Positions 1-64,000 of a stretch of 64,000 nucleotides of DNA are shown here, one piece after another (position 1 is the first letter of the stretch; every line of letters starts with the position of its first letter). A model generated the notes under the pieces. That model did no database searches, had not been told where the DNA came from, and was given only the letters and a program-made list of their open reading frames with translations. Both the position numbers and the translations under genes were made by a program. The stretch is from assembly GCA_012518125.1 (NCBI GenBank), contig JAAYTF010000072.1, positions 1 to 64,000 of the forward strand. Direction: 5' to 3'. This DNA comes from Bacilli bacterium. Lineage in GTDB: Bacteria; Bacillota; Bacilli; Bacillales; Amphibacillaceae.

Positions 1-954
1 GAGAAAAGCGGGTATAAGGGGGTCAAAGAACGGAAAAACAACCGCTATTCTCCTGCTGTCATCCGACTTGCGAGCGAACATGGCATCGACTTGGAGACGA
101 TTGAAGGAACGGGTCTCGGCGGCCGCGTAACTCGCAAAGATGTCTTGCGTGCGATCGAAGCGGGAACGCAGCCGAAAAAAGAAAAAACCATGCCGGAAAA
201 AGCGAAAAAAGAGTTGACGGCTCCACCTGAAAAACAAGCGCCGGCCGTCGTCCATAAACAAGACCGTGAAATACCGGTCACCGGCGTCCGGAAAATTATC
301 GCGGAAAATATGGTCCGGTCAAAAACGGAAATCCCTCACGCATGGATGCAAGTGGAAGTCGATGTGACCGGTTTGGTGAAATTGCGCAACAAAGTGAAAG
401 ATGCCTTTAAAGAAAGAGAAGGTTTCACGCTCACGTATTTCCCATTCTTCATATACGCTGTTGCGCAAGCATTAAGAGAATTCCCTGAATTAAACAGCAC
501 GTGGGCGAAAGACAAAATCATCCAACGGCACGAAATCAACCTCTCCATCGCTGTTGCAAAAGAAAATGAATTGTACGTTCCTGTCATCAAACATGCTGAT
601 GATAAAAACATAAAAGGCATTGCCAAAGAATTGAACAGGCTCGTTGAAAAGACGTACGCCGGCAAGCTTACGCAAGATGATGTGTCAGGGGGTACTTTCA
701 CGGTGAACAATACTGGCGTGTTCGGGTCCGTTTCATCAATGGGCATCATCAACTATCCGCAAGCAGCGATCTTGCAGGTCGAAAAAATCGTCAAACGCCC
801 GGTCATCATCGACGACATGTTTGCAGCAAGGGATATCGTCAACTTGTCCTTGTCGATCGACCATCGCATCTTGGATGGATTGATTGCCGGACGCTTCATT
901 CAACGCGTAAAAGACATTTTGGAAAATATGAACGAAGATACAGTCGATATTTAA
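1..954 (+). CDS. bkdB: Dihydrolipoamide acyltransferase (E2) of branched-chain 2-oxoacid dehydrogenase, 5'-truncated by window
   Basis: Open frame 1 from the window edge; peripheral-subunit-binding segment (SPAVIRLASEHGIDLETIEGTGLGGRVTRKDV) and catalytic C-terminus (SIDHRILDGLIAGRF). Confidence 0.93.
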   Translation, partial: EKSGYKGVKERKNNRYSPAVIRLASEHGIDLETIEGTGLGGRVTRKDVLRAIEAGTQPKKEKTMPEKAKKELTAPPEKQAPAVVHKQDREIPVTGVRKIIAENMVRSKTEIPHAWMQVEVDVTGLVKLRNKVKDAFKEREGFTLTYFPFFIYAVAQALREFPELNSTWAKDKIIQRHEINLSIAVAKENELYVPVIKHADDKNIKGIAKELNRLVEKTYAGKLTQDDVSGGTFTVNNTGVFGSVSSMGIINYPQAAILQVEKIVKRPVIIDDMFAARDIVNLSLSIDHRILDGLIAGRFIQRVKDILENMNEDTVDI

Positions 955-965
955 CGAAAACGTCA

Positions 966-1013
966 AAAAAACTGTCATTTGCTCAATCGCTTAGGCAAAT
1001 GACAGTTTTTTTC
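966..1013 (+). terminator. Intrinsic terminator after bkd E2
   Basis: AAACTGTCATTTGC...GCAAATGACAGTTTTTTT stem plus T-tract. Confidence 0.85.
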
Positions 1014-1098
1014 TTTACAGCTTAAAATTGATATTCTAATTTGTTATTGTTAAAATATTTTAAAGAACAAAATTAAAATAATTAGGGGTTGAGTATAG

Positions 1099-1536
1099 AT
1101 GAATTACGAGCAATTTATCCAAGACGTCGTGCGCGTAGCACGTCAAGATATGGTAGAGGCTGGATATGAAGAATTGCGGACTCCTGAAGAAGTCGAAAAA
1201 GCGCTCGAACGAAAAGGGACGACATTGGTGATGATCAATTCGATCTGTGGCTGCGCCGGGGGCATTGCGCGCCCAGCGGCGAAACAAGCGATCCATTACG
1301 ACAAACGGCCGGATCATTTGGTCACCGTATTTGCTGGACAAGACCGCGAAGCGACGGAAAAAGCCCGTTCTTACTTCGGCGACTATCCACCATCTTCGCC
1401 ATCTTTCGCATTTTTGAAAGACGGCCAAATCGTGACTATGGTCGAACGCCACGAAATCGAAGGCCATACGCCGATGGAAGTGGTCAACAAATTGCAGGCC
1501 ATTTTCGATGAACATTGCGAGGATATGACGGAATAA
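1099..1536 (+). CDS. brxB: BrxA/BrxB family bacilliredoxin (YqiW type)
   Basis: Small thioredoxin-like ORF with CGC motif ([13 protein letters not shown]) and [11 protein letters not shown]. Confidence 0.92.
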
Positions 1537-1540
1537 ATGG

Positions 1541-1575
1541 ACAAGACTGTTTGTTACAAACAGTCTTGTTTTTTA
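1541..1575 (+). terminator. Intrinsic terminator after bacilliredoxin
   Basis: ACAAGACTGTTTGttacAAACAGTCTTGTTTTTT. Confidence 0.85.
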
Positions 1576-1589
1576 AGAGGAGATGACCC

Positions 1590-2573
1590 GTGAAAATTGG
1601 CTATCGAACGATCAAAACAGCGATCGCCACGCCGATTGCTGTTTTTATTTCGCAAATGCTTGATGTATCCAACATCGTCGCAGCGGGCATTTTGACGATC
1701 CTTTGCATCCAACCTTCGCGGAAAAAATCCGTGCTCACCGCTTGGGAACGATTTAGCGCGTGCCTTTTGGCAGTCGTGTTTTCGATCGTTTTTTTCGAAC
1801 TGCTCGGATACTCGATTGTTACACTCGGCTTGCTGCTCGCTTTTTTTATACCCGCGGCAGTGTTTTTGAAAATAGACAGTGGCATTTTGACCGGCACCGT
1901 CATCACCTTGAACATTTTTCACTTCGGCATGATCAATACGACGTTTATTAAAGAGCAGCTAATGCTCATCGGCATCGGGATTGGCACCGGCCTCGTCGTA
2001 AACCTCTACATGCCAAGTATGGACAAACAATTGCAATCGCTGCAAAAACAACTGGAAGAGAAATTCAAAATCATCTTCAAGGAAATCGCCCGTTTTCTCC
2101 GGGAAGAAACATACGATTGGCAAGGGAAGGAAATCACCGACGTTTATGACATTTTTGAAGTCGCCGAGGAACTCGTCGAGCGCGACAAGGAAAATCATTT
2201 TTTCCGCGGGACGCACTTTTATGAAGCATATTTTACGATGCGGAAACGGCAATTTTCATTAATGAAACAGATGCTCCCGGTTGTCACACGCATCCCTAAA
2301 GAAGAGGGGCTCGAGATCGCCGAATTTTTCGAAACGTTGAGCGAAGCGATTCATCCGGGGGATACGTCGGTCATTTATTTGCAAAAGATAAATGATTTGA
2401 AAAAACGGTTGGAAGAAAAACCGTTGCCGAAAACGAAAGAAGAGTTACATGCGCGTGCCAACCTTTTTCAATTGTTGTTTCTCATCGAGGCGTATTTGCA
2501 ACTAAAAACGAATTATTTCACCTACAATAAAAAAGGAAGACAAGGAATCTTTCGTTCCCGTCTTCCACTTTAG
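1590..2573 (+). CDS. Aromatic acid exporter family membrane protein (YqjA-like)
   Basis: GTG start; N-terminal hydrophobic helices (MKIGYRTIKTAIATPIAVFISQML) and long cytoplasmic C-terminal domain. Confidence 0.8.
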   Translation: MKIGYRTIKTAIATPIAVFISQMLDVSNIVAAGILTILCIQPSRKKSVLTAWERFSACLLAVVFSIVFFELLGYSIVTLGLLLAFFIPAAVFLKIDSGILTGTVITLNIFHFGMINTTFIKEQLMLIGIGIGTGLVVNLYMPSMDKQLQSLQKQLEEKFKIIFKEIARFLREETYDWQGKEITDVYDIFEVAEELVERDKENHFFRGTHFYEAYFTMRKRQFSLMKQMLPVVTRIPKEEGLEIAEFFETLSEAIHPGDTSVIYLQKINDLKKRLEEKPLPKTKEELHARANLFQLLFLIEAYLQLKTNYFTYNKKGRQGIFRSRLPL

Positions 2574-2707
2574 AGCAGTGCAATGCCGCTGAATCCAGCA
2601 GTAAGCATCGATATGACCATCAAAAACACTAAAAAATAAATGAAAACTTTACGTCTTTTTTCGCGTCTGCTAGGTTTTTTTGGCATGTTTTTTTGTTTTT
2701 TTGACAC
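2570..2707 (-). CDS. 45-aa single-TM basic miniprotein, candidate Prli42-like stressosome-associated protein
   Basis: Not in the ORF track (<60 aa). Minus-strand GTG start with AGAGGTG 7 nt upstream; translation MSKKQKNMPKKPSRREKRRKVFIYFLVFLMVISMLTAGFSGIALL; basic N-terminus followed by one TM segment. Confidence 0.7.
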   Translation of the reverse strand: MSKKQKNMPKKPSRREKRRKVFIYFLVFLMVISMLTAGFSGIALL

Positions 2708-2807
2708 TACCGCACACCTCTTTATACTATATATATGTATATTGTAGCTTTTAATGATAAAATGGACAAGTGTACACCGTTAATTTTGAATGGAGGATCA
2801 TGGAATT

Positions 2808-3239
2808 ATGCAAACAACTCGAAAAAGCCCGAAAAAAATCGCACATATCGGGATCGCTGTTCGCAACCTCGAAGACACGTTGCCATTTTATACAGAACAG
2901 CTCGGACTTGAACTTGAAGGGGTTGAAGAAGTCGAAAGCGAACAAGTGAAAGTCGCCTTTTTGAAAATCGGTGAAACGAAAATCGAATTGCTCGAACCGT
3001 TAAGCGAAGCTTCAGCCATCCATAAATATTTGGAGAAAAACGGCGAAGGCATCCACCATATCGCATTAGAAGTGGATGACATTGAAGCGCGCTTAAAACA
3101 TTTGAAAGAAAACGGTGTCCGCCTCATCAACGAGGAACCAAAAATCGGTGCAGCAAATGCGAAAATTGCCTTTTTGCACCCGAAATCCTCGTATGGCGTA
3201 CTATATGAATTATGTCAATACGAAGGAAGTGAAGCATAA
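2808..3239 (+). CDS. mce: Methylmalonyl-CoA epimerase (glyoxalase fold)
   Basis: KKIAHIGIAVRNLEDTLPFY...GEGIHHIALEVDDIEA; RBS GGAGG upstream of ATG 2808. Confidence 0.9.
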   Translation: MQTTRKSPKKIAHIGIAVRNLEDTLPFYTEQLGLELEGVEEVESEQVKVAFLKIGETKIELLEPLSEASAIHKYLEKNGEGIHHIALEVDDIEARLKHLKENGVRLINEEPKIGAANAKIAFLHPKSSYGVLYELCQYEGSEA

Positions 3240-4789
3240 TGGATATTTACGAAAAGATTGATGAACTGTATCACCGCAGAAGACTTGTCGAACTTGGCGG
3301 CGGCGATGAAAAGATCGAGCAGCAATATAAAAGAGGAAAATTAACGGCAAGAGATCGCATCAATTATTTGCTCGATGAAGACTCATTCGTCGAATTGAAT
3401 CCGTTTATGGAACACCGTGCGAAAGACTTCGGCATGGATAAAGTCAAAGCTTACGGCGAAGGGGTCGTCACCGGCTACGGGAAAATCAACGGCCGTCCTG
3501 TCTACATTTTCGCACAAGATTTCACCGTGTTCGGTGGCGCTTTAGGCGAAATGCACGCGAAAAAAATTGCCAACATCATGGATTTGGCTGCCAAAAATGG
3601 CGTGCCAATCATCGGCCTAAACGACTCCGGCGGTGCGCGCATCCAAGAAGGGGTCGCGTCTTTGGACGGTTATGGACACATTTTCTACCGCAACTCGATC
3701 TACTCTGGCGTCGTGCCGCAAATTTCTGTCATCATGGGGCCAAACGCGGGTGGAGCCGTTTATTCGCCTGCGATTACGGACTTTATCATCATGGTTGAAA
3801 AAACGTCCAAGATGTTCATTACCGGCCCGAAAGTCATCGAAGCGGTGACGGGAGAAAAAATTTCCGACGAAGATTTAGGTGGAGCGAGAGTCCACAACAC
3901 AAAAAGCGGCAACGCCCATTTCAGTGCGAAAACGGAAGAGGAAGCGTTAGATCTCGTCAAAAAACTGCTCAGCTATATGCCGAACAACTTTAAAGAAAAA
4001 CCGCCGGTCGTCCCTTATGAAAAAGACGACGACCATTACCGCGGCGATTTGACGGAAATCGTACCATTTGATACGACAAAACCATATGATATTAAAGACG
4101 TCATCAACGAAGTAGTCGACGAAGGAAGTTTCTTTGAAGTACATAAAGATTTTGCGAAAAACATGGTCGTAGGTTTCGCAAGAATCGCCGGACGTCCAGT
4201 CGGTTTAGTGTGCAACCAACCGAAGTACATGGCTGGAGGGCTCGATATCGATTCGAGCGACAAAGCGGCTCGCTTTATTCGTTTCTGTGACGCATTCAAC
4301 ATTCCGATCATCACGTTTGAAGACGTGACCGGTTTCTTCCCGGGCGTCCAACAAGAACACGGCGGCATCATCCGTCACGGGGCGAAAATTTTATACGCTT
4401 ATTCGGAAGCGACCGTGCCGAAAATCACCGTCATCGTACGCAAAGCTTACGGCGGTGCGTACGTGGCATTAAACAGTAAAGCGATCGGTGCCGATATCGT
4501 CTATGCATGGCCGAATGCGGAAATAGCCGTCATGGGCCCTGAAGGGGCTGCCAACATCATCTTCGCAAAAGAAATCGCCGAAAGCGATGACCCGGAAAGA
4601 ACACGTCAAGAAAAAATCAACGAATATAAACAAAAGTTCGCCAACCCTTATGTCGCCGCAGGGCTCGGCATCGTCGATGATGTCATCGATCCGCGTGACA
4701 CGCGACTAAAACTCGTTCAAGCGTTGGAAATGCTTGAAAACAAAGATGAAAAACGCCCTGAGAAAAAACACGGAAATATCCCATTATAA
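3239..4789 (+). CDS. yqjD: Acyl-CoA carboxylase carboxyltransferase subunit (YqjD, propionyl/methylmalonyl-CoA type)
   Basis: 516-aa carboxyltransferase with GGARIQEGVASLDGYG and MGPEGAANIIFAKEI; overlaps the epimerase stop. Confidence 0.92.
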   Translation: MDIYEKIDELYHRRRLVELGGGDEKIEQQYKRGKLTARDRINYLLDEDSFVELNPFMEHRAKDFGMDKVKAYGEGVVTGYGKINGRPVYIFAQDFTVFGGALGEMHAKKIANIMDLAAKNGVPIIGLNDSGGARIQEGVASLDGYGHIFYRNSIYSGVVPQISVIMGPNAGGAVYSPAITDFIIMVEKTSKMFITGPKVIEAVTGEKISDEDLGGARVHNTKSGNAHFSAKTEEEALDLVKKLLSYMPNNFKEKPPVVPYEKDDDHYRGDLTEIVPFDTTKPYDIKDVINEVVDEGSFFEVHKDFAKNMVVGFARIAGRPVGLVCNQPKYMAGGLDIDSSDKAARFIRFCDAFNIPIITFEDVTGFFPGVQQEHGGIIRHGAKILYAYSEATVPKITVIVRKAYGGAYVALNSKAIGADIVYAWPNAEIAVMGPEGAANIIFAKEIAESDDPERTRQEKINEYKQKFANPYVAAGLGIVDDVIDPRDTRLKLVQALEMLENKDEKRPEKKHGNIPL

Positions 4790-4813
4790 AAAAATTAAAG
4801 GGGAATGAGAGCG

Positions 4814-5944
4814 ATGGTTCAAATCAACAAAGAACGGTTAATCAATCGTTTTATCGAGTTGGTTCAAATTGACTCGGAAACAAAACATGAAGCAAGCATT
4901 GCCGCTTACATGAAACGTGAACTTGAAAAATTAAACGTGATCGTCGAAGAGGACGAGGCAAGGACGAAGACAGGACACGAAGCAAACAACATCATCGGGA
5001 CGTTGAAAGGGACCGGTTCTCATTCTCGCTCCATCTTTTTCTCATCCCATATGGACACCGTCACGCCAGGTCAAAACGTCAAGCCGCAAATAAAAGACGG
5101 CTGGATCACTTCGGATGGAACGACCATTTTGGGAGCCGATGATAAAGCGGGAATTGCTGTCATTTTTGAGCTGATCCACGTCTTAATAGAAAACGATATT
5201 GACCACGGTGACATCCAGTTTATTTTTACCGTCGGTGAAGAATCCGGCCTTGCTGGGGCAAAAGCGCTCGACCGTTCATTGATCGATAGCGAATTCGGCT
5301 TTGTCCTTGACAGTGACGGTCCGGTCGGCAATATCGTCGTTGCCGCTCCTTACCAGACGAAATTTACCGCTGAAATTTTCGGCAAATCGGCGCACGCCGG
5401 TGTGGCACCGGAAAAAGGGGTTTCAGCGATTACGACAGCGGCCAAAGCGATTGCCAAAATGACGCTCGGCCGAATCGATGAAGAAACGACGGCGAATATC
5501 AGTTATTTCCAAGGCGGAAAAAAGGCGCAGACGAATATCGTCACCGATTACGTCTATATCGAAGGCGAAGCCCGTTCCATCCAAAAAGATAAACTCGACC
5601 GCTTGATTGACGACATACGCAAACATTTCGAAATGACGGCAACAACGTTTGGGGCAAAAGCGGCGTTGACGTTCACCGAAATGTACCCGGGCTTTTCGAT
5701 CAATCAAGAACACGAAGTTGTAAAAATTGCCCAACGGGCGGCAAAAAGCTTGAATCTTTCCAGCGAACTTTTGACAAGCGGCGGAGGAAGCGACGCCAAC
5801 ATTTTCAATTCCATCGGCATTCCGACCGTCAATTTGTCCGTCGGTTATGAACACATTCATACGACGAACGAAAGAATTTTAATTGATGATTTGGTTCGTT
5901 TGGCCGAATTGTCCGTCGAAATCGTCAAACAGTCGTTCCGTTGA
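4814..5944 (+). CDS. M20 family metallopeptidase (peptidase T-like, YqjE)
   Basis: FFSSHMDTVTPG, GADDKAGIAV, VGEESGLAGAKAL, SGGGSDANIFN metal-ligand motifs. Confidence 0.88.
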   Translation: MVQINKERLINRFIELVQIDSETKHEASIAAYMKRELEKLNVIVEEDEARTKTGHEANNIIGTLKGTGSHSRSIFFSSHMDTVTPGQNVKPQIKDGWITSDGTTILGADDKAGIAVIFELIHVLIENDIDHGDIQFIFTVGEESGLAGAKALDRSLIDSEFGFVLDSDGPVGNIVVAAPYQTKFTAEIFGKSAHAGVAPEKGVSAITTAAKAIAKMTLGRIDEETTANISYFQGGKKAQTNIVTDYVYIEGEARSIQKDKLDRLIDDIRKHFEMTATTFGAKAALTFTEMYPGFSINQEHEVVKIAQRAAKSLNLSSELLTSGGGSDANIFNSIGIPTVNLSVGYEHIHTTNERILIDDLVRLAELSVEIVKQSFR

Positions 5945-5973
5945 CCAACTCCAATCCAAAAGGGCGAGTTTTC

Positions 5974-7221
5974 ATGGCAAAAAGCAGAGTGATTTTTCAC
6001 GTTGACATGAACAGTTTTTATGCATCCGTGGAAATGGCGCACAATAAAGCGTTGAAAGGGAAACCTGTCGCCATCGCGGGAAACCCGAAGGAAAGAAGGG
6101 GCATCATCGTAACGAGCAGCTACGAAGCCCGGGCGTACGGGGTCAAAACGACGATGCCAGTTTGGGAAGCGAAAAAGCTGTGCCCGGATTTGATCGTCAT
6201 TCCGCCGAATTTTCCGCTTTACCGCAAAATGTCGGCAAAAATTTTCAAACGCCTTGCCGAATTTACACCGATCATCGAGCCGGTTTCCATCGATGAAGGT
6301 TACATGGACGTGACGAATCACCCGACGCACCCTGTTAAATTGGCAAAACAAGTGCAACAAGCCTTGCTTAAAGAACTCGATATTCCTTGCAGCATCGGCA
6401 TCGGCCCGAACAAATTCCTTGCCAAAACCGCTTCAGACATGAAAAAACCCCTCGGCATCACCATATTGCGGATCCGTGATTTGCCTCAAAAATTGTGGCC
6501 GTTGCCGATTGATAAAATGTACGGCGTCGGCAAAAAAACGGCTGAAAAAATGCGCAAACTGAACATTCAGACGATCGGCGACTTGGCCAAAGCGGATGTT
6601 TACGCCTTGTCAAAAATGTTGGGCATAAACGGCGAACGGCTCATTCAACGGGCAAACGGCATCGACCCGAGAAGAGTCGATCCGGATGCGGTCCACGATT
6701 TTAAAAGCATCGGCAACTCGACGACATTGCCTTATGACACCATCGATGAAGCAAAAATCAAACAAGTGTTGGCCAATTTGACCGAAAGGGTGGAAGAACG
6801 GCTCTATCGGAGGCATTTAAAAGGCAAAACCGTGCAGCTGATGATCCGCTACTACGACCGAAAGACGATTACACGCAGCAAAAAGCTGCAGCAATACGTG
6901 CAGACGAAGGAAGAAATTCTGCCGGTCATCCTCTATCTGTTGGAGGAACATTGGAACCGGAAGCCTGTCCGTCTGCTCGGTGTCACCGTCCAAGATTTGT
7001 TGGAAGAAAAATATGTCGTCGAGCAGCTCGATTTGTTCACGTACGAAAAGCGCAACCGTGAAATCGCCATGGAAAAGACGGTGGAACGGTTGAAAGAAAA
7101 ATACGGGGAACGGGCGTTTGTAAATTGGAAAGACGAACCATTCACCGACGAAGAGAGCGAACTTTACCGGACGAGCTTCCAAAAAGATTTCCTCGACGAT
7201 TACAAAGAAATCGATGAATAA
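5974..7221 (+). CDS. dinB: DNA polymerase IV (Y-family)
   Basis: FHVDMNSFYASVE, SIDEGYMDVT, CSIGIGPNKFLAKTASD. Confidence 0.95.
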   Translation: MAKSRVIFHVDMNSFYASVEMAHNKALKGKPVAIAGNPKERRGIIVTSSYEARAYGVKTTMPVWEAKKLCPDLIVIPPNFPLYRKMSAKIFKRLAEFTPIIEPVSIDEGYMDVTNHPTHPVKLAKQVQQALLKELDIPCSIGIGPNKFLAKTASDMKKPLGITILRIRDLPQKLWPLPIDKMYGVGKKTAEKMRKLNIQTIGDLAKADVYALSKMLGINGERLIQRANGIDPRRVDPDAVHDFKSIGNSTTLPYDTIDEAKIKQVLANLTERVEERLYRRHLKGKTVQLMIRYYDRKTITRSKKLQQYVQTKEEILPVILYLLEEHWNRKPVRLLGVTVQDLLEEKYVVEQLDLFTYEKRNREIAMEKTVERLKEKYGERAFVNWKDEPFTDEESELYRTSFQKDFLDDYKEIDE

Positions 7222-7253
7222 AAAAACACCGGAAAGGATTCCGGCGTTTTTTT
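7221..7253. terminator. Bidirectional terminator between dinB and aldehyde dehydrogenase
   Basis: AAAAAAACACCGGAAaggaTTCCGGCGTTTTTTT between convergent genes. Confidence 0.85.
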
Positions 7254-8613
7254 ATTTTAACAACGTTTTGGCGACCGCTTCGTTCAACTTTCCGCCTGGA
7301 TAACGGACCGGCAAATCGTAAAATGTCGTCTGCCGCAAGACGCTCTTCCGATGGGAAAACGTTTCAAAGCTGAACTTGCCGTGGTAAGCCCCCATTCCAC
7401 TTGCACCGACGCCGCCGAACGGCAAATGAGGGTGGGCGACATGGTACAGCGTATCATTCACGCAACCTCCGCCGAAAGAGATTGAATGAAACAGCTTTTC
7501 TTCATTCTTTTTGTTGTTTCCAAAATAATAGAGCGCAAGCGGTCTTTCGTGTTGTTGGATCGTTGCGATGACTTCGTCCAAATCCCGATACGACATGACC
7601 GGCAAAATCGGCCCAAATATTTCTTCCTGCATGACCGGATCGTCCCACGTGACATCCGTTACGATCGTCGGTTCGATCGTCAACGTTTCTTTGCTGTAAT
7701 TTCCACCGTGATAAATTTTCACATTTTCCAACAAGCCCAAAAGCCGTTCAAAATGGTTTTTGTTGATGATGCGCGCATAATCTTCATTTTTCAACGGACG
7801 TTTGCTGTAAAAGTGCTGAATGTACTTTTTCATCGCTTTCAACAGTTTCATATACACTTTTTCGTGCACGTAAACGTAATCCGGCGCGATGCACGTCTGA
7901 CCAGCGTTCGTGTATTTCCCCCAGACGATCCGTTTTGCCGCAAGTCCGACGTTGACATCCCGGTCGACGATCGTCGGGCTCTTTCCACCCAGCTCCAACG
8001 TGACGGGTGTTAAATGTTTGCTCGCTTTTTCCATGATGATTTTGCCGACTCGTGTACTGCCCGTAAAGAAAATGTAATCGAATTTTTGTTCGAGCAGTTG
8101 TTCCGTCGTTTCTTTTCCGCCTTCGACGACGGCGACAAACGTTTCGGAAAACGTGTCGGAAATCATTTGATGAAGCAAATGCGACGAATGGATCGCCAGT
8201 TCAGACGGCTTGATGACGACCGTATTGCCAGCGGCGATCGCCCCGATGGCGGGCAAGAGCGAAAGTTGAAACGGATAGTTCCACGGCGATATGTTCAAGA
8301 CGACGCCGTACGGCTCGTATGTGATGTAACTTTTCGTCCCTTTGTGCGTAAGCGGGGCTGGGACTTCTTCATCTTTCATCCAATCTTTCAAATGTTTTAA
8401 CATAAAATCGATTTCGCTGTAAAGGATGCCAATTTCCGTTGTGAATGATTCATGTCGCGATTTGTTCAAGTCGGCTTTTAACGCTCGATACATGTCTTTT
8501 TCATACTTTTTGATCATCGATTTGAACTTTTTCAACTGTTCGATGCGAAAATCGTACGTCCTAGTCTCCCCGGAAAGGAAGTATCCTCTCTGTTTGGCGA
8601 CGAGCTCCTTCAC
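7252..8613 (-). CDS. Aldehyde dehydrogenase (YwdH-like)
   Basis: FTGSTRVGKIIMEKASKHLTPVTLELGGKSP, GQTCIAPDYV. Confidence 0.93.
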   Translation of the reverse strand: MKELVAKQRGYFLSGETRTYDFRIEQLKKFKSMIKKYEKDMYRALKADLNKSRHESFTTEIGILYSEIDFMLKHLKDWMKDEEVPAPLTHKGTKSYITYEPYGVVLNISPWNYPFQLSLLPAIGAIAAGNTVVIKPSELAIHSSHLLHQMISDTFSETFVAVVEGGKETTEQLLEQKFDYIFFTGSTRVGKIIMEKASKHLTPVTLELGGKSPTIVDRDVNVGLAAKRIVWGKYTNAGQTCIAPDYVYVHEKVYMKLLKAMKKYIQHFYSKRPLKNEDYARIINKNHFERLLGLLENVKIYHGGNYSKETLTIEPTIVTDVTWDDPVMQEEIFGPILPVMSYRDLDEVIATIQQHERPLALYYFGNNKKNEEKLFHSISFGGGCVNDTLYHVAHPHLPFGGVGASGMGAYHGKFSFETFSHRKSVLRQTTFYDLPVRYPGGKLNEAVAKTLLK

Positions 8614-8634
8614 GAACCATCAACTCCTTCATCA

Positions 8635-9555
8635 TTATTTGATTTTATACGTAAAGAGGTCGTAGGCGATTTTCGTGTTGTCAAATACGTCCGTGGCCTC
8701 TTTTAAGAGCGTATCTTTGACGGTCAATTGATAGCGAGATGAAATATGGGTCAAAATGAGCTGTTTGACAGACGCTTTTTTTGCCAATGTCGCAGCTTCA
8801 TGGGCGGTTGCATGATGATATTGCTTCGCCAGATCTTTTTTCGAATGATCGAATGTCGCTTCATGGACGAGCACATCCGAACCTTTGATGAAAGGGATGA
8901 AGTTTTCGTTGTACTTTGTGTCGCCGAAAATCGTGATGACTTTACCTTTTTTTGGCGGACCGACGACATCTTTCCGGTAAATGACCGTTCCATCTTCAAG
9001 CACCGTTTTTTCTTGTTCTTTGATTTTACGGTAAATCGGCCCAGGTTTGATGCCCATATTTATTAATTTGTCGACGAGCAACTCGCCGATTTGGTCCTTT
9101 TCTGTGATCCGAAAACCGAAACTTGTAATATTATGGTCCAATTTCTTCGTTTCAACGATGAAACGTTCGTTTTCCAAAATTTTTCCTTCTTGCTCAATTT
9201 CGACGTAATGGATCGGATACGTGAGATGTGTGCGGCTGACGGATAGGCTCGTTGCGACGAATTTTTTGATGCCCGGTGGGCCGTAAATCGTCACCGGCTC
9301 CTCGCCATCCAAAAATGAACGGCTGCTTAACAATCCCGGTAAGCCGAATATGTGATCCCCATGCAAATGGGTAATGAAAATGTTCGTGATTTTACGTGGT
9401 TTCAACGTCGTGCGCAAAATTTTGTGCTGCGTCGCTTCACCACAATCAAACAACCACAATTCATTGATTTCATGCAGCAAATTCAACATGATCGCCGATA
9501 CGTTTCTCTCTTTAGAAGGCATTCCTGCTGCAGTCCCCAAAAACGTAAGTTCCAT
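8635..9555 (-). CDS. rnz: Ribonuclease Z
   Basis: Metallo-beta-lactamase HLHGDHIFGLPGLL; MELTFLGTAAGMPSKERNVSA N-terminus. Confidence 0.95.
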   Translation of the reverse strand: MELTFLGTAAGMPSKERNVSAIMLNLLHEINELWLFDCGEATQHKILRTTLKPRKITNIFITHLHGDHIFGLPGLLSSRSFLDGEEPVTIYGPPGIKKFVATSLSVSRTHLTYPIHYVEIEQEGKILENERFIVETKKLDHNITSFGFRITEKDQIGELLVDKLINMGIKPGPIYRKIKEQEKTVLEDGTVIYRKDVVGPPKKGKVITIFGDTKYNENFIPFIKGSDVLVHEATFDHSKKDLAKQYHHATAHEAATLAKKASVKQLILTHISSRYQLTVKDTLLKEATDVFDNTKIAYDLFTYKIK

Positions 9556-9698
9556 TCGTCATGACTCCTCAAACTCTTGATTTTGGAATATATACGTATT
9601 CTACCATATAAATAAACATAAATTAAAAATCTAATGAAGTAAACTTGAAGGAGTGTCTTTTTCAAAATTGTAAACATTGTTTATCAAAAAGAACAACG

Positions 9699-9727
9699 TT
9701 GACATTCGAACACAATTGATTTAAGAT
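9699..9727 (+). promoter_or_regulatory. Sigma-A type promoter for acyl-CoA dehydrogenase
   Basis: TTGACA-17 nt-TAAGAT. Confidence 0.65.
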
Positions 9728-9767
9728 GAATAAAGAAGGATCGAAATATTTTTGCGAGGTGGTTAAA

Positions 9768-11381
9768 ATGCACGTTGATGAAAACACTTACTCGTTTGAT
9801 GAATTTTTGAAAGCACGGGACGAATATAACGATTTTCTCGACAACGAGTTTTTGCAGTTGGCCGCCAAACATTACATCAAAGATGAATGGGAGCAATTGT
9901 ACGAAAAAATTAAAACGCTTTCAGAAGAAACGTCATTTCATTATCGGCACATTGCTAACGAAATTTCCAAAATAGAAAACCAGCCGAAGATCGAACATTA
10001 TAATGCTTACAACAAACGCGTCGACCGTATCATTAGGACAAAACAACAAGCGGACATGGAAGAAGACCTGTTTAAACGGGCGCTTTTTTCCAAAGAAACG
10101 TCGAAATGGGAACAAGTTTTGTCCCGATTTTTGTTCCACCACAACGGAGAAGCAGGAATCATGTGCCCGGTAGCTTGTACGGACGGTCTCGTCGACATCC
10201 TCCGTACGTTTGAACATGAATTGAATGACGAGTTGAAAGAGATTTTGCGCCACGTAACGGAAGGGATCGACGGGGATTTTGGCATCGGGGCCCAGTTCAT
10301 GACCGAAATCCAAGGCGGTTCGAACATCCCGGCCAACGTGTTGAAAGCGGTCAAAGCGGGCGATCATTGGCGGCTGTACGGTTCCAAATTTTTCTGTTCC
10401 GCGATCCACGCCGACTATTCCGTCGTCACGGCAAGGGTCGACAATACCGAGCATGTCGGGACGTTCATCGTTCCACTTTGGAAAACGAGGGAACGCAAAG
10501 AACGAAACCATCTCGTCATCAATCGACTGAAGTCGAAGTTGGGCACGACGGAACTCGCATCAGCCGAAGTCATCTTCAATGGCGCAAAAGCGTACCAAAT
10601 CGGCCCGCTCGAAAAAGGTGTCGCCATTGCGGTCGGGATCGTCTTGACGAAATCACGCTTGGACATTGGCGCGGCAAGCAGCGCGTTCATGCTGCGGGCG
10701 GTGCGTGAAGCGCTCCAATACAGCCAGTTCCGTGAAGTCTTTGGCCGCAGAATTGAAGATTTCCCGTTGGCAAAAGGGCAACTGCTCGACATGGAACATA
10801 CAGCAAAACGGACGACAGCGGCAGTCTTCAAAATTTACGATGAATTTTTCAAACAGGAAAATTGGTACCATAAGCAATTGAGCGAAGAAGAAAAGAAACG
10901 TCAATTCGTTTTGCGCGAGCTCATTTTGTTGCAAAAGATAAAAGCGGCGCATGATACGGTAGACACGGTCCGGACGGCCATATCCATCTTCGGCGGCAAC
11001 GGGGTGATCGAAGATTTCTCTTCCTTGCCGAGACTGTTCCGCGACGCGATGGTCAACGAATTGTGGGAAGGGCCGAAAAATGTGTTGCTGGCGCAAATTC
11101 ACCGTGACATCAAACGTGCGTCGAAATGGTATGAGCCGAAAGCATTCATCAAAGATCTGCTCGAAGGTGTCGATGGACAAATCGTCGAACGTTTCCAAGA
11201 ACGGATGCAATCATTGATGGACATCGATTTGTACGCCGAGCCGAATGAACAAACGATCCGCGACGCAAAAGAGTGGGCCCGCTTTTGTGATGAATTGTTT
11301 TATGAATATCAAGAACAAGCATGGAAAGAAATCGGCGATGCGCCGATCGTCAAAACATATTCGTTCAAAAAACAGTTGTAA
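9768..11381 (+). CDS. Acyl-CoA dehydrogenase family protein
   Basis: MTEIQGGSNIPANVLKA, VFGRRIEDFPLAKGQLLDMEHT, FGGNGVIEDFSSLPRLFRD. Confidence 0.88.
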   Translation: MHVDENTYSFDEFLKARDEYNDFLDNEFLQLAAKHYIKDEWEQLYEKIKTLSEETSFHYRHIANEISKIENQPKIEHYNAYNKRVDRIIRTKQQADMEEDLFKRALFSKETSKWEQVLSRFLFHHNGEAGIMCPVACTDGLVDILRTFEHELNDELKEILRHVTEGIDGDFGIGAQFMTEIQGGSNIPANVLKAVKAGDHWRLYGSKFFCSAIHADYSVVTARVDNTEHVGTFIVPLWKTRERKERNHLVINRLKSKLGTTELASAEVIFNGAKAYQIGPLEKGVAIAVGIVLTKSRLDIGAASSAFMLRAVREALQYSQFREVFGRRIEDFPLAKGQLLDMEHTAKRTTAAVFKIYDEFFKQENWYHKQLSEEEKKRQFVLRELILLQKIKAAHDTVDTVRTAISIFGGNGVIEDFSSLPRLFRDAMVNELWEGPKNVLLAQIHRDIKRASKWYEPKAFIKDLLEGVDGQIVERFQERMQSLMDIDLYAEPNEQTIRDAKEWARFCDELFYEYQEQAWKEIGDAPIVKTYSFKKQL

Positions 11382-11393
11382 GGAGTGAAGAGG

Positions 11394-12893
11394 ATGATTT
11401 CGATCAATATTGGTGAATTGCTGAAGCATCGTGCATACATTTCGCCGAATGTGGAAGGTTACATCGGCCGAAAACGGTACAGCTTTTTCGACATGAACGA
11501 ACGTGCCAACCGATTCAGCCATTTGTTGCAAGAAAAAGGGATTCAGAAAGGGGACCGCATTGCCTTATTTGCCAAAAACAACGAAGATTTCATCACCGCC
11601 TTTTTCGGGGCGGCAAAACAAGGCGTCATCACCGTGCCGATCAACTGGCGTTTGCAAACGGATGAAATCGTCTATATTTTAAGCAATGCTGCGCCTTCTT
11701 TGCTCATCTATGACGAATGCTTCAAAGAGAAAATCGCTGACGTTTTAAAACGGCATCGAATCGAAACGATCGTCTCAGGAACCGAGACGTTCGCCGAATC
11801 GTTAGCAAATTTCCCTACGGATGAACCGAAAATGCAATCGAAAGATGATGACACGATTCTCATCATGTATACATCAGGGACGACAGGAAAGCCGAAAGGG
11901 GCGATGATTACCCATACAAACTTGTTTGCCGCTTCCATCGGCATGTCGCACGTCATCGATTGGTGGTTCGGCGACCGCTTCCTTTCCGTCGCACCGTTTT
12001 TCCATATCGGGGGATTTGCACCGATCATCACGAACTTGCACAACGGCAGCACCGCCGTTTTGATGGAAGACTTCGATCCGGTCGAAGTTTGGCAAGTGAT
12101 TGAAAAAGAAAAAATTACTACGATGATGACCGTGCCGGTCATGCTGCAATACATGTTGAAAGTGTATGACAAGGTCAAAACCGATTACCGTTCCATTCGC
12201 AACATTACGTGCGGGGCATCGCCGGTTCCGGAAACGATCATCCGCGCCTTTGACAACATGGGCATTTCTGTGCAACAAGTTTACGGCATAACCGAATATA
12301 CAGGGGCGGTATCGTTTTGGAAAAAAATAATGGATGAAACGAAGATCCGTTCCATGGGGAAAACGGTCTTCCACGGCAACATCAAAATCGTCGATCCGGA
12401 TACGAAAAAGACGCTGGGGCCGAATGAAATCGGTGAAATTGTTCTTAGCGGGCCGCAAGTGTTCAAAGGATATTGGCAAAATGAAGCAGAGACGAAAAAA
12501 GTGCTCATCGATGGCGAATATTATTCCGGCGACCTCGGCAAAATCGATGAAGATGGGTTCATCTACGTCATCGATCGTTTGAAAGACATGATCATAAGCG
12601 GCGGTGAAAACATTTATGCATCCGAGGTCGAAAACGCCATCCGCACGCTTTCCGGGGTGATCGATGTCGCTGTCGTCGGCATTCCGCACGAAAAATGGGG
12701 CGAGGTGCCAAAAGCGTTCGTCGTCAAAGCGGAAAACGCTTCGATTGACGAGGAAGATATCATCAACGCATGCCGGGAAAAATTGGCTTCGTTCAAAGTC
12801 GTAAAAGCCGTCCAATTCGTTGATGAACTTCCGCGAAACGCGGCCGGAAAAGTGTTGAAACACGTATTGAAAACGACATACGAAAAGGTTTGA
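11394..12893 (+). CDS. Acyl-CoA synthetase (AMP-binding)
   Basis: IMYTSGTTGKPKGAMITH, VYGITEYTG, YSGDLGKIDEDGFIYVIDRLKDMIISGGENIYASEVE. Confidence 0.92.
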   Translation: MISINIGELLKHRAYISPNVEGYIGRKRYSFFDMNERANRFSHLLQEKGIQKGDRIALFAKNNEDFITAFFGAAKQGVITVPINWRLQTDEIVYILSNAAPSLLIYDECFKEKIADVLKRHRIETIVSGTETFAESLANFPTDEPKMQSKDDDTILIMYTSGTTGKPKGAMITHTNLFAASIGMSHVIDWWFGDRFLSVAPFFHIGGFAPIITNLHNGSTAVLMEDFDPVEVWQVIEKEKITTMMTVPVMLQYMLKVYDKVKTDYRSIRNITCGASPVPETIIRAFDNMGISVQQVYGITEYTGAVSFWKKIMDETKIRSMGKTVFHGNIKIVDPDTKKTLGPNEIGEIVLSGPQVFKGYWQNEAETKKVLIDGEYYSGDLGKIDEDGFIYVIDRLKDMIISGGENIYASEVENAIRTLSGVIDVAVVGIPHEKWGEVPKAFVVKAENASIDEEDIINACREKLASFKVVKAVQFVDELPRNAAGKVLKHVLKTTYEKV

Positions 12894-12897
12894 TAAA

Positions 12898-12946
12898 AAC
12901 ACTGCTCATTCATCCCGGAAATGTTGCCAGATGAATGAGCAGTGTT
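12898..12946 (-). terminator. Terminator between CoA ligase and TetR gene
   Basis: 17-bp perfect stem AACACTGCTCATTCATC/GATGAATGAGCAGTGTT, followed on the minus strand by TTTTT. Confidence 0.8.
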
Positions 12947-13616
12947 ATGTTTTCATGTCATCGATGACTTTAGTGAAAAGTCCGCTGATCACTTTCGTCA
13001 GACGTAAAATATGTTCTTTGATTTCTTCTTCGCTGCGGCCAGGATAATGGTAAAAAGTGATCATGATGCCGTTCAAAGCGGAAAAAAAGGCATGTGAATA
13101 AATGCGAACATTTTCTTCGAGCCCATTCTGCCTGAACCCTTCATCAAATATCGCCAAAAACTCCCTGATCGCGTTGTTGAATTTTTCCAAGTGGTCTTCG
13201 ACGAGCGTATAATCCAGCATGAAATACGACATCATTTTGAAAAACAACGGATTGTTCAATAAATATTGGATAAATGCTTCGCCGATTTCTTCGATCGACA
13301 TCTGTTTTCGTCCGGAAAACGTTTCTTCGAATTGCGCAAACATTTCGGAAATCTTCAACAGGAACGATTCGATGAACAGCTCGTCTTTATCGTCAAAATG
13401 GCGGTAAATCAAAGCGGGGGAAATGCCGGCTTCTTTGGCGATGTCGCGCATGCTCACTTCGGAAATTTTCTTTTCGCCGAACAATTTCAACGTCGCCGTC
13501 AAAATCATTTGTTTCCTCGCTTCTCGTTCCGCTTCTTTCAATTCACTCAACGTACGGTAATTTTGATCCAATGTCAAGCCCCCCAATGGCGTTGAAACGG
13601 TTTCAACATCCTTCAT
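12945..13616 (-). CDS. TetR/AcrR family transcriptional regulator
   Basis: KISEVSMRDIAKEAGISPALIYRHFDDKDELF helix-turn-helix. Start set at 13616; the upstream extension overlaps mutS. Confidence 0.85.
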   Translation of the reverse strand: MKDVETVSTPLGGLTLDQNYRTLSELKEAEREARKQMILTATLKLFGEKKISEVSMRDIAKEAGISPALIYRHFDDKDELFIESFLLKISEMFAQFEETFSGRKQMSIEEIGEAFIQYLLNNPLFFKMMSYFMLDYTLVEDHLEKFNNAIREFLAIFDEGFRQNGLEENVRIYSHAFFSALNGIMITFYHYPGRSEEEIKEHILRLTKVISGLFTKVIDDMKT

Positions 13617-13807
13617 TCTTACTTCATTATTAAGTTTCCACGGAATCTTTGTCAAGCAACTAAAATGCAGGCGTCTCATACTTTCCATAGGACAGGGACA
13701 TGTGAACTGGTCGGGGCAGCACATGCATTTCAGCGGCTTTGCTTCAAAAAAACGTTGTATGATATAATAATACGAACAATGTACATCGTAGTGGGGGAAC
13801 AAGCAGC

Positions 13808-16396
13808 ATGTCAAATGTGACACCGATGATGCAACAATACTTGCGGATCAAAGCACAACACAAGGATGCTTTTTTATTTTTCCGACTTGGCGACTTTTAC
13901 GAACTTTTCTACGACGATGCGATCAAAGCGGCGCAAGAGTTAGAAATAACGTTGACGAAACGCGATGCCAATTCTGAAAATCCGGTTCCGATGTGCGGCG
14001 TGCCGCACCATAGCGCGGACCGCTACATCAAAACGCTCGTCGACAAAGGATACAAAGTCGCCATTTGCGAACAAGTCGAAGACCCGAAAGAAGCAAAAGG
14101 TGTCGTCAAACGAGAAGTCGTGCAAATCATTACGCCGGGGATGGTCATGGACGCTTCGATGCTGAGCGAATCGGAAAACAACTACATCGCGAGCGTCTCG
14201 GCATACGACGATGAACAATTCGTCATCGTGTTTCATGAACTGTCGACCGGCGAATCGCAGCTCATTTTGATCGAAGACGGTTTTGAGGCCGTCATACACG
14301 AATTGGATAAACAACAAGTAAAAGAAGTCGTCGTCGATTCAAAGTTTCCGGAAACGTACCAAGAACGAATCAAAAAACAATTGCAAGCGGTCATTTCCAT
14401 CGAAGATGATGTAAAATTCATCGGCGAATTCCGCCATCTGTATGACGAATTGACGGATGAACGGTTCGTCCATGCCTTTAGCAGGATGCTCAATTATATC
14501 GAAAATACGCAAAAACGTTCGCTCAATCATTTGCAGAAGCCGAAAGTGATCGAATTGAAGCAATACTTGTCGCTCGACATGTATTCGAAACGGAACTTGG
14601 AACTGACCGAAACGATCATGAAAAAAACGAAGTACGGTTCCCTGCTTTGGGTGCTGGACGAAACGGTCACCGCGATGGGCGCAAGGATGTTAAAAAAGTG
14701 GATCGAACGCCCGCTCATCAATGAAAAAGCGATCAACCGGCGTCTCGATATGGTCGAAGCGATCAAAGACCAATTCATCGAACGCGAAGAACTGCGCGAA
14801 GCGTTAAAAAATGTCTATGACATGGAACGCTTGGCGGGCAGGGTCTCTTTCGGAAACGTGAATGCGCGCGATTTGATACAACTGAAGCAATCGTTAAAAC
14901 AAATCCCTGCCATTAAACAAATCATCGCACGGCTGGATAATGCGGAATGGCAACGGACGAATGAAGCGCTCACGTACCCGGAAGAACTCGTCGATCTATT
15001 GGAACGAAGCATCGTCGATGATCCGCCAGCTTCCGTGACGGAAGGCAACATCATCAAACCACATTTCAACGAACAACTCGACCAATACCGCGAAGCATTG
15101 AAAAACGGCAAACAATGGATCCTCGATCTCGAACAAAAGGAACGGGAACGAACGAACATCAAATCATTGAAAGTCGGCTTCAACAAAGTGTTCGGCTATT
15201 ATATCGAAGTGACGCACGCCAACAAACATTTGGTGCCGGAAGACCGCTACGAACGAAAACAGACGCTCAGAAATGCGGAGCGTTACGTCACGCCTGAATT
15301 GAAAGAAAAAGAAGCGCTCATTTTGGAAGCGGAAGAAAAAAGCATCGACTTGGAATATCAACTGTTCGTCGAAATTCGGGAACGCGTGAAAACGTACATC
15401 GAAACGATCCAAGAGATCGCCCGCTTGATCAGCGAAATCGACGTGCTCCAATCATTTGCCGAAGTGAGCGAACAAAACAATTACACACGGCCCACGTTCG
15501 ACCAAAATGAAGTGATCATCAAAGAAGGAAGACACCCTGTCATCGAAAAGGTGATGGAAGACGGCTTGTTCGTCCCGAACGATGTCCATTTGAACGACGA
15601 AAGGTCGATTTTGCTCATCACCGGACCGAACATGTCAGGAAAAAGCACGTACATGCGGCAACTTGCGCTCATCAACATCATGGCGCAAATCGGCTGTTTC
15701 GTCCCGGCCAAAAGCGCACAACTGACGATTTTTGATCAAATTTTTACGCGCATCGGCGCCGCCGACGACCTCGTGCGCGGACAAAGCACGTTCATGGTCG
15801 AAATGCTTGAAGCCAATCACGCATTGACGAAAGCGACGAAACAAAGTTTGATTTTGCTCGATGAAATCGGACGCGGCACAAGCACGTACGACGGCATGGC
15901 GTTGGCGCAGGCGATCGTCGAATACATCCACGACCATATCGGTGCCAAAACGTTGTTTTCAACACATTACCACGAATTGACGGAACTTGAAGACCGTTTG
16001 CCGAACGTCAAAAACGTTTTCGTTCGCGCAGAAGAATACGAAAACGACGTCGTGTTTCTCCATAAAGTGGAGGAAGGGCGCGCGAACAAAAGCTACGGCA
16101 TCCACGTCGCCAAACTCGCCAATCTGCCAGCACCATTGATTAAACGGGCGCAACAGATTTTGAACGAGTTGGAAAAAGGAAGCCGCGATTCGTACACGCC
16201 GGTGTTGACCGACAACGGCCAGCTGTCCTTTTTTATCGTCGATGATGAACGGAAAAACAATCCGTCGACGGACGCTGAAGCGAGCGCCATCGAAAAGATA
16301 AAATCGCTCAACATCAACGAAATGACGCCGCTTGATGCGTTGAACATGCTGAATGATTTAAAGCTGCTCCTCGAGAAAGGAATGGATGAACGGTGA
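13808..16396 (+). CDS. mutS: DNA mismatch repair protein MutS
   Basis: FFRLGDFYELF; Walker A ITGPNMSGKSTYMRQ; LLDEIGRGTSTYDG. Confidence 0.98.
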   Translation: MSNVTPMMQQYLRIKAQHKDAFLFFRLGDFYELFYDDAIKAAQELEITLTKRDANSENPVPMCGVPHHSADRYIKTLVDKGYKVAICEQVEDPKEAKGVVKREVVQIITPGMVMDASMLSESENNYIASVSAYDDEQFVIVFHELSTGESQLILIEDGFEAVIHELDKQQVKEVVVDSKFPETYQERIKKQLQAVISIEDDVKFIGEFRHLYDELTDERFVHAFSRMLNYIENTQKRSLNHLQKPKVIELKQYLSLDMYSKRNLELTETIMKKTKYGSLLWVLDETVTAMGARMLKKWIERPLINEKAINRRLDMVEAIKDQFIEREELREALKNVYDMERLAGRVSFGNVNARDLIQLKQSLKQIPAIKQIIARLDNAEWQRTNEALTYPEELVDLLERSIVDDPPASVTEGNIIKPHFNEQLDQYREALKNGKQWILDLEQKERERTNIKSLKVGFNKVFGYYIEVTHANKHLVPEDRYERKQTLRNAERYVTPELKEKEALILEAEEKSIDLEYQLFVEIRERVKTYIETIQEIARLISEIDVLQSFAEVSEQNNYTRPTFDQNEVIIKEGRHPVIEKVMEDGLFVPNDVHLNDERSILLITGPNMSGKSTYMRQLALINIMAQIGCFVPAKSAQLTIFDQIFTRIGAADDLVRGQSTFMVEMLEANHALTKATKQSLILLDEIGRGTSTYDGMALAQAIVEYIHDHIGAKTLFSTHYHELTELEDRLPNVKNVFVRAEEYENDVVFLHKVEEGRANKSYGIHVAKLANLPAPLIKRAQQILNELEKGSRDSYTPVLTDNGQLSFFIVDDERKNNPSTDAEASAIEKIKSLNINEMTPLDALNMLNDLKLLLEKGMDER

Positions 16397-18216
16397 AAAT
16401 TCATCAACTTCCCGAATCGTTGGCGAATAAAATAGCCGCTGGCGAAGTCGTCGAACGTCCCGCTTCCGTCGTCAAAGAACTCGTTGAAAACAGCATCGAC
16501 GCTAACAGCACGTACATTAAAGTGACGTTGCAAGAAGCCGGATTGAAACAGATCGCAGTCGCCGATAACGGCGACGGCATGAGCGAAATCGATTGTAAAC
16601 GGGCATTTTTGCGCCATGCGACGAGTAAAATTAAGTATGATGCCGACTTGTTCCATATCAAATCGTTGGGGTTCAGGGGCGAGGCGCTTGCGAGCATCGC
16701 TTCCGTAAGCAAACTGACCCTCATTTCTTCCGAAGGTGACGAGCCGGCGACGAAACTGTATTTGGAAGCAGGCGAAATTAAAGAGGAAACGAAAGTCGAT
16801 TTAAGAAAAGGCACGGAAATCATCGTCAACGACTTGTTTTACAACACACCGGCTCGTTTGAAATACATCAAATCGCTCCATACCGAATTGGGGCACATCA
16901 CTGACATCATCAATCGTTATGCGCTCGCTTATCCACATATCCGTTTCGAACTGTATCATAATGATAAACTGATTTTCAAAACGACCGGATCGGGCAATAA
17001 ACTGCAAGTGATCAGCCAAATTTACGGGCTCGAAGCCGCCAAACAAACACTTCATGCAAAAACATCAACGCTCGATTTTGAAGTCGAAGCGTTTCTCGTA
17101 AAACCGGAAATCACCCGTGCAAACCGCAATTACATGACGTTGATCGTAAATGGGCGTTACATCCGTAATTTTCGCCTTGCAGAAGCGATCATTCGCGGAT
17201 ATGGCACGTTGCTTCCGATCCACCGATACCCGATCGCCATCCTTTACATTACGCTCGACCCGGTATTGGTCGATGTCAACGTCCATCCGACGAAGTTGGA
17301 AGTACGTTTCAGCAAAGAACAAGAATTGATGGAAGTCATCGAACGGTTGATCCGTGAAACGTTTAAAAAAGAGACGTTGATCCCGGAAGTGAAACACCGA
17401 CAGACGAAAAAGCGGAAGACCGAACAAAAGGCGTTTCAATTGCATTTGCCGGCAAGGTCGGAAACCGAAACGGAAACAGATGAAAAAACGGTGTCATATG
17501 TAGATAAAACAAACGAACCGGTGCAAACCGTAAACGAAAGTGTGCCGACCAACCATTTTGATGGAAAGCAGCTTAAAGCGTCAATGGAAACACCTCAAAC
17601 GAAGACCGAGGAATCCGATGCTGGAAAAACCGAACGGATCCCGCGCATGTATCCGATCGGTCAATTGCAAGGGACGTACATTTTGGCACAAAATGAACGA
17701 GGGTTGTACATGATCGACCAACATGCGGCGCAAGAAAGGATCAAATATGAATTTTACAAAAAGCAACTGGCAAAACCGGTTGAACAAGAACAACAGCTGC
17801 TCATGCCGCTTACATTCGAATTTACACCGGAAGAAGCGATTTTGATTGAAAAATATAAAGAAGAACTTAAAGCCTTCGGCATCCATTTGGAACATTTCGG
17901 CGGAAAAACGTACACTGTCCGCTCGCATCCGACATGGTTTCCGAAGGGCGAAGAAGAACAAATCATCCGCGACATCGTGCATCAAGTGATTGAAAACGAA
18001 AAAATCGACCTTGAATCGTTGCGCGATGAAGTGGCGGCGTTAATGGCCTGCAAACGTTCGATCAAAGCGAACCATCATTTAAGCTTGAAAGAAATGGAAC
18101 AGCTCTTGGAAGATTTGCGCAAAACGGACGATCCGTTCACTTGCCCTCACGGGAGACCGGTCATCGTCCATCAATCATTTTATGAAATCGAGAAAATGTT
18201 TAAACGAATCATGTAA
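16393..18216 (+). CDS. mutL: DNA mismatch repair protein MutL
   Basis: GHKL ATPase IAAGEVVERPASVVKELVENSIDA; FRGEALASIASV; C-terminal QHAAQER endonuclease motif. Confidence 0.98.
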   Translation: MKIHQLPESLANKIAAGEVVERPASVVKELVENSIDANSTYIKVTLQEAGLKQIAVADNGDGMSEIDCKRAFLRHATSKIKYDADLFHIKSLGFRGEALASIASVSKLTLISSEGDEPATKLYLEAGEIKEETKVDLRKGTEIIVNDLFYNTPARLKYIKSLHTELGHITDIINRYALAYPHIRFELYHNDKLIFKTTGSGNKLQVISQIYGLEAAKQTLHAKTSTLDFEVEAFLVKPEITRANRNYMTLIVNGRYIRNFRLAEAIIRGYGTLLPIHRYPIAILYITLDPVLVDVNVHPTKLEVRFSKEQELMEVIERLIRETFKKETLIPEVKHRQTKKRKTEQKAFQLHLPARSETETETDEKTVSYVDKTNEPVQTVNESVPTNHFDGKQLKASMETPQTKTEESDAGKTERIPRMYPIGQLQGTYILAQNERGLYMIDQHAAQERIKYEFYKKQLAKPVEQEQQLLMPLTFEFTPEEAILIEKYKEELKAFGIHLEHFGGKTYTVRSHPTWFPKGEEEQIIRDIVHQVIENEKIDLESLRDEVAALMACKRSIKANHHLSLKEMEQLLEDLRKTDDPFTCPHGRPVIVHQSFYEIEKMFKRIM

Positions 18217-18288
18217 AGGACTACGCATAAATAAACGTCCATAAGCTATCCTAATATTGTAAAAAACATTTCATCATAGAGGATGCTT

Positions 18289-18738
18289 ATGGAAACACAA
18301 CAACGTCTCATCTTATTTTTGAATCGGCTGCTTTCCAATTATTTCGTCGTACATACGAAATGGTACCGTTACCAATGGTTTGCCAAAGGGCCACACGTCA
18401 TTTTACTGAAAAAAACGTTCAGGCAATTTCAAGAAGCCTGGGAAAAAGATTTGCAATTAATTGCCGAACATATTTTATATCTTAATGGAAAACCGTTTGC
18501 AACAATGGTAAAATTTATAAAAGAGTCTTCACTCGAAGAAGCGCAAGCCGATGATTTGGAAAGTGAAATGTTCGAGCAAATCGAACGCGACTTGCGCGCA
18601 ATCGTCCATGACATTGAAAAAGAAGGCATTCCGCTCGCCAAAGAGGCGGAAGACCTTTTCACGATTTTTTTCTTGTTGCAAATCCAATCGAATATCCGGC
18701 GTATTTTAAACGAATGCCGCGACATATCATTTGACTAG
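18289..18738 (+). CDS. Dps/ferritin-like family protein with degenerate ferroxidase site
   Basis: KWYRYQWFAKGPHVILLKKTFRQFQEAWEKDLQLIAEHILYLNGKPFATM aligns without gaps to the Dps signature as recalled. Confidence 0.78.
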   Translation: METQQRLILFLNRLLSNYFVVHTKWYRYQWFAKGPHVILLKKTFRQFQEAWEKDLQLIAEHILYLNGKPFATMVKFIKESSLEEAQADDLESEMFEQIERDLRAIVHDIEKEGIPLAKEAEDLFTIFFLLQIQSNIRRILNECRDISFD

Positions 18739-18751
18739 TAAGGGGATATCG

Positions 18752-19672
18752 GTGAATAAAGTATTATCCATCGTCGGTCCAACAGCGGTGGGAAAAACAG
18801 CGTTGAGCATTGAACTCGCGAAAACGTTCCCGGCTGAAATCATCAGCGGCGATTCGATGCAAATTTATAAAGGGATGGATATCGGTACAGGGAAAATAAC
18901 AAAAGAGGAAATGCAAGGCATACCCCATTACATGATTGATATCAAAGAACCAGACGAACCGTTTTCTGTCGCCGAATTCAAAGAAATCGTCGAACGTTAC
19001 ATCCGGCACATCCACCAAAAAAACAAGCTGCCGATCCTCGTCGGCGGCACCGGTTTATACATCCGGGCCGTTTTGTACGATTATGAATTCAACAATCGAA
19101 AACGCGATGAAACGGTGACGAAACGGTTGGAAGCCTTCATCGCCGAACATGGTGTCGGGCCGCTTTACGAAAAGCTGAAAAAGATCGACCCAAAACAGGC
19201 GGAAAAAATCCACCCGAACAATCACCGGCGTGTCATCCGGGCGCTTGAGATTTACGAAACGACGGGCCTTACGATGACCGAAATCCATAAACGGCAAAAG
19301 CAAAAGCCAAAATACGACCACTTGATCATCGGGCTTATGATGGAACGAAACCGGTTGTATGCCAAAATAAACAAACGGGTCGATGAAATGATTGCAAATG
19401 GTTTGGTCGATGAAGTGCGGCGATTGTACGAACTAGGTTATGAGCATACACAAGCGATGCAGGCGATCGGTTATAAGGAGCTCATCCCTTATTTCAAAGG
19501 GGAAATGACGCTGGAAGAAGCGATTCAACTATTGAAGCAGAATACAAGGCGATATGCAAAAAGGCAATTGACATGGTTTAAAAATCAAATGGACGTCGAA
19601 TGGTTTGACGTCGACGAAAAAAACGTTTTTGACAAAATTAGAAGCAGAGTGGAATCATTTCTTAATGATTAG
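18752..19672 (+). CDS. miaA: tRNA dimethylallyltransferase
   Basis: SIVGPTAVGKTALSIELAKTF, ISGDSMQIYKGMDIGTGK, GGTGLYIRAVLYDY. Confidence 0.97.
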   Translation: MNKVLSIVGPTAVGKTALSIELAKTFPAEIISGDSMQIYKGMDIGTGKITKEEMQGIPHYMIDIKEPDEPFSVAEFKEIVERYIRHIHQKNKLPILVGGTGLYIRAVLYDYEFNNRKRDETVTKRLEAFIAEHGVGPLYEKLKKIDPKQAEKIHPNNHRRVIRALEIYETTGLTMTEIHKRQKQKPKYDHLIIGLMMERNRLYAKINKRVDEMIANGLVDEVRRLYELGYEHTQAMQAIGYKELIPYFKGEMTLEEAIQLLKQNTRRYAKRQLTWFKNQMDVEWFDVDEKNVFDKIRSRVESFLND

Positions 19673-19750
19673 AAGCAGGGCAACAGATTAATCGGATGAT
19701 TAATCTTCGCTTCTTTTAAATATATAGATAAATATTAAGGAGGAAGAAGT

Positions 19751-19978
19751 ATGGCCCAATCTGTTAATATCCAAGACCATTACTTGAACATTTTGCGAAA
19801 AGAGCGCATCGCGGTTACCGTCTTTTTGACGAATGGCTTCCAACTGAGAGGAAACATCAAAGCGTTTGACAACTTCACCGTTTTGCTCGAAACCGATGGG
19901 AAGGAACAGTTGATTTACAAACACGCGATCAGCACGTTTGCACCTGCCAGAAACGTTCAGCTGGAAAACCGCGAGTAA
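19751..19978 (+). CDS. hfq: RNA chaperone Hfq
   Basis: [40 protein letters not shown]...IYKHAIST. Confidence 0.97.
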
Positions 19979-19983
19979 CCGAC

Positions 19984-20022
19984 AAAGTAGACATCTTCAT
20001 ATTTGTGGATGTCTACTTTTTT
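19984..20022 (+). terminator. Terminator after hfq
   Basis: AGTAGACATC...GATGTCTACTTTTTT. Confidence 0.85.
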
Positions 20023-20230
20023 GTTGGTTGAAATTCAAAAATGATGTTGAAAGAATCGGCCAAACATTGCATCGCTTTTATGAACGCCACGAATTGTAAA
20101 CGAAGCGAAGACAAAACGTGCATCAAACCGTTTTGGCCGTCGGCATCGACGCTTACGGCTTTTTCTTTTCTAGGCAATTATCACAAAAAGTCGCTCCAAT
20201 ACGTATAGTAAATCAGAAAGAGGTGGTAAG

Positions 20231-21139
20231 ATGAATACAAATCGGATATTGAAAGAAAAAAATCAAATCAACATCGTTTTGCACGACGCAAAAGCCTCCA
20301 ACTTGAAATCCGTGAAAAAATTAGAAAACAGCCCGCTCAATGTCATCGATCATTATTTCCAATCATTTGTCGGATTACACACGATCAAAAAAAGATTGAA
20401 AGAAATATATGCGGTGAAATTGATCAACGATGAACGCCAAAAAAACGGATTGCCGGCCGAAAAACAAGTGCTCCACATGATTTTCAAAGGCAATCCGGGC
20501 ACAGGCAAGACGACCGTTGCCAGAAAAATCGCTTCCTTGTTCTACGATTTAAACATTTTGACGAAAGGCCACTTCATCGAAGCGGAACGTGCCGACCTCG
20601 TCGGTGAATACATCGGGCAAACGGCGTTAAAAACGCGCAATTTGATTCAACGGGCTTTGGGCGGGGTGTTGTTCATCGATGAAGCGTATTCGCTTGCCCG
20701 CGGCGGGGAAAAAGATTTCGGCCGTGAAGCGATCGACACGCTCGTCAAACATATGGAAGACTATAAAAATGACTTCATCTTGATTTTGGCCGGCTACCCG
20801 AATGAAATGGATTATTTTTTAGAGATGAATCCTGGATTGGCCTCCCGTTTTCCTTTCATCCATACATTCGACGATTACACGATCGAAGAATTGGTCTCCA
20901 TTGCGGAAAATTTTTTGCACGACCGTCAATACCGATTGACGAACGAAGCAAAATGGAAATTGAAACACCATTTGCGCAAGCAATTATTGCGAAAAGAACC
21001 GCACTTCGCAAACGCCAGGTATGTGCGAAACATCGTTGAAAAAGCGATTCGCGCCCAATCGGTGCGGCTAGTTAATGCTGGGAAATTCGCCTATAATGAC
21101 TTAATATATATAGATGTAGACGATTTGGACATCGATTGA
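20231..21139 (+). CDS. spoVK: Stage V sporulation protein K (CbxX/CfqX AAA+)
   Basis: FKGNPGTGKTTVARKIA, GVLFIDEAYSLARGGEKDFGREAIDTL. Confidence 0.92.
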   Translation: MNTNRILKEKNQINIVLHDAKASNLKSVKKLENSPLNVIDHYFQSFVGLHTIKKRLKEIYAVKLINDERQKNGLPAEKQVLHMIFKGNPGTGKTTVARKIASLFYDLNILTKGHFIEAERADLVGEYIGQTALKTRNLIQRALGGVLFIDEAYSLARGGEKDFGREAIDTLVKHMEDYKNDFILILAGYPNEMDYFLEMNPGLASRFPFIHTFDDYTIEELVSIAENFLHDRQYRLTNEAKWKLKHHLRKQLLRKEPHFANARYVRNIVEKAIRAQSVRLVNAGKFAYNDLIYIDVDDLDID

Positions 21140-21180
21140 CATCTTACGATTACACCTTTGATGAGAAATGAGGTATCGTT

Positions 21181-22431
21181 TTGCAAAGAGAAAAAATCTT
21201 GATCGTTGGCGTAAAAACGATCGACCATACCGACCATCATTTTCAATCGACATTGGAAGAACTGAAGTCGCTCAGCCATACCGCCGGCGGGGAAGTCGTA
21301 AAAGTCGTGACACAAAATAGACGCCACATACATCCAGCAACGTACGTCGGCGAAGGAAAGTTGAACGAAATGAAACGATGGATCGAAGCGCTCGACGTCG
21401 ATCTCGTCATTTGCAACCATGAGCTTTCTCCTGGACAACTGCGCAATTTGAATGAACATTTCGGCGTCCGTGTCATCGACCGGAGTCAGCTCATATTGGA
21501 CATTTTTGCACGCCGCGCCATAACGAAAGAGGGTAAACTTCAAGTCGAACTCGCCCAACTCGAGTATTTGTTGCCCCGCCTTCACGGAATGGGGAGTGTT
21601 CTTTCCCGGCTCGGCGGAGGAATCGGAACGAGAGGTCCTGGGGAAACAAAACTGGAAACGGATCAGCGCCATATCCGCAGACGGATTGACGAGATAAAGC
21701 GGCGTTTACAAGACGTTGTCAAACAACGTGAACAATATCGGAAACGGAGACGGAAACGTTTCGTTTATCAAATCGCCTTAATCGGCTATACGAACGCCGG
21801 CAAATCAACCATTTTCAACCGCTTGGCGGAAGAAAGCACGCTGGAGGAAGATTTGCTCTTTGCAACGCTCGATCCGTTGACGCGCAAAATCCATTTGCCG
21901 TCGGGGTTTGAATGCCTGCTCACCGATACGGTCGGTTTTTTGCAAGATTTGCCTACTTCGCTCATCGCCGCTTTCAAGTCGACATTGGAAGAAGTGACGG
22001 AAGCGGACTTTTTGCTCCATGTCGTAGACGCATCCCATCCCGACCATGAACAGCATATTAAAACGGTTCATGCCATTTTGGAAGAGCTCGGTGCGCATAC
22101 GATTCCGATGTTGACCGTTTACAATAAAAAAGACCGGATCGAAGGGCCGTTCATTCCGTTGGAGCATCCTTCGATCGTCATCAGTGCCTACGAGCAAGAA
22201 GATTTAAATGCACTGCTCATTAAAATCGAAGAGCAGTTGAAAGCATTGTGGCAGCATTATCACGTCATGCTCCGCCCAGACCAAGGCAGGGCGCTCCATC
22301 AACTATCGACGCATTCCATCGTCATCAACAAATATTTCGATGAATTGAAAAATATGTACGTAGTGGAAGGCTACATGCCGAAAACTTTTGCATTAGAAAC
22401 GATCATAAAAGGGGACTTCCAACATGATTGA
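21181..22431 (+). CDS. hflX: GTPase HflX
   Basis: GIGTRGPGETKLETDQRHIRRRI; IGYTNAGKSTIFN; DTVGFLQDLP. Confidence 0.95.
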   Translation: MQREKILIVGVKTIDHTDHHFQSTLEELKSLSHTAGGEVVKVVTQNRRHIHPATYVGEGKLNEMKRWIEALDVDLVICNHELSPGQLRNLNEHFGVRVIDRSQLILDIFARRAITKEGKLQVELAQLEYLLPRLHGMGSVLSRLGGGIGTRGPGETKLETDQRHIRRRIDEIKRRLQDVVKQREQYRKRRRKRFVYQIALIGYTNAGKSTIFNRLAEESTLEEDLLFATLDPLTRKIHLPSGFECLLTDTVGFLQDLPTSLIAAFKSTLEEVTEADFLLHVVDASHPDHEQHIKTVHAILEELGAHTIPMLTVYNKKDRIEGPFIPLEHPSIVISAYEQEDLNALLIKIEEQLKALWQHYHVMLRPDQGRALHQLSTHSIVINKYFDELKNMYVVEGYMPKTFALETIIKGDFQHD

Positions 22432-23671
22432 ACAGATTGCAAACAAACTGGAAAAAGAATGTGAACCTTATTTTAAACGTGTCGACAAAATCGTCGAAAC
22501 AAATCAGCGCAAAGTGTTGAAAGCTTTTATCGATGAACAAGTGGGAGATCATCATTTCCGCTCCACCGACGGTTACGGCTATGACGACAGTGGACGAGAT
22601 GTGCTTGAAGCCTTGTACGCCAATGTCTTCCGCGGGGAAGATGCGCTCGTCCGCCCGCAAATCGTCTCCGGGACGCACGCGATTGCAACAGCGCTGTTCG
22701 GCATGCTGCGGCCAGGGGATGAATTGCTTTACATCACCGGCAGCCCGTACGATACGCTTGAAGAAGTGATCGGAAAAAGGGGAAACGCGAGCGGTTCAAT
22801 GCGCGACTTGGGAATTACGTACGACGAAGTTCCGCTCCGGGAGGATCATTCGATCCATTTTGAAGCAATCGAACGAAAAATTCACGAGCGGACGAAAGTG
22901 ATTGGCATCCAGCGCTCAAAAGGGTACGAAAACCGGCCAAGTTTTACCATTCGGCAAATTGAGGAAATGGTTCGATTCGTAAAACAAATTAAAGAAGATG
23001 TGATCGTTTTTGTCGACAATTGTTACGGAGAATTCGTCGAAGCGAAAGAGCCGCTGGAAGTCGGCGCCGATATTATGGCCGGATCGCTCATCAAAAACCC
23101 GGGCGGGGGGCTCGTACGTGCTGGCGGCTATATCGTCGGAAAAAAAGAATTGATCGAACAAGCGGCCAACCGGCTTACTGCGCCCGGATTGGGTAAAGAT
23201 GCCGGGGCGACGTTACATATGCTGCAAGAAATGTACCAAGGATTGTTCCTCGCGCCGCACGTCGTCGGCCAAGCGTTGAAAGGGGCCATCTTCACGGCGC
23301 GGATGATGGAATATTTTGGGATTGAGACAGCGCCGAAATTCAATGAAGAACGGACCGACATCATCCAGACGATGATTTTTGAAAACGAAGAAAAAATGAT
23401 TACATTTTGTGAACAAATTCAAGCGAATTCACCCGTAAATGCTTACGTCACACCATTTCCGAGCGATATGCCGGGATACGACGACAAAGTGATCATGGCA
23501 GCAGGAACATTCATTCAAGGTTCAAGCATCGAACTTTCCGCTGATGGTCCGATCCGTCCACCATATGCCGCATTTTTGCAAGGCGGTTTAACGTATGAAC
23601 ATGTAAAGATCGCCATTACGGAAACGATGAAGACGTTTCTTGAAAAAGGGTATATTCATATGAGGGAATAA
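22424..23671 (+). CDS. ynbB: PLP-dependent methionine gamma-lyase/aluminum-resistance family protein (YnbB-like)
   Basis: GYGYDDSGRDVLEALYANVF; VDNCYGEFVE; MAGSLIKNPGGG; adjacent to hflX as in Bacillus. Confidence 0.88.
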   Translation: MIEQIANKLEKECEPYFKRVDKIVETNQRKVLKAFIDEQVGDHHFRSTDGYGYDDSGRDVLEALYANVFRGEDALVRPQIVSGTHAIATALFGMLRPGDELLYITGSPYDTLEEVIGKRGNASGSMRDLGITYDEVPLREDHSIHFEAIERKIHERTKVIGIQRSKGYENRPSFTIRQIEEMVRFVKQIKEDVIVFVDNCYGEFVEAKEPLEVGADIMAGSLIKNPGGGLVRAGGYIVGKKELIEQAANRLTAPGLGKDAGATLHMLQEMYQGLFLAPHVVGQALKGAIFTARMMEYFGIETAPKFNEERTDIIQTMIFENEEKMITFCEQIQANSPVNAYVTPFPSDMPGYDDKVIMAAGTFIQGSSIELSADGPIRPPYAAFLQGGLTYEHVKIAITETMKTFLEKGYIHMRE

Positions 23672-23704
23672 AAAAAGGAGCGAACGAAATCGCTCCTTTT
23701 TTTA
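23670..23704. terminator. Bidirectional terminator
   Basis: AAAAAAGGAGCGAacgaaaTCGCTCCTTTTTTT between convergent genes. Confidence 0.9.
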
Positions 23705-23716
23705 TAGGGGAGTTTG

Positions 23717-24697
23717 TTATTCTAAACTTGCTTCAATCTCATCGAGCATTTTGTTCATGGAGATGACCCCGCCACCTGACAAATACCAAACTTCAGGGTC
23801 GAGATAGTAGATGTCATCGTTTTGTGCGGCTTTCGTCTTTTGAACGAGATCGTTTTCGATGACCGCTTTTGCGCTAGGCTCTTCGCCGATCGCAGCGCTT
23901 CTGTCAATGACATAAATGATGTCCGGATCGTTTTCCAATACGTATTCGAACGTGATGTTCATACCGTGTGTTGACGCATCAATATTTTCATCGACGGCTG
24001 GAATGCCGAATACGTCGTGGATGAATCCGTAACGTGACCCAGGGCCGTAAGCACTCGCTTTATTGTCGTTTGCAAGCAAGATTAACGCTTTTTTATCCAA
24101 GCTTTTCGTTTTTGCTTGGATGGCGCTGATGCGTTCATCAAGCGCTTCGATTTCAGCTTTCACTTCGTCCTCAATGTCAAAAATTTGTCCGAGTATGTTC
24201 AAGTTTTCTTTGAAAGATTCAATATAATTGTTTACATCAAGTTCCACGTAAAGCACCGGACCCAATTTTGACATCTCATCGTACAGTTCCGCTTGACGGG
24301 TTGAAATGATGATCAAATCCGGTTTGATTTGATCAATTTTTTCAAAATCCGGTTCTTTCAAGCTGCCGACGTTTTCGTAATTTTCACCGGCGTATTTTTC
24401 CAAATAAGATGGGACGGCTTGTTGCGGCAATCCGACGACGTCGATGCCGAAATGATCTAATGTATCCAACACGCCGAAATCGAACACGATCACTTTTTCC
24501 GGATTTTTTGCTACTTCGATTTCACCGAGTTTATGCGTGATTTTCACCGTTTCCGATGAAGCTTCTTCTGCATCATCCTTCGTTTCCGTTTCTGTCGTTG
24601 CGTCATTAGAAGCCGTTTTTTCATCAGCTCCGGAAGAACATGCGCCAAAAATGACCAATACCAAAGCTAGTAAAGCAAGAAGCAAATATTTTTTCAT
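23717..24697 (-). CDS. Siderophore/iron ABC transporter substrate-binding lipoprotein (YclQ/FatB-like)
   Basis: Lipobox VIFGACSSG; PeripBP fold KVIVFDFGVLDTLDHFGIDVVGLP...IDQIKPDLIIIS; Fur boxes upstream. Confidence 0.88.
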   Translation of the reverse strand: MKKYLLLALLALVLVIFGACSSGADEKTASNDATTETETKDDAEEASSETVKITHKLGEIEVAKNPEKVIVFDFGVLDTLDHFGIDVVGLPQQAVPSYLEKYAGENYENVGSLKEPDFEKIDQIKPDLIIISTRQAELYDEMSKLGPVLYVELDVNNYIESFKENLNILGQIFDIEDEVKAEIEALDERISAIQAKTKSLDKKALILLANDNKASAYGPGSRYGFIHDVFGIPAVDENIDASTHGMNITFEYVLENDPDIIYVIDRSAAIGEEPSAKAVIENDLVQKTKAAQNDDIYYLDPEVWYLSGGGVISMNKMLDEIEASLE

Positions 24698-24817
24698 CGT
24701 TTAACTCCTTTTCTTTCGAATATTTATTTATATAAGTAACATGATTGCTTTTCATCAATCAGTATGCACTCAAACCATCAAAAAAATTATGTATTCACCT
24801 CCTTGACAACCAGCAAT

Positions 24818-24836
24818 ATTGAGAACGATTCTCATC
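24818..24836. promoter_or_regulatory. Fur box 1
   Basis: ATTGAGAACGATTCTCATC, close to the classical GATAATGATTCTCATTATC. Confidence 0.8.
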
Positions 24837-24852
24837 ATCAATTACTAATTAT

Positions 24853-24871
24853 ATTGAGAATGATTCTCACT
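24853..24871. promoter_or_regulatory. Fur box 2
   Basis: ATTGAGAATGATTCTCACT. Confidence 0.8.
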
Positions 24872-25269
24872 GTCAACAAAAACTGTAAAATAATTGTCCT
24901 AAATAGATGATCTTACTATACATTTTCGCCAAATGAAAGACGTTAACGCATAAGCAGGACGTAAATGGGAAACAGACTTCGAGCGCCAAGTTGAAAATGT
25001 TCTGACCTTGAAGACGTTATAGGAGTGAAAGACGATTGTTGACCGGCTTCTAAGGAGCATCATGCAAACAGAAATTTGCTTTGGATATTTTATGTGTGGA
25101 AAAGAATGCAATTTTTCCGTTCGTCAAACATAAAATGAAACACAAATGTTTCCTAAGCGCAAAATTATGAAATGAATTAAAAAATATTTGACAAAAGAAA
25201 ACAATGCCGTTATATTTGGATTAACTAAAAAAGTTGACCCAATGCAAAATTAAGGGGAGAGAGACACAA

Positions 25270-26220
25270 ATGTCACAAATAGCGAAATTTCGATTATTAT
25301 TCATCGCAATGATCGGCTCCGTTATTTTAACAGCTTGTTCACAGCATGAAACGGACTCCGCGGAAGGGGCAAACGGTTCGGATGAAAAAATTTACGTTTT
25401 GACAACGATTGCCCAAATCGGCGAACCGTTATCCATCATCGGGGGAGAACGAGTCGAAGTCGAAAGTTTGATGGGTCCGGCAGTCGACCCGCACGTTTAC
25501 AACGCGACGCAAAGCGACATCAACAAAATCGATAAAGCGGATCTCATTTTTTACAACGGATTGAACTTGGAAGCAAACCTGGTTGAAATTTTTGAAAAAT
25601 TAAGTGCGCAAAAACCGGTTTTGGCCATCGGCGAGACGATCGATGAAGCGAATTTGTTGACGGACGAAGAAGGCAATTTGGATCCGCACATTTGGTTTCA
25701 TATCGACTTATGGAAAGAAGCGCTTGACCACGCGGTGGAAGCATTGAAAACATATTCTCCGGAAGATGCGGATTACTTTGAAGCAAATAAAATGGACTAT
25801 TTTGAACAATTGGATGAACTGAAACGTGAAGCGGAAAAATTGCAAAAAATCCCTGAACATAAACGGTATCTCGTCACTGCGCACGATGCGTTCGGATATT
25901 TTGGTTTGATGCACGGTCTTGAAGTCATCGGGCTGCAAGGATTAAGTACCGAAGATGAAATCGGGGTTTCCGACATCAACGAAACGATCGATTTGATTGA
26001 AACATACAACGTTCCAGCGATTTTCATTGAAAGCACTATCAATCCGAATTCTATCCAGGCGGTGTTGGAAGGTGCACAAAACAGAGGCATCGACGTCATT
26101 TTGGGCGGAGAATTGTATTCGGATGCGATGGGCGAACCTGGAACCGAAGAAGGTACGTATATTGGCATGTACCGGCACAACGTCGAGACGATTTATGACG
26201 CGCTGATGGGAGGAGAATAA
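25270..26220 (+). CDS. Mn/Zn ABC transporter substrate-binding lipoprotein (TroA/MntA family)
   Basis: Lipobox ILTACSQ; VDPHVYNATQSDI; NLDPHIWFHIDLW; VTAHDAFGYFG. Confidence 0.92.
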   Translation: MSQIAKFRLLFIAMIGSVILTACSQHETDSAEGANGSDEKIYVLTTIAQIGEPLSIIGGERVEVESLMGPAVDPHVYNATQSDINKIDKADLIFYNGLNLEANLVEIFEKLSAQKPVLAIGETIDEANLLTDEEGNLDPHIWFHIDLWKEALDHAVEALKTYSPEDADYFEANKMDYFEQLDELKREAEKLQKIPEHKRYLVTAHDAFGYFGLMHGLEVIGLQGLSTEDEIGVSDINETIDLIETYNVPAIFIESTINPNSIQAVLEGAQNRGIDVILGGELYSDAMGEPGTEEGTYIGMYRHNVETIYDALMGGE

Positions 26221-26221
26221 G

Positions 26222-26983
26222 GTGCAAGATTATGTCATCGAAGTTGAAAACTTGTCCGCCAGTTACCGGAAAACGCCCGTCATCGAACAAATCGCTTTCA
26301 AGGTGAAACCTGGGACCTTGACTGGCATCATCGGGCCGAACGGTGCTGGTAAATCGACGCTCATCAAAACCATGTTGCAACTACATCCAAGTTTGACGGG
26401 GGAAGTGACATTTTTCGGCAAACACTATAAAAGCGTCAAAAAACGGATCGGTTACGTACCACAACGGGGTTCTGTCGACTGGGATTTTCCGACGACCGCT
26501 TTGGATGTCGTACTGATGGGTTTATACGGCAAAATCGGTCTCATGAAATGGCCGCGCAAAGAACATAAACGGAGGGCATATGAAGCGCTTGAAAAAATGG
26601 GGATGGCAACATACGCGAGCCGGCAAATCAGCCAGCTGTCCGGCGGGCAACAGCAGCGTGTCTTTTTGGCAAGGGCGCTCGCGCAAGATGCCGACATTTA
26701 TTTCATGGATGAACCACTTGCCGGAGTCGATGCGGCGACGGAACGGGCGATCATGAAAATTTTAAAAGAATTAAAAGAACAACGGAAAACCGTCATGATT
26801 GTCCATCATGACTTGCAAACAGTGGCGGAATATTTCGATTGGGTGCTGTTGATCAATCGTACCGTGATCGCCCATGGACCGACGGATAAAGCATTTACGA
26901 AAGAAAACATCATTAAAACATATGGTGGAAATTTGAAGTGGATCAAAGAGGTGGAGCGACGTGTCGTCCATTCTGTTCAGTAG
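26222..26983 (+). CDS. Mn/Zn ABC transporter ATP-binding protein (MntB-like)
   Basis: GPNGAGKSTLIKTML; LSGGQQQRVFLARALAQDADIYFMDEP. Confidence 0.93.
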   Translation: MQDYVIEVENLSASYRKTPVIEQIAFKVKPGTLTGIIGPNGAGKSTLIKTMLQLHPSLTGEVTFFGKHYKSVKKRIGYVPQRGSVDWDFPTTALDVVLMGLYGKIGLMKWPRKEHKRRAYEALEKMGMATYASRQISQLSGGQQQRVFLARALAQDADIYFMDEPLAGVDAATERAIMKILKELKEQRKTVMIVHHDLQTVAEYFDWVLLINRTVIAHGPTDKAFTKENIIKTYGGNLKWIKEVERRVVHSVQ

Positions 26984-27890
26984 CAATACACAATGGGTCT
27001 TGTTAAGCACGATGATTTTGGGGATTGCCGCGGGGACGATCGGTGCGATCGCCTATTGGCGCAAACAAAATTTGATGAGCGATGCGTTGGCGCACGCCGC
27101 TTTGCCGGGTGTGGTCATTGCTTTTTTGTTAAGTGGTGAAAAAAAACTTTATCTTTTGATCATCGGCGCGGCGGCAAGTGCACTCATTGGTGCGATGTTC
27201 ATACAAACCATCACAACAGTGAGCCGCATTTCTGAAGATACGGCAATGGGGATGATCTTATCCGTTTTTTACGGACTGGGCATCATGCTGCTAGCTGTCG
27301 TCAATCGCTCTTCAAGCGGAAATCAAAGCGGTTTGGATTCGTTCATTTACGGTCAGGCAGCTGCGATGACCCGTTCGGACGTCTATACGATGCTCGCTTT
27401 AGCGTCGGTTGTCATTCTATTTATCCTTCTTTTCTTTAAAGAGTGGAAAGTGTATTTATTCGATCCGCAATTTGCCAAAGGCATCGGGATTTCCCATCGA
27501 TGGATGGACATTTTATACACGGGGCTGCTTGTGACTACCATCGTCATTGGCATCCAAGCGGTGGGAGTCATCTTAATCGCGGCATTGTTAATTATACCTG
27601 CGGTAAGTGCCCGCTATTGGACGGAATCGTTCAAAGTGATGGTTTTATTATCCGCTCTGTTCGGCGGGCTTTCCGGAGCGCTGGGAACGTTGATCAGCGC
27701 ACTGGGAAGCGGACTTCCGACCGGTCCGTTCATCGTCACAGCAGCTGCAACATGTTTTGTCATCGCGTTGATTTTTGGCAAAGAACGTGGTTTGCTTATC
27801 CAAAAGCTACATTTTAACAAACAAAAAGGAAGGTACGAGAAACATGCCGGGCAAACGGCGCCGGTTGAAAAAGGGGGCGGAATGATGTGA
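26961..27890 (+). CDS. Mn/Zn ABC transporter permease (ABC-3 family) 1
   Basis: YWRKQNLMSDALAHAALPGVVIAFLL; overlaps the ATPase gene. Confidence 0.92.
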   Translation: MSSILFSSNTQWVLLSTMILGIAAGTIGAIAYWRKQNLMSDALAHAALPGVVIAFLLSGEKKLYLLIIGAAASALIGAMFIQTITTVSRISEDTAMGMILSVFYGLGIMLLAVVNRSSSGNQSGLDSFIYGQAAAMTRSDVYTMLALASVVILFILLFFKEWKVYLFDPQFAKGIGISHRWMDILYTGLLVTTIVIGIQAVGVILIAALLIIPAVSARYWTESFKVMVLLSALFGGLSGALGTLISALGSGLPTGPFIVTAAATCFVIALIFGKERGLLIQKLHFNKQKGRYEKHAGQTAPVEKGGGMM

Positions 27891-28756
27891 CGTATTCAGC
27901 CTGGATCATCCTAACCGCTTCCCTTGTCGGTCTGTCATGCGGATTGATCGGTGTATTCCTTATTTTAAGGAAAATGGCGATGATGGCGGATGCCATCAGT
28001 CATACTGTTTTGCTGGGAATTGTGTTGGCGTATATCATTACCCGTGAAACAAGCGGGGTGTACATGGTCATCGGCGGAATTTTTGCAGGTCTTTTGACGG
28101 CTTACCTCGTCCAATGGCTTCACTCCCTTGAGGTACAACATGATGCATCGATGGGAATCGTGTTTACGACATTATTTGCCATCGGCGTCATTTTGATTGC
28201 GACATCGACCGGAAACGCGCATCTGGACGTCCAGCACGCCTTGATGGGGGAAATCACTTTCATTCCATTTAATACTGTAACGATTCCCGGCATCGGTGAA
28301 ATGCCGAAAGCGACATTTTTATTGCTTATCATTTTTAGTGTCGTCTCGCTTTTCCTGCTGCTTTTTTACAAAGAATGGAAAATCACTTCGTTCGATCCCG
28401 CGTTGGCGGCGAGTTTAGGGATACCGGTCGCTTTTTTCCATTACTTATTCATGAGCCTTGTATCGGTAACGACTGTTGCGGCATTCGATGCGGTGGGAGC
28501 GATCATGGTCGTCGCCATGCTCATTACACCACCCGCTTCCGCTTATCTTTGGACGGACCGATTGTCGATCATGCTTTTATTGAGCGGAACATTTGGCGTG
28601 TTGTCCGCGGTTTTAGGTTATGCGCTTGCTGTTTGGATCGACACGTCCATTTCCGGATCCATGGCATTTGCGACGGGACTAATCTTTATCGCAAGCTTTT
28701 TGTTTGCGCCGAAACATGGGCTCATTGCCAAATATGTTCGGCCGACATCCAATTGA
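27887..28756 (+). CDS. Mn/Zn ABC transporter permease (ABC-3 family) 2
   Basis: FLILRKMAMMADAISHTVLLGIVLAY; TPPASAYLWTDRL. Confidence 0.92.
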   Translation: MTYSAWIILTASLVGLSCGLIGVFLILRKMAMMADAISHTVLLGIVLAYIITRETSGVYMVIGGIFAGLLTAYLVQWLHSLEVQHDASMGIVFTTLFAIGVILIATSTGNAHLDVQHALMGEITFIPFNTVTIPGIGEMPKATFLLLIIFSVVSLFLLLFYKEWKITSFDPALAASLGIPVAFFHYLFMSLVSVTTVAAFDAVGAIMVVAMLITPPASAYLWTDRLSIMLLLSGTFGVLSAVLGYALAVWIDTSISGSMAFATGLIFIASFLFAPKHGLIAKYVRPTSN

Positions 28757-28824
28757 AACTATGCACCCTTTGTATCAAAGAGACATATAATAATGACAAA
28801 TTTCCCCCCTGAACATTTTTTTCG

Positions 28825-28855
28825 ATGAAGGGATGTTTTATCTCTTCATTTTTTT
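28825..28855 (+). terminator. Terminator after metal transporter operon
   Basis: ATGAAGGGAtgttttaTCTCTTCAT then TTTTTT. Confidence 0.7.
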
Positions 28856-28898
28856 GTTGTACAATATAGATGCATAAAAGGAAAAAAGGGGTAATCAA

Positions 28899-29228
28899 AT
28901 GAAAGTGCATGGAATCGAGGTAAAAGGAGCGATTGACCGCGAAACGCGTTGCAAACATTACCATTCGGAAAAAGACCGCGTCGCCATCAAATTTTATTGT
29001 TGCGGCGAGTTTTTCCCATGTTATTTATGCCACAAAGAACACGGCTGCGGCAAAGATGCGGTTTGGCCCAAAGACCGCTTTGATGAACAGGCGATTTTAT
29101 GTGGCAGCTGCGGACACGTCTTTGCGATCGCAACGTACTTCAAGCATCATGACGCTTGCCCAAATTGTGATGCGCCATTTAATCAAGGATGCAAATTTCA
29201 CCGTCATTTATATTTCGCAACCAATTAA
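28899..29228 (+). CDS. CHY zinc-finger domain protein
   Basis: Multiple Cys/His pairs: CKHYHSEKDRVAIKFYCCGEFFPCYLCHKEHGC...CGSCGHVF...CPNCDAPFNQGCKFH. Confidence 0.88.
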   Translation: MKVHGIEVKGAIDRETRCKHYHSEKDRVAIKFYCCGEFFPCYLCHKEHGCGKDAVWPKDRFDEQAILCGSCGHVFAIATYFKHHDACPNCDAPFNQGCKFHRHLYFATN

Positions 29229-29273
29229 AAAAGATTCACAAACACCGTGTGAAAGTGGCTTGTGAATCTTTTT
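29227..29273. terminator. Terminator between CHY finger gene and lexA
   Basis: AAAAGATTCACAA...TTGTGAATCTTTTT between convergent genes. Confidence 0.85.
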
Positions 29274-29277
29274 CGTT

Positions 29278-29901
29278 TTAAAAGATGCGATACAAGCCGA
29301 TCACTTTACCGAGTATCGTCACATTGTCCAAAATGATCGGTTCGAGGGCATCGTTTTCCGGCTGCAAGCGGATATGGTCTTTTTCTTTGAAAAAACGTTT
29401 AATCGTCGCTTCATTGTCTTCTGTCATCGCCACGACGATATCGCCGTTTTCCGCCGTGTTTTGCTGTTTGACAATCACTTTGTCGCCGTCATAAATTCCA
29501 GCGTTTACCATACTGTCGCCTTCAACGTTCAAAATAAACAGGTTGTCACTCGTCTTGGCGATCGAACTAGGCACCGGTGTATATTCCTCAATATTTTCAA
29601 TTGCCGTAATCGGCAACCCGGCTGTAACTTTTCCGATCACCGGCGCGTAACGGGCGCGGTCTTTTTGAATGTTTTCATCGACGTCGACAATCTCGATTGC
29701 ACGCGGTTTCGTCGGATCGCGGCGGATGTATCCTTTTTTCTCAAGCCGTTCGAGATGCCCGTGCACCGTGGAACTGGACGCCAAGCCGACCGCTTTGGCG
29801 ATTTCCCGGACGGAAGGAGGGTAGCCTTTAACTTCGACTTCGCTCTTGATGAAATCCAAAATCATTTGCTGCCGTTTCGATAATTTTTCCACCAATTTCA
29901 C
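29278..29901 (-). CDS. lexA: SOS repressor LexA
   Basis: [53 protein letters not shown] cleavage region; GDSMVNAGI. Confidence 0.97.
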
Positions 29902-29920
29902 CTCTTATTGCATCAATTTA

Positions 29921-29934
29921 CGAACATACGTCGC
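29921..29934. promoter_or_regulatory. LexA (SOS) box upstream of lexA
   Basis: CGAACATACGTCGC, 12/14 to CGAACNNNNGTTCG. Confidence 0.65.
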
Positions 29935-29966
29935 TATATAAAGTATACCATCATTCTTGTAAAAAT

Positions 29967-29980
29967 GAAACATCCGTTCT
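29967..29980. promoter_or_regulatory. Second, weaker LexA-like box
   Basis: GAAACATCCGTTCT, 11/14 to CGAACNNNNGTTCG. Confidence 0.45.
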
Positions 29981-30078
29981 AGTTTTTGCATTCCTTAACC
30001 GGTTTGATAACAATCATTTGTTTTAGGCATCAAATGAAGTATAATACAATAAGAATATAAATTGCTGTAGGTGAAAAA

Positions 30079-30321
30079 ATGATTTCTGACGAAAAATTGA
30101 AACGGATCAATGAATTGGCGAAAAAGCAAAAGACTGTCGGATTGACACAAGAAGAAAAAAAAGAACAACAGGCGCTTCGTGAAGAATATTTGCAGCGTTT
30201 CAAAGAAGCATTCACGAAACAATTGAAAAATGTTAGAGTGTTCGATCCGCATGGAAATGATGTCACCCCCGAGAAAATTAAACGATCACGGGGCGAAATG
30301 GATCATAAATTTTTACATTGA
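30079..30321 (+). CDS. ynzC: DUF896 family protein (YnzC)
   Basis: [33 protein letters not shown]. Confidence 0.93.
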
Positions 30322-30347
30322 TATGGGGAATAGGAAAGGGAGATATC

Positions 30348-32351
30348 ATGTCAACAAATATTGAACAGTTAGCGATAAATACGATTCGTACATTGTCGAT
30401 TGATGCAATCGAAAAAGCAAAATCCGGCCATCCTGGCTTGCCGATGGGTGCGGCGCCGATGGCTTACGCGTTGTTCACCGACTTCATGAACCATTCGCCG
30501 AAAAACTCGAAATGGTTTAACCGCGATCGCTTCGTTTTATCTGCCGGCCACGGCTCGATGTTGTTATATAGTCTGTTGCACCTTTGCGGTTATGATGTGA
30601 CGATCGATGATATCAAAAATTTCCGTCAATGGAAGTCGCGCACACCAGGTCATCCGGAAGTGCTTGATACGGATGGGGTGGAAGCGACGACAGGGCCGCT
30701 CGGGCAAGGGATTGCGATGGCGGTCGGCATGGCGATGGCAGAAGCGCACCTGGCGGCCAAATATAACCGTCAAGGTTACCCGATCATCGACCATTATACA
30801 TATTCGCTCGTCGGCGACGGCGACATCATGGAAGGGATCTCGCACGAAGCCGCATCGCTTGCCGGACATTTAGGCTTGCATAAATTGATCGTCTTATATG
30901 ATTCAAACGACATTTCCCTCGATGGCGACTTGAATAAAGCGTATTCCGATGACATTAAAAAACGTTTTGAGGCGTATCATTGGCAAGTGTTGCGCGTCGA
31001 TGACGGAAACGACGTGGAAGCGATCCGCGATGCATTACGTCAAGCAAAGGAAAACAAAACGCAACCGACATTAATTGAAGTAAAAACCATTATTGGCTAC
31101 GGCTCGCCAAACAAAGCGGGATCTTCAAAAGCGCACGGTGCACCGCTCGGTGAAGAAGAAGTCAAATTAACCAAAGCATATTACGGCTGGTCTCATGAAC
31201 CGTTTTATGTAAGCGAAGAAGTCTATGCACATTTTAAAGAAAAAGTACAACAACGCGGCGAACAATTGGAAAGCGAATGGAATGAATTGTTCCAGTCCTA
31301 TAAAGAAGCTTATCCGCAACTTGCAAGTGAGCTCGAATTGGCCATCAATAATGAACTTCCGGAAGATTATGCAAAAGACGTCCCGGTTTATGAAGCAGGC
31401 AAAGATGTGCTTGCAACACGAGTCGCTTCAAGCGATGCGATCAATACGTTCGCCAAAACGGTGCCGTATTTATTCGGGGGAAGCGCCGATTTGGCAAGTT
31501 CCAACAACACGATGATCAAAGATGCGGACGACTTCCAGAAGGACAACTATGCGGGACGAAACATCTGGTTCGGCGTCCGTGAATTCGCGATGGGCGCGAT
31601 GTTGAACGGAATGGCGTTGCACGGGGGCTTGAAAGTTTACGGCGGAACCTTCTTCGTCTTCAGCGACTATTTGCGTCCAGCAATCCGTTTATCCGCATTG
31701 ATGAAAACGCCGGTGACGTACGTGTTCACCCACGATTCGATCGCTGTCGGCGAGGATGGACCGACGCACGAACCGGTCGAACACTTGGCTTCGTTCCGCG
31801 CGATGCCAAACGTATCGGTCATCCGCCCGGCAGACGCGAACGAAACGATCGCCGCTTGGCAGCTGGCGCTTGAATCAAAAGACAAACCAACGCTTTTGGT
31901 CTTGACGCGTCAAGGGTTGCCGACGCTCGATGTTCCATTGAAAAAAGTAAGAGAAGGTGTGCGCAAAGGGGCTTACGTCATCAGCGACGCGAAAGAAAGA
32001 ATCGATGCGATTTTGATCGCCACCGGTTCGGAAGTGAATCTTGCCATCGAAGCGCAAAAAGAATTATACAAACAAAACATCGACGTTCGGGTCGTCAGCA
32101 TGCCTTCGTGGGATTTGTTCGAAAAACAGCCGGACTCCTACAAGGAAGAGGTGCTGCCTTCATCGATTGAAAAACGCATGTCGATTGAAATGGCATCAAG
32201 CCTCGGTTGGGAGCGTTACGTCGGCAAAGACGGAAAAATTTTATCCGTGGATAAATTTGGCGCTTCGGCCCCTGGAAACATCGTCGTCAAAGAATATGGG
32301 TTCTCCGTCGAAAACGTCGTAAACGAAGTGAAAGATTTGATCAACGGGTAG
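30348..32351 (+). CDS. tkt: Transketolase
   Basis: [53 protein letters not shown]. Confidence 0.97.
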
Positions 32352-32420
32352 TTTTTCGTTTGTCAACATATGGACAATCCAGTATACTGTAAAAGGAATG
32401 TATCGAAGGGAGAAGTAGAA

Positions 32421-32660
32421 ATGGCAACGATATGGGTAGTTCTCATTGCAATGGCAGCACTTATCGTCGGGACTTTGCTCGGATTTTTCATTTCCCGTAA
32501 ATATATGTTGGACTATTTAAAGAAAAACCCGCCGATCAATGAACAAATGTTACGGACGTTAATGATGCAAATGGGAATGAAACCATCCCGCAAAAAGATC
32601 AACCAAATGATGCGGGCGATGAACCAACAGTTTGAAGAGCAAAAGAAGAAAAAGAAGTAA
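32421..32660 (+). CDS. yneF: YneF family membrane protein
   Basis: N-terminal [48 protein letters not shown]. Confidence 0.93.
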
Positions 32661-32668
32661 TGAACTTA

Positions 32669-32716
32669 AAAAAATCACTTCATAATAGTTATAAAAGCTA
32701 TTTTGAAGTGATTTTT
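32669..32716 (+). terminator. Terminator after yneF
   Basis: AAAAATCACTTCA...TGAAGTGATTTTT. Confidence 0.8.
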
Positions 32717-32799
32717 GTTTTTATAGCGAAAAAAATAACATTTTTGCCGCTGATGAATACAATATAAAGGAAAATGTCGTTTATGAAAGGGTGAATGTG

Positions 32800-33159
32800 A
32801 TGACGAAACCGATGGCCCAGACGGTGCGTTTTCAACCGCAAGGACCGTTTAGCCCATATTTGCCGCAATTTACTTACACCTATTCCTACAGCCCGCCTGA
32901 AAAACGTGTCAAAGTTGCAGTCACCCATTATTTATTGCGGGCGATAGTCATCATTGAAAAAATCATTCGGCTCCTCAAATCGACGACGCCATTTTTTGAA
33001 CAATATAACCACATATTAAAACAATTGCCGAATATGTACAAAATGATAAAATTAATACAAGAAGTGCAAGAGGCGACCGAAACGGAGCAAAATCAGCTTC
33101 GGGAGCGAAAGGAAAAACGAAGCACAAGCGGCGAATCAAAACCGAAATTATTCATATGA
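32800..33159 (+). CDS. Small protein with YqfQ/VrrA-like C-terminal motif
   Basis: [28 protein letters not shown] resembles the Bacillus YqfQ/VrrA segment. Confidence 0.45.
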
Positions 33160-33173
33160 AAAGGAGAATCGTT

Positions 33174-34142
33174 ATGGCGCGTACAGAAAAAGCGACGTTT
33201 GCCGGCGGTTGTTTTTGGTGCATGGTTGAACCATTCGACGAACGTCCGGGAATCATTGAGGTCGTATCCGGCTATACCGGAGGGCACGTGGAAAACCCAA
33301 CTTATGAAGAAGTATGTTCCGGCACGACAGGACACGTCGAAGCCGTGCAAATAACATACGATCCAGCCATTGTATCATATCAACAATTGGTCGAACTGTT
33401 CTGGCGGCAAATCGATCCGACAGACCCGGGCGGACAATTCCACGACCGCGGTTCATCTTATAAAACCGCCATTTTTTACCACAATGAGCACCAAAAGAAA
33501 ATCGCTGAACAATCGAAAAAAGAATTGGAAGCGAGCGGAATATTCAACAAACCGATCGTCACGCCGATTTTGCCAGCGAAACCTTTTTATCCGGCGGAAG
33601 AGTACCATCAGTATTTTTACAAGAAAAATCCTGAACATTATTACGCGTACAAACGCGGCTCGGGACGCGAAGATTTCATTAAAAAACATTGGCAAAACGA
33701 TCGACAAAAAGACGATTTGAAGCGGAAGTTGACCCCGATGCAATATTACGTCACACAAGAAAACGGAACGGAGCCCCCGTTTGACAACGAGTATTGGGAT
33801 GTATTCGAAGAGGGGATTTACGTCGATATCATTTCCGGTGAAGTGCTTTTCTCGTCGAAAGATAAATTTGACGCCGGCTGCGGATGGCCAAGCTTCACAA
33901 AACCGGTGCATGAAGATGAGATCGTCGAAAAACTTGATACGTCTTACGGCATGATCCGTACAGAAGTAAGGGCCAAAACGTCCGACGCCCACTTGGGCCA
34001 CGTCTTTCCGGACGGTCCGAAAGAGCACGGCGGACTCCGTTATTGCATCAATTCGGCAGCGCTGCGCTTCATCAAAAAAGAAGATATGGAAAAAGAAGGT
34101 TATGGCGACTATTTGTATTTGTTTGAAGACGACCGTAACTGA
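33174..34142 (+). CDS. msrAB: Bifunctional peptide methionine sulfoxide reductase MsrA-MsrB fusion
   Basis: Msr[13 protein letters not shown] and Msr[11 protein letters not shown]...[11 protein letters not shown] in one ORF. Confidence 0.95.
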
Positions 34143-34186
34143 GGTTGACCATATTTATATTATGTAAACAAGAAGGGGTGGAAACG

Positions 34187-34393
34187 ATGATCCATTACGA
34201 ATGGGATAAGAAAAAACCGATCAAACGAGTGAAATGTGAACATACGAACGCCAAACGGTACAAAGTCGACACGATGTTGACGAAAGGGAAAGTGTACGAC
34301 GTCATCAACGAAACGGAAGCGTTTTATTTCATCATCGATAACAGCAACCGCGTCGGCGGATATTTCAAAGAATATTTTTCCGAAGTTAAATAA
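34187..34393 (+). CDS. Small conserved hypothetical protein (DUF6501-like)
   Basis: 68-aa ORF MIHYEWDKKKPIKRVKCEHTNAKRYKVDTMLTKGKVYDVINETEAFYFIIDN with RBS. Confidence 0.55.
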   Translation: MIHYEWDKKKPIKRVKCEHTNAKRYKVDTMLTKGKVYDVINETEAFYFIIDNSNRVGGYFKEYFSEVK

Positions 34394-34411
34394 TATTGCA
34401 TTACATAGACG

Positions 34412-34454
34412 GCTCCTTTGCGCTCAAACTATAAAAAAACGAGAGCAAAGGAGC
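34412..34454 (+). promoter_or_regulatory. Hairpin whose 3' arm contains the Shine-Dalgarno of the next gene
   Basis: GCTCCTTTGCGCTC...GAGAGCAAAGGAGC (13/14); AAAGGAG lies 7 nt before ATG 34462; no T-tract. Confidence 0.55.
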
Positions 34455-34461
34455 TTAATTT

Positions 34462-36018
34462 ATGTGTGCATTCCGTTTTCCAGACAGCACGAAAAGTTAT
34501 TGGCGGGATTCGTTGAAATTTGGCGCATATCCCGAAGTGAATGAAGATATGACGTTCGACGTCGGCATCGTCGGCGGTGGCATCACGGGTATTACACTCG
34601 CTTATTTATTGAGCGAATACGATTTGGACGTCTGCGTCATCGATGCAAGGACGCTATTGTCCGGCACGACCGGCAACACGACGGCGAAAGTGACCATCCA
34701 ACACGGTTTGATTTACGATGAACTGATTTTAAATTACGGTTTGGAATATACACGAAAATATTACCATGCAAATGAGCGGGCCAAACAGTTCATTCATGAC
34801 ACTATTCTGAAATTGAATATCGATTGCGATTACAAGGAAGCAAGTGCAGTGCTTTACACGATGGAAAGCGACAATAACACGAAACTTGAACGCGAAATGG
34901 AAGCTTACGACAAGCTAGGGATTACGGCAAAGCTCAATCAACAAACGGAATTGCCGTTTAACGTCGCCAACGCATTACAAATCGACGGGCAAGCACATTT
35001 TCACCCGTTGAAATATTTGACACGTTTAATCGATCATGCCTTGGAAAACGGCGTATCGTTCTTTGAAAACAGTCCTGCAGTTGCAATCGATTATTCGAAA
35101 AAACCGATCATCGTTTTAAAAAACGGTCATCGCATCGTTTGCGATTATGTGGTAGAAGCTTCCCACTATCCGTTTTTCGACGGTCAGCAGTTATTCCCGT
35201 TAAAAATGTATGCAGAACGTTCGTACGCGCTTCTTGCCAAGACAGAACGGACGGTTGACGACATGTACTTGAGCATCGATGATGAAGTGCGTTCCATCCG
35301 TCCGGTGAACGTCAATGGGGAAACGTACATGATTTTTGCCGGGGAAAACCATCGCACCGGTGTCAGCAACATCAAAATGAACGACCGCTTTGAGAAATTG
35401 GCCCGTTTTGCCAATGAACATTTTCACCTCGAACATATTGAACATCGCTGGTCGGCGCAAGACTACACGACGCTTGATAAACTTCCGTACATTGGAACGA
35501 TTACAAAAGAAAAGGACAATGTGTTCGTCGCCACCGGCTTTCGCAAATGGGGCATGACGAACGGTACGAATGCCGCCATCATGCTGAAAAATTTGATTTT
35601 ACACGAAAAAGATGAATATATGGATATTTTTGCGACATACCGGAAAATGACGTTCGATCCGGCAATGAAAAAACTCGTTTCGTTTAACGTCGAAGTGGCG
35701 AAACATTTAATCACTGGAAAATTTGACGCGTTCAATGAAAAAGTGGAATCGCTTCGGGCCGGTGAGGCGATGATCACGATGCACAACGGGCAGCGGATCG
35801 GCGTATATAAAGACGAAGACGGTGAACTTTACGCCGTCGATACAACTTGCACCCATTTAGGCTGCGAGCTCGAATGGAACGACGCCGAAAAAAGTTGGGA
35901 TTGCCCGTGCCACGGTTCACGTTTTTCATATGAAGGGGACGTATTGAATGGACCGGCCGTGAAAAATTTGAAAAAACGGACCGATGTCATCGAAAAATAT
36001 CACTTGGTGAAACAATAA
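34462..36018 (+). CDS. FAD-dependent oxidoreductase with C-terminal Rieske [2Fe-2S] domain (YhfW-like)
   Basis: GIVGGGITGITLAYLLSE; C-terminal CTHLGCEL...CPCHGSRFSYEGDVLNGPA. Confidence 0.93.
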   Translation: MCAFRFPDSTKSYWRDSLKFGAYPEVNEDMTFDVGIVGGGITGITLAYLLSEYDLDVCVIDARTLLSGTTGNTTAKVTIQHGLIYDELILNYGLEYTRKYYHANERAKQFIHDTILKLNIDCDYKEASAVLYTMESDNNTKLEREMEAYDKLGITAKLNQQTELPFNVANALQIDGQAHFHPLKYLTRLIDHALENGVSFFENSPAVAIDYSKKPIIVLKNGHRIVCDYVVEASHYPFFDGQQLFPLKMYAERSYALLAKTERTVDDMYLSIDDEVRSIRPVNVNGETYMIFAGENHRTGVSNIKMNDRFEKLARFANEHFHLEHIEHRWSAQDYTTLDKLPYIGTITKEKDNVFVATGFRKWGMTNGTNAAIMLKNLILHEKDEYMDIFATYRKMTFDPAMKKLVSFNVEVAKHLITGKFDAFNEKVESLRAGEAMITMHNGQRIGVYKDEDGELYAVDTTCTHLGCELEWNDAEKSWDCPCHGSRFSYEGDVLNGPAVKNLKKRTDVIEKYHLVKQ

Positions 36019-36173
36019 GCATTTCCAAATGAGCTATCTCCTAATCGAATGCGACTTCGACAACATTTCAAATAAAATTGCAAAAATTGTCATCATTCTT
36101 TGAACAATTCGTACAAATATGTCGCAGCATTTGATAAAATTGTAATAGTGATAATTGATTAGGGGATAGCTTC

Positions 36174-37646
36174 ATGAAGAACAAGTCGCTGTTATCGGTT
36201 TTTATTTTATCCATCATCATCATCGTCATTTTCTTCTCCTTCGATACGAAATCCGCAACGATTTCACGGAAAGATGTTACTTCAACCTCAATTAAAAGTG
36301 AAACGATCGAAAACGGGATCGCAATTGAGAAAGAACGGAAAGAAGGAAAATCGTTAACGACGGCGGTCGAACTGCCGAAAACGAACTACGCGGAGATTGA
36401 TGAATACATACATGATTGGTCGCAAGCAAAAGAAGATGAAATGTTTTCGGAAATTGAAAACATTTCCGCTTCATTGAGCAAAGACGCTCAAGCTCATATT
36501 GTCATCACCCCGATCATTCATCAACTGGATGATGCGTTCATTACATATGAATTTCATTTACAATACACAATCAAAGATGTCCAGCTTGAGGAAGACGTTT
36601 TTCACTCCGAAGTCGAATCGTTCACGTTTGATTTGACCGATGGAAAATTGGTTCATTTGGAAGATATTTTGCAAATTTCACATTTGAAAGAACGTGAGAT
36701 TCAAAGTTTGATAGCTTCACTCACCAAAAATAAAATAACGGATTTTTCGCTGCAAAAAGATGCGAATCGTTGGATGATGACTGCGGAAGGGCTTGTTTTT
36801 ATCCACGAAAAGCAGGCGGAGAACGATGGTTTTAGCGTGGAAAAGATATCCGTCGGATTTGATGTGCTCGCCCCGCTCATTACCGATACGTACAAAAAAC
36901 GATTGACGAAAAACGACCCTACGGCGCTGGCTAAAACAGAAAAGGAAACGATAGAAAAACAAGACGAGAAAAAAACGAAAGAAAAAAGCAGCGTTGAAAG
37001 AGAGAAGCGAAAAACAACAGGAAACGATAAAAAACGTAAGCGTGAGAAAAAGCGGATCGCCATCACGTTCGATGACGGTCCAGATGAACATGTGACGCCA
37101 AAAATTTTAAATACGTTGAAAAAATACGATGCGAAAGCGACGTTTTTCATGCTAGCGCCAAAGGCGAACAAACATGAAAACATCGTCAAACAAATCTTAA
37201 TAGACGGCCATGAAATCGGCAATCACTCGTATTCACACGCAAACTTAAACAAAGTTAAACAAAAAAGAATCAAAAAAGAAATCATCGAGGCGCAAGCGAC
37301 AATCGAATCGGCTGCAGAACAACCGGTCGCATTGTTCCGGCCGCCATACGGCGAATACAACAAAACCGTCATCGATCTTGCGAACCAATCGGGGCAAACG
37401 ATCATCATGTGGTCCGTCGATCCGAAAGATTGGAAATACCAAAACAAAGCGAGAATCTATGAAAATATCATTCAGCATACAAAACCGGGCTCGATCGTCT
37501 TAATGCACGACATCCATGAAGCGACGGCGGAGGCATTGCCAAAAGTGTTGAAACATTTGCAAGAACAAGGATTTGAATTCGTGACCGTTTCGGAATTGTT
37601 AAAAGAAATCGAGCCGGCGCCGAACGGCGTCTATTACGGCAATTGA
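36174..37646 (+). CDS. Secreted/membrane-anchored polysaccharide deacetylase (PdaC-like, N-terminal DUF4163/DUF3298 plus NodB)
   Basis: N-terminal hydrophobic anchor; TFDDGPDEHVTPKIL, HEIGNHSYSHANL, FRPPYGEYN, VLMHDIHEAT. Confidence 0.9.
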   Translation: MKNKSLLSVFILSIIIIVIFFSFDTKSATISRKDVTSTSIKSETIENGIAIEKERKEGKSLTTAVELPKTNYAEIDEYIHDWSQAKEDEMFSEIENISASLSKDAQAHIVITPIIHQLDDAFITYEFHLQYTIKDVQLEEDVFHSEVESFTFDLTDGKLVHLEDILQISHLKEREIQSLIASLTKNKITDFSLQKDANRWMMTAEGLVFIHEKQAENDGFSVEKISVGFDVLAPLITDTYKKRLTKNDPTALAKTEKETIEKQDEKKTKEKSSVEREKRKTTGNDKKRKREKKRIAITFDDGPDEHVTPKILNTLKKYDAKATFFMLAPKANKHENIVKQILIDGHEIGNHSYSHANLNKVKQKRIKKEIIEAQATIESAAEQPVALFRPPYGEYNKTVIDLANQSGQTIIMWSVDPKDWKYQNKARIYENIIQHTKPGSIVLMHDIHEATAEALPKVLKHLQEQGFEFVTVSELLKEIEPAPNGVYYGN

Positions 37647-37679
37647 AAAGAATATGTATCGGACAGATTCGTTTTCATC

Positions 37680-37700
37680 GGGCCGACGTCCGGCCCTTTT
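37680..37700 (+). terminator. Terminator after deacetylase
   Basis: GGGCCGacgtcCGGCCCTTTTT. Confidence 0.75.
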
Positions 37701-37710
37701 TCGTTCCCCC

Positions 37711-37752
<42 letters not shown>

Positions 37753-37954
37753 GCCGCATGAGGTCTCATTTTAAGCTCCAAATGTAAAGTGTTATTGTCG
37801 CTAAACCCTACTACTTTCGTAATAGAAAAATTTTTTTAAAAATATAGTTCCAGGCGTATTCCAAAAAATTCACATCGCTGTATAATATATATAATTGTTT
37901 GGTAACTTTTGAAAACGATATCAATGCTGATTTTTACAGGAGTTTGGTTAGGCT

Positions 37955-39190
37955 ATGTTTAGACAACTTCATATGACGTTGAAAGTTCGCCTCATCACGC
38001 ATTTATTCCAAGAAACGATTTTTGCCAGCACGATCCCTTTCGTCGCCTTTTACTTGACGGATATGCTTTCGGTGAAGCTTACTGGAATCTTGTTGACGCT
38101 CACCGTCGTGTTTTCCATGTTGTTTTCTTTTATCGGCGGTTACGTGAGCGATCTGCATAAAAAAAAGTTCATCATCATTTTGTTGCAAACATTGATGGGC
38201 GTATGTTTATTGAGCATGGGGATTGCCATTGTATTAGAGCATATTTGGTTGTTCGTTCTTAGCTATTTATCTTTTACGTTATCCTTCGCGTTGCAAAATC
38301 CAATCATGGATGCCGCCATCATGGATGCGATTGACCGGTTCGAATCGTACGTATACAAATTAAGTTATTGGTTATCAAATGTCGGCATTGCCGCAGGTTC
38401 CGTGCTTGGCGCTCTTTTTTACAGTTTTATGCCGCACGTTTTATTTGTCAGCGGATTTATCATTTACGTGTTGATTTCACTTGCATTTATAAAGTGGTTT
38501 ATTGAAATCCCGGTCGAAAGACGCACTAAACTTAACAGCAATTTCATAAAAGACAGTTTGCTCAGCTATGTTGAAGTGTTAAAAGACAGGCGTTACATTA
38601 AGCTTACTGTCGGCTATAGCTTGATCAACATCGGTGAATTGTCGATTTTTTCTTACATCGCCGTAAAATTGAAACAACATTTTGAAACTGCCCACGTTTT
38701 CATCTTTCAAATCGATGGCGTGAAAATGTATTCGATCATTTTGTTTTTAAATACGGTCATCGTGATCTTTTTCACTTTTATCATTACAAAGATGGCTGAA
38801 AAACTTCCGACCCATAAAGCGTTCGTATTGTCGCTTATCATTTATACGCTCGGTTACGTCGGTTTAAGTTATTTCAACACATTTGGACTCATTATTTTGG
38901 CGGTTGTATTAGCAACGATCGGTGAAATTATTTATGCACCCATTTATTTTACTGAACGATATAAATTGATCCCTGAAGCGAAACGAGGTTCGTATTCAGC
39001 GATCGATTCATTCGGGTTTTACAGTGCGGAAATGGCTGCGCGTTTTTCCATCGTGCTAAGCGTTTATTTATCGTTTTTCCAAATGTCATTACTTTTATTT
39101 GTCATTTTGTCAATCGGAAGCATCTTGATGATCCATTCGCTATTTTTAACAAACGTAGCGCGAAACAAAAAACGGAACATTTCGAATTGA
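37955..39190 (+). CDS. MFS transporter
   Basis: About 12 hydrophobic segments; GGYVSDLHKKKFIIILLQ motif. Confidence 0.88.
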   Translation: MFRQLHMTLKVRLITHLFQETIFASTIPFVAFYLTDMLSVKLTGILLTLTVVFSMLFSFIGGYVSDLHKKKFIIILLQTLMGVCLLSMGIAIVLEHIWLFVLSYLSFTLSFALQNPIMDAAIMDAIDRFESYVYKLSYWLSNVGIAAGSVLGALFYSFMPHVLFVSGFIIYVLISLAFIKWFIEIPVERRTKLNSNFIKDSLLSYVEVLKDRRYIKLTVGYSLINIGELSIFSYIAVKLKQHFETAHVFIFQIDGVKMYSIILFLNTVIVIFFTFIITKMAEKLPTHKAFVLSLIIYTLGYVGLSYFNTFGLIILAVVLATIGEIIYAPIYFTERYKLIPEAKRGSYSAIDSFGFYSAEMAARFSIVLSVYLSFFQMSLLLFVILSIGSILMIHSLFLTNVARNKKRNISN

Positions 39191-39283
39191 TTGATTCGGC
39201 ATATTTCGGCGTCGGTAACATAAAAGGGGCATATCATATCAAAATTCATTTCATACATGTTCATTTAGTCTTGAAATCGATAA

Positions 39284-39307
39284 AGGGGCATAGAAGCCCC
39301 CTTTTTT
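39284..39307 (+). terminator. Terminator after MFS gene
   Basis: AAAGGGGCatagaaGCCCCCTTTTTT. Confidence 0.75.
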
Positions 39308-39340
39308 ACTTTTATCAATTGGTTCACACCCGAAAGCTAT

Positions 39341-40168
39341 TTATCCGAGAGCGACATCCAATATCATCATGACGGTGAAGCCAACAATCAAACTGAATGA
39401 TGCAAAATCTTTGTAGCCATTTTCATGTGAACTTGGTATCACTTCTTCTGCGACGACAAAAATCATCGCACCGGCGGCAAAACTGAGCGCATACGGCAGT
39501 AACGGTTCCAAGGCGGTAACCGCCAACACCCCGATGACCGCTGAAATCGGTTCGACCATTCCGGAGAACTGACCGTAGAAAAACGCTTTTCCCCGTGACA
39601 TCCCTTCACGCCTTAGCGGCATCGAAACCGCAGTTCCCTCCGGGAAGTTTTGGATCCCGATTCCGAGCGCCAATGCAACGGCGCCGGCCAACGATGCTTC
39701 AGGGTTGCCCGTTGCCACCGCCCCGAACGCGACTCCAATCGCCAAACCTTCCGGGACATTATGCAGCGTGATCGCAAAAACGAGCAGCGTGCTCCGCCTT
39801 AACCGTTCAGGATTTATCCCTTCAGCTTCCGCTTTCGATTTAAAATTCGGATGCAAATGCGGAATGATTTTATTGAAGATTGCCAAAAAGACGGCACCTA
39901 ATAAAAAACCAACGGCGGCAGGCAGCCAAGCAGGCGTGGATCTCTCCCTTGCCATTTCGATCGCCGGATCCAAAAGCGACCAAAAACTTGCCGCAATCAT
40001 GACTCCCCCTGCAAAGCCAAGCATGCCGTCGAGAAATTTTTGGTTCATTTTTTTCGTCGTGAATACGAGCGCCGCCCCCAGCGCCGTCATGCCCCAAGTG
40101 AACGACGTCCCTAAAAGCGCTTGCCATGCGGGATGCATGGATGAAAAAAATGCTACGATATCCATCAT
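39341..40168 (-). CDS. ZIP family metal transporter
   Basis: TLHNVPEGLAIGVAFG and GIQNFPEGTAVSMPLR metal-site motifs; multiple TM. Confidence 0.92.
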   Translation of the reverse strand: MMDIVAFFSSMHPAWQALLGTSFTWGMTALGAALVFTTKKMNQKFLDGMLGFAGGVMIAASFWSLLDPAIEMARERSTPAWLPAAVGFLLGAVFLAIFNKIIPHLHPNFKSKAEAEGINPERLRRSTLLVFAITLHNVPEGLAIGVAFGAVATGNPEASLAGAVALALGIGIQNFPEGTAVSMPLRREGMSRGKAFFYGQFSGMVEPISAVIGVLAVTALEPLLPYALSFAAGAMIFVVAEEVIPSSHENGYKDFASFSLIVGFTVMMILDVALG

Positions 40169-40283
40169 GTTTTTCACCTATTGAATAAAAGATTTTATAA
40201 AAATCGCCTTTATGATCACACAAAATAAAAATAGCGGTGATTAAATGATGTTCACCTATTCTATCATTATAAATATGCAAGAA

Positions 40284-40311
40284 AAAAAGACCAAGTGAAT
40301 TGGTCTTTTTT
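40284..40311 (-). terminator. Terminator of LIV operon
   Basis: AAAAAGACCAAgtgaaTTGGTCTTTTT. Confidence 0.85.
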
Positions 40312-40336
40312 CCATTTCGTTAAGTGGCAACTAGGT

Positions 40337-41044
40337 TTAAGCGCCTCCGAGGTACGCTTCCCTCACTAACTCGCTTTCTTGCAATTCTTTGGAAGTTCCG
40401 GAAATGACCACTTTGCCCGTTTCAATGACGTAGCCGCGGTCTGCAATCGACAACGCCATGTGTGCGTTTTGTTCGACGAGCAAAACGGTCGTGCCGTCAT
40501 TGTTGATTTCTTGAATAATTTCAAAAATGGTTTGCACCAAGATCGGGGCAAGACCCATCGAAGGTTCATCGAGAAGTAGCAATTTCGGTTTGGACATGAG
40601 CGCCCGGCCAATTGCCAACATTTGCTGTTCACCGCCGGACAGTGTCCCGGATTGCTGTTTTTTACGTTCTTCCAGCCGCGGGAAAATTTCATATACTTTT
40701 TCCAAATCTTTTTTCACTTGTTGCGAATCTTTGCGCAAAAAAGCGCCGAGCAGCAAATTTTCTTCCACCGTCATTTCCGCAAAAACTCGTCTGCCTTCCG
40801 GAACATGAATGATGCCGTCGCGCACGATTTGCTGCGCCGGAAGTCCGACGATTGATTTACCCATATATTCGATCGTCCCGTTTTTCGGACGCAATAATCC
40901 CGATAACGTGTTGAGCAATGTCGTTTTCCCCGCGCCATTTGCGCCGATCAAGGTGACGATCTCCCCTTCTTCAACGTTCAACGATACACCTTTTAAAGCA
41001 TGGATATGTCCATAATAGACATCAATGTCATTAACTTTGAGCAT
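40337..41044 (-). CDS. livF: Branched-chain amino acid ABC transporter ATP-binding protein LivF
   Basis: GANGAGKTTLLNTLSG; LSGGEQQMLAIGRALMSKPKLLLLDEPSMGLAP. Confidence 0.93.
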   Translation of the reverse strand: MLKVNDIDVYYGHIHALKGVSLNVEEGEIVTLIGANGAGKTTLLNTLSGLLRPKNGTIEYMGKSIVGLPAQQIVRDGIIHVPEGRRVFAEMTVEENLLLGAFLRKDSQQVKKDLEKVYEIFPRLEERKKQQSGTLSGGEQQMLAIGRALMSKPKLLLLDEPSMGLAPILVQTIFEIIQEINNDGTTVLLVEQNAHMALSIADRGYVIETGKVVISGTSKELQESELVREAYLGGA

Positions 41045-41822
41045 CGATACTTACCTCCTCTCCAAGGTAAGCTTCAATTACTTTCGGATCATTGCGGATT
41101 TCTTCCCCCGTTCCGTGAGCGATCAATTGACCGTGATCGAGTACGTAAATCCGCTCACAAATACCCATGACGAGACGCATGTCGTGTTCGATGAGCAAGA
41201 TCGTCAAATCGTATTGCTTGCGTACGAAATGAATCAAATCCATCAACTCTTTCGTCTCTTGCGGGTTCATACCTGCCGCCGGCTCATCAAGCAGCAACAA
41301 TTTCGGCGCTGCAGCTAGCGCACGGGCGATTTCGAGCCTGCGTTGCATTCCATACGGCAAATTTTTCGCCAGTTCATCTTTTAAGCCGTCCAACTCGAAA
41401 ATTTTCAACAATTGCATCGATTTCAGCTCCATCTCGCGTTCGCCGATAAAATGTTTCGGCATACGGAACATCGAGCTGAAGACCGAATGGCCCGCAAGCG
41501 AGTGGTTGGCGACTTTCACGTTGTCCAAAACGCTCAAATCGTTAAACAACCTTATGTTTTGGAACGTACGGCTGATGCCTTTCCGAGTGACTTTAAACGG
41601 AGGAAGCCCATTGATCCGTTCGCCTCGAAACACGATGTCTCCTTCCGTCGGCGTATACACTCCTGTGATCATGTTGAATACGGTCGTTTTCCCCGCTCCG
41701 TTCGGTCCAATCAAGCCGATCAGTTCGTTGTCGTAAAGCGTCATGTTCAATTTATCCACCGCTTTTAGACCACCGAACTGGATCCCTAAATCTTTTAATT
41801 CTAAAATCGGTTGCTCTTTCAA
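41031..41822 (-). CDS. livG: Branched-chain amino acid ABC transporter ATP-binding protein LivG
   Basis: GPNGAGKTTVFNMITG; ISRTFQNIRLFNDLSVLDNV; DEPAAGMNPQE. Confidence 0.93.
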   Translation of the reverse strand: MKEQPILELKDLGIQFGGLKAVDKLNMTLYDNELIGLIGPNGAGKTTVFNMITGVYTPTEGDIVFRGERINGLPPFKVTRKGISRTFQNIRLFNDLSVLDNVKVANHSLAGHSVFSSMFRMPKHFIGEREMELKSMQLLKIFELDGLKDELAKNLPYGMQRRLEIARALAAAPKLLLLDEPAAGMNPQETKELMDLIHFVRKQYDLTILLIEHDMRLVMGICERIYVLDHGQLIAHGTGEEIRNDPKVIEAYLGEEVSIDAQS

Positions 41823-42760
41823 CTAGCTTCTCTCCTTTTCGATCTTAAGTTGGCAACAACGTCGGTAATTTCTTTGGTTCCCATGAGTCCTTGCGGCCGG
41901 TATAACATGACTAGAATCAAGACGACGCTGTAGAGGATCATGCGTGTTTCAGGATATTCTTGCAAGAACGTTGAAACGAGCGTCAATAATATAGCCGAAA
42001 TGACTGAACCGGAAAGGCTTCCGAGTCCGCCCAACACGACGAAAATCAAAATGTCGAATGATTTCAAGAAACCGAAGTTTTGCGGTTGAATGATATAGAA
42101 GTTATGTGCGTATAAACCGCCTGCGATTCCAGCAAAAAATGCCCCGATGACAAACGCCAACACTTTATAATACGTCGTATTGATGCCCATCGCATCAGCG
42201 GCAATCTCATCTTCACGGATCGCAATGCATGCTCTGCCGTGACGGGAGTTGGTGAAGTTGGATATGATGATGATCGTGATGACGAGACTGATGAACGCAT
42301 ACGTCCACGTCGTCATATGTTTCACTTGCATCCCCGCTGCGCCGCCGACGTATTCAATGTTTAAAAAGATAATTCGGATAATTTCGGCAAAACCTAACGT
42401 AGCAATCGCCAAATAGTCGCCGCGCAGCCTTAACGTTGGAATCCCGACGATGAGCCCGGCAAAGGCCGCCACGATTCCACCGACGATCAGCGCAAGAATG
42501 AAAGGTAGGTGAAGCTTCATCGTAACGATGGCCGACAAGTAGGCCCCAAGCGCCAAAAAGCCAGCATGTCCGATCGAAAATTGTCCGGTAATTCCGATGA
42601 CTAAATGCAAACTAACTGCCAACATGATGTTGATGCAGATAAATATGAGCGTGTTCGAATAGAACGGATTGAGCGTTCCCGTCGTAATCAACACTTGTAC
42701 GACGGCGTAAATGACGAGTGCTGCGATGATAAAGCCCCAAAAGCGTTTACTTAACTTCAT
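41819..42760 (-). CDS. livM: Branched-chain amino acid ABC transporter permease LivM
   Basis: GITGQFSIGHAGFLALGAYLSA; RLRGDYLAIATLGFAEIIR. Confidence 0.93.
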   Translation of the reverse strand: MKLSKRFWGFIIAALVIYAVVQVLITTGTLNPFYSNTLIFICINIMLAVSLHLVIGITGQFSIGHAGFLALGAYLSAIVTMKLHLPFILALIVGGIVAAFAGLIVGIPTLRLRGDYLAIATLGFAEIIRIIFLNIEYVGGAAGMQVKHMTTWTYAFISLVITIIIISNFTNSRHGRACIAIREDEIAADAMGINTTYYKVLAFVIGAFFAGIAGGLYAHNFYIIQPQNFGFLKSFDILIFVVLGGLGSLSGSVISAILLTLVSTFLQEYPETRMILYSVVLILVMLYRPQGLMGTKEITDVVANLRSKRREAS

Positions 42761-42770
42761 CTCGTTTCAC

Positions 42771-43649
42771 CTACACTTTTTCCTTCGTATTTTTGCCAAA
42801 AATACCTGCAGGTCGGAAGAGCAAGATTAAGATGAGGATGATGAATGCAGCTGCATCGCGAAAGAGTGAAAAACCAGCCGCACTTACAAGCGTCTCAACA
42901 ATGCCGAGGATAAAGCCGCCGACCATCGCGCCAGGAATGATGCCGATTCCTCCCAACACTGCTGCAACGAACGCTTTTAATCCTGGGATGAGTCCCATCA
43001 ACGGATCGATTTTCGTATAGTAAATCCCGAAGATGACTCCGGCAGCTCCGGCCAACGCAGAACCGATCGCAAATGTAGCCGAAATCGTATTGTCAACGTT
43101 GATCCCCATCAATCGTGCTGCATCTTTGTCATAAGAAACCGCACGCATCGCACGGCCGATTTTCGTCTTTTGGACGATAAATTGCAATAAAATCATTAAT
43201 ACAATCGAAATAAACAAAATTAACAGTGCTTGCATGCTCACTTTTACGCCAAAAATATCAAGCGTACGTTCTGGAAGCACATCTTGCGGATACGCTTCCG
43301 GTTCCGCGCCGCGGAAATAAATGAATAAATATTGAATGAATAATGACATACCGATCGCGGTGATCAATGCCGCAATACGCGTTGATTCACGTAATCGTTT
43401 ATAGGCAATGCGTTCGATCAAAACACCGACAACGGAACACGTAAACATGGCAATGATGAGCGCCGGTACAAAACTGAGTTCGAAATGGACGATGGCTACA
43501 AAACCGGTGAAAGCACCGATCATGAACACTTCACCGTGGGCGAAGTTGATCAATTTGATTATACCGTAAACCATCGTATATCCTAAAGCGATTAAGGCAT
43601 AAATGCTTCCAAGCGAAATTCCGTTTATGATTTGCTGGAGCCACTCCAA
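42771..43649 (-). CDS. livH: Branched-chain amino acid ABC transporter permease LivH
   Basis: TTG start with AAAGGAG; GISLGSIYALIALGYTMVYGIIKLINFAHGEVFMIGAF. Confidence 0.93.
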   Translation of the reverse strand: MEWLQQIINGISLGSIYALIALGYTMVYGIIKLINFAHGEVFMIGAFTGFVAIVHFELSFVPALIIAMFTCSVVGVLIERIAYKRLRESTRIAALITAIGMSLFIQYLFIYFRGAEPEAYPQDVLPERTLDIFGVKVSMQALLILFISIVLMILLQFIVQKTKIGRAMRAVSYDKDAARLMGINVDNTISATFAIGSALAGAAGVIFGIYYTKIDPLMGLIPGLKAFVAAVLGGIGIIPGAMVGGFILGIVETLVSAAGFSLFRDAAAFIILILILLFRPAGIFGKNTKEKV

Positions 43650-43732
43650 TCGTTTCACTCCTTTATATGCGGATTCGTTTTTTACTCGCAAAAGGGAGGG
43701 AAACCCCTCCCACATAATGATTCATTCAATTT

Positions 43733-44962
43733 TTACGGTTCGATTTTTGTCTTAAACACTTGTTCACCGTCGACGTACTCGAGGATTGTCGCCGATTTAA
43801 CTGGGTTGTGGTTTTCGTCGATCGTAACGTTACCAGAAACGAGCGAAATGTTTTCCGTTGCTTCCAACGCTTCTTTGATCGCTTCTGGATCTGTGCTACC
43901 AGCTCTTTCAATTGCATCTTTCAATAAGTATACAGAATCATAACCTAATGCATGGAACGCGTTCGGCTTTTTGCCGTCGTATTTCTCGCCAAACTTCGTT
44001 ACGAAGTTTTGGATCGTTTCATCTGGGTCGTCAGATGAATAGTGGTTCGTAATAAATGTATTGTTCAACGCTTCTGGGCCAGCCAACTCGACTAATGTTG
44101 GTGAATCCCAACCGTCTGCACCCATCAAAGGCACGTCGATGCCGATATCGCGGGCTTGCTTAACGATCAAGCCGACTTCTTCATAATATCCAGGAATAAA
44201 CACGAATTCCGGATTTGCCGATTTGATGCGCGTCAAAGTCGATCTAAAGTCCGTATCTTTTGCAACGTACGCTTCTTCGGCAACGATTTCGCCGCCGCCG
44301 GCTTCGAACGTTTCTTTAAATGCTGCAGCCAAACCTTTTGCGTAATCGCTAGCGTTGTCCGCATAGATGGCTGCCGTTTTAACTCCTAGTTCCTCTAGTG
44401 CGAAGTTTGCAGCGATCGTACCTTGGAATGGGTCGATGTAAGATGTACGGAAGACGTACTCGTTCAATGAACCGTCATCATTCACTGTGACGTTCGGTGC
44501 TGTTCCAGATGGCGTCAATAAGATCGTTTGCGTATCGTTGGCGATTTCCACTTGAGCATTTGTGTTTCCGCTCGTGGCTGCGCCGATAATCGCGTTAACT
44601 TTGTCTTGGTTCACCAATTTGATGATTCCGTTCGTCGCTTCTGCGGCATCGGACTTGTTATCAAATTTCGTCACTTTAATTTGCATACCGTTGATACCGC
44701 CAGCTGCGTTGATCTCCTCCACCGCCAAATCGATTCCTTCAGCAATGGAAGAACCGTAAGTCGCTACAGCACCAGAAAGCTCCAAGTTAGCCCCGATGTG
44801 GAACTCTCCGCCTTCACCACCGGAATCACCTGATGATGCTTCGTCTGAAGTCGATTCGCCATTTGAACTGTCTGTCTTACTCGAACCTCCTCCAGAACAT
44901 GCTGCCAAAACTCCGAGTGCAAGAATCATAGCGAAGAAGAGTTTGAGCAGTGTTTTGTTCAT
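43733..44962 (-). CDS. livJ: Branched-chain amino acid ABC transporter substrate-binding lipoprotein LivJ
   Basis: Lipobox LGVLAACSGG; HIGANLELSGAVATYGSSIAEGIDLAVEEINAAGG. Confidence 0.93.
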   Translation of the reverse strand: MNKTLLKLFFAMILALGVLAACSGGGSSKTDSSNGESTSDEASSGDSGGEGGEFHIGANLELSGAVATYGSSIAEGIDLAVEEINAAGGINGMQIKVTKFDNKSDAAEATNGIIKLVNQDKVNAIIGAATSGNTNAQVEIANDTQTILLTPSGTAPNVTVNDDGSLNEYVFRTSYIDPFQGTIAANFALEELGVKTAAIYADNASDYAKGLAAAFKETFEAGGGEIVAEEAYVAKDTDFRSTLTRIKSANPEFVFIPGYYEEVGLIVKQARDIGIDVPLMGADGWDSPTLVELAGPEALNNTFITNHYSSDDPDETIQNFVTKFGEKYDGKKPNAFHALGYDSVYLLKDAIERAGSTDPEAIKEALEATENISLVSGNVTIDENHNPVKSATILEYVDGEQVFKTKIEP

Positions 44963-44989
44963 GATTCATCCCCCTTAATTTTTTTACGG

Positions 44990-45034
44990 ACAATGTAATC
45001 ACTTACATTTCCTGTTTGTAAGCGACTACATTGT
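44990..45034 (-). promoter_or_regulatory. 18-nt inverted repeat upstream of livJ
   Basis: ACAATGTAATCACTTACA-9 nt-TGTAAGCGACTACATTGT, 16/18 complementary. Confidence 0.6.
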
Positions 45035-45262
45035 AAAAATTTAGGTTTTGGAACCTAAGTAATTTATATTCTAATCGAAAAAATGGATTAAGTCTAGCCA
45101 ATTTTAATTAATTGCCGAAAAAATATATGGTATATTTTGCAAGACATTTATAACCAATTAGGCAAAAAATAATGTTTCAGCTTCATTTGCAAGCGCTTGA
45201 AACATGAAATTCGAAAAATATTTGTTTTTATTGTTCCTAAAATTGTTGAAAATTGGCATGAA

Positions 45263-45323
45263 AAATGACGTTAGTGCCATTAAGGAAAATATATGGTTAC
45301 GATCAACAACACTAACGTCATTT
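45263..45323 (-). repeat. 14-bp perfect inverted repeat with 33-nt loop between yngE and liv operon
   Basis: AAATGACGTTAGTG...CACTAACGTCATTT. Confidence 0.75.
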
Positions 45324-45341
45324 CAAATGGTTGGCAAATGT

Positions 45342-46874
45342 TTACACTGGGTACACTCCGTGTTTGCGTTCGGTAAAAGTGACGTTTTTCGAATCGTACA
45401 TTTCAAAACGGCTAACCAACTCGACGCGCAATTTGTCCGGTTCGACGATATGGTCGACGACCATTTCCGAAGCGAGGCGGTAAATGTCAATATCCGCTTT
45501 ATATTCCGCCTGTTTTTCTTCTATGAACTTTCGTCGTTCTTCCCCTTCAAGCTCGGCGATTTTGTTCGCATAAACGGCGTTGACCGCCGCTTCAGGACCC
45601 ATGACGGCAATTTGCGCGGTTGGAAGTGCAAGCACCGCATCCGGTTCAAATGCCGGGCCGGCCATGGCATACAACCCCGCTCCGTATGCTTTCCGGACGA
45701 CGACGGAAATTTTCGGAACCGTCGCCTCGCTCATCATCGACAACATTTTCGCACCGTGACGGATAATTCCCATCCTTTCCACTTTCGTGCCGATCATAAA
45801 TCCAGGCACGTCCATCAAGAAGAGCAACGGAATGTTGAACGCATCGCAAAGCTGGATGAATTTGGCCGCCTTATCCGCAGAATCCGGGAACAAGACGCCG
45901 CCTTTTTGACGCGGTTGGTTCGCGATAATGCCGACGACGCGTCCATCGAGGCGTGCAAGCCCCGTGATGATTTCTGGAGCGAACAGTTTTTTGATTTCGC
46001 ACCAGCTTCCTTCATCAATGATGCGGTCGATCAATTCATACATGTCAAACGGCGCGTTTTGGTTTACCGGGATGATGTCTTTAAGCGATGTTTCAAATTG
46101 TTTCGGTTCTTTGCCTTCGATTTTTTCCGGTTTATGGCGGAAGTTCGGTGGGAAATACGTCAAATAACGGCGTGCAAAGGCGATCGCCTCTTCTTCCGAC
46201 TGGACTAAGACGTCGCCGCAGCCCGAGACGGTGCAATGCATCCGTGCGCCACCCATCTCTTCAAGTGTCACTTTTTCACCGATGACCATTTCGGCCATAC
46301 GCGGCGAACCTAAATACATCGAGGCATTGCCTTCCACCATGACGACGATGTCGCAAAACGCCGGGATATACGCACCGCCTGCCGCTGATGGTCCAAACAA
46401 CAACGTAATTTGCGGCACCCTTCCGGACATTTTGATTTGGTTGTGGAAAATTCGACCTGCACCACGGCGTCCCGGGAACATTTCGATTTGGTCGGTGATC
46501 CGGGCGCCGGCGGAGTCGACCAAATAGATCATTGGAATTTCCAAATTCATCGCCGTCTCTTGAATGCGCAAAATCTTCTCAACTGTCCGTTTTCCCCATG
46601 AACCGGCTTTGACGGTCGAGTCGTTTGCCATCACGGCAACTTTTTGCCCATGAATTTTGCCGATTCCCGTAACAACGCCGTCGGACGGCAAATGCTCGTC
46701 CGCTTCACAGTTGGCAAAAAATGCATCTTCAATTTCCAAACCATCGTCCAACAGCAATTTTAATCGATCGCGTACGAAAAGTTTACCTTTTTCCGCATTA
46801 CTTTTATGGTACTTTTCGTGTCCACCTTTTTCAATCTCTTTGATTCGTTTATGCAGTTCTTCGAGATAAGGCAC
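45342..46874 (-). CDS. yngE: Acyl-CoA carboxylase carboxyltransferase subunit (YngE, methylcrotonyl/propionyl-CoA type)
   Basis: YLVDSAGARITDQIEMFPGRRGAGRIFHNQ; SAAGGAYIPAFCDIVVMVEG. Confidence 0.93.
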   Translation of the reverse strand: MPYLEELHKRIKEIEKGGHEKYHKSNAEKGKLFVRDRLKLLLDDGLEIEDAFFANCEADEHLPSDGVVTGIGKIHGQKVAVMANDSTVKAGSWGKRTVEKILRIQETAMNLEIPMIYLVDSAGARITDQIEMFPGRRGAGRIFHNQIKMSGRVPQITLLFGPSAAGGAYIPAFCDIVVMVEGNASMYLGSPRMAEMVIGEKVTLEEMGGARMHCTVSGCGDVLVQSEEEAIAFARRYLTYFPPNFRHKPEKIEGKEPKQFETSLKDIIPVNQNAPFDMYELIDRIIDEGSWCEIKKLFAPEIITGLARLDGRVVGIIANQPRQKGGVLFPDSADKAAKFIQLCDAFNIPLLFLMDVPGFMIGTKVERMGIIRHGAKMLSMMSEATVPKISVVVRKAYGAGLYAMAGPAFEPDAVLALPTAQIAVMGPEAAVNAVYANKIAELEGEERRKFIEEKQAEYKADIDIYRLASEMVVDHIVEPDKLRVELVSRFEMYDSKNVTFTERKHGVYPV

Positions 46875-46888
46875 TGTTGATCCCCCTT

Positions 46889-47674
46889 TTATTTTCCGCG
46901 ATAGACTGGTTTGCGCTTTTCTTTAAAAGCTTTTAACCCTTCGAGACGGTCTTCCGTATACAACGTTTCGCGATAAGCCAAATGCTCTATCTCCAAACCG
47001 GTCATCAAATCGACTTCTATGCCTTGATTGATCGCAGCTTTTGCTTGGCGCAATGCAATCGGCCCATTTTGCGTAATTTCTTTCGCCAAATTGACCGCTC
47101 GATCGAGAAGTTCATCTTTTGGTACGACTTCTTCGACGATTCCCAACTCCTTGGCTTCTTCTGCACTGATGCGTTTTGCCGTATAAATCAATCGTTTCGC
47201 CTGCCCGATGCCGATGAGCCTTGGCAAACGCTGCGTTCCACCTGCGCCGGGAATGATCGCCAACGACGTTTCCGTCAATCCTAATTGAACGTGTTCGGCG
47301 GCGATGCGCAAATCACAGGCGAGCGCGAGCTCCAGTCCGCCTCCAAAGGCGACCCCGTTCAACGCTGCTATCACCGGCATGTCCATCCGTTCCACTTTTA
47401 GGATCGTTTCACCGATCCGTCTTACCGCCTCAATTGTTTGGCGATGGTTCATGCCACGGCGTTCTTTCAAATCGGCACCGGCGCAAAACGCTTTTTCCCC
47501 TTCACCGGTGATAATCGTACAAAAGACCGTTTCATCGCTATTGACTTGAGCGATCGCTCCCGCTAAATCAAGTAGCAGTTGTTTGCTCATCGCATTATAC
47601 GCTTCCGGACGATTCAACGTGATGATCGCTATATGTTCATGAGTCGATGTATCCAATTTTACAAGACTAGACAT
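46889..47674 (-). CDS. yngF: Enoyl-CoA hydratase/isomerase (YngF, probable methylglutaconyl-CoA hydratase)
   Basis: GEKAFCAGADLKERRGM; LGLTETSLAIIPGAGGTQRLPRLIG. Confidence 0.9.
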   Translation of the reverse strand: MSSLVKLDTSTHEHIAIITLNRPEAYNAMSKQLLLDLAGAIAQVNSDETVFCTIITGEGEKAFCAGADLKERRGMNHRQTIEAVRRIGETILKVERMDMPVIAALNGVAFGGGLELALACDLRIAAEHVQLGLTETSLAIIPGAGGTQRLPRLIGIGQAKRLIYTAKRISAEEAKELGIVEEVVPKDELLDRAVNLAKEITQNGPIALRQAKAAINQGIEVDLMTGLEIEHLAYRETLYTEDRLEGLKAFKEKRKPVYRGK

Positions 47675-47699
47675 CGTTCGTTCTCTCCTTATCTTTTGG

Positions 47700-47912
47700 C
47701 TATTCGATGACAGCGATGACGTCCCCTTCGTTTACGAAGTCCCCTTCGTTCACCTTGATTTCTTTTACGGTGCCGGATGCTTCAGCCGCAATCGGTATTT
47801 CCATTTTCATCGATTCCAAAATGACGACATCTTCTCCCGCCGACACTTCGTCACCGACTTGGACGTTAATTTTCCATACGTTTCCAGCCATCGATGCTTT
47901 CACTTCAGACAT
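47700..47912 (-). CDS. yngHB: Single-domain biotin/lipoyl carrier protein (YngHB)
   Basis: ILESMKMEIPI biotinylation motif; MSEVKASMAGNVWKINVQVGDEV. Confidence 0.93.
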   Translation of the reverse strand: MSEVKASMAGNVWKINVQVGDEVSAGEDVVILESMKMEIPIAAEASGTVKEIKVNEGDFVNEGDVIAVIE

Positions 47913-47941
47913 GTTCGGTTTCCTCCTCATCATGATGTGAT

Positions 47942-49294
47942 TTATTTTGTTTTTAGCGGCAAATAATGTTTTTGGACATAATCCGTCGTCGTGTTGCCGC
48001 GTTTGAAATTTTCTTCATTCACGACGGTTTTGAGCATCGGGATGTTCGTTTTGATGCCCGTTATTTCATATTCGTCCAACGCTTTATCCAACAACTGAAT
48101 CGCTTCCGCGCGGTCTTTTCCGGTCACGATCAGCTTGCCGATCATCGGATCGTAAAACGGTGTCACTTGCGAACCTTGTTTGACAGATGATTCAATGCGG
48201 ACATGTTCCCCGCTTGGTTCTTTGTATGTTTCGATTGTCCCAGGCGATGGGAAAAACGTAACCGGATCTTCCGCATAAATCCGCGCTTCGATCGAATGCC
48301 CATTCCTTTTCACGTCTTCTTGGGAAAGCGGAAGTTTTTTTCCTTCAGCAACATCTAGCTGCAATTTCACGATGTCCAATCCGGTTATCTGCTCCGTAAT
48401 CGCATGTTCCACTTGAATCCGTGTGTTCATCTCCAAGAAGTAAAATTGCTCATGTTCATCGACCAAGTACTCAATGGTGCCCGCGCTAAAATAGCCGATT
48501 TCTTTTGCCGCTTTTACGGAAGCCTCACCCATTTTCTTGCGCGTTTCCTCTGAGATGAACGGTGACGGCGCTTCTTCCAACACTTTTTGGTTTCGCCGCT
48601 GCACGGAACATTCCCTTTCAAAAAGATGGATGGCATTTCCATGTTTGTCCGCAATGACTTGCACTTCGATGTGGCGCGCATTTTCCACCAATTTCTCGAT
48701 GAACATGGCACCGTTTCCGAAAAATTGTTCCGCCCGTTTTGAATTGCTTTCAAACGTCCTTTGCAATTCATCATCAGAGCGGACGACTTGCATGCCGATG
48801 CCGCCGCCTCCGGCCGCCGCTTTCAACATGATCGGATAGCCGATTTCGTTGGCCAATTTGATCGCTTCATCGACGTTGTCGATCGCTTCGTCCGTGCCCG
48901 GAATGATCGGGACACCTGCTCTTTTCATCATGTTGCGTGCAGCGATTTTATCGCCCATCTGTTCCATTACCTCGGCTGACGGCCCGATGAAAATGATGCC
49001 ATTTTCCTCACACTGTCTCGCAAATCCGCCATTTTCGCTCAAAAAACCGTAGCCGGGATGAATGGCGTCGACGTTTGCCATTTTGGCGATTTCGATGATT
49101 TTGTCCGCTCTCAAGTAGCTCTCGTTCACCCGCGGCGGTCCGATCAAAAAACTTTCATCCGCTTGTTTCACGTAAGGGGAGTCAGCATCTGCCTCGGAAT
49201 AAATCGCAACGGTCTGAATCCCATTTTCCTTGCACGTCCGGATAATTCGTGATGCGATTTCACCTCGGTTGGCAATCAACACTTTTTTGATCAT
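47942..49294 (-). CDS. yngH: Acyl-CoA biotin carboxylase (YngH)
   Basis: KKVLIANRGEIASRIIRTCKE; KAAAGGGGIGMQ; FLEMNTRIQVEHAITE. Confidence 0.94.
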   Translation of the reverse strand: MIKKVLIANRGEIASRIIRTCKENGIQTVAIYSEADADSPYVKQADESFLIGPPRVNESYLRADKIIEIAKMANVDAIHPGYGFLSENGGFARQCEENGIIFIGPSAEVMEQMGDKIAARNMMKRAGVPIIPGTDEAIDNVDEAIKLANEIGYPIMLKAAAGGGGIGMQVVRSDDELQRTFESNSKRAEQFFGNGAMFIEKLVENARHIEVQVIADKHGNAIHLFERECSVQRRNQKVLEEAPSPFISEETRKKMGEASVKAAKEIGYFSAGTIEYLVDEHEQFYFLEMNTRIQVEHAITEQITGLDIVKLQLDVAEGKKLPLSQEDVKRNGHSIEARIYAEDPVTFFPSPGTIETYKEPSGEHVRIESSVKQGSQVTPFYDPMIGKLIVTGKDRAEAIQLLDKALDEYEITGIKTNIPMLKTVVNEENFKRGNTTTDYVQKHYLPLKTK

Positions 49295-49379
49295 ACAACC
49301 CCTCATTTCCTCAAAAATTCATTTCATGGATGAAACCAGCTTAATCGCTTTCAACCCATACAAAGCGTTTACATTAAAT

Positions 49380-50519
49380 TTAATCTAAATTTCGGGAAAT
49401 GACAATACGTTGAATTTCGGATGTTCCTTCGCCAATGACGAGCAATTTCGCATCACGCATGAGACGTTCAACGCCGTACTCGCGCATATATCCGTATCCT
49501 CCGTGTATTTGTACGGCTCGCTCAGCATTGCGCACCGCCGTTTCCGATGCAAAAAGCTTTGCCATCGCCGCTTCTTTTGTGAACGGTTTGCCTTGGTCTT
49601 TGAGCCATGCGGCTTTCAACACCATATTGCGGGCGAGTTCCACTTCCATCGCCATGTCCGCAAGCATGAATTGAATCGCTTGGAATGAACGGATTGTTTT
49701 TCCGAATTGTTTTCTTTCATTTGCATACGCCAACGCTTTGTCCAAAGCGTCTTGCGCGATGCCGACGCTCAATGCGCCAATGGAAATGCGCCCGCCGTCC
49801 AACGTTTTCAAGAATTGTTTGAATCCTGCTTTCGGGTCGCCCAACAAGTTCTCTTTCGGTACGCGGACATTGTCCAACACGATTTGTGTCGTGTTCGAGC
49901 CGCGGACCCCCATTTTGTCGTGTATCTCTGTGATCGTCAAACCTTCTGCATCGGTAGGCACGATGATGGCCGAAATGATGTTTTTGCCGCGGTCATCTTT
50001 GCCGGTCACCGCAGTGACGATCAGCGTTTTTGCATAGCTCGCATTTGTGATGAACACTTTTTCTCCGTTGATGACGTATTCGTCGCCGTCAAGGACAGCC
50101 GTCGTCTCCGTGCCGCCCGCATCCGATCCCGCATTTGGCTCTGTCAGCCCGAATGCGCCGAGCGCTTCCCCTTTGGCAAGCGGAACCAAATACTTTTCCT
50201 TCTGCTCTTCCGTGCCGAACATATAAATAGGTGACGCCCCTAATGACACGGCTGCAGCGTAGCTTAATCCGGTGCTGCCGCACGCTCTTCCGACTTCTTC
50301 GACTGCAAGCGCGTAAGAAATCGTGTCCCCTCCCGAACCACCGTACTCTTCCGGGAACGGTATTCCGAGAAAACCGAGTTTCCCCATTTCTTTAAAAATG
50401 TCTTCCGGGAATTTCCCTTCTTTATCGATTTCCATCGCTCGTGGGCGGATGACATCGTTGGCAAATTCACGAGCCATGTTTTGGGTCATCTTTTGCTCTT
50501 CGGTAAGTTCAAAATTCAT
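49380..50519 (-). CDS. yngJ: Acyl-CoA dehydrogenase (YngJ, isovaleryl-CoA type)
   Basis: MNFELTEEQKMTQNMAREFAND; FGLTEPNAGSDAGGTETTAV; IHGGYGYMREYGVERLMRDAK. Confidence 0.92.
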   Translation of the reverse strand: MNFELTEEQKMTQNMAREFANDVIRPRAMEIDKEGKFPEDIFKEMGKLGFLGIPFPEEYGGSGGDTISYALAVEEVGRACGSTGLSYAAAVSLGASPIYMFGTEEQKEKYLVPLAKGEALGAFGLTEPNAGSDAGGTETTAVLDGDEYVINGEKVFITNASYAKTLIVTAVTGKDDRGKNIISAIIVPTDAEGLTITEIHDKMGVRGSNTTQIVLDNVRVPKENLLGDPKAGFKQFLKTLDGGRISIGALSVGIAQDALDKALAYANERKQFGKTIRSFQAIQFMLADMAMEVELARNMVLKAAWLKDQGKPFTKEAAMAKLFASETAVRNAERAVQIHGGYGYMREYGVERLMRDAKLLVIGEGTSEIQRIVISRNLD

Positions 50520-50542
50520 CTTACATTCCTCCTTTACCAAAT

Positions 50543-50561
50543 AGACCGACCATTCGGTTTG
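50543..50561. promoter_or_regulatory. TetR operator copy A upstream of yngJ
   Basis: AGACCGACCATTCGGTTTG; palindromic and 16/19 identical to the site upstream of the TetR gene. Confidence 0.7.
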
Positions 50562-50577
50562 TAAGCGCTTTATAATA

Positions 50578-50606
50578 ATCATATGTACAATCCTAGCAAA
50601 TGTCAA
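50578..50606 (-). promoter_or_regulatory. Promoter of yng operon
   Basis: Minus strand TTGACA-17-TATGAT. Confidence 0.7.
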
Positions 50607-50607
50607 G

Positions 50608-51252
50608 CTATTTTTTCGTTTTCGTAAAATAAAACGGTTCGATGAGGATCGATTCATACGTATCTTTGTCCAAATATTCAGCTTTTAACACGGCGTGCAA
50701 AATGAAATCGGTAAAGATGTCCGCGATTTGTGATATCGTTTTTTCCCCGTCGCGGTTGTACCATTTGTATATCCAATTGACCATCCCCAAAATCGCCATG
50801 ACGACGATGTCGACTTCTAACTCTTGACGGAATTCCCCGCGCTCTTTCCCCGCTTTGACGACGTCGTAAATAATTTGTCTAAATTCATCACGTTTTTTGC
50901 GGATGATTTCATCGTACTTCGGATGCAAATATTTCGCTTCTTGATAAAATACCGTCAAATGAGGTTTATACACGTGGAAAACGCCGACGAAACTTTTGAT
51001 GATCGCCTGCAATTGTTCGAGAGGACTTTCGTAAGAGCGGGCTGCCAATTTTGCGTTTTCGATTGCATATGTAATGAAAATATCGTGAATGACATATAAC
51101 AGCTCATCTTTGGATGAAAAATGATGGTAAAAACCGCCTTTGGAAGTGCCGGCTTCCGTGACGATTTCATTGATCGAAACACCGTGATAACCTTTTTCTT
51201 CAAACAGCAAGAGCGCCGTTTGAATGATTTTGCTGCGCAAATCCGTTTTCAT
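50608..51252 (-). CDS. TetR/AcrR family regulator of acyl-CoA catabolism
   Basis: HGVSINEIVTEAGTSKGGFYHHFSSKDELLY HTH. Confidence 0.88.
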   Translation of the reverse strand: MKTDLRSKIIQTALLLFEEKGYHGVSINEIVTEAGTSKGGFYHHFSSKDELLYVIHDIFITYAIENAKLAARSYESPLEQLQAIIKSFVGVFHVYKPHLTVFYQEAKYLHPKYDEIIRKKRDEFRQIIYDVVKAGKERGEFRQELEVDIVVMAILGMVNWIYKWYNRDGEKTISQIADIFTDFILHAVLKAEYLDKDTYESILIEPFYFTKTKK

Positions 51253-51327
51253 CTACCCCCTTAATGAAGCGTGATCTCGTTAATATGTATTAAGATAGCA
51301 TAATTTCATCGCCGTTACAATAAAAAT

Positions 51328-51347
51328 CAGACCAAATAGTCGGTCTG
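51328..51347. promoter_or_regulatory. TetR operator copy B upstream of the TetR gene
   Basis: CAGACCAAATAGTCGGTCTG imperfect palindrome. Confidence 0.7.
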
Positions 51348-51353
51348 TCAAAG

Positions 51354-51390
51354 AAAAAAGGAACAAAACCTTAATCGGAGGTTTTGTTCC
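51354..51390 (-). terminator. Terminator after acyl-CoA synthetase
   Basis: GGAACAAAACCTtaatcggAGGTTTTGTTCC; minus-strand T-tract. Confidence 0.85.
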
Positions 51391-51407
51391 AATTTATGAT
51401 GAACGTA

Positions 51408-53036
51408 TTAATGTTTTCTCAACAAGTAACGTTGAATTTTTCCACTCGGCGTTTTTGGCAGTTGATCGATGAATTCAACGATGCGCGGGTATTCGTGAGC
51501 GGATAAGTTCTTCTTGACGAATTCGCTCAATTCTTTTGCCAAATCGTCGCTCGGTTCATATCCTGGACGTAAAATGACGTACGCTTTGACGAGCTCGCCG
51601 CGTTGTTCATCCGGTACACCGACGACAGCCGTCTCCGCCACCGCTTCGTGTTCCATGAGCGAGCTTTCCACTTCGAACGGCCCGATGCGGTAACCGGAGC
51701 TGATGATGATGTCATCTTCACGGCCTGAGAAGAAGAACATCCAGTCTTCGTCACGGCTCGCCGCGTCTCTCGTGAAATAATAACGTTTATCTTTTGAAAA
51801 GACTTCTTTCGTCTTTTCAGGTTCATTGTAATATCCACGGTACCAGAACAACGGTGAATTTTCGATGTCGATCGCCAATTCCCCTTCTTCGCCTGGTCCC
51901 AATTCGTTGCCGTTATCGTCCAAGATGACTGCACGGTATCCCGGCATTGCCGGACCCATTGATCCTGGTTTCACTTCATGGCGCATATCATCTTTGTGCA
52001 AGTTGACGACGCACATTCCCAATTCGGTCTGACCGTAATGGTCGTAAATTGGCTGACCGAACACCTTTTCAGCCCAGTTGCTTACGTCTGGGTTCAACGG
52101 TTCGCCGGCACTTGACAATGTTTTTAAGTTGATTTCGTCGATGAAATCTGGCGTGCCATGTACGCGCATCGTACGGTAAACGGTAGGTGCACCGGCAAAG
52201 TTCGTCACTTTATAGTCTCTTAACATTCTGTAAGTCCATTCGACGTCAAATTTGCCCTGGTTGACGACGAATGTTTGGCCCAAAAGGAGCGGTCCAATGA
52301 CGCCGTAGTAAAGTCCGTAAGCCCAACCTGGGTCGGCAATGTTCCAGAAAATATCTTCCGGTTTAACATCGAGGCCGAATCTCATGTACGCCTCGAACGC
52401 TGAAAGGGCGAATACTGGTACGTCGACCCCTTTCGGATTTCCCGTCGTACCGGACGTATAAATCAAAATCATTTGATCGTCTTTTGTGACGCGCACGGCA
52501 TCTTCGAAAGGCTCTGCCTGTTCAAGCGCTTCATAATAATCGATGTCGTCAACGTCAGCCAACTGTTTTGCATCTTTTGTGATCACGGTGATGTTGGATG
52601 CAGCTTCTTCACCCATGTCGTTAAACGCTTCGGTCACTTTCACGCGGTTTTGCGCATCCGTCAAAATGACCGATGCCCCGCTATGTTCAACACGGTATGA
52701 AATCGCTTTTTTCTCAAACGCGGTAAACAACGGTACATAAACAGCACCGAGACGCCAAATCGCCAATGCGGAAATGAATGTTTCCGGGCCTTTTGGCAAT
52801 AACACTGCCACTCGGCTGCCTTTTTCGACACCTTGGTTTTTGAGCACAGTTGCAAATTTTTTCGACAATTCGTTCAATTCGCCATACGTGTACGTACGTT
52901 TTTCCCCTTCGTCACTTTCAAAGTAAAAGGCGATTTTTTCTGGATCGTGGCGTTCGACAAGTACGTTTGCCAAAGACAAATTGTCGTAATCGTGTTGCTT
53001 GATCAGCTGCTCTACTTGATCAGAAAACTTCCCCAT
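51408..53036 (-). CDS. Acetyl/acyl-CoA synthetase (AMP-binding)
   Basis: ILIYTSGTTGNPKGVDVP; GQTELGMCVVNLH; GREDDIIISSGYRIGPFEVES. Confidence 0.92.
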   Translation of the reverse strand: MGKFSDQVEQLIKQHDYDNLSLANVLVERHDPEKIAFYFESDEGEKRTYTYGELNELSKKFATVLKNQGVEKGSRVAVLLPKGPETFISALAIWRLGAVYVPLFTAFEKKAISYRVEHSGASVILTDAQNRVKVTEAFNDMGEEAASNITVITKDAKQLADVDDIDYYEALEQAEPFEDAVRVTKDDQMILIYTSGTTGNPKGVDVPVFALSAFEAYMRFGLDVKPEDIFWNIADPGWAYGLYYGVIGPLLLGQTFVVNQGKFDVEWTYRMLRDYKVTNFAGAPTVYRTMRVHGTPDFIDEINLKTLSSAGEPLNPDVSNWAEKVFGQPIYDHYGQTELGMCVVNLHKDDMRHEVKPGSMGPAMPGYRAVILDDNGNELGPGEEGELAIDIENSPLFWYRGYYNEPEKTKEVFSKDKRYYFTRDAASRDEDWMFFFSGREDDIIISSGYRIGPFEVESSLMEHEAVAETAVVGVPDEQRGELVKAYVILRPGYEPSDDLAKELSEFVKKNLSAHEYPRIVEFIDQLPKTPSGKIQRYLLRKH

Positions 53037-53071
53037 CTTTTACTACCCCTTACCTTAAGATTTTTATCAAC

Positions 53072-53139
53072 AAAGTCGTTAACAAAACAACTTATGCTTG
53101 TTTATGTATAAAACGGCAAGTTGTCTTGTTAATGACTTT
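53072..53139 (-). repeat. 22-nt inverted repeat in the acyl-CoA synthetase leader
   Basis: AAAGTCGTTAACAAAACAACTT-24 nt-AAGTTGTCTTGTTAATGACTTT, 20/22 complementary. Confidence 0.8.
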
Positions 53140-53154
53140 TACACGAATGTGATT

Positions 53155-53183
53155 AAGTTACAGGATCACTGTAACGGTTTCAA
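53155..53183 (-). promoter_or_regulatory. Candidate acyl-CoA synthetase promoter with palindromic operator in spacer
   Basis: Minus strand TTGAAA-17-TAACTT; GTTACAGGATCACTGTAAC at 53157-53175. Confidence 0.55.
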
Positions 53184-53420
53184 AAAAATGCTTTGTTATA
53201 TCAATTTGTTTTTAGCATTCTTAAAACGTTACCAAATCATCTTGAAAAAGAAAGGCGATAGAATGACCGAAAAAAATAATAAAAGGGACGGTAACATTGA
53301 TGCAAGCCTAAAGCTTGTCTACTTGATGTCAAACGCTTGATGTTTAAGCTTTTCCGCAAGTATCTCACTTGCCAGGCTTGAGCAATCGTTTACCCAATCC
53401 CTTACAAAATTGCATAATTT

Positions 53421-56400
53421 TTAAGATTCATTTTCGTTTAAATTATCTAATATAAAATTCATTTGGTCAAGTTTTTTACTATATTTAACAACGTCAATTT
53501 CTGTATTTAATACATTTATTTGTTGGCGATAGATGAGCGATACTTCTTTGGCGATCGCTTCCAGCATGGTTTGGAACATGGCTTGCAATTGTTCCGAGTA
53601 CCGCTCTGTCATGAGCTTCTCTTGGTCGTTCAAATACGCTTCGATTTCCGGTTCCATTATTTCATAAAATTTGTCTTTCATCTTGTCACGTTCATTATCG
53701 GCAAAAAATGAACGCAAGTTTTTGAACATTTTCAAGGCCGGATGAAACATCGAAACGTCGATGTCGTCGAAAGCTTGGGCATATTCCGGTGTCACGAATC
53801 GTTTTTCTTCATAGTTTGCAAGCGAAATCGTCTCGTCGATTGACGCAAGTTCCCGGCTCACTTCCCCGTAAAATTCGTTAAACATTTGATTAATGAAGGC
53901 TTCGAGCCTGAGTGAAACGGCGCGCACTTCTTGCAGCAATTCGTAGCCGACGTGATCGATTAGCCGATTGCGGTTTTGTTCAAGTTGCTCCGTCGCCTGT
54001 CTGCCGTTTGCTGTCACCGTCGTCGGGTTGAAATGTTCTTTAAACATGTCTTGGAAACGGATGAACATCCTTTCTTTTACGTAATGCAGCTGTCGTTCGA
54101 TCCGCTCTTTCGTCCTGTCCATCAGTTGATCGACCGTCTTGTTTCCGAGCAACTCAAGGCTTTGCTGCTCGTTTTTTCGTAAACGTTCAATCTGGCTTTT
54201 TCTTTCACGTTCATCGAGTTTTGCCGATTGGACGATCTGTTCCAACATGGCTTTGACACGATAAATATCCCAAGCTGCCGCTTCGAACGTCAATTGATGA
54301 AGATCGTGTTCGATGAAATGGTAAAACGCCCGTTCAAACGTCTGCATCTGTTCGTTTAACGTAAGTCGGTTCCGTTTTTCGTACAGTGACTGTTTGCTCG
54401 ATAAAGGATAAATTTGTGCATGGCGGATGCCGTAGTTTAACAGTTGGTCTTCCACGTAGTCGACGACGAGTTTCAATTCCGCATCATCTTTTGCCAAGTC
54501 GCTCGCATTTACGACAAAGAACATTTTATCCAATGCGAACGATTCTTTCACGCGCCCCAATTGGACGAGAAAATCGCGGTCGGCGCTTGTGACGGCATGG
54601 TTGTAATACGTGACGTAAATGATGGCGTCGGCATCTTTGATGTAGTCGAAAGCGACGTTCGTATGCCGCGCATTCACCGAGTTCGCCCCCGGCGTATCGA
54701 CAAGCGTGATGCCGTTTTTCGTCAACTCGTTTTCGTGATATAAATCGACCGCTTCGATATACGCCGCGACTGTTTCATCCGTGACGTATGCGGCAAAATC
54801 GTCCAGCGAAATGATTTCCGTTTTGCCCAAAAGCTCGCCGCGCGATTCATAGCCGGCCAAAACGGCTTTTAAATAAGATCGGTAAACGTTTGATAATCGT
54901 TCACTTTCATGAATGTTTTCTCGTTTGATCCATTGGACGAATTCGGCGGTCGTTTTGCACGTCGGGGCAAAATCTTTTGTGATCATGCTTAAATCGTTCG
55001 TCAACACTTCATCCGTTTTATACGTGATGACGACGGTGCCGTGTCCAAACGTTTCGGTTGTGGGACGAATCCGATTGATGACGGCAGTCGTCGGATTTGG
55101 CGAAACAGGCAAAATCTTTTCGCCCAAAAGCGCATTCGAAAAGGACGACTTGCCGGCGCTGAATGCCCCAAAAAGCGCCACCGTAAGGGAACGGTGTTCG
55201 ATTTTCGCTTTCATCCGGCGCAATGAGTCGATTATGGATTCAAAATCGTCCAAATCGTTGATCAGTTTGATCGTATCTGCCAATTTTCCGACAATTTCTT
55301 CTTTTGTGAATGCATGCATTCGTTTCTCGCTTGCTTCGACTTTTACACTGCCATTTCCATCGTCGGTGGTTTCGTCTTTCGTTTGGATCGTCGGCGTTTT
55401 TTCTTTGACGAATATCTTCCGTTCTTTCAGTTTTTCACGGACGAGGTCGTGCGCCGTTTCATCGGCCGTTCCGCTTTCCAATACTTGCTCGATGTTGGCC
55501 AGCTTCGCTTCCAATTCGGCATACAACGCTGATTGTTCCAACATTTTCTGTCTTTCCAGCGCCAAGCGCGCTTTTTCTTCTTCCAGTATTCCTTTTTCAG
55601 CTTGTAGCGATTGATCGAGTTGGGCTTTCATCTTTTCGAGCAGTTCGATCGCTAGGCGCTTCGCTTGTTGTTTGATTTTATAACTCACTTCATCCGTGTA
55701 ATTCAAAACGTAGTTTCCGTTTACTGTTGCGCCTTCTTTCAATGAACCGAAAATGATTACTTCTGTCACATCAAGCGAAAATTGCTGCACTTCTTCACGC
55801 AACGTTTCATTGGCGATTTCATAACGGTGTAACAATTGCAGGAATTTCTCGCGCAGTTTCCAGACGATCGTCGATTGGACGGACTGTTTTAAGTCGTTTA
55901 AAAATGCGTTTAACCGCTTTTCTTTTTCTTGCTCCGTCTTTTTCTTCGCGTTAAAGAAGCCGACTTTAAATTTGGCGTCTTGCGAAAGCAAAAATTGTTC
56001 CGCCAAATCGCGCAGTTTTGCCGGCATGACGTAAGCATTCTTCAACGTCGCCTCGATTTCTTCGTTGAATTCCTTTTCGAGACGTTCTTTACGCGCGTTC
56101 ATCTCAGCAAGGCGCGCGTTTATTTCTTGCCATCTATTTTCGTCGAATTGTCCATCTGCTTCGGATAATGCCGATTGTTCAAACTGCTTTTCCAAATGTG
56201 CTTTATGCGCTTCGACCACCACATGTGCTGCGTGGGAAATCTGTTTTTCCAGCGAACCTTTTTCCGTAAGCAGTTGGAACAAGTCGCGTTTTAGCACATA
56301 AAGTTCGTTGTCCGGCAACGATTCATCGACGATGGAAGAATAGTAGATTCTTTCCGGACGGATGCCCCAATTGAAAAATGCCTCCTCGACAGAGCGTTTA

Positions 56401-57050
56401 AATGCGGAAAACGTAAGCTCTTCTTCGTTATGTTTGTCGATTTGATTGATAATGAGATAAATCGGGATCTGTTTTTCTTGTATCTGTTTTAAAAACTGGA
56501 AATTGACCTCCGATTGCACGTGGTTGTAATCCATGACATAAAACAAAACGTCGACCAAGTGCAAAGAAGATTCTGTCATGTAGCGGTCGGCGTCATCCGC
56601 CGCATCGATTCCCGGCGTATCGACGATGTAGGAACCTTTTGGCACGATTAGTTCTTTCGTTTCAATTTCAATTTGTTTGATCGTATCTTTTGTCATGCAA
56701 TAATCTTTGATAACGTCGATGTCGTACGGTTCATCATATTCAACCGGTTGCCGTTCATGAAAAAAGACTCGCGCAACACCTTTACCGGATGTGATTTTCA
56801 CGATGTTGGCGCTCGTCGGGATCGGGCTTTTCGGCAACAATTCTTTTCCAAGCAAAAAGTTGATGATCGAACTTTTCCCCGCGGAAAAATGCCCAGTGAA
56901 ACTGACGTAAAATTGTTGCTTCAACCATTTTTCATACAAATCGAGCATTTTTTCCGCGTTTTCCAAATCACCGTGCTCCGACATCACTTGATACAATGTT
57001 GCCAATTGATCATGTGAAATGACGACTTGTCTTTCCGCTAACACTTCCAA
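53421..57050 (-). CDS. dynA: Bacterial dynamin-like protein with two GTPase modules (DynA/YpbR-like)
   Basis: Two P-loops GHFSAGKSSIIN and GAFSAGKSSFSN; DTPGIDAADD and DTPGANSVNA; 1209 aa. Confidence 0.93.
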   Translation of the reverse strand: MEVLAERQVVISHDQLATLYQVMSEHGDLENAEKMLDLYEKWLKQQFYVSFTGHFSAGKSSIINFLLGKELLPKSPIPTSANIVKITSGKGVARVFFHERQPVEYDEPYDIDVIKDYCMTKDTIKQIEIETKELIVPKGSYIVDTPGIDAADDADRYMTESSLHLVDVLFYVMDYNHVQSEVNFQFLKQIQEKQIPIYLIINQIDKHNEEELTFSAFKRSVEEAFFNWGIRPERIYYSSIVDESLPDNELYVLKRDLFQLLTEKGSLEKQISHAAHVVVEAHKAHLEKQFEQSALSEADGQFDENRWQEINARLAEMNARKERLEKEFNEEIEATLKNAYVMPAKLRDLAEQFLLSQDAKFKVGFFNAKKKTEQEKEKRLNAFLNDLKQSVQSTIVWKLREKFLQLLHRYEIANETLREEVQQFSLDVTEVIIFGSLKEGATVNGNYVLNYTDEVSYKIKQQAKRLAIELLEKMKAQLDQSLQAEKGILEEEKARLALERQKMLEQSALYAELEAKLANIEQVLESGTADETAHDLVREKLKERKIFVKEKTPTIQTKDETTDDGNGSVKVEASEKRMHAFTKEEIVGKLADTIKLINDLDDFESIIDSLRRMKAKIEHRSLTVALFGAFSAGKSSFSNALLGEKILPVSPNPTTAVINRIRPTTETFGHGTVVITYKTDEVLTNDLSMITKDFAPTCKTTAEFVQWIKRENIHESERLSNVYRSYLKAVLAGYESRGELLGKTEIISLDDFAAYVTDETVAAYIEAVDLYHENELTKNGITLVDTPGANSVNARHTNVAFDYIKDADAIIYVTYYNHAVTSADRDFLVQLGRVKESFALDKMFFVVNASDLAKDDAELKLVVDYVEDQLLNYGIRHAQIYPLSSKQSLYEKRNRLTLNEQMQTFERAFYHFIEHDLHQLTFEAAAWDIYRVKAMLEQIVQSAKLDERERKSQIERLRKNEQQSLELLGNKTVDQLMDRTKERIERQLHYVKERMFIRFQDMFKEHFNPTTVTANGRQATEQLEQNRNRLIDHVGYELLQEVRAVSLRLEAFINQMFNEFYGEVSRELASIDETISLANYEEKRFVTPEYAQAFDDIDVSMFHPALKMFKNLRSFFADNERDKMKDKFYEIMEPEIEAYLNDQEKLMTERYSEQLQAMFQTMLEAIAKEVSLIYRQQINVLNTEIDVVKYSKKLDQMNFILDNLNENES

Positions 57051-57089
57051 TGTAAAGTACCCCTTTTTACCAAACTAGTAAATGAAATG

Positions 57090-57118
57090 AAATAGAGTCC
57101 TAGCATTCAAGGACTCTC
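57090..57118 (-). terminator. Terminator after flavin reductase
   Basis: AGAGTCCTagcattcAAGGACTCT. Confidence 0.65.
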
Positions 57119-57125
57119 TTTATCT

Positions 57126-57593
57126 TTATTCCTCTTTTAAGTAACGGTATTTGCTAGCATAATAAATGATCGGTTCACCGTCATTTACATGTATATCGAT
57201 GACTTTCCCGATGAAAATGATATGGTCGCCCGCCTCAAATTGGTCGACGACTTCACAAGATACATTCGCAAGTGCATCTTTTATGACCGGAACACCCGAT
57301 TGATCGATAAATTCGAAAGCATGATCGGGCAAGTCAATTTGATCGGCAAAATATAATGATAAATCTTTCTGGCTATCGCGCAACATGCTTACGCCAAAAG
57401 GTTTTCCTATTTCCAATTTATGGTACATGCTCGCGTGATCGCCGATGGAGACGGCAAGCAACATCGGCTTGAGCGAAACGGACATGAACGCGTTTACGGT
57501 CATCCCGATCGGTTTAGCGTCGTCGTACATCGAAACGACAGTGATCCCTGTTGCGAACCTCCCCATCGCGTCACGAAACAAACGCTCATTCAT
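57126..57593 (-). CDS. Flavin reductase family protein (HpaC-like)
   Basis: FRDAMGRFATGITVVSMYDDAKPIGMTVNAFMSVSLKPMLLAVSI. Confidence 0.9.
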   Translation of the reverse strand: MNERLFRDAMGRFATGITVVSMYDDAKPIGMTVNAFMSVSLKPMLLAVSIGDHASMYHKLEIGKPFGVSMLRDSQKDLSLYFADQIDLPDHAFEFIDQSGVPVIKDALANVSCEVVDQFEAGDHIIFIGKVIDIHVNDGEPIIYYASKYRYLKEE

Positions 57594-57671
57594 TCAATAA
57601 CGTCATCCTTTCTTAGACTATACCTCTACTTTAACACGAATGACATGAATTTAACATCTTTTTGTCCGTTT

Positions 57672-57699
57672 AGTTTACATAATATATATATCGTTAACT
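57672..57699 (-). other. Second dif-like site, XerD arm and core conserved, XerC arm diverged
   Basis: Minus strand AGTTAACGATATATATATTATGTAAACT; last 18 nt match the dif consensus exactly. Confidence 0.6.
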
Positions 57700-57715
57700 G
57701 AAGGATGACGGATTT

Positions 57716-57934
57716 TTATTCGAGCGTCAAAATCGTGTCTCCTTCATTGACGAAATCCCCTTCATGGACGAGAATTTCTTTCACCGTTCCACTCGTTTCG
57801 CTTGTAATCGGTATTTCCATTTTCATCGACTCTAAGATGGCGACATCTTGCCCCGCTTCCACTTTGTCGCCGGTATTGACTAAAATTTTCCACATGTTTC
57901 CCGCCATCGACGCTTTGACTTCTTGCATCTTCAT
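57716..57934 (-). CDS. Second single-domain biotin/lipoyl carrier protein
   Basis: MKMQEVKASMAGNMWKILVNTGDKVEAGQDVAILESMKMEIPI; RBS AAAGGGG. Confidence 0.9.
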   Translation of the reverse strand: MKMQEVKASMAGNMWKILVNTGDKVEAGQDVAILESMKMEIPITSETSGTVKEILVHEGDFVNEGDTILTLE

Positions 57935-58009
57935 CGCCCCTTTCACGATTCATTGTTTACCATACAATGCCTATTTTATCATTCCACTTGCGGAAAATGA
58001 ATTGTTTTT

Positions 58010-60466
58010 CTATTCGTTCTCTTGGAATGGGACTGTATACGGTTCATCTTTGAAGGCATAAATGACATTTCCGTCCTCATCTTCTTCCAATATGAACGAG
58101 CCGTTCGTGTTTCGTTCACTTTCCGGCAATTGCAATGGTACGATTTCGAACACTTTTTCCTTATCTGTTACGACAAAAACGTTTTCTTCAACTTCATTTG
58201 AAAGCTGCTCGAAATAGATGAGTCGGTGCGGTTTCGTTTTTAACGTTCTTAACAACTGTACACCGCGGCGTGCGCGTTGGGACGGTTCAAGCACTCGTTT
58301 CGGCATTCGTTTCACCGCTCCGCGCTGCGTGACGACGAACAGATCAAACGCATCTCCACGATCGGCAAACCCGTTGATGACATGATCATCTTCTTTCAAC
58401 TGGATGCCGATGACACCTTGGGCGCGGATGCCCACCGGAGAAATTTGCCCCGCTTCAAAACAGATGCCGTATCCGTTATGCGTGGCGATGTAAAGGGGTG
58501 AATTTTCTCCCGTTATGCTGACATTCACCACTTCATCGCCTTGTTTTAAATTGATGGCGATCAAACTGTTTTTCGTGCGCGTCGTCTCATATTCTTTCAA
58601 AGCCGTCTTTTTCACGAGCCCATGCTTCGTGAAAAAGACGACAAATCGTTCTTCTTCGAATCGTTTGACCGGTATGGATGCGATGATTCTTTCATCGTTG
58701 TCCAGTTCAACGATATTGGAAATGTGGACGCCCGTATCGCGCCACCGGATGTCTGGCAACTCGTAAACAGGGATCATGACATATTTGCCCATATTCGTAA
58801 ATAATAAGATGTTGTCCGTCGTATCCATTTCGAATAACGAGATGAGATGGTCCGACTTTTTCAGCGTCAGGTCGCTTTTTTTCGAAGCGTTATAAGATCG
58901 GAGGCTCGTCCGCTTCACGTAACCGTCTTTCGTCGCGGATACGACGACGGTCTCTTGCGGAACCGTCACTTCGATGTTGATTTTTATTTCTTCGATTTCT
59001 TCTTCGATAGTCGTACGTCGTTTGCTCGGATATTGTTTTTTCATCTTGCGCAAATCCGCTTTGATTTTATTGAGCAACGCTTTTTCACTCGTCAAGATCG
59101 CTTCATACGTTTTGATTCTTTCTTCCAATTCTTTTTTCTCTTCTTTCAATTGTGTCACATCGGTATTCGTCAAACGATACAATTGTAAATTTAAAATCGC
59201 ATCTGCCTGCATGTCGGTGAATGAAAAAGCCGCCATGATGTTTTCTTTCGCTTCTTTTCGGTTTTTTGACTTGCGGATGATGGCGATCAATTCGTCCAGA
59301 ACGGATACCGCCTTGATCAGGCCGTCGACGATATGGGCGCGGTCTTTTGCTTTATTGAGATCGTACGTCGTTTGTCTAGTCACCACTTCTTTTTGGTGTT
59401 TGATGTATGCATCGATGATTTCAGGGAGGCTCAACAGTTTCGGTCTGCGGTCTTGAATGGCGACCATATTGTAATTGTACGTCACTTGCAAGTCCGTGTT
59501 TTTATATAAATATTGCAAAATGCCTTCGCTGTCGGCATCTTTCTTCAAATCGATGACGATGCGCAAACCTTCGCGGTCCGTTTCGTCACGGACTTCTTGG
59601 ATGCCATCGACTTTCCGCTCGATATGTAATTCATCGATTTTCCGGACGAGATTCGCTTTATTGACATCGAACGGTATTTCGTGAATGATGATTTGTTCGC
59701 GTCCGCCGCGCACTTTTTTGATTTCCGTTTTGCCCCGGATGATGATGCGTCCTTTTCCCGTTTTGAACGCTTCGATGATGCCGTCTTTCCCTTGGACGAT
59801 GCCGCCGGTAGGGAAATCGGGGCCTTGGATTTTCGTCATTAAATCTTCGACCGTGGCATTCGGTTTGTCAATTTTTAAAATGATTGCATCGATCACTTCT
59901 TGCAAATTGTGCGGTGGAATGTTCGTCGCATAACCGGCTGAAATTCCCGTCGAACCGTTGATCAACAAATTCGGCAGCTTCGCTGGAAAAACGACCGGTT
60001 CTTCTGTCGTGTCATCAAAGTTCGGAATGAAGTCGACCGTGTCTTTATCGATGTCGACCAACAATTCCGATGCAATTTTGGAGAGCCGTGCTTCCGTATA
60101 ACGCATCGCAGCGGGCGGATCGCCGTCGATACTGCCGTTATTGCCGTGCATTTCAACAAGTTCATAGCGCATCTTCCAATCTTGGCTGAGCCGAACCATC
60201 GCGTCATAGACGGACGTATCGCCGTGCGGATGATAATTGCCGATGACGGTGCCGACCGTTTTAGCGGATTTGCGGAAATTGTTTTCATGCGTATTTTTGT
60301 CGATGAACATCGCGTATAAAATGCGCCGTTGCACAGGTTTTAAACCATCCCGGACATCGGGAAGCGCCCGGTCTTGAATGATATATTTACTGTAGCGCCC
60401 GAACCTGTCGCCGATCACCCGTTCTAAAGGCAATTCCAAAACTTTGTTCGCTGATTGCATGGACAT
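58010..60466 (-). CDS. parC: DNA topoisomerase IV subunit A
   Basis: [46 protein letters not shown]. Confidence 0.97.
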
Positions 60467-60479
60467 ACCCCTTTACATA

Positions 60480-62468
<1,989 letters not shown>

Positions 62469-62502
62469 CTAATATGTTGCGCAATAGCAATTTTCATCAA
62501 GA

Positions 62503-62532
62503 AAAAAGATGACAAGCAACTGTCATCTTTTG
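62503..62532 (-). terminator. Terminator after CoA-binding protein gene
   Basis: AAAAGATGACAagcaacTGTCATCTTTT. Confidence 0.8.
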
Positions 62533-62550
62533 CATAACATGTATTTACGA

Positions 62551-62964
62551 TTATTTTATAACAGCATGAGCGACTTTAATACATAAATCCATAATAACCG
62601 TGAATCCATTTTCTTTCAACAAGTGATAGGCTTCCTCATTGACGACCCCTTGCTGTGCCCAAAACACTTTGCAATCCGTTTTCAACGCTTCTTTAGCGAT
62701 TTCCGGCAAGAACTCCGAACGACGGAAAACGTTGATGATGTCGATTTTTTCTTCAATATCCGAAAGTCTTGCGTACGCTTTTTCACCCAACACTTCATCG
62801 ACTTTCGGATTTACCGGGATGATTTTATAACCGGCCTTTTGCATCGCTTCCGACACTTGGTACGAAGTCCGTTCCGGATTGTCGGACAAACCGACGACCG
62901 CGATCGTTTTTGCTTCATCCAAAATGTTGCGAATGACTTCATTTGAAGGATTTTCCCATGCCAT
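62551..62964 (-). CDS. yneT: CoA-binding domain protein (YneT/YccU-like)
   Basis: IAVVGLSDNPERTSYQVSEAMQKAGYKIIPVNPKVDEVLGEKAY. Confidence 0.9.
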   Translation of the reverse strand: MAWENPSNEVIRNILDEAKTIAVVGLSDNPERTSYQVSEAMQKAGYKIIPVNPKVDEVLGEKAYARLSDIEEKIDIINVFRRSEFLPEIAKEALKTDCKVFWAQQGVVNEEAYHLLKENGFTVIMDLCIKVAHAVIK

Positions 62965-63124
62965 GACGCTTCACCTCGAATATCATTGTTCATTTTCTTC
63001 ATATTATCATAAATCACCGTGTTCGCAAAATGGATAAACAGTCTTGCCTACTTCGAGCTCATTACATATCATATAGATGTGTGGTAAACTATTCATAAAA
63101 CCTTGTTGAGAAAGTTGGTTGACG

Positions 63125-63718
63125 ATGGACTACGTCATTTTTATTTTAATCGCTTATTTGCTCGGCTCGATCCCTTTTGCTTTGATCGTCGGCAAAGTTT
63201 GGTATGGCATCGATATCCGTGAACACGGAAGCGGCAATTTGGGAGCAACGAACACGTTCCGCGTCCTCGGCGTCAAAGCGGGGCTTGTCGTGACGATCGC
63301 CGACATCTTAAAAGGGACGGTGGCGACCGTGTTGCCACTGATTGCCGGCTATTTTTACGATGTGGAAGTCTCGCGGCTCATCGTCGGATTGTTCGCCGTT
63401 TTGGGACATACATACCCGATCTTTGCAAAATTCAAAGGCGGAAAAGCGGTGGCCACTTCCGGCGGCGTCATCTTAGGTTTGAATCCGCTTCTGTTTTTGA
63501 TCATGTTCCTTACTTTTTTCATCGTCTTGTATGTCACAAAATACGTTTCCTTATCCTCCATGTTGACCGGAGTGATTTCTACGATCGTTTCGTTCTTCTT
63601 TGGCGATTATTTGTTGTTCGGTCTCATCTTGATCTTGACCATATTCGTCATTTACCGTCATAAAGACAACATTAAGCGGATAAAAAACAAAACGGAACCG
63701 AAAATCACTTGGATGTAG
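63125..63718 (+). CDS. plsY: Acyl-phosphate glycerol-3-phosphate acyltransferase PlsY
   Basis: [49 protein letters not shown]. Confidence 0.96.
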
Positions 63719-63733
63719 CGGCAAACATAAAGT

Positions 63734-63763
63734 TTGAATGTCCCGCGAAAAATGTCGTATACT
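63734..63763 (+). promoter_or_regulatory. Candidate promoter of folE2
   Basis: TTGAAT-18-TATACT. Confidence 0.5.
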
Positions 63764-63800
63764 TTTAGTAATTCAAATTAAGGGTTAAAGGGAGACTATT

Positions 63801-64000
63801 ATGAGCAAAATCAATACCTCTTCACATATACAATTACCAGCGAAAAAAGAGCGGCATCGCATATTCGGTTCAGTGGAGCCGGGCCCGAAAACGAAACCCC
63901 AAACGAAAGAATCCATGGTTGATATACAAAATACGAAAGAAGATTTTTTATTTGAAATCGATGCGGTTGGCGTCGGGAATGTGAAATACCCGATCGTCGT
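63801..64000 (+). CDS. folE2: GTP cyclohydrolase FolE2 (type IB), truncated by window end
   Basis: Open frame MSKINTSSHIQLPAKKERHRIFGSVEPGPKTKPQTKESMVDIQNTKEDFLFEIDAVGVGNVKYPIV; FGSV...MVDIQN...VGVGNVKYPI pattern. Confidence 0.85.
   Translation, partial: MSKINTSSHIQLPAKKERHRIFGSVEPGPKTKPQTKESMVDIQNTKEDFLFEIDAVGVGNVKYPIV

Follow-up and report, generated by a model that had tools for sequence, protein, structure and literature searches.

Known sites at and around the terminus

The closest described relatives of the locus considered here are the XDS of the Bacillus subtilis terminus (Karaboja et al., 2021), known here through citing papers, in which XerD at its binding sites in the terminus is reported to unload SMC (PMC10945525, PMC8357415 and PMC12322038, citing Karaboja 2021). 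As those papers present them, XDS have a XerD-type sequence, occur in several copies around dif, are specific to the terminus and do not need a XerC arm. The dif site itself (CodV/RipX, XerCD) is a 28-bp sequence with a XerC and a XerD arm around a 6-bp core, and is found once per chromosome at the skew switch; in B. subtilis, RipX (XerD) can bind both dif halves (review PMC5357621). Two further systems offer partial likenesses. In the attachment sites of Xer-exploiting mobile elements (IMEX), and in difGGI, one dif half is conserved and the other has diverged, and an integrated element is flanked by a direct repeat of a dif half. The matS sites of Escherichia coli (MukBEF unloading sites, with MatP) likewise lie scattered through the terminus and act on an SMC complex, but they are palindromic 13-mers recognized by an unrelated protein, so that the locus described below would work like them without being a member of that group.

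The site at 57.7 kb and its neighborhood

The window, that is, the whole 64,000-nucleotide stretch of DNA that was analyzed, contains the following features.

34,143-34,170, plus strand: left-hand XDS-like site (35.1 bits), 3.6 kb left of dif and in dif's orientation, between msrAB and a DUF6501 gene
37,714-37,741, plus strand: true dif, ACTTCCGATAA TATATA TTATGTAAACT
57,126-57,593, minus strand: flavin reductase-like gene (PF01613, E=3.8e-36)
57,672-57,699, minus strand: right-hand XDS-like site, AGTTAACGATA TATATA TTATGTAAACT, 19.96 kb right of dif and inverted relative to it, i.e., pointing at dif
57,672-57,682, minus strand: XerD arm of the right-hand site, identical to dif's XerD arm at 11/11 positions
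57,689-57,699, minus strand: left arm AGTTAACGATA of the right-hand site, which fits the consensus AGTTnACnATA and not the dif XerC arm ACTTCCKATAA
57,716-57,934, minus strand: biotin/lipoyl carrier gene (PF00364)
58,010-60,466, minus strand: parC, with its stop at 58,010
60,480-62,453, minus strand: parE

The GC skew flips at 37.7 kb, and the site there is therefore the real terminus dif; gene direction flips at the same place, and the XerC arm equals the family consensus. The presence of an intact dif implies XerCD in the host.

An earlier, sequence-only reading of the right-hand site, as AGTTAACGATA-TATATA-TTATGTAAACT on the minus strand with dif's core and its complete XerD arm, was correct, as was its claim of a 21-nt identity with the dif at 37.7 kb, for which zero occurrences are expected in shuffles: the common stretch is ATATATATTATGTAAACTAAA, and the core and flank are identical as well as the XerD arm. 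The 57.7-kb site shares dif's 28-bp layout, but it differs from dif in that its left arm is not of the XerC type (4/11 positions match, and a XerC arm is absent), in that it is inverted and not single-copy, and in that a better dif lies 20 kb away, at 37,714, where the skew switches. It is intergenic, lying 16 bp after the biotin/lipoyl carrier gene, 78 bp before the start of the flavin reductase-like gene and 311 bp after parC; the distance of about 310 bp downstream of parC given previously was accurate, except that the carrier gene intervenes. A check for promoters and terminators at the site returned two weak promoter-like matches, near chance, and no terminator, and a simple promoter or terminator reading was dropped on these grounds.

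Sequences of this kind are rare. With up to 3 mismatches allowed, a 19-nt version is present three times in the window (34153+, 37724+ and 57671-) versus 0 times in 100 shuffles, and the whole 2.24-Mb genome has four places that match an 18-mer at no more than 2 mismatches, three of them inside the window. Scanning the same genome with the full motif gave exactly two matches, at 57.7 kb and 34,143, both at most 20 kb from dif, and none for the control, and the prospect of many equally good matches genome-wide, which the sequence-only reading had named as a reason to abandon its claim, did not materialize. With a position weight matrix whose training left out the window's genome, the 57.7-kb site scores 35.3 bits, the 34,143 site 35.1 bits and dif 13.4 bits, and no value of 12 bits or more was found in Markov-resampled sequence. 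The 34,143-34,170 site (plus strand), a third site in the window that was absent from the earlier reading, was grouped by its neighbor genes with sites in 15 other genomes.

A two-arm motif distinct from dif

When only the right half was used to select sites, their left halves nevertheless converged on AGTTnACnATAAT, with about 10 bits over 16 positions (0-15), whereas dif sites converge on ACTTCCKATAA; the complete two-arm motif is AGTTnACnATAAT-TATTATGTAAACTA. The 57.7-kb site fits all nine specified positions of AGTTnACnATA, and its left-arm score of 10.9 is reached by a fraction of only 1e-4 of random 16-mers. The XerC arm had earlier been called diverged; it does differ from the XerC arm of dif, yet it is no random sequence, being a good match to the second arm AGTTnACnATAAT. 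This left arm recurs in Bacillus and other families of the class, whose sites were not in the left-arm training set, 33/49 of them scoring at least 4 versus 0.45% of random 16-mers.

On the opposite strand, the outer part of the left arm, GTnAACT, is a mirror image of the XerD arm about the center of dif, with one extra base between ATTAT and GTnAAC relative to a perfect inverted XerD arm; the left arm looks like an inverted XerD half-site. In a more distant genome (L289, G197:C18), each arm is an almost perfect inverted copy of the other, giving GTTTACATAATAATATTATGTAAAC. L289 and L282-L285, from distant families in which no dif was identified, also contain clustered XerD half-sites whose second arm is a nearly perfect inversion, at a spacing that differs slightly.

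Use of the exact half-site alone as a marker was dropped: outside the family, copies without the left arm were convergent on dif in 8/16 cases, which equals chance, and some are integration scars. Because half-sites lacking the left arm are random in this way and include such scars, the two-arm motif serves better as a marker.

Distribution around dif and conserved loci

A dif site was located in 61/70 genomes of the family. The exact half-site TATTATGTAAACWA has 44 extra copies on the dif contigs of these 70 genomes, 35 of which lie within 60 kb of dif, while a reversed-motif control in the same 70 genomes gave 34 matches, 1 within 60 kb of dif.

The locus group to which the 57.7-kb site belongs is a junction of dynA and the flavin reductase gene together with yngE (accD-like) or parC, and it is kept in three genomes of the same genus and in many family members (G001, G002, G005, G021, G064, G068, G078 and others). 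Among the congeneric genomes, the site lies upstream of the flavin reductase gene in G001 and G005 and between dynA and accD in G002; in G021 it is found between parC and the flavin reductase gene, as in the window, and in B. spizizenii TU-B-10 it is next to the yngE homologue, at a distance of 3.5 kb to the right of dif. Other sites predicted in B. spizizenii are at spoIIIE-ymfC, yobS and yocR-yocS, with gene names assigned from the translations. A yng-type acyl-CoA operon occupies 45,204-53,036 of the window, between dif and dynA, and in relatives lies between the XDS and parC; the difference is a local rearrangement in which the site stayed with the flavin reductase gene.

Orientation toward dif

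In dif's frame, sites on the left share dif's orientation and sites on the right are inverted, so that exact half-sites within 60 kb point at dif in 33/35 cases in the family, 11/12 in other families and 6/6 in Bacillus. Many of the 35 share a locus and are not independent events, and the count was repeated by distinct locus. Sites with the left arm point at dif in 85/90 cases, corresponding to 26/31 distinct loci and to 11/11 loci within 60 kb, these locus counts being approximate because grouping by neighbor genes with single linkage can merge unrelated loci. The divergent half-sites within 60 kb in the family (in G060 and G078) and a divergent site in G005 all lack the left arm.

This pattern might also suggest that the motif is a transcription-linked element, either a regulator site or a UTR element, whose orientation follows transcription and not dif. 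The gene behind the site is indeed co-oriented with it in 77/85 cases, and 4/4 divergent sites with neighbor data sit behind a co-oriented gene; near the terminus, genes point at dif too. Yet among sites whose rear gene is directed away from dif, 8/12 still point toward it. Moreover, the right arm and flank are those of dif's XerD arm, clustering of the sites in this genome is confined to the surroundings of dif, and the flanking genes are functionally unrelated. The transcription-linked reading is therefore unlikely, although polarity is partly confounded with transcription direction and the two influences are not cleanly separated.

A tentative and rather doubtful extension is that XDS are polar: of their two XerD arms, the strong one would have to face dif, SMC coming from the origin would as a result be unloaded from one side only, and this arrangement would be kept across Bacilli. 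Such an orientation rule for SMC unloading would be comparable to convergent CTCF sites for cohesin. Literature searches on XDS orientation found no paper on it.

A predicted XerD-binding and SMC-unloading site

The 57.7-kb site has the sequence of dif's XerD arm, belongs to a set concentrated at the terminus and is independent of a XerC arm, and nothing that contradicts its membership among the XDS, as they appear in the citing papers, was found. Judged by its sequence and within what those papers relate, the 57.7-kb object would belong to this known kind, and it is very probably one of a small set of such sites flanking dif, with predicted XerD binding and terminus-specific unloading of Smc-ScpAB. 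In the proposed mechanism, which assumes XerD and SMC in the host, XerD would bind the site without XerC, probably as two protomers, one on the strong right arm and one on the weaker, inverted left arm, and the resulting XerD-XerD site would unload incoming Smc-ScpAB before the terminus is passed. With the strong arm facing dif, a complex coming from the origin would reach the weak arm first.

What appeared to be an odd copy of dif thereby joins a map of candidate SMC-unloading sites, which in Bacilli are predictable from sequence. With the extended motif, candidate XDS can be told from dif and from mobile-element scars, and the orientation toward dif makes directional SMC unloading directly testable. 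Relative to XDS as the citing papers portray them, possible novelties are the extended motif, its deep conservation and the rule of orientation.

Alternatives derived from dif

The sequence-only reading had suggested that the site may be a relic: an inversion across the terminus would have displaced an ancestral dif, whose XerC arm then decayed. The exact XerD arm and core in inverted orientation would be expected of such a relic, and the accompanying statement on B. subtilis, that dif lies a few kb downstream of parC, holds in B. spizizenii (parC ends at 2041101, dif at 2045793). However, the left arm is kept across genomes as AGTTnACnATAAT, in line with the XDS-like sites, and no decayed ACTTCCKATAA is seen, a second such site exists at 34,143, and relatives and Bacillus have equivalent sites in addition to an intact dif. 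The synteny comparison proposed at the time thus found conservation, the equivalent locus carrying the site alongside an intact dif, and the relic reading, already largely refuted, is highly improbable.

Equally improbable is the proposal that the site is the attachment half-site of a Xer-exploiting mobile element. Such elements do occur in the genus, as in G005, where dif and a direct copy of its right half bracket a 6.6-kb element, but that half-site is oriented like dif, its flanks are duplicated past the arm and the XDS left arm is missing (-9.9 bits), whereas the 57.7-kb site is inverted and shares only three flank bases with dif. Unlike IMEX and difGGI sites, it adjoins no integrated element, its divergent arm is conserved between species, and it sits at a conserved locus among core chromosomal genes. 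The earlier phrase "XerD-recruiting integration site for a mobile element" is accordingly split: XerD recruitment, as predicted here, is very probably right, and the element is missing.

Finally, an active partner of dif that inverts the intervening 20 kb is very unlikely because the XerC arm is absent, leaving no normal XerC/XerD pair even though the central region and the XerD arm are identical to those of dif and inverted relative to them, and because frequent inversion would scramble the site orientation that is fixed on both sides of dif across genera.

Elements and extra sites related to dif in other genomes

The G005 segment (L064:9960-16640, contig G005:C12), in the window's genus, is bounded by dif on one side and, on the other, by a direct repeat of the right half of dif with its flank, and encodes a XerC/D-like tyrosine recombinase, a Vat streptogramin acetyltransferase, a Vgb streptogramin lyase and a Vga-type ABC-F protein; it is an IMEX-like streptogramin-resistance island at dif. 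In L080 (G078:C42:171113-174521), 3.4 kb separate dif from a half-site in the same orientation that lacks the XDS left arm, possibly marking another small dif-integrated element. In addition, near-complete extra dif-like sites are found on other contigs (G023:C27:31766, G021:C2:35532, G024:C131:37984 and several contigs of G106), perhaps representing dif-bearing plasmids or elements.
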